From the IMG/VR virus record IMGVR_UViG_3300022674_000012, positions 1-21,078 of that record: a stretch of DNA of 21,078 nt. One strand, given 5' to 3'. Under the pieces are notes generated by a model. That model was not told where the DNA came from. It did no database searches and saw only the letters and a list, made by a program, of their open reading frames with translations. Positions within the stretch are counted from its first letter, which is position 1. Each line of letters opens with the position of its first letter. This DNA comes from a virus. The position numbers were made by a program, and so were the translations under genes. This document shows, one piece after another, positions 1 to 21,078 of the stretch.

Positions 1-1899
1 ATTCAAGAGAATGTAGAGGTTCCTTTTAAAACTATATCTGAATTAGTTACATTTATAGCTTCAAATGATAAAACATCTGATAAAGCTATTAATAACTTAC
101 AAAATAATTTCCAAGTTTTTGCTTCTACTGTAGCTAAAATAGGAGGTATGAAAATTGATGCTAATACTTATGACCAAGCTATAGGTGAAACAGAGAAAAC
201 CAAAGATAACTTCATGGATGAAACTGTTATTATAGATGCTGCTACAGCTTTAGCTGAGGAGACTCAGAACGCTATCAATCATGTTTACATGGGTGATACT
301 ACTAAAGTTAAAAGTAATGAGCCTTATGGTCTTCAAATTCACCATAAATTGGTGCATGATGCTTACAATAAGATAGCATATTTGGCTAATGAATATAGTA
401 AAAACTTCTTTTTAGATGAAGATAATAATATTGTTGAGGTAAGCTATGTAGATTTAAAAGATTCTTTTATTTGGAATGAATCAATGTCTCGTGATACAAA
501 GCCTGGAGATAAGATTACTTTAAGTGTTGATGAAGATTATGATGGCCCAATTAAATATGAGGGAGAAAGAATACTATACTCTGAATTTTTAGAGAAAGTA
601 AATGGGAATGAAGATATTATAAATCAATATAAACCTATTAAGATAACAAAAGGTGATAATATCTTAGGTTATTTACATGCTCCAAATTGGATGACTAAGA
701 CTCATATTAAAGGTGACCCACAATTTAATATTGACAATGTAAATAAAATACGTCAGCATGTTATAAAGAATGGAAGTGTTAATACCACTATTAAAGATAA
801 AGGTCTTGGTATATTATTTAAATTAACAACTTTAACTAAAACCTCTGAGGTATTAGGCGATGATGTTGAATTATATGTAGCTGGTAGAAATAAGGATTTA
901 AAACGTGGATGGCAAGGTACAGCTAAAGAAATTGAATCTAAAACAGATAAACGACCTGGTATAACTTATGCTAGATTACCATTAGGTAATGATAAATATG
1001 CAACTGTACCATTAACTAACAATATATTAACAGACCAACAAAAAGATACTATAGAAGAGGCTGTACGAATATTTACAAGTAAAGATAAAAGTAGTCCATT
1101 ATGGAAATCTGTTAAAGCAAGTAAAGGTAAAGTAGATTTAACTACTAAGAAAGGGCTTAAAAACTTCTTAAAAAAATATGTAAGAATCTATGAAGCTCCT
1201 ACTGAAAATGATACTACAGCTAAAGGCAAACAAACTACATTAAACAATAAAAAAAGATATATTACTGAAAGTATAGATAATGGCATACCTGTATTTACTA
1301 TATTAAGTGATAATGAATTTCATGGTCTTGACCAACTTCGTAGTGAAACATTCAATGTACGTATTCAAGTAGATGCTAAACTATTAGGTACAGCAAACTT
1401 TGAAGCAATTGAAGTAATTAGAGATAAGAAAACTGGCGAAATAAAAATTGATAACGTTAATAAAAGTAAATCTTATGACGACTTTGTAAAACAAAATACC
1501 CAATCCATATATGGTGGATATACACATACTAGAGCAGATGGGACTAGTGAAACTGTATATTCATATCAAAATACTGTTTATTTTGATGATAGTTTTACTA
1601 ATAATGATAATACATCAGATAATGATAAAGAAGCTGCAACAAAAACAACCACTAACACTACAGGAGAACAAAGCGAACGAAATAATGAAACAGTTGAGAC
1701 ATCTAAGGAGATACGGGACAATACCAAAAAAGAATCGTATATAAAAAGTAAACCAGCCACTAAATCTAAATTTCCATCTAGCTTAGATAAATTTAGAAAT
1801 AAAAATAAAGAGCGTAACCGTAAAGTTGGTATGGAAGAAATAAATAGTGAGGAAACAGATTTACTCATCGGTCAGGAATTAAAAAGAAAATGTAAATAA
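1..1899 (+). CDS. C-terminal part of a large phage protein, probably virion-associated (5' end outside window)
   Basis: The reading frame is open from base 1, so the ATG at 148 is internal and the gene starts before the window; 632 residues are visible. I recognise no catalytic domain. The body is a charged, mixed alpha/beta-looking sequence. The last ~110 residues are low-complexity, rich in Thr, Asn, Lys, Glu and Ser (for example around TTTNTTGEQSERNNETVE), ending in a basic tail. It stops 5 bases before the RNA polymerase gene, so the two are almost certainly co-transcribed and perhaps translationally coupled. In crAss-like phages the genes beside the virion RNA polymerase encode other very large proteins carried in the capsid or tail; that role is inferred from position only. 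Confidence 0.75.
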   Translation: MQENVEVPFKTISELVTFIASNDKTSDKAINNLQNNFQVFASTVAKIGGMKIDANTYDQAIGETEKTKDNFMDETVIIDAATALAEETQNAINHVYMGDTTKVKSNEPYGLQIHHKLVHDAYNKIAYLANEYSKNFFLDEDNNIVEVSYVDLKDSFIWNESMSRDTKPGDKITLSVDEDYDGPIKYEGERILYSEFLEKVNGNEDIINQYKPIKITKGDNILGYLHAPNWMTKTHIKGDPQFNIDNVNKIRQHVIKNGSVNTTIKDKGLGILFKLTTLTKTSEVLGDDVELYVAGRNKDLKRGWQGTAKEIESKTDKRPGITYARLPLGNDKYATVPLTNNILTDQQKDTIEEAVRIFTSKDKSSPLWKSVKASKGKVDLTTKKGLKNFLKKYVRIYEAPTENDTTAKGKQTTLNNKKRYITESIDNGIPVFTILSDNEFHGLDQLRSETFNVRIQVDAKLLGTANFEAIEVIRDKKTGEIKIDNVNKSKSYDDFVKQNTQSIYGGYTHTRADGTSETVYSYQNTVYFDDSFTNNDNTSDNDKEAATKTTTNTTGEQSERNNETVETSKEIRDNTKKESYIKSKPATKSKFPSSLDKFRNKNKERNRKVGMEEINSEETDLLIGQELKRKCK

Positions 1900-1904
1900 C
1901 AATT

Positions 1905-4900
1905 ATGATTTGTCCAAATAAGAATACTCAAGAGTGGAAAGATTTAGTAGCCAAACATGGTGAGACTAAAGCTTACGCATTATATAACAGAGGTTTAACA
2001 GAAGATGCTAATTCATCAGATGCCTTAATAACAACTAAAGCAGATAGAGAAAATATATCTAACGATGCTGGTTTAATTAAAGGTGTTCCTTTAGGTGTTC
2101 AAAAACTAGCTATGCAAAATTTAGTTAGAAAGTTTGTGGTTGAAGCTCTTGATAAAAAAGATATTGGGGCTAAATCAACTGATGCTATTCCTAAATATGT
2201 TGCTGCTATTAGAAAAAAAGCAGAGGAGTTAACTCAAGAAGTTGCTGATTTACAGGAACTTGTTAATAGTGACGAATTAACTGCTGAAGAACGTTTAGAA
2301 GCAGAACAATATTTACATGAGTATTCAAGAGAATTATCTGTTATTGAGGCTTTATTTGAAGATGCTGTTAGTAAAGATTCTCAAATAATACAAAAAGCTA
2401 AATTATACTTAGAGGCATTAAACGGATTTAATGTAACTAAAAATGCTAATAAAGGTGTTGATAGTACTCGTACTGCTAATGACGAATTAGAAGAAACTGA
2501 AGGTGGGTTAGATAGAACAAGTAATTGGGATGATAACTTTACACTTACTACTGATAGTAAAACTACTATGTCTTCTCAACTTAGATTATTCTTAGCGTCT
2601 ATTAGTGACCAAGAAATAGTTGATGGAGAAAGAGTACCTAAAAAAGATTTCTTAGATAGTATAGTTAGTATTGATTTTAATAAAGCTTATGAAGAATTAC
2701 ATAGAGCTACTGCTGGTCTTAATCCTAATTATGATGATGTTATAGCGGCTATTAAAGATTATGCTTCTTCAAATGTGGAGTCAAAATTATGGACTGACCA
2801 ACTTATTGATGAACTAGATAATGCTCCATTAAATATACAAGCTGGATTTGTTGTAGATATGACTAAGCATTATGTAGATATGCAGATGTTATCCTATGAT
2901 GTTATACAATTAAGAGAAGAAGATGGAGTTGATGTTTATGGAAATAAATTTTATAAAACTAAAAATGTATATAGACTTACATTAAAAAATTCTAACCAAG
3001 CTGGATTAACTACTGGAAATATTACTAAATGGAGTAGTAATATGAAAAATAGTAGATTAATGAAATTTGATGATAAAGCTGGAGATTGGTTTTATGATGT
3101 ATCCGAAGAAGACTTAGCCAGAATAAGAAAAAAATATAATCAAATACGTAATGGTGTTCCGAATGCTAAGTCTTTAATTAGTTATTTGAATGAATTTGGT
3201 ATAACTTTACATCCAGATGCTGCTAATGAGTTAGTGAATAGAAAAAGTATTTATTTAGATAATGGTATTAAATACAGTTATCTTGCATTTAAAAATACTT
3301 TATTAGGAGATTTATATAATGAACTAGCTGCTATAGTAGATAATGTCGATAGAGTATATTTAAAAGACAATAACATAATAAATCAGAAGTCTATAAAACC
3401 TATGGCTAGAATAAATGCTAAGTTTACTCCTGATTTATTTACAAATTCCACAAGAGTTGGGGATAAGCAAATTTATTCGTATGTTAATAATAAATATGTA
3501 ACGGATAGATTGCGTGACCTTAAATCAAATTATAAGGGTATAGTTACTGAATTATCTAATACTGTATTTACAAGACATTCTTATTTCCTTAAACAATTAA
3601 TGGAAAGTAAATCCAATGTTAAGGAATGGTTAAATATAGGATATGTATCATTGAAGCCTATCGATACTCCTTCTAAAACTAAACAACGTTCATTAAATGA
3701 ACTTACAGATGCTGAGCATGAGTTTAAAAAGATTGGAGACTTCTTTGCTAATAGACATTATACAAATAATACTAAATTTAGAGAGCGTAAAGCCTTATAT
3801 TTCTATCCAACAAGTTCGGATAAAACTATAAATATGGCTGTAGAAGCTCCAGCTATTAAATTAGAATATGATAATTCTGGTCAAATTATAGATGAGCAAA
3901 TAGACTTACTTATAGATTATGTTGTCCGTTCTGAATGGGATAGAATACATAATGGTTTAGATGGTGAAGGAGATAGTCAATTCTACTTTTTCCCAGAATT
4001 AAATCAGAAATCATTTACAAGAACATCTGATGATGGTAAAACAAAAGAAAAGATTACATTTAATGATTTAGCTAAAAATACTAATGTAATAGATGACCAA
4101 ACTCGTACTGCATTAAGATATATTATTAGAGAAAGAATAACAGCTTTATCTCAAGATAAAATTAATTTTTGGTTAGAAAATGATATAGGTACTCATGAGA
4201 GAAATGCTAAAAATAAGATTACAACAGCTTATAAATTCTTACCTTATAATGTAATACAAGAAATTAAAAAGGAATATAATCCAAAGAAAAATCGTGAGCT
4301 ATTTACTTATATGGCTAATGATATGGTATTTAACTATATGTTTACATTGGCTAATACTTTTCAATTATTTATTGGTGACCAAGCTTTATATCATAAAAAG
4401 GATAATAAATTTAGAAATGATAATACTATAGATAGTTCTACACGAGAAGAACTTAATAAAAGAGAGCATTTACTAACCTTAGATAACTTAGGTAAGCGTA
4501 TGGCATCTGAAATAGCTCCAGGTAATGCTATGTCTAATCATGTATTTGAAAAAGAGACAGAGCGTATATTTGGTAAATCTTCTAATAGTTATATTCAAGT
4601 TCATTTAAATGATTTTAAAACACAAACTAATCCAGATATATTAAAACAATATACTAAATTATTTAAAGATAATATTACAAAGGAAGATGATACAAAAGCA
4701 TATTCTAATATAGATGCTACAGATGCTCAAGAATATACTACTTGGAGAGAGCATTTATTAATAATGCTAAGTACTGATAAAATAAAAGAGCATGAGTATA
4801 GAAAATTATATGATGCTCTTGAAGCGAGTGAGACTAATCCTAATAAAGACCTTAAAGGTGATTTATTAAAACTAGTTATGACCCCATTAAAACCAGTGCA

Positions 4901-7900
4901 TACTAGCATGAAAAGGTTTAAAGTTGGAGGAAATAATTATGAGAGAAGGGTTTATATAAAATCATCTTCATTTCCATTATTACCACAGTTAACAAGAGGT
5001 AGTGAATTAGATAAGCTTAGACAATATATGACTGACTTAGAAAATAGTCAAAAAACTACAGTTCGAGCATCATATAATACAGCAACTAAAGTTGGATTTC
5101 CTAAAAATGTAACAAACATATTTAACGAAGATGGTACTATTGCTGAAATAAAAGCTCATAATTGGGATGATGAATATGAAGTCCCAGATGGTACTAATAT
5201 TGTATTTGAAAAATTAGATAGAGAAGGTTTTAGAATACAACAAGATGTTCCTTTTAAAGAAGCTAAGACTGAAATTAATGTAGGTTCACAAGAATCTAAA
5301 TTATCTTTTGCCAATATATTAGATGTTGGTGTAGAGAATGAAAAAGAAATGTTTGTCTATGACGGTAAAAAGTTTACAGGTAAAGCTCTTAAAGAAGAAT
5401 ATGTTAAACTATTAGAAGCTCAATATGAAAGGTTATATGATAATTTTTCAAAACGTTTTACTACTAAAGATGGTGTTGTTAAAACCCATAAAATAGCTAA
5501 AGTATTATTGGATGAATTATCAAGATTAGGTACACCTAGTGTTAGTGAGGTTAAAGGGTTAGAAATTGATGAAAATGGAGAGTTTAAAACTCCATTATGG
5601 TTAAGTCCTCATTCTAAAAGATATTCTGCTGTAATAAATTCATTAATTACTCAAAATACAACTAAAAGAACCACTAGAGGGCGCTCTTATGTATTAGGGT
5701 CTGAGGCTGGATTTAAGCAACTTGAAGGAGAAAACACTGGTATTGTATACACTGATGAGTATAATGGTAAGGAGCTCCTTCCTATGCGTGTTGAAAAGGA
5801 TGAAAACGGTAATGATGTAGTTAAACCTGCTCAAATTATGGTTTCCTTCAATATGTTTAAAGACATGAATAAACTTAATAGTTCTTCTAAAGGAGCTTTA
5901 AGATTGCGAGATTTTATGGATGGGGATAAGATTGACCATTCCAAACTGCCTAAAGAACTATTAAAAGGGTTTGGCTTTCGAATCCCTACCCAATCTCATT
6001 CATCTATGACAATGTATGAGATAGTAGGATTTTTACCTGAATCTCAAGGGGATTTATTTATAGCTCCTAAAGAATTTGTAGCCCAAATGGGTAGTGACTT
6101 TGATATTGATAAAATATATGCGTATACATATAATACTTATGTAAACTCTAAAGGCCAACTTGTTAAAGTTAAGCACGTTCAAGAGGATTTTGAATACCTA
6201 GACCGTGAAACTAAAGAAGTATTTACTAAATTTGATAAAGATTATGATGCTGATGTTCAAAATAGAATATTAGATATACATATGGCTATCATGTCTAATC
6301 CTTCTGATACTGTTCAAAAGAGTATTATGAAGCCTTTAGATATGGGGCTATTACCTAAATATAAACAATTATTAGCTAAAGAAGATACGGGATTACAACC
6401 AACTTATTTATCTGATTCATATAATAGAGATAAATATATGAGTGGTGTATCTGGTAAATCAGGTACTGCATTCTTTGCTCAAGCTTCAGTATTTAATGCT
6501 ATGATACAAGGTGAAAATGTTTCAATGTATCATAATATACAAGTTAATAAAAAGAATGTACCTGTAAGTGAACAAATAACGTTTGGTAATAAATATTTTC
6601 AATGGAATGGTGATTTATTTGAAGTTAATTCATTAAAGAAAAGTTCTAAAAGACCTAAGTCTGAAATATTTGCTGGATTTTTATCCGCTGCTGTAGATAA
6701 CGAAAAGGAAAGATTATTAGATAGCTTAAATATTAATGCTAATACATTTGATGTTATTGGTTTATTGATACAAGCTGGATTTGAAGAAGATATTATAATA
6801 CCATTTTTAAATCAGCCAGCTATTATAGATTATATAACTCAAGTTAAAAAAAGTAGGTCTATAATTAGTGAAAGTAAAACAGAAAAAGAAATAGCTGAGG
6901 AATTATTAGCTAAATATCCAACAACTGACCCATCATTAGCTGATTTTATAGGTGAGAATGCAGAACAAAAAATGCTTGACTTATTAAGTAAAAGTAATGA
7001 TATATTAGATTATGAAGACTATCAAGGAGCATTATTACGTAAATTTTTAGACATTAAAGACATAGCCGAAGGGTATAGAAATGCTTTACAATTTTCAAAT
7101 ACAGATTCTAAAGGTTTAGGTAAAAACTTAACAGAATCTATGTTTAAGATTAATTCTATGTTTAAAGTTGAGATGGAGATGACTCCTGTTAAAGTTACTA
7201 ATGTAAAAGCAGCAGCTAATAATTCATCATCTGGTTTGGCTTTTGATAATTATAGAAAAGGATTGCGTCTTGTGTCTAATGAATTTGTTGTTGTAACACA
7301 AAGCGAAGATTTTAAAAATATGATGGAAACCTTTGCTAAGGTTACTGGTAGAGATGTTACAGAGTTAAATAGTCAAGATTATGAAAACCTTAGTGAAGCA
7401 GTTAAACATTATGTATTAGGAAATAATTCTGACTTACGTAGAGATTTACTTAGAGGTGAAAATAGTGTAAGAAAAAGATTAGAAAAAATATCTGATAGTG
7501 ATTACTTTAAGAAAAATAACTTCTTTAATAAATTAGAATTATCAGGTAGAGAAGAGGCTAAGGGCTATGATGCTGTAACTTTCAATATGAATATAACAAA
7601 TGAGTTTATTAATGATGAGATATATCAGCATCTTGTAGACGCATTAAATAAAGATACTGAAATTAATGGAGTAAATGTAGCTCAATTAGCTGAAGACTTA
7701 GTTACTTATAGTATTCTTGATGGTGCTAGATTTTCACCATTATCATTTTCTAAATTTTTGCCAACTATATATTTTGAAAGATTAGGTCTTAATAGAAGAG
7801 CTAAAGGTTTAAATATAGAATTAGAATATCCTCAAATAGTTGAACAGTTTTTACAACATAATCCTTCTCTCGCTAAGTCAGCTAAAGGTAAAATATCAAC

Positions 7901-9677
7901 TAATGGTACTGAATTTATACCAACAAATCCTAATAGTACTCCTGTATATGTTAGGAGAATTATAGACACAGTGCCAGCTTTATTCAAAAAAGATAGAGAT
8001 AGTGGCGGATGGTATCGTATTCATACATTAGGTGATGGTGAAACATTATATGAATATTCAAAACCTAGTATGACTATAGCTACTTCTGTTCTTAACGGTA
8101 AACCTGAGTATAAGGAATTATTTAGCGGTACAGATAGTGGTGGATATAGAAGTGATTCTAAAATAAAGACAGCTACATTAACTGGTGATGAGATTTTCGA
8201 TGATTCAGAAGAAAATTTAGCTATAACCGATGCTCCACAAGACCTTATTAAAATTATAAAGAGCATGAATCATCCTTTAGCTAAAGAAATATCTAGATTA
8301 TTTCCTAATTTAATAGATAACTATACAATACAATTAGGTAATTTAGGTGAAGCTTTAGGTATACATAACAATAAAGGTAAGTGGATTAAAATAGATACAG
8401 AACTATATAATAATGGAGATGTTTATCAATTAGAAGAAACAATTTTACATGAAACATTTCATGCCATAACTGTTGACTTATTAGATAATAGAGATGAGTT
8501 AAGTGATGAGCAAAGATTATTAATAAATAAAATTTCATCTAAAAGATATGAAGTACTTGAAAAATTAGAAGGTCAAGACTTACTTGATTTTAATAATTTT
8601 TTAAAACAATTTTATAATTATTTTTATGATAAAGCTGATGGAAATGTAGCTAAAGCTAAAAGATTATTTTTAAATAAAATTGACGTTGGAGATGTTCATA
8701 AATCAACTGATGAAACTATAGCTGAAATTTTAAAAAGTACTACAAAATATCCTAACCAGGAAATAAAAAATAGACATAGTTATTATTCATTAGTCAATGA
8801 TAAAGAATTTGTTGCTATTGTAGCTACAGATATAGATGCTAGAGTATTTATTGACAAAAAGTTAGGCCCTCTAAGTGGTGTAGCTCAAATTAAACAATGG
8901 ATTAAAGAGTTATTTGCATCATTAGGGTTTGATATGACTGCTAGTGGAGAAATTGTAAGCATGATATTTGACTTAGCTTATGGTGCACAATCAGAGTATA
9001 TTAAGAAAAAGCCTGATATGAATTATCCAAATTTAGGATTTGAAAGTCATCCTTTTAATAAAGTAACACATGATGATGGTTCTTTTATCTATATAGATGC
9101 TGAAGGTAATGATTTAAATAATAGACAAATAGAAAATTTAAAATATCTAACTAATGAGAATCCTCCTGTTCAACAATATGAAGGTCATCCTTTCTATTTT
9201 ACAGAAGAAGGAACTGTAATTGATGCATTAGGTAATGAACATACATATGCTCAAATATCTAATTTAAGTCTTGCTACTTTACCTAAAGAGCATGATAATC
9301 TTAGAGCTATTCATAATCATTTGAAAAATAAAGATATAACTGATGATAAATATAAACCTTTTAATAAGTTTAAAGTTATAGCCGACTCGTATATAGCTAA
9401 GCAGAAAGGTACATACTATGAAGAAGCAGGTGTAATTTATTACAAACAAGATATGTTTGAAATAGGAACATCTGAAGGTAATATTTTAGATATGTCAGAA
9501 TATGAGGACATTAGAAGAAAAATATTAGGTCTTGATGATTCAACAGAGGCTTCAATAGATATGGGAACAGAATCTAAACCAATAAATGGTAGAGATTTCA
9601 TTAATGAATTAACCCCAGACGAAAAACGATATATATTACAATTACAATCAGAAGGGCTGATTAAAATAAACTGTTAA
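1905..9677 (+). CDS. Giant virion DNA-dependent RNA polymerase with C-terminal zincin-like motif
   Basis: A 2590-residue protein. Residues 1398-1402 read DFDID within GSDFDIDKIY, the metal-binding triad reported for the crAss-like virion RNA polymerase (phi14:2 gp66) and equivalent to DFDGD of the bacterial beta-prime subunit. About 40 residues upstream, RIPTQSH (from R1359) resembles the R-x-P-T-x-H stretch preceding that loop in beta-prime. YIKSSSFPLLP (near 1017-1027) and SGKSGT (K1518) are candidates for other active-site elements, by inference. HETFH at 2182-2186 fits a zinc-metallopeptidase HExxH. The N-terminus begins MICPNKNTQEWKDLV, followed by coiled-coil-like helices. In crAss-like phages this enzyme travels in the virion and transcribes early genes after ejection. 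The start follows the previous stop by 5 bases, with no Shine-Dalgarno site. It appears unsplit; other relatives may divide it into subunits. Confidence 0.9.
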   Translation: MICPNKNTQEWKDLVAKHGETKAYALYNRGLTEDANSSDALITTKADRENISNDAGLIKGVPLGVQKLAMQNLVRKFVVEALDKKDIGAKSTDAIPKYVAAIRKKAEELTQEVADLQELVNSDELTAEERLEAEQYLHEYSRELSVIEALFEDAVSKDSQIIQKAKLYLEALNGFNVTKNANKGVDSTRTANDELEETEGGLDRTSNWDDNFTLTTDSKTTMSSQLRLFLASISDQEIVDGERVPKKDFLDSIVSIDFNKAYEELHRATAGLNPNYDDVIAAIKDYASSNVESKLWTDQLIDELDNAPLNIQAGFVVDMTKHYVDMQMLSYDVIQLREEDGVDVYGNKFYKTKNVYRLTLKNSNQAGLTTGNITKWSSNMKNSRLMKFDDKAGDWFYDVSEEDLARIRKKYNQIRNGVPNAKSLISYLNEFGITLHPDAANELVNRKSIYLDNGIKYSYLAFKNTLLGDLYNELAAIVDNVDRVYLKDNNIINQKSIKPMARINAKFTPDLFTNSTRVGDKQIYSYVNNKYVTDRLRDLKSNYKGIVTELSNTVFTRHSYFLKQLMESKSNVKEWLNIGYVSLKPIDTPSKTKQRSLNELTDAEHEFKKIGDFFANRHYTNNTKFRERKALYFYPTSSDKTINMAVEAPAIKLEYDNSGQIIDEQIDLLIDYVVRSEWDRIHNGLDGEGDSQFYFFPELNQKSFTRTSDDGKTKEKITFNDLAKNTNVIDDQTRTALRYIIRERITALSQDKINFWLENDIGTHERNAKNKITTAYKFLPYNVIQEIKKEYNPKKNRELFTYMANDMVFNYMFTLANTFQLFIGDQALYHKKDNKFRNDNTIDSSTREELNKREHLLTLDNLGKRMASEIAPGNAMSNHVFEKETERIFGKSSNSYIQVHLNDFKTQTNPDILKQYTKLFKDNITKEDDTKAYSNIDATDAQEYTTWREHLLIMLSTDKIKEHEYRKLYDALEASETNPNKDLKGDLLKLVMTPLKPVHTSMKRFKVGGNNYERRVYIKSSSFPLLPQLTRGSELDKLRQYMTDLENSQKTTVRASYNTATKVGFPKNVTNIFNEDGTIAEIKAHNWDDEYEVPDGTNIVFEKLDREGFRIQQDVPFKEAKTEINVGSQESKLSFANILDVGVENEKEMFVYDGKKFTGKALKEEYVKLLEAQYERLYDNFSKRFTTKDGVVKTHKIAKVLLDELSRLGTPSVSEVKGLEIDENGEFKTPLWLSPHSKRYSAVINSLITQNTTKRTTRGRSYVLGSEAGFKQLEGENTGIVYTDEYNGKELLPMRVEKDENGNDVVKPAQIMVSFNMFKDMNKLNSSSKGALRLRDFMDGDKIDHSKLPKELLKGFGFRIPTQSHSSMTMYEIVGFLPESQGDLFIAPKEFVAQMGSDFDIDKIYAYTYNTYVNSKGQLVKVKHVQEDFEYLDRETKEVFTKFDKDYDADVQNRILDIHMAIMSNPSDTVQKSIMKPLDMGLLPKYKQLLAKEDTGLQPTYLSDSYNRDKYMSGVSGKSGTAFFAQASVFNAMIQGENVSMYHNIQVNKKNVPVSEQITFGNKYFQWNGDLFEVNSLKKSSKRPKSEIFAGFLSAAVDNEKERLLDSLNINANTFDVIGLLIQAGFEEDIIIPFLNQPAIIDYITQVKKSRSIISESKTEKEIAEELLAKYPTTDPSLADFIGENAEQKMLDLLSKSNDILDYEDYQGALLRKFLDIKDIAEGYRNALQFSNTDSKGLGKNLTESMFKINSMFKVEMEMTPVKVTNVKAAANNSSSGLAFDNYRKGLRLVSNEFVVVTQSEDFKNMMETFAKVTGRDVTELNSQDYENLSEAVKHYVLGNNSDLRRDLLRGENSVRKRLEKISDSDYFKKNNFFNKLELSGREEAKGYDAVTFNMNITNEFINDEIYQHLVDALNKDTEINGVNVAQLAEDLVTYSILDGARFSPLSFSKFLPTIYFERLGLNRRAKGLNIELEYPQIVEQFLQHNPSLAKSAKGKISTNGTEFIPTNPNSTPVYVRRIIDTVPALFKKDRDSGGWYRIHTLGDGETLYEYSKPSMTIATSVLNGKPEYKELFSGTDSGGYRSDSKIKTATLTGDEIFDDSEENLAITDAPQDLIKIIKSMNHPLAKEISRLFPNLIDNYTIQLGNLGEALGIHNNKGKWIKIDTELYNNGDVYQLEETILHETFHAITVDLLDNRDELSDEQRLLINKISSKRYEVLEKLEGQDLLDFNNFLKQFYNYFYDKADGNVAKAKRLFLNKIDVGDVHKSTDETIAEILKSTTKYPNQEIKNRHSYYSLVNDKEFVAIVATDIDARVFIDKKLGPLSGVAQIKQWIKELFASLGFDMTASGEIVSMIFDLAYGAQSEYIKKKPDMNYPNLGFESHPFNKVTHDDGSFIYIDAEGNDLNNRQIENLKYLTNENPPVQQYEGHPFYFTEEGTVIDALGNEHTYAQISNLSLATLPKEHDNLRAIHNHLKNKDITDDKYKPFNKFKVIADSYIAKQKGTYYEEAGVIYYKQDMFEIGTSEGNILDMSEYEDIRRKILGLDDSTEASIDMGTESKPINGRDFINELTPDEKRYILQLQSEGLIKINC

Positions 9678-9679
9678 TT

Positions 9680-12600
9680 ATGGCTTGTATAACAATAAAT
9701 GATAAATCGGCATTACAAAAACGTGTAGCGGAAGACGGTAATGCACATATAATAGCTATGCTTGAAAAAGTAGGAGTTATGGATAGTATTCAATCTAAGG
9801 CTACTCTTAGAACTAAGATAACAAATACTCGTAGACTAAGTGATTTCATAATAGCTAATTCTTATGCTGAAATGAATCTCACAAATGATGAAGCTATACA
9901 AGTTGGTGAATATCTTAAACAACAATTAGGTTTAGAGGTTAGCCCTATTACAATTAATGCAGAGGGCAAACAAATTTATGATAACAATTACTCTAAAGTT
10001 CAAATGTTAATTAATGACATGATATCTCAAGAGTTTGTTAAAACCGCTACTTCTGTAGATGAGGGTAGTGATGCTTTAATAATGGGCCCAATTATAACTA
10101 GAGAAAAAGAACGTATCTCTAATATTATTGATAATAGGTCTGCTTTAATAAAGCAAAAGGAAGAACTCATTAGAGAAGATGTTGTAGATAAAGACCGTAT
10201 ATCAGCTTTAACCGATAAAATTAATGCTTTAACTATTGACTTAGAGAAAGTAAATGACTATATTAAACACTTATCTGAGTTTCCTAATATGGCAGAAATC
10301 ACTAAAAAGTTTGATGTTGATAAGTCTAGAAGTACAATATTAATGGGTAAAGCCACTCTTACTTGGGATGAATTGACAGAGCTTAAAAAGCTTGTCCAAT
10401 TATGGAAAGGTATCACAGACCCAGACCCAAAAACTAATATACTTAAATTAGACCATGAATTAAATGACCCAGAAATAGCAGCCAGAATAGCTCAAATGGG
10501 AACATATTTTCATAAAATGGAGGCTGAGCTACATAAAAAAGAGCTAAATAAAATATTGGCTGAAATGAATAATAACAGAAAGCCAGATGAAAAAGAGTTC
10601 ACCATTAATGATATTACAAGATATGCTAAAGACGAAGGTAAAATGAACTCATTATTCCGAGGTCTAAGGAAGTCTGAGATGCCTTTGCTACGTCGTATAG
10701 CCAAAGTAGTGAGTAAAGCTAATGACGCAGCTCTGAGTGCCTTTAAATCGAAAGAACAGGTTATTGATGATGCCTATCATAAGGTAAAAAGTAAAATTCC
10801 TGGTGGCGGGACAGATTTTTCAATGTTTATTGCTAAATCTAAAGATGGAAATCCAGTTGGACAATTAGTTAGTAGATTTTCTTTTGAATTTTGGAATAAA
10901 GTTAGAAAGAATAATTCTGGCACAAGTCGTCAAAGAAGAGATTGGTTAAAAAATAATACTATGGTTGTTAAATTTGAATATCTATTTGATGATATTTCAG
11001 ATGTAGTACCTAGTGGTTATAGAAACGCTAAACAATCAGAGGTAGGAAAAGCTCAACATATAGAAAGACTTAAAGAAAATTTAGGAGAAGATGGCTTTAA
11101 TGAATATATTAAAGACACTACTGAGCTTGTGGAAGATTATTTTAAAGCTAGAGATTCTTATTATGAATCGCTATTAGATGATAATGGAAAAATGAGTACT
11201 GAAGCGGAATTAGAGTTTAGAAAATGGGATGATTATAATTCACCATTTAAACAATCTAATAATGCAGTAAATTTTAATCATAAAGGAGCTGATGGTAAAA
11301 AATTAAGAGTAAATAAGGATATGATATTACGCATTCCTTTAAAATATAACTCTAAAGGTCAAGATTTAGGATATTATGACAACGATTTTGCTAATATTGA
11401 AGCAGATAAAGACTTGTATGAATTTTATAATTCTGTTAGAGATATTATTCAAGACGCTAGAGTTAGCTATGGATATCAGTTTGGATTAAATCCTAATGCT
11501 TTACCTTATTTAGAAAAAACATTAGCTGACCAAATAACTAGTGATGGTTTTAATACAACTAAAGCCTTTCAAGTATTTGCTGATGGAGCTAGAGATTTAT
11601 GGTCTGGTAAAGAACCTGATAATACTCATATCGAATTGGATGAAATGGGTAATCTAAAAGATATTAAAATAAATAAAGGAGTTACTACTATTGATACTAA
11701 AGCTAGACAAATATATAAATTTGATGCTATAGAATTTGAAAAAGAACATGGTAGAAAGCCTAATATGGTAGAGAATCAAACCTTAATGGAACAAGCTTAT
11801 GTTAAAGCTGGTGAGAATCAAGACTTAGATTTACTTAAATTAGTTAAGCTATTAGCTATGAATGCTACAGCATATAAGCATAAAACAATAGTTAAAGGGG
11901 AAGTTGAGTTAATGACCTCTATATTTAGGTCTGCTTCTGAGTCTAATGAAAATCCTGATATGCCAAATGCAATAGCTTTCTTAGAGAATACCTTAAAAGC
12001 TGATTTTTATGGACGTTCTACTAAAGAGGTAGAGGGTAATCTTACTGGTATATTTGGAGGTAAAGGTAGATTAACTTCTGAGAATAGAAGAAAAGCTGAA
12101 TTATTAGAGTTTGAAATAGATAAAATTAATTCAAATCCTGATTTTGAACCAGAAGATAAAGCAGAACGTGTAGCTAAAGTGCAAGAAGAAATTGATGCTT
12201 TATATAATAAAGTATATGCTTCTGAAATAGCTAGAAGCTTTTTAGGTTATGCTAGAGTATTAGGTATAGGTTGGAACCTTATATCAGCTACAACAAACTT
12301 AATGTTTGGGCAAATAGGTAATTTCCAACGAGCTATTCAGGGAGACCATTTTGGTATTAAAGATATATCTGATGCATTATACCTCACAATAGGTAAAGAT
12401 GCTATGAAAATAGAAGCTATTTCACATAAATTTGGACTTGTAGGAGACCAAAGTTATTCTCTTAAAAAACAAGGAACTAAAGGTACTAGTAGATTTACTA
12501 AAGTAAAAAATGCTTTGAATCCTTATATGCTACAAACTGTGTCTGAAGGCTTCAACCAAAAGCCAATAATGGTGGCTATAATGAAAAAAACTGTAGTTAA

Positions 12601-13417
12601 AAAGCTTGACGGTTCTAATGAAGAGTCTAATGCGTATGATATATTAGACGAAAATGGTAATATAGACCCTAACTTTTATGATGAAAACGGTTTAAATGGT
12701 GATGAAATGATGGCCGAAGTAATGGATAAGGTTAGAGATGTTGTTGGACAAACACATGGTGATTATAATAGTACACTCTTAGCTAACAATAAAGTATTTA
12801 CTCAATCTTTATTAATGTTCAAACGTTGGTTAGCTGAAATGCTAAGACGACGATTTGGTAAAGGGGGAATATATTCAGTTACCGCTAAAGTAATTGGTGA
12901 TTTGATAACAGGGAGACGTTCTAGAGCAGATATAACTTCTGAAGAAAAAGGTAAAATTCGAGCTGCTCTTATAGGTGATGTAGGAATGTTATTATTAGTG
13001 ATGGGGGTACAGGGACTTTTAAAAGACTTATTGTGTGATAAACCTGATTGTAAAGATGCTCCTCCAGCATTAATGGGAACATTAAATTTATTAGAACGTT
13101 TAGAAAGCGAAATAGGATTTTTTATGAACCCTGCGAATACTTTCCAAATATTGGAGAATCCAATAGCTGGTGCTAGAATACTTGAAGATATGTGGAAAGC
13201 GATGATAATGTTCCCATATTTAATAGATGATAGTAGTAAAAAAGCTGTGTATAGAAGTAATAGTAGATATGCTGGTCAAAATAAAGCTAAAGTTGCTGTA
13301 ATGGGTATAATGCCATTTGGTAATCAATTACAAAGATTTGTTACTTATGGAAATCAACCTTCATATAAAAGACATTGGGGAAGTTATTTCGAAAATGAAA
13401 TATTTAATACAAAATAA
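9680..13417 (+). CDS. Large virion or ejection-type protein with coiled coil and C-terminal membrane segment
   Basis: A 1245-residue protein of no family I can name. It starts 2 bases after the RNA polymerase stop, so it belongs to the same transcript. The N-terminus is MACITINDKSALQKRVAEDG. Residues ~140-200 are strongly heptad-like (KEELIREDVVDKDRISAL), suggesting a coiled coil. The middle is long and hydrophilic. A Gly/Ala-containing hydrophobic stretch lies before the last third (GYARVLGIGWNLISATTNLM). Residues ~1095-1114 (AALIGDVGMLLLVMGVQGLL) form a plausible transmembrane helix, followed by a cysteine pair (LLCDKPDC). Position and architecture fit the cargo or ejection proteins released with the polymerase in crAss-like phages, possibly helping DNA and polymerase cross the host envelope. 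That role is inference. Confidence 0.75.
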   Translation: MACITINDKSALQKRVAEDGNAHIIAMLEKVGVMDSIQSKATLRTKITNTRRLSDFIIANSYAEMNLTNDEAIQVGEYLKQQLGLEVSPITINAEGKQIYDNNYSKVQMLINDMISQEFVKTATSVDEGSDALIMGPIITREKERISNIIDNRSALIKQKEELIREDVVDKDRISALTDKINALTIDLEKVNDYIKHLSEFPNMAEITKKFDVDKSRSTILMGKATLTWDELTELKKLVQLWKGITDPDPKTNILKLDHELNDPEIAARIAQMGTYFHKMEAELHKKELNKILAEMNNNRKPDEKEFTINDITRYAKDEGKMNSLFRGLRKSEMPLLRRIAKVVSKANDAALSAFKSKEQVIDDAYHKVKSKIPGGGTDFSMFIAKSKDGNPVGQLVSRFSFEFWNKVRKNNSGTSRQRRDWLKNNTMVVKFEYLFDDISDVVPSGYRNAKQSEVGKAQHIERLKENLGEDGFNEYIKDTTELVEDYFKARDSYYESLLDDNGKMSTEAELEFRKWDDYNSPFKQSNNAVNFNHKGADGKKLRVNKDMILRIPLKYNSKGQDLGYYDNDFANIEADKDLYEFYNSVRDIIQDARVSYGYQFGLNPNALPYLEKTLADQITSDGFNTTKAFQVFADGARDLWSGKEPDNTHIELDEMGNLKDIKINKGVTTIDTKARQIYKFDAIEFEKEHGRKPNMVENQTLMEQAYVKAGENQDLDLLKLVKLLAMNATAYKHKTIVKGEVELMTSIFRSASESNENPDMPNAIAFLENTLKADFYGRSTKEVEGNLTGIFGGKGRLTSENRRKAELLEFEIDKINSNPDFEPEDKAERVAKVQEEIDALYNKVYASEIARSFLGYARVLGIGWNLISATTNLMFGQIGNFQRAIQGDHFGIKDISDALYLTIGKDAMKIEAISHKFGLVGDQSYSLKKQGTKGTSRFTKVKNALNPYMLQTVSEGFNQKPIMVAIMKKTVVKKLDGSNEESNAYDILDENGNIDPNFYDENGLNGDEMMAEVMDKVRDVVGQTHGDYNSTLLANNKVFTQSLLMFKRWLAEMLRRRFGKGGIYSVTAKVIGDLITGRRSRADITSEEKGKIRAALIGDVGMLLLVMGVQGLLKDLLCDKPDCKDAPPALMGTLNLLERLESEIGFFMNPANTFQILENPIAGARILEDMWKAMIMFPYLIDDSSKKAVYRSNSRYAGQNKAKVAVMGIMPFGNQLQRFVTYGNQPSYKRHWGSYFENEIFNTK

Positions 13418-13473
13418 ATAGAATAAGTTGTAACCTTTTTTTAAGACTATCGTATAATATTACCAATATTAAT

Positions 13474-13493
13474 TAATCTTAGGTAATCTTAGT
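13474..13493. repeat. 10-base tandem direct repeat in the convergent intergenic region
   Basis: Two adjacent copies, TAATCTTAGG and TAATCTTAGT, lie in the 219-base gap between the converging gene blocks. Just upstream the palindromic hexamer AATATT occurs twice, at 13456-13461 and 13465-13470. The rest of the gap is AT-rich with no credible gene. Function unknown; it may be incidental in such AT-rich DNA. Confidence 0.3.
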
Positions 13494-13571
13494 TTTAAAT
13501 ATAGAAAGAATATTATAAGTTTATTATCTATTAGTGTTTGGCTTTTTTCATACGATGTAAAGAGAGAAAAA

Positions 13572-13601
13572 AAAGGGGAAACTGATTACAGTGACCCCTT
13601 T
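13572..13601. terminator. Bidirectional intrinsic terminator between convergent blocks
   Basis: The arms AAAGGGG and CCCCTTT (7 bp) enclose a 2x2 internal mismatch and an inner stem ACTG/CAGT closing the loop ATTA. Read leftward, the stem is followed by an uninterrupted U-run (CCCC then TTTTTTTT and a CT-rich tail), an excellent intrinsic terminator. Read rightward, it is followed by TTTCTCATTT, a weaker U-tract. It sits between the end of the rightward giant genes and the end of the leftward replication genes, where a shared terminator is expected. Confidence 0.7.
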
Positions 13602-13636
13602 CTCATTTATACTTTATCATTAGACTTTGACTCTAA

Positions 13637-13987
13637 TTACATTTTAAACAATTGATTTTTAAAATTAGCTTTTGAAATTTGAAGTTGTAAAAAATCCCAA
13701 ATTACACTAGTTATATTACCTTTTACTATATCTCTTAAATGAAAATATGCTGACATAGTATTCTCATCAAATCGGAATATATTATTGTGTGACAACAGCA
13801 CACCAAATCCATCCTCGGACATAGCTTTAAATTTATCTTTCCTATCCAGTTCAGTTCCTAAATATATCAAGTACATGGAGTCATCCATAACTTGTATCTT
13901 CCAATTATTACCCGATATATCACTAAATAGAGTTTCCTCTATCATTTTATCAAGCTGTCCCGATTCATCTGAAATTGTTGTCTTCAT
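13637..13987 (-). CDS. Hypothetical small protein, last gene of the leftward block
   Basis: A 116-residue protein I do not recognise. It is acidic and soluble-looking, with no membrane segment, signal peptide or cysteine motif. The middle (KIQVMDDSMYLIYLGTELD) suggests a beta-rich fold, and the C-terminus (IWDFLQLQISKANFKNQLF) looks helical. It starts 26 bases after the DNA polymerase stop and ends just before the hairpin at 13572-13601, so it is probably the promoter-distal gene of the replication transcript. Confidence 0.6.
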   Translation of the reverse strand: MKTTISDESGQLDKMIEETLFSDISGNNWKIQVMDDSMYLIYLGTELDRKDKFKAMSEDGFGVLLSHNNIFRFDENTMSAYFHLRDIVKGNITSVIWDFLQLQISKANFKNQLFKM

Positions 13988-14013
13988 ATCTTAGTATATA
14001 CGAAACTATCTTT

Positions 14014-14941
14014 TTAAAACAATTCGTACTGTATTTTAATAAATGAGTTAATAATTTTATTAGCTTCTTTAATATAATATGAGCGTTTAACCAAAGATAA
14101 ATAGTAATCCAATTTCGATTCGTCATAATCATTCAATAAATATACATTCTCATTTGCAACAGCTTGATTCTCTTGCAAACTTCCATCTTCATTTTCTTTT
14201 ATTTTAACTAAAGAGCCAGACTTCGTACTTACAAAATATCTATTTGTTTTCTGTACTTGAGTCATGCCATCTAGCGTTCTATAGTAAGTCTTAAATTGAC
14301 TACCTGTCCTCTGAGCTATACAAAATTGCATTATATCTTTCTCATTCTCAATAGTTTCAGCTACTGGAGTGTCATTAATATAATATTCATATAATGCTTT
14401 TTGAATAATAGGATGTTTAAATCCTTTAGTTATATCTTGTTGATATAAGAAAGAACCTTTAACTTTAATCTTACCATCCGATTTAATCATTAAGAAATTG
14501 TTAACATTTTTAACAATCATCTTTTTAAATCGTTCATGTTCTAATTCGATACCTAAATTTTCAGTAATAGCTTCAACTCTAGATATAACCTCATCCAATA
14601 ATTCTCGCTTTACTTTAAATGTAGCACCATCTGTATTACTATATATACAAGTAACATCACCAACACCTTCTAAAAATTCAATAACCCCTAATAACAATAA
14701 TTGACCATTAATAGTTACTGAATACATAGTCTTATCATCCTTTAACCAAAAATAATCTGAACCTAATAGTCCGTATATTGAGTTAATTGAGATTTTAAGA
14801 GTATCGGCTGTTAATTTATCACCTGTTGCTTTAGCTTTAAGACGTTTATCTGTGATAGAACGTAGTACTTTTAAGAAAACAGGGTCTACATGCTTAGGGT
14901 GTAAACCATATTTAAGCATTATATTTGGATAAAAAGATGCG
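14014..14941 (-). CDS. DNA polymerase family B, exon 2 (polymerase palm, fingers and thumb)
   Basis: This is the 3' exon of the intron-split polymerase, joined to 15853-16772. It begins with the last base of a split Phe codon and reads ASFYPNIM, completing motif A (D-F-A-S-F-Y-P). Motif B is LKISINSIYG (K356, N360, Y363, G364 in spliced numbering). Motif C is YSNTDG (407-412), keeping the last Asp (D411), normally a metal ligand, but with Asn in place of the first Asp of the usual YxDTD. IKVKGSFLY fits the downstream KxKG-type region. The nearest ATG (14919) is internal to motif A, so a separate 301-residue product starting there would lack the catalytic Asp. Joined length is 615 residues, compact for family B and close to phi29-type enzymes. 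Confidence 0.9.
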
Positions 14942-14976
14942 CTTTTCTGTAATCTCCAATTTCTTGAAGTGTCGGA

Positions 14977-15648
14977 CTATATCTTAATTTTACGCCATAT
15001 AAAATTTCTGTAAGTAGGTTTATACCCATTACAGACAGAATATATATTTTGCCATTTATATTCTGGATTTTCTATCGTAACATCTTTTACACTATTCCAA
15101 ATTTTAATTAACTTCATATCTCTAGTATATTGAGCTATTTTAAATTTATGTTTTGCTTTACTGACTTTCTCAGCCATTTGCTGTTTTATTTCTGGATTTT
15201 CTTTCCAAAATTTAGAGCTAGTATCTCCTATTTTTTTACGAGCTTCAGGATTATTTTCATAATATTTTTTAGTACCTTCTGACATTCTTTTTTTAGTTTC
15301 TTCTGGAAGAATACATTTAGTAGAACTATCTAATCTTAAATTATAACCTTTATCTCTATTAATACTATCATACTCTACCATCCAATATAATTCCTTCTCA
15401 GAAAGTATATTATCATTTCGTTCTAAATATTCTAATACCTCGTATTCAAAACAATCTTTTCCATATTTATGCCAAGAATTAATCAAATGAATATTTTCAT
15501 TTTTATTTTTTCTATTTAAAGCTGTAATATGGTCTTTAATTCTAGTATAAATATTAATACTTTTACCTATATAGACTTTTTGATTCACCTTATTTCTAAT
15601 AAGATAAATTCCACATTTATTTAAATCACGTTGCCTATTAAGTTTCAT
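14977..15648 (-). CDS. GIY-YIG homing endonuclease encoded in the intron (I-TevI type)
   Basis: A 223-residue protein. The N-terminal nuclease has GIY (13-15), YIG (26-28), Arg36 and Glu86 (in SEKELYWM), matching GIY, YVG, Arg27 and Glu75 of I-TevI. The middle (~105-165) has two repeats with NPEARKKI and NPEIKQQM, like NUMOD3 DNA-binding modules. The C-terminus (QYTRDMKLIKIW ... NIYSVCNGYKPTYRNFIWRK) resembles a NUMOD1-type helix-turn-helix. Expected activity is cutting intronless polymerase alleles near the motif A insertion site, so that repair copies the intron in. The gene occupies the P8 loop. Its final codons make up the 3' strand of P8, and its TAG stop lies in the 3' strand of P7. The start is preceded by TATATATATAAT with no Shine-Dalgarno site. 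Confidence 0.92.
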   Translation of the reverse strand: MKLNRQRDLNKCGIYLIRNKVNQKVYIGKSINIYTRIKDHITALNRKNKNENIHLINSWHKYGKDCFEYEVLEYLERNDNILSEKELYWMVEYDSINRDKGYNLRLDSSTKCILPEETKKRMSEGTKKYYENNPEARKKIGDTSSKFWKENPEIKQQMAEKVSKAKHKFKIAQYTRDMKLIKIWNSVKDVTIENPEYKWQNIYSVCNGYKPTYRNFIWRKIKI

Positions 15649-15674
15649 ATTATATATATACGTATGGCGTAAAA
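14988..15674 (-). repeat. 12-bp perfect inverted repeat forming intron P8 around the endonuclease gene
   Basis: TTTTACGCCATA (15674-15663) is the reverse complement of TATGGCGTAAAA (14999-14988). Two more pairs (a G.U and an A-U) extend it outward. The 3' arm lies inside the endonuclease reading frame and encodes most of Ile-Trp-Arg-Lys. The placement between P3 3' and P7 3' is where P8 belongs. Confidence 0.88.
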
Positions 15675-15852
15675 CTCCCCTCGCTTTTTTAGTTAGTTAT
15701 TAACCTAACCTAATTCCTGTTATTAAGCTACATCGCTGTAGCTCAGGTAGTCTCTGCACGTTACTTCTCTGAAGTCTTCGCTCAGGATTGGCATATCTTT
15801 CGACTTAGCGTTCCCTGAATTCAAGGGGTTTTTAGTTGACTCCGCTATGTTA

Positions 15853-16772
15853 AAGTCAACATCTAATAGCGCATAATCGTCATCTTCTTCATATATTTCG
15901 TCATTATTCTTTGAATGTAATCCTCCTAATCCTAATTGATGTACCATTCCTTTAGTAGCAACGGTAGCTTCAAATTTATTATCTGATGTTATTATAGTAT
16001 TCTTAATATCATCATATAATTTCTGAAGATTTGGAGTAGTAAAGTTAAATTTATTAACTATTTCACCAAGGTTTATACTTTTATGGTAAGTTCTAAGGTT
16101 TTTAAAGTCTTTAAGGTTCTTTCCTGTATATTCTTGGTAATATTTATTCAATGTTTCTTTTGCTATATGGGTTCTTGACTCACTTAAAACGTTTACTTCA
16201 TATTCTTCACCAAAAAGATATCTTAATTTAATATCTTCCATTGAATATTTATAAAGCTTTTTAGTGATTTCTACGTCATTTCTTCCATACTTTAATATAA
16301 GGTCTACCTCCTCTGGTTTAACGTCGTCCAGGGGCTTCTTTGGTAGGTCTTGAAGCAAAGGATGTAATAATGTTACACCTACTTGCTTTAAACTAACACC
16401 TATCTTATGTAAAGCATGAATTTTCATTAAATCTATGCTATCTGGATAAGGTGCTAAATAATCTTGTACATATTGGTTTTTATATAATGGTTCTCCTTTC
16501 TTCTGTGTGTTTATAATGTTTTGAGCAATATGATTAATAGTTTTTGGACTTACATACGCTCCTCCAAGCATTATAAATCTCATTATCACATCGTCAAATC
16601 TAACATTGTTAAACCCTATCTTCCATGTTACATTATTCCAATATCTACGCAGTTCTTCTAAATCATTTCTGTCTTGGTATATAACAAAATCCCTAAACTT
16701 CTTACTGTTTAACTCGTAAAAGCAAACAGAAAAGAAGTTAGGGAATGTTTCTATATCATATATAACTCTCAT
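15853..16772 (-). CDS. DNA polymerase family B, exon 1 (3'-5' exonuclease domain and start of motif A)
   Basis: The 5' exon encodes residues 1-306 plus two bases of F307. It carries the proofreading exonuclease: Exo I YDIETF (D6, E8), Exo II GFNNVRFDD (N55, D60) and Exo III YGRND (Y162, D166). The linker includes GLGGLHS (281-287), typical just before the palm, then LLDVDF, where D306 is the motif A catalytic Asp. The exon ends GACTT; splicing adds C to complete Phe. Without splicing the frame runs 43 more codons into the intron to a TAA at 15725-15723, giving a 349-residue exonuclease-only product. The start overlaps the kinase stop as ATGA, so translation is probably coupled. The protein replicates the phage genome. 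Confidence 0.92.
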
Positions 16773-17263
16773 AATTTTAACATTTTAACATTTCTAAGCA
16801 AATCATCAAGCGTTCCTGAATTTATTAATACAATATCGCTTTCTTCAAATACTGATATGTCAAAAGAGTCAGTTTCTTCTAAAGCTTTTCTAGGGTCATA
16901 TACTCCTATTATTAAATCAAATACTCCTTGGTCTATACAAGCTTGAATTTCAACACTGCTTCTCATGCCTACATATATGTTATTTTTAGACATTATATCT
17001 TTAGCTAATCTAGCTTTATCATCTTTGTTATACTCACAAATCTCATCATGCCAGATTTTTCTAAAATTAACTCTATCTCTAAATGCTTGACCTCTAGTTA
17101 AATAATTCATTTTATATTTTTTATTCAGTACATCATATAAAAATATATCAAGAGATGCTTCAGAACTTGATTTAAAGTTATACCCATAAGTATCTCTAAT
17201 CATTTCTGCTACAGTGTCTTTTCCATGCCTAGCATGTCCTATTATTAATAATTTTTTTTTCAT
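16769..17263 (-). CDS. P-loop deoxynucleoside monophosphate kinase-like protein
   Basis: A 164-residue protein starting MKKKLLIIGHARHGKDTVAE. A beta strand leads into a Walker A loop, GHARHGKDT (9-17), where Asp replaces the Ser/Thr after Lys and Thr follows; this variant is common in phage enzymes annotated as dNMP kinases. A later Arg-rich stretch (GMRSSVEIQ, then GVYDPRKAL) and a final strand (DIVLINSG) fit the P-loop kinase fold. The likely role is phosphorylating dNMPs to feed replication. It overlaps the polymerase start by 4 bases (ATGA), so the two are probably made together. The exact substrate cannot be read from the sequence; adenylate-kinase-like activity is an alternative. Confidence 0.8.
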   Translation of the reverse strand: MKKKLLIIGHARHGKDTVAEMIRDTYGYNFKSSSEASLDIFLYDVLNKKYKMNYLTRGQAFRDRVNFRKIWHDEICEYNKDDKARLAKDIMSKNNIYVGMRSSVEIQACIDQGVFDLIIGVYDPRKALEETDSFDISVFEESDIVLINSGTLDDLLRNVKMLKL

Positions 17264-17266
17264 ACT

Positions 17267-17515
17267 TTAATCTTTAAATTGCCATAATGGCATTAACTCT
17301 TTGACGTAATCTGGTCTTGGAACATACCCTATCTTAACATCAACTAGTGCTAGTTTACCCATACTAAATATTTCTCTATCTAGTATTTCTATTTTATTAA
17401 CATCATACCCAGCGTTAATTAAGTCTTGACGTATTTGTTGTGGTTCTTCTTTACCAGTTATACTGCAATCATATCTTAGTAAACTTCTGGTTTTGTATTT
17501 CTTTTCCTTTTCCAT
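17267..17515 (-). CDS. Hypothetical small protein
   Basis: An 82-residue protein with a basic, Lys-rich N-terminus (MEKEKKYKTRSLLRYD) and no recognised motif. The segment QQIRQDLINAGYDVNKIEIL suggests an alpha helix followed by a strand. It ends 3 bases before the kinase start and begins inside the last 40 bases of the upstream 62-codon gene in another frame. The start is preceded by an A-rich tract (AAAAAAATAAACAA), usual here instead of a Shine-Dalgarno site. Probably a cotranscribed early protein. Confidence 0.6.
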   Translation of the reverse strand: MEKEKKYKTRSLLRYDCSITGKEEPQQIRQDLINAGYDVNKIEILDREIFSMGKLALVDVKIGYVPRPDYVKELMPLWQFKD

Positions 17516-17664
17516 TTGTTTATTTTTTTATTAGTTTCATGCTTATAACTCTCTATTGTTTCATAAGCATATAGATTAATACCTATACCTGTGTCTTCAC
17601 CGTTTATATAAACGTAGTGTCCTTGATGTACATTAGATGGTTTAAAGGTTATGGTTGTAGTCAT
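17476..17664 (-). CDS. Hypothetical small protein
   Basis: A 62-residue protein with an N-terminal beta-rich half (ITFKPSNVHQGHYVYINGED) and a very basic C-terminal tail (NKKINKWKRKRNTKPEVY). No family recognised. The start is reached 1 base after the stop of the 37-codon ORF upstream and has the repeated leader described at 17662-17802. Its last 40 bases overlap the next gene. If that overlap is an artefact, the downstream start is the one more likely to move. Confidence 0.5.
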   Translation of the reverse strand: MTTTITFKPSNVHQGHYVYINGEDTGIGINLYAYETIESYKHETNKKINKWKRKRNTKPEVY

Positions 17665-17802
17665 CTTATTGCTTTTTAGTTTGTTTCACCCTAATTGAGA
17701 CTTTTTTAGGTCTATTTTTATTATTAGGGCAAGTTAATTTATGTAATCCTTTTTTCATATCGCATATTATACATTTCATCCTATTGCTTTTTTAGTTCGT
17801 TT
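17662..17802 (-). repeat. Repeated ~25-base A-rich leader before two adjacent starts
   Basis: The copies at 17662-17686 and 17777-17802 (minus strand) both read roughly AAAC-AACTAAAAA-GCAATA-GATG, with two substitutions and one single-base gap. Each ends in the ATG of the next gene and contains the stop of the ORF before it. A related AACTAAAAA tract precedes the starts at 20601 and 20726. It probably acts as a translation initiation leader of the A-rich type used by Bacteroidota. Confidence 0.5.
17666..17779 (-). CDS. Tiny cysteine-containing ORF (37 codons)
   Basis: The peptide starts MKCIICDMKKGLHKLTC and ends in a very basic tail (RPKKVSIRVKQTKKQ). Cys3, Cys6, His13 and Cys17 could form a small zinc-binding knuckle (C-x2-C-x6-H-x3-C), but that is inference from spacing. 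The ORF fits tightly between neighbours: ATG 1 base after the previous TAG plus spacer, TAA 1 base before the next ATG. Too short to be sure it is translated. Confidence 0.45.
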   Translation of the reverse strand: MKCIICDMKKGLHKLTCPNNKNRPKKVSIRVKQTKKQ

Positions 17803-17879
17803 AAAAATAATTGCACATCTTCCCAATGTAATTCCCTACCATCTTTAGGTATATTTTCGTTGTAGTGATTTAAAAACAT
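17781..17879 (-). CDS. Tiny ORF (32 codons)
   Basis: The peptide begins MFLNHYNENIPKDGRELHWE and ends in a helical DVQLFLNELKKQ. An in-frame TGA lies immediately before the ATG, so the start cannot move upstream. It fills a gap between the 79-residue gene and the 37-codon ORF, on the same strand. No homology known to me; it may simply be the leader region of the next gene. Confidence 0.35.
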   Translation of the reverse strand: MFLNHYNENIPKDGRELHWEDVQLFLNELKKQ

Positions 17880-17901
17880 TCAATGATTTATTCTTTTCAT
17901 A

Positions 17902-18141
17902 CTAATCGGTATAAAATAAAATGTACATTGCTTGTTGTCTTATTCCATATTCACGTGTTAGTGCATTATGTATTCGTAGATTATAATTCCTACAAATATT
18001 AGCCATTTTTTTAGCATCGAAATGTCTAGTTCTACCTTGTATCTTGCCATAATCATCTGCCAAATTTTCAATTACTGTTGCCAACTCTTCCAATGATTCG
18101 GCTTTGTTCACCCTTTCGTAAATCTTTAGTTTATCTTCCAT
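17902..18141 (-). CDS. Hypothetical small protein
   Basis: A 79-residue, mostly helical protein: MEDKLKIYERVNKAESLEEL, then VIENLADDYGKIQGRTRHFD, ending REYGIRQQAMYILFYTD. The pattern is compact and well-conserved-looking, with a basic central turn (GRTRHFDAKKM) that could contact nucleic acid, but I cannot name a family. It starts 33 bases after the stop of the 83-residue gene upstream, behind an A-rich leader (ATTAAAATAAAAGAC). Confidence 0.65.
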   Translation of the reverse strand: MEDKLKIYERVNKAESLEELATVIENLADDYGKIQGRTRHFDAKKMANICRNYNLRIHNALTREYGIRQQAMYILFYTD

Positions 18142-18174
18142 GTCTTTTATTTTAATTCTGTATATATTAGTTCT

Positions 18175-18426
18175 TTACTCATGGTTTCTTAGTTTTTTCA
18201 TTTTCCATTCCTCATAAGGAGCATAGGTGTAATCTCCTGCACAATTTTGTCCTGCCTCGTACGCTTTCTTACTAAATTCATCCGCTTCTTTGAGCTTTGA
18301 TTCGAGTATCTTTTCAGCGTTGGCTAATGTTACAACCCTCTCACTTCGATAATGTACCGTTCCTTGTGTTCCCGTTTCAGTTGCTACACTAAATTCAAAT
18401 GATTGTTCTCTTAGTTCTTTACTCAT
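18175..18426 (-). CDS. Hypothetical small protein, N-terminus shared with the gene at 18982-19197
   Basis: An 83-residue protein beginning MSKELREQ, almost the same as MSEELREQ of the 71-residue gene upstream, and containing KILESKLKEA, matching KILKSKLKEALEE there. The segment between (VATETGTQGTVHYRSERVV) is unrelated and beta-like. The C-terminus is YAPYEEWKMKKLRNHE. The start overlaps the preceding stop as ATGA, so it belongs to a translationally coupled string of four genes. Function unknown; the mix of shared and unshared segments points to duplication with replacement. Confidence 0.6.
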   Translation of the reverse strand: MSKELREQSFEFSVATETGTQGTVHYRSERVVTLANAEKILESKLKEADEFSKKAYEAGQNCAGDYTYAPYEEWKMKKLRNHE

Positions 18427-18641
18427 AGTTTCTCATTTAAAAAATTATAAACATCCAAGTCGTCTAGCTGTGGATTTGGATTTGGTGTTCCATACCTTTT
18501 ATTTCTCCAACTTAAAAAACTTCTTAGTTTTTTCTTTACTTGTTCGTCTGCGAAGGATTGCATCAATTCTACTATCCTATAACCATTTACATTATCAATG
18601 TATTTGGTTTTCTCTTTGTAATACTTTTCTGCTTCTGTCAT
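18423..18641 (-). CDS. Hypothetical small protein, paralogue of the gene at 20723-20935
   Basis: A 72-residue protein starting MTEAEKYYKEKTKYID. The core VELMQSFADEQVKKKLRSFL matches FELMQSFSDEQIKKVL of the 70-residue gene near the right edge, and both begin with EAEKY. The C-terminus (TPNPNPQLDDLDVYNFLNEK) differs. It overlaps its neighbours on both sides by 4 bases (ATGA). No function known; the helical, charged core suggests a small protein-binding module. Confidence 0.6.
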   Translation of the reverse strand: MTEAEKYYKEKTKYIDNVNGYRIVELMQSFADEQVKKKLRSFLSWRNKRYGTPNPNPQLDDLDVYNFLNEKL

Positions 18642-18912
18642 GATTTCAGTTTGTTAATTGCTTCTTGGGTTTTGTTTCTTTGTGTTACTATTCCTATTCT
18701 AACGCCTTGTGAAGCGAATGTTTTATTTTTTCCTTCGTAATTAGATAACGTCATTTCTCTATCGCTAATTAAAGACTTCTCTATTTCTTCCAATGCTTCT
18801 TTGACTTTTAGGTCTGCGTACGTTTCGGCTATCATATGTGTTTGCCATTTATGAGTTTTATGAGTTTTTTGAACCCATCGTGTAAATTCTGCTTCTGTCA
18901 TGATTTCAGTTT
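18627..18912 (-). repeat. 26-base exact direct repeat around a start codon
   Basis: The 26 bases at 18627-18652 are identical to those at 18887-18912. On the minus strand the core is CTGAAATCATGACAGAAGC. The left copy carries the ATG of the 72-residue gene; the right copy lies inside the 115-residue gene at Met29, in the same register of ATG ACA GAA GCA GAA. The copies are 260 bases apart and are best explained by duplication of a leader plus start. Confidence 0.75.
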
Positions 18913-18985
18913 TACTTGGTTTTGGTGGTGGCTTAAAGTCTGTTTTTAGTCTGGTTGGTTTGGGTTTATCTGTGTAATCTGTCAT
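18638..18985 (-). CDS. Hypothetical small protein, apparently composite
   Basis: A 115-residue protein. Residues 1-28 are Pro/Lys-rich (KPKPTRLKTDFKPPPKPSKT) and look disordered. Met29 begins MTEAEFTRWVQKTHK behind a duplicated leader, so a shorter 87-residue product is possible. The middle DLKVKEALEEIEKSLI resembles LKEALEEVERSI of the upstream gene, and the C-terminus QEAINKLKS matches its QEAINKLKP. It overlaps both neighbours by 4 bases (ATGA). It looks like a mosaic of segments found in its neighbours. Function unknown. Confidence 0.6.
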   Translation of the reverse strand: MTDYTDKPKPTRLKTDFKPPPKPSKTEIMTEAEFTRWVQKTHKTHKWQTHMIAETYADLKVKEALEEIEKSLISDREMTLSNYEGKNKTFASQGVRIGIVTQRNKTQEAINKLKS

Positions 18986-19197
18986 GGTTTCAATTTATTG
19001 ATTGCTTCTTGGATATGATTTTTAAATCTTGGTTGAACCTGCAATTCACTTATTGACCTCTCTACTTCTTCCAACGCTTCTTTGAGTTTGGATTTAAGTA
19101 TCTTCATTACTTTATCCGTAGTAATATCAACTTCCTCGCCGTTCCAAATACCATTTGATAATATTTCTTCAATTTGTTCTCTTAGTTCTTCACTCAT
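18982..19197 (-). CDS. Hypothetical small helical protein
   Basis: A 71-residue protein, MSEELREQIEEILSNGIWNG..., mostly amphipathic helix rich in Glu and Lys, ending QEAINKLKP. Its N-terminus is shared with the 83-residue gene and its second half with the 115-residue gene. It is the first gene of a four-gene ATGA-coupled string and lies directly behind one copy of the 61-base intergenic repeat, which may carry its promoter or leader. No function recognised. Confidence 0.6.
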   Translation of the reverse strand: MSEELREQIEEILSNGIWNGEEVDITTDKVMKILKSKLKEALEEVERSISELQVQPRFKNHIQEAINKLKP

Positions 19198-19255
19198 CTA
19201 TTTAAGTTTTATTGTGGTTGTTATATTGCGTTTGCACCGTTGTTAGTTGCAATTA
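19195..19255 (-). repeat. 61-base intergenic repeat, copy 1
   Basis: This matches 20933-20993 at about 55 of 61 positions. On the minus strand it runs from the stop region of one gene to the ATG of the next: TTGCAAC, GGTGCAAACGCAATATAAC, an A-rich leader ending AAAACTTAAA, then ATG. The best conserved part is the middle, outside any gene. It may hold a promoter (TTGCAA and TATAAC are present but about 21 bases apart, long for sigma-70) or a leader. Function inferred. Confidence 0.65.
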
Positions 19256-19455
19256 AATTTTAAAATATTACCTCCTATCCATTCAAAGAAGTCATTTAAT
19301 TTTAATTGCTTACTGTAATATTTACCATCTACTTCGGCACTAAATTCTACATAACTGTAACGGTTGCCTAAATCTGCATACCTAAAAGATGTATTTTTAA
19401 TCTCATTTGCTTGTGGCTCGTTCTGTTTAATGTAAGCCTCTGTTATTTTTGCCAT
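19243..19455 (-). CDS. Hypothetical small protein
   Basis: A 70-residue protein, MAKITEAYIKQNEPQANEIK..., with a beta-rich middle (YSYVEFSAEVDGKYYSKQLK) and an aromatic C-terminal turn (NDFFEWIGGNILKFNCN). No family recognised. It is preceded by an A/T-only leader (TTTTAAATTTTAAAAAT). Its last four codons and stop fall within the 61-base repeat, so the end of the coding sequence may have been set by a recombination event. Confidence 0.55.
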   Translation of the reverse strand: MAKITEAYIKQNEPQANEIKNTSFRYADLGNRYSYVEFSAEVDGKYYSKQLKLNDFFEWIGGNILKFNCN

Positions 19456-19517
19456 ATTTTTAAAATTTAAAAGTTCACTTCGTCAACTAACAAAGTATAA
19501 AATCCATTTCGTTCCTC

Positions 19518-19556
19518 AACGGTTCTTATACAAACCGTTAGCCACAATTATGTGGC
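19518..19556. other. Two adjacent hairpins in the gap between small genes
   Basis: AACGGTT (19518-19524) pairs with AACCGTT (19533-19539). Next to it GCCACA (19541-19546) pairs with TGTGGC (19551-19556) around a four-base loop holding the stop codon of the leftward 84-residue gene. Neither is followed by a U-run, so they are more likely 3'-end or processing structures than intrinsic terminators. Downstream on the minus strand, TTG and TACTTTG 19 bases apart faintly resemble a Bacteroidota promoter (TTTG / TAnnTTTG) but with a one-base deletion. Confidence 0.4.
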
Positions 19557-19802
19557 TTTCGGGTGCATCCATTTTTCTCTGCCGCAATATTTACATATTG
19601 TTGATGAACTGCTATCGTTTTTAGGTTCAAAAAAGCCACACAAAAGATTTCTAACACGTGGTATATTGCAGTTTTTATTTACTACATTTTCACGTAATTC
19701 AAGCACTTGTCTTTGTAGCCAACTTTCGTAACTAACTTCTCTGTACCCTTGTATCAATGGGTACTCATTGCGATATTCTGCATATAATTCATTTTCTGTC
19801 AT
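19548..19802 (-). CDS. Hypothetical small protein with a possible zinc-binding C-terminus
   Basis: An 84-residue protein starting MTENELYAEYRNEYPLIQGY. The C-terminal third has LLCGFFEPKNDS... and ICKYCGREKWMH, so C-x2-C plus an upstream Cys and a following His could bind zinc; this motif style is common in small phage proteins. The N-terminal part is helical and aromatic-rich. The stop lies inside the hairpin at 19541-19556. The start shares the ATGACAGA context seen at several genes of this block. Confidence 0.55.
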   Translation of the reverse strand: MTENELYAEYRNEYPLIQGYREVSYESWLQRQVLELRENVVNKNCNIPRVRNLLCGFFEPKNDSSSSTICKYCGREKWMHPKAT

Positions 19803-19864
19803 AATTCTGTTCTTTTAATCCATAAATAAAAACCGACAACATACCGCCATCGTTGTACATAATA

Positions 19865-20092
19865 CTAATCTTTAGTTATCCATCCATCTCTTATTGCCAC
19901 CTCTTTATTGTTAGGTAATAATTGAATAACACCATCTTCAACAGATAATATTTTCCATTGCCCATCGGGTAATTTCATATATACTAATCCCGCTTCACTA
20001 CCTAAAAGTATAATTTCTCCATCTTCAATGGTAGATATAACTTCTAATCCTTTTGGCACATCCAATGCTAGTGTCTTAATAATTTCTGTCAT
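19865..20092 (-). CDS. Hypothetical small beta-rich protein
   Basis: A 75-residue protein, MTEIIKTLALDVPKGLEVIS..., alternating short hydrophobic strands with Gly/Asp turns (EDGEIILLGSEAGLVYMKLP, then QWKILSVEDGVIQLLP), so probably a small beta-barrel or sandwich. No cysteines, signal or membrane segment. No family recognised. It starts ATGACAGAA like several neighbours. The 62-base gap to the next gene on the left holds nothing I can identify. Confidence 0.55.
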   Translation of the reverse strand: MTEIIKTLALDVPKGLEVISTIEDGEIILLGSEAGLVYMKLPDGQWKILSVEDGVIQLLPNNKEVAIRDGWITKD

Positions 20093-20162
20093 AATTTCTA
20101 AAGTTTGTATTTTAAATTTAAGTTAGTGGTAGAAACGTGCCATACCCGTAGCCGTTAAACGC

Positions 20163-20489
20163 TCACTGCTCCTTTTTATATATTGATATTGTTGATCGTA
20201 TTGCATTTGTTAATTGGTACCCGCTTTCCATTGTTCTACGTATCATATACAATTCTTTTACTTCGTTATCAGCCCATTGCGCTCTAGCTGCATTACTAGT
20301 TTGTTTACATGAATAGTACACTTCCATCCAGTCAGAATGAGCCTTTACACGATGCTTTTCTAGGTAGAATAAATTAGATGTAAGGCTTCTTAATACATCG
20401 CTTTGAGCAAGTGTATCAGTAAGCGGCATCGAATCGTATCGTTCTACGCATTGGTCTATGTTCTGTAGTATCTCTTGTAGTTCTTTCAT
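20163..20489 (-). CDS. Hypothetical helical protein
   Basis: A 108-residue, largely helical protein: MKELQEILQNIDQCVERYDS..., then VLRSLTSNLFYLEKHRVKAH, then WADNEVKELYMIRRTMESGY and a Lys-ending tail. The pattern of charged and hydrophobic residues suggests a helical bundle. No family recognised. Its first 74 bases overlap the end of the lipoprotein-like ORF in another frame; an alternative start at Met21 would cut the overlap to 14 bases. The start at 20489 has an A-rich context (AAGAAATATTTTCACCCCT). Confidence 0.6.
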   Translation of the reverse strand: MKELQEILQNIDQCVERYDSMPLTDTLAQSDVLRSLTSNLFYLEKHRVKAHSDWMEVYYSCKQTSNAARAQWADNEVKELYMIRRTMESGYQLTNAIRSTISIYKKEQ

Positions 20490-20601
20490 AGGGGTGAAAA
20501 TATTTCTTATCGTTATAAAATGGGTTTTTAGATATTCGTTTGTATCTCGTTCGGCATGAAAAAAAGGTTAATATTATTATCATTAAGGTTAGTGTTTTCA
20601 T
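20416..20601 (-). CDS. Putative small lipoprotein
   Basis: A 61-residue protein with a short signal sequence, MKTLTLMIIILTFFSC, in which FFSC at 13-16 is an acceptable lipobox, so Cys16 would be lipidated and the protein anchored in a membrane. The mature part is very basic and hydrophilic (RTRYKRISKNPFYNDKKYFH). It follows a 34-residue membrane peptide and overlaps the next gene by 74 bases out of frame. Small phage lipoproteins can be outer-membrane spanins, but no inner-membrane partner of classical form is visible, so I do not assign that role. Confidence 0.5.
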   Translation of the reverse strand: MKTLTLMIIILTFFSCRTRYKRISKNPFYNDKKYFHPYERTTRDTTEHRPMRRTIRFDAAY

Positions 20602-20621
20602 TCCAGTGATTTTTTAGTTAT

Positions 20622-20726
20622 TTATTTACCCATCCAACCTCCACCGCCTAAAAACGACTTCAATATGAGGTATAAAGCAACTGCTCCTATTATTAATCCT
20701 ATTAATATTCCTAATGCCAGTTTCAT
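20622..20726 (-). CDS. Small single-pass membrane peptide (34 residues)
   Basis: The ORF encodes MKLALGILIGLIIGAVALYL followed by ILKSFLGGGGWMGK. Residues 3-23 form a clear hydrophobic helix with a glycine face, and the tail is GGGG plus a basic end. The start overlaps the preceding stop as ATGA, supporting translation, and it is followed 20 bases later by the lipoprotein-like gene. It could be a holin-like or membrane-associated early protein; function inferred only from hydrophobicity. Confidence 0.55.
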   Translation of the reverse strand: MKLALGILIGLIIGAVALYLILKSFLGGGGWMGK

Positions 20727-20935
20727 TTTATCTGTCTTTTTAGTTTGTTTATATTTTGATAAACACTTGGGTAAACAAAATCATCAGATTGTTTTAGTTC
20801 TTTTTCTAATTTATCAAGAACTTTCTTTATTTGTTCGTCTGAAAAGGATTGCATTAGTTCAAATACATTAATTCTATGTACTAAAATTATATCCTCTCCA
20901 AACCCTTTATTAAAGTACTTTTCTGCTTCTTTCAT
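20723..20935 (-). CDS. Hypothetical small protein, paralogue of the gene at 18423-18641
   Basis: A 70-residue protein starting MKEAEKYFNKGFGEDIILVH. The core FELMQSFSDEQIKKVLDKLE matches the 72-residue gene at 18423-18641, and the C-terminus (YQNINKLKRQIK) has an INKLK ending like two other genes of the array. It lies directly behind the second copy of the 61-base repeat, and its stop overlaps the start of the membrane peptide as ATGA. Confidence 0.6.
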   Translation of the reverse strand: MKEAEKYFNKGFGEDIILVHRINVFELMQSFSDEQIKKVLDKLEKELKQSDDFVYPSVYQNINKLKRQIK

Positions 20936-20993
20936 CTCTTTAAGTTTTATTGTTGTTGTTATATTGCGTTTGCACCATTGTTATGCGCAATTA
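20933..20993 (-). repeat. 61-base intergenic repeat, copy 2
   Basis: Partner of 19195-19255, in the same orientation. It starts at the TAA of the gene fragment at the right edge and ends at the ATG of the 70-residue gene. The conserved middle is GGTGCAAACGCAATATAAC on the minus strand (one base differs in the first G region), followed by an A/C-rich leader (AACAACAATAAAACTTAAA). Confidence 0.65.
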
Positions 20994-21078
20994 GTACTCA
21001 GGAGCAACTTCTCCATCACAATAATCATACATAAAGTTTGCGTGTTCTATATCTGCTTCCTTCTTTAAGTCCTTAAGG
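20991..21078 (-). CDS. 3' end of a small hypothetical gene (5' end outside window)
   Basis: The minus-strand frame is open from the right edge to a TAA at 20993-20991 and encodes 28 complete residues ending LKDLKKEADIEHANFMYDYC followed by DGEVAPEY. No family can be recognised from this much. The position matches the spacing of the other small genes, and the stop coincides with the beginning of the 61-base repeat. Confidence 0.5.
   Translation of the reverse strand, partial: LKDLKKEADIEHANFMYDYCDGEVAPEY

Follow-up and report, generated by a model that had tools for sequence, protein, structure and literature searches.

A probable mobile group I intron carrying its own GIY-YIG endonuclease in motif A of a crAss-like phage family B DNA polymerase

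A family B DNA polymerase (PolB) gene on a 21-kb virus fragment from IMG/VR is, with high confidence, interrupted in its catalytic motif A by a mobile group I intron, which is predicted from its sequence to be removed by splicing and to spread by homing through an endonuclease of its own. The fragment was analysed over its whole length of 21,078 nucleotides, called here the window (Table 1). The phage is assigned to the crAss-like phages (Crassvirales) by its giant virion RNA polymerase and its PolB (PHROG 1252). The former is a 2590-aa protein that matches the DNA-dependent virion RNA polymerase of Cellulophaga phage phi14:2 (6vr4; gp66 type), and the 1245-aa and 583-aa proteins beside it (9680-13417 and 148-1899) have no Pfam or PHROG match. 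Among the genes of the fragment, none was recognised as a crAss-like terminase, portal or major capsid protein.

Table 1. Positions of the polymerase exons, the predicted intron elements and the neighbouring gene in the window
Feature	Position	Strand	Basis and details
Giant virion RNA polymerase, DFDID motif	1905..9677	+	6vr4, 9.4e-29; PHROG 16227
3' exon of polymerase	14014..14941	-	PHROG 1252, 1.6e-66; profile aligned to solved PolB chains
Group I intron, 911 nt	14942..15852	-	RF00028, restored ORF, fold, covariation
P9 hairpin CUUCAA-GAAA-UUGGAG	14954..14969	-	RF00028 3' piece; covariation
GIY-YIG homing endonuclease, 223 aa	14977..15648	-	PF01541, 2.9e-12; PHROG 7168, 1.6e-27
P8 5' strand	15663..15676	-	14 bp with 14999-14986; fold, covariation; loop 8 houses the endonuclease gene
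P7.1 hairpin AGCUACA-GCGA-UGUAGCU	15726..15743	-	fold
P7 5' strand GACUA	15748..15752	-	pairs with 14979-14975 UAGUC; RF00028 alignment
P4-P5	15782..15818	-	P4 strands 15818-15813 UCAGGG and 15787-15782 UCCUGA; fold, pairing in relatives
P3 5' strand CCCCUUG	15822..15828	-	pairs with 15683-15677 CGAGGGG; fold, covariation
P1	15835..15860	-	exon 15860-15853 GUUGACUU with internal guide 15842-15835 GAGUCAAC; sequence
5' exon of family B DNA polymerase	15853..16772	-	PHROG 1252 DNA polymerase, 2.4e-55

Polymerase gene and splice junction

The initial annotation had proposed that joining 15853 to 14941 gives an uninterrupted polymerase of 615 residues, and the reading frame bears this out: the joined sequence is a family B polymerase ORF of 615 aa, in frame and stop-free. 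On the minus strand the frame opens at ATG 16772, breaks inside codon 307 (15853) and resumes at 14941; left unspliced, it ends at a stop at 15723. The 5' exon comprises residues 1-306 and two bases of codon 307, thus covering the exonuclease part and the motif A residue Asp306, and its tblastn matches are phage PolB genes, including those of crAss-like phages and of Cellulophaga phi14:2. The 3' exon carries the remainder of motif A (ASFYP), motif B (NSIYG) and motif C (NTDG), and the two exons match PHROG 1252 consecutively (profile positions 54-355, then 364-653).

The predicted exon junction is GATGTTGACTT joined to CGCATCTTTTTATCC, and the spliced polymerase would read LLDVDFASFYPNIM around motif A (DVDFASFYP). 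In a profile search of solved structures this motif aligns with archaeal PolB motif A, which is LDFASLYPSI in 1s5j. The archaeal motif A aspartate has D306 as its counterpart in this alignment; D306 is therefore taken as the motif A aspartate, and the earlier placement of the insertion in the codon after D306 holds.

The intron RNA

The interruption, 15852-14942 on the minus strand, is a group I intron as judged by its RNA sequence and predicted structure. This identity had been claimed at the outset, and it agrees with the matches to the Rfam group I covariance model (RF00028), with the fold and with the covariation. When 1.8 kb was searched with laxer filters, RF00028 matched in two pieces: the 5' core at 15877-15635 scored 44.3 bits (E 1.4e-9), which falls under the curated cut-off of 50 bits, and the P7'-P9 end at 14987-14955, separated from the first match by the ORF, scored 20.3 bits. 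The alignment covers positions 1-253 together with the separate 3' piece. Applied to the whole window, Rfam gave no intron match at either the gathering threshold or the E-value threshold; the probable reason is that the match to the model is broken up by the 672-nt ORF. It also listed no intron in seven related loci searched together, though introns are plainly present there, so that the lack of an Rfam match is uninformative for ORF-split introns of this kind.

With the ORF removed, the intron folds without constraints into P1, P3, P4-P6, P7.1, P7.2, a 14-bp P8 and a GAAA-capped P9 (z = -6.5; 0 of 200 shuffles equally stable). P7 was added on top of this fold, where it forms a pseudoknot with P3, and its 5' strand is nearly invariant among 16 introns. 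P1 consists of 8 bp with a U.G at the splice site, P10 consists of 3 bp between the guide GCG at 15845-15843 and the exon CGC at 14941-14939, and the 3' terminal base of the intron is omega-G at 14942. Every element that had been listed initially (P1, P3, P4, P7, P8, the GAAA loop of P9, the terminal G and P10) is thus present in the sequence or the fold. The second hairpin, P7.2, lies between P7.1 and P3', and hairpins of this kind between P7 and P3' presumably point to subgroup IA, to which the modelled fold suggests that the intron belongs.

Further support for the fold was provided by the window's intron compared with 15 related introns, in which standard pairs make up 47 of 48 pairs in P1, 78 of 91 in P3, 83 of 84 in P8 and 59 of 60 in P9. 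These counts were reached by none of 1000 shuffles, and several pair types occur per position. For P4, 36 of 42 pairs are standard, and 10 of 1000 shuffles were as good. The counting was done on anchored helices; the MAFFT intron alignment misplaces the P1 and P4 gaps. Anchor errors (the P3 entries of loci L017 and L082 and some P4 entries) were kept, which lowers the pairing counts. In dozens of loci the P1 guide varies along with the exon, and omega-G is present there.

The same data bear on the idea that the intron is dead, a degenerate insertion that inactivates the polymerase. The Rfam scores under the cut-off would fit such decay, and it is nonetheless very improbable, given that the helices, the P7 core, omega-G, P1 and P10 are all intact and that both exons are stop-free and conserved.

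The endonuclease in loop 8

The GIY-YIG endonuclease gene of the intron was absent from the finding in the initial annotation. Its product scores 47.2 bits against PF01541 (cut-off 22.6), and a profile of five relatives inserted at the same point (site A1, see below) matches the catalytic domain of I-TevI (1ln0, 9.2e-15). The motif residues are GIY 13-15, YIG 26-28, R36, E86 and N103; G13, I14, Y15, Y26, G28, E86 and N103 are invariant in five relatives, and R36 is found in four of five. For NUMOD1 (PF07453) there was only an E-value of 0.11 in one family member, and this domain is not claimed. The gene's final codons double as the 3' strand of P8, and translation ends at a stop codon within the 3' strand of P7. 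This double use recurs in related introns, in which the P8 strands change in step, one side being protein-coding.

Some further observations concern the endonuclease genes of the relatives. The motif TAnnTTTG, the Bacteroidota -7 promoter element, precedes the endonuclease start by about 12-39 nt in 22 of the 34 distinct relatives (among them L003, L010 and L017-L075), against 5-8% in controls, and these genes may have their own promoter inside the intron; the motif is absent before the endonuclease of the window. The endonuclease ORFs of L053 and L061 have an in-frame TAG near the start (IYVI*NN); relatives encode an amino acid at this codon, and such a TAG would be expected in phages that translate it as an amino acid. 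The intron of L003 contains, between its 5' splice site at 4687 and the endonuclease start at about 4998, a tRNA-like T-arm sequence (GGGTTCGATTCCCG) in a peripheral region.

Relatives and two insertion points in motif A

A scan of IMG/VR with the endonuclease alignment yielded 66 viral loci; a scan with a single polymerase protein found one distant relative only. In about 47 of the 66, the polymerase is split at PolB motif A and the endonuclease sits at the break, which is in line with the early argument that a conserved site is where a homing element would be expected. The splits fall at two points. Site A1, that of the window, lies two bases into the codon that comes after that of the aspartate; site A2 is 5 nt downstream, one base into the serine codon. 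The right point combines the U.G P1 pairing and the final G with a clean D[VFI]x[SG]xYP, and at the wrong one there are stops, no final G or poor pairing. A single splice site for all relatives was rejected: for more than 20 of them it led to stops, to a poor P1 or to the lack of omega-G. Locus L055 is without the final G at A2, and the splice points of L020-L022 were assigned by hand.

The closest annotated relative is the isolated Flavobacterium phage Fpv1 (NC_031914, Fipvunavirus), whose predicted splice point, GATGT^TGCTGGATATTATCC, is at the same nucleotide position as GACTT^CGCATCTTTTTATCC in the window; three further early matches share it. The A1 position is occupied in Fpv1 and more than a dozen further loci, so the suggestion that the exact position and host gene might be new does not stand; A2 is occupied in over 20 others.

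The Fpv1 record lists a DNA polymerase, a homing endonuclease and a DNA polymerase, in this order, as would be the case if motif A were the border between two distinct polymerase proteins, with no splicing and the endonuclease gene in the middle. For the window this arrangement has very little probability. The break falls within a codon and within a catalytic motif, the second piece would begin at Met 14919 and be without ASFYP, and the RNA structure is conserved and covarying, with an exon-guide pairing that tracks the exon. The intron remains the preferred reading.

Other positions in PolB appear to be used as well. An apparent second insertion lies just after motif B (NSxYG, profile position 382) in L033, L034, L039 and L040, and at motif C (NTDG, profile position 427) in L053, L055 and L061, so that introns may target PolB at each of its three catalytic motifs. 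Endonucleases of the same family also occur elsewhere in PolB (profile positions about 313, 370 and 478; L060, L063-L066, L070) or beside an uninterrupted polymerase (L054, L056-L059, L067).

For the two motif A points, we see about even chances that one GIY-YIG lineage is specialised on PolB motif A DNA, with its host introns placed at either of two splice points that lie 5 nt from each other (D-x^ and D-V-x-T^). The splice point of the ribozyme would then be separable from the target of the endonuclease, through sliding of introns by 5 nt or through an exchange of the endonuclease between two introns that had converged on the motif. The two points offer a handle on how endonuclease and ribozyme stay matched.

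Empty alleles and horizontal movement

Of 435 pairs, 96% have a higher identity between the endonucleases than between the polymerases (means of 50% vs 34%), and the window and L075 share 65% of endonuclease residues and 29% of polymerase residues. That the endonucleases are more alike than their host polymerases argues that the element moves horizontally. In the polymerase tree A1 and A2 loci are interspersed; for example, the A1 loci L011 and L050 group with the A2 locus L053.

Intronless relatives with an uninterrupted motif A, which the initial annotation had anticipated, were found at up to 91% identity to an occupied polymerase. The occupied L011 has two such relatives, L090 (91.3% polymerase identity) and L099 (88.5%), and the empty crAss-like sequence GATATAGATGT TGCATCACTATATCC (L012, phage cr56_1) matches the L011 flanks base for base. 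No intronless allele near the window's own polymerase was found, the best having 36.7% identity. The number of intronless polymerases counted by motif does not give an occupancy rate, because the insertion site lies within one of the search patterns. Occupied and empty alleles at 91% identity are natural pairs for homing tests in Bacteroidota phages.

The motif A intron of L082 is 394 nt long, with its endonuclease cut down to about 43 aa, which suggests that splicing was retained once homing was lost. The intron of the window might likewise still splice and no longer home, its endonuclease being a passenger headed for loss. The shortened L082 intron at the same site and the lack of a promoter-like motif before the window's endonuclease would accord with this; we regard it as unlikely, since the endonuclease of the window is not truncated, its catalytic residues are invariant and it is 65% identical to one whose host polymerase is only 29% identical. 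The element is a genuine and very probably active homing intron.

The active intron would work as follows. In the transcript the intron would fold and guanosine would attack at the P1 U.G pair, after 15853; ligation of the exons at 15853/14941, as sequence and structure imply, would then give the full-length polymerase. When two phages occupy the same cell, the endonuclease would cut intronless polymerase genes near the conserved site, and repair of the break would copy the intron in, as the homology to I-TevI and the distribution of the element suggest. With active-site codons as the target, the target would persist in very distant phages and imprecise loss would be costly.

Comparison with known systems

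The T4 td intron with I-TevI resembles the element of the window in being a group I intron with a GIY-YIG endonuclease of homologous catalytic domain (1ln0); its host gene is other than PolB. In the td intron the ORF is in loop 6, as opposed to loop 8 here. The introns of SPO1, Bastille and Pf-WMP3 lie in family A polymerases, and their endonucleases are HNH enzymes. These introns (with I-BasI in Bastille and I-PfoP3I in Pf-WMP3), which are likened to the present one by description, are also group I introns in phage replicative DNA polymerase genes (PMC11878797, PMC3428280). More generally, the splitting of phage polymerase genes by introns has been published (PMC11878797), Jug phages have polymerase genes split by endonucleases (PMC12363816), and homing endonucleases typically choose functionally critical coding sites (PMC3984707).

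Nearest in kind are the group I introns with endonuclease reported in PolB of Delta and Zeta crAss-like phages (Yutin et al. 2021, PMC7886860), again likened by description, the main text being without insertion positions. A literature search, itself incomplete in coverage, gave no description of the motif A family or its two insertion points. The introns of Fpv1, L003, L004, L011, L017 and L075 occupy the same PolB nucleotide as that of the window with the same splice logic, and their endonucleases are of the same family (50-65% identity), lie in loop 8 and have their stop in P7; the host polymerases are only 25-31% identical to the window's. Fpv1 differs in that its record annotates split genes, not an intron. 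Splitting by motif A introns explains the frequent annotation of polymerase genes as broken in such phages.

PolB introns in crAss-like phages are therefore already known, and the insertion position in the window is not new. The more interesting part is the family with two splice points in motif A and one endonuclease lineage, a homing intron family that exploits the most conserved PolB codons of phages across polymerases sharing only 25-30% identity and occurs in human gut, fish-pathogen and environmental phages.
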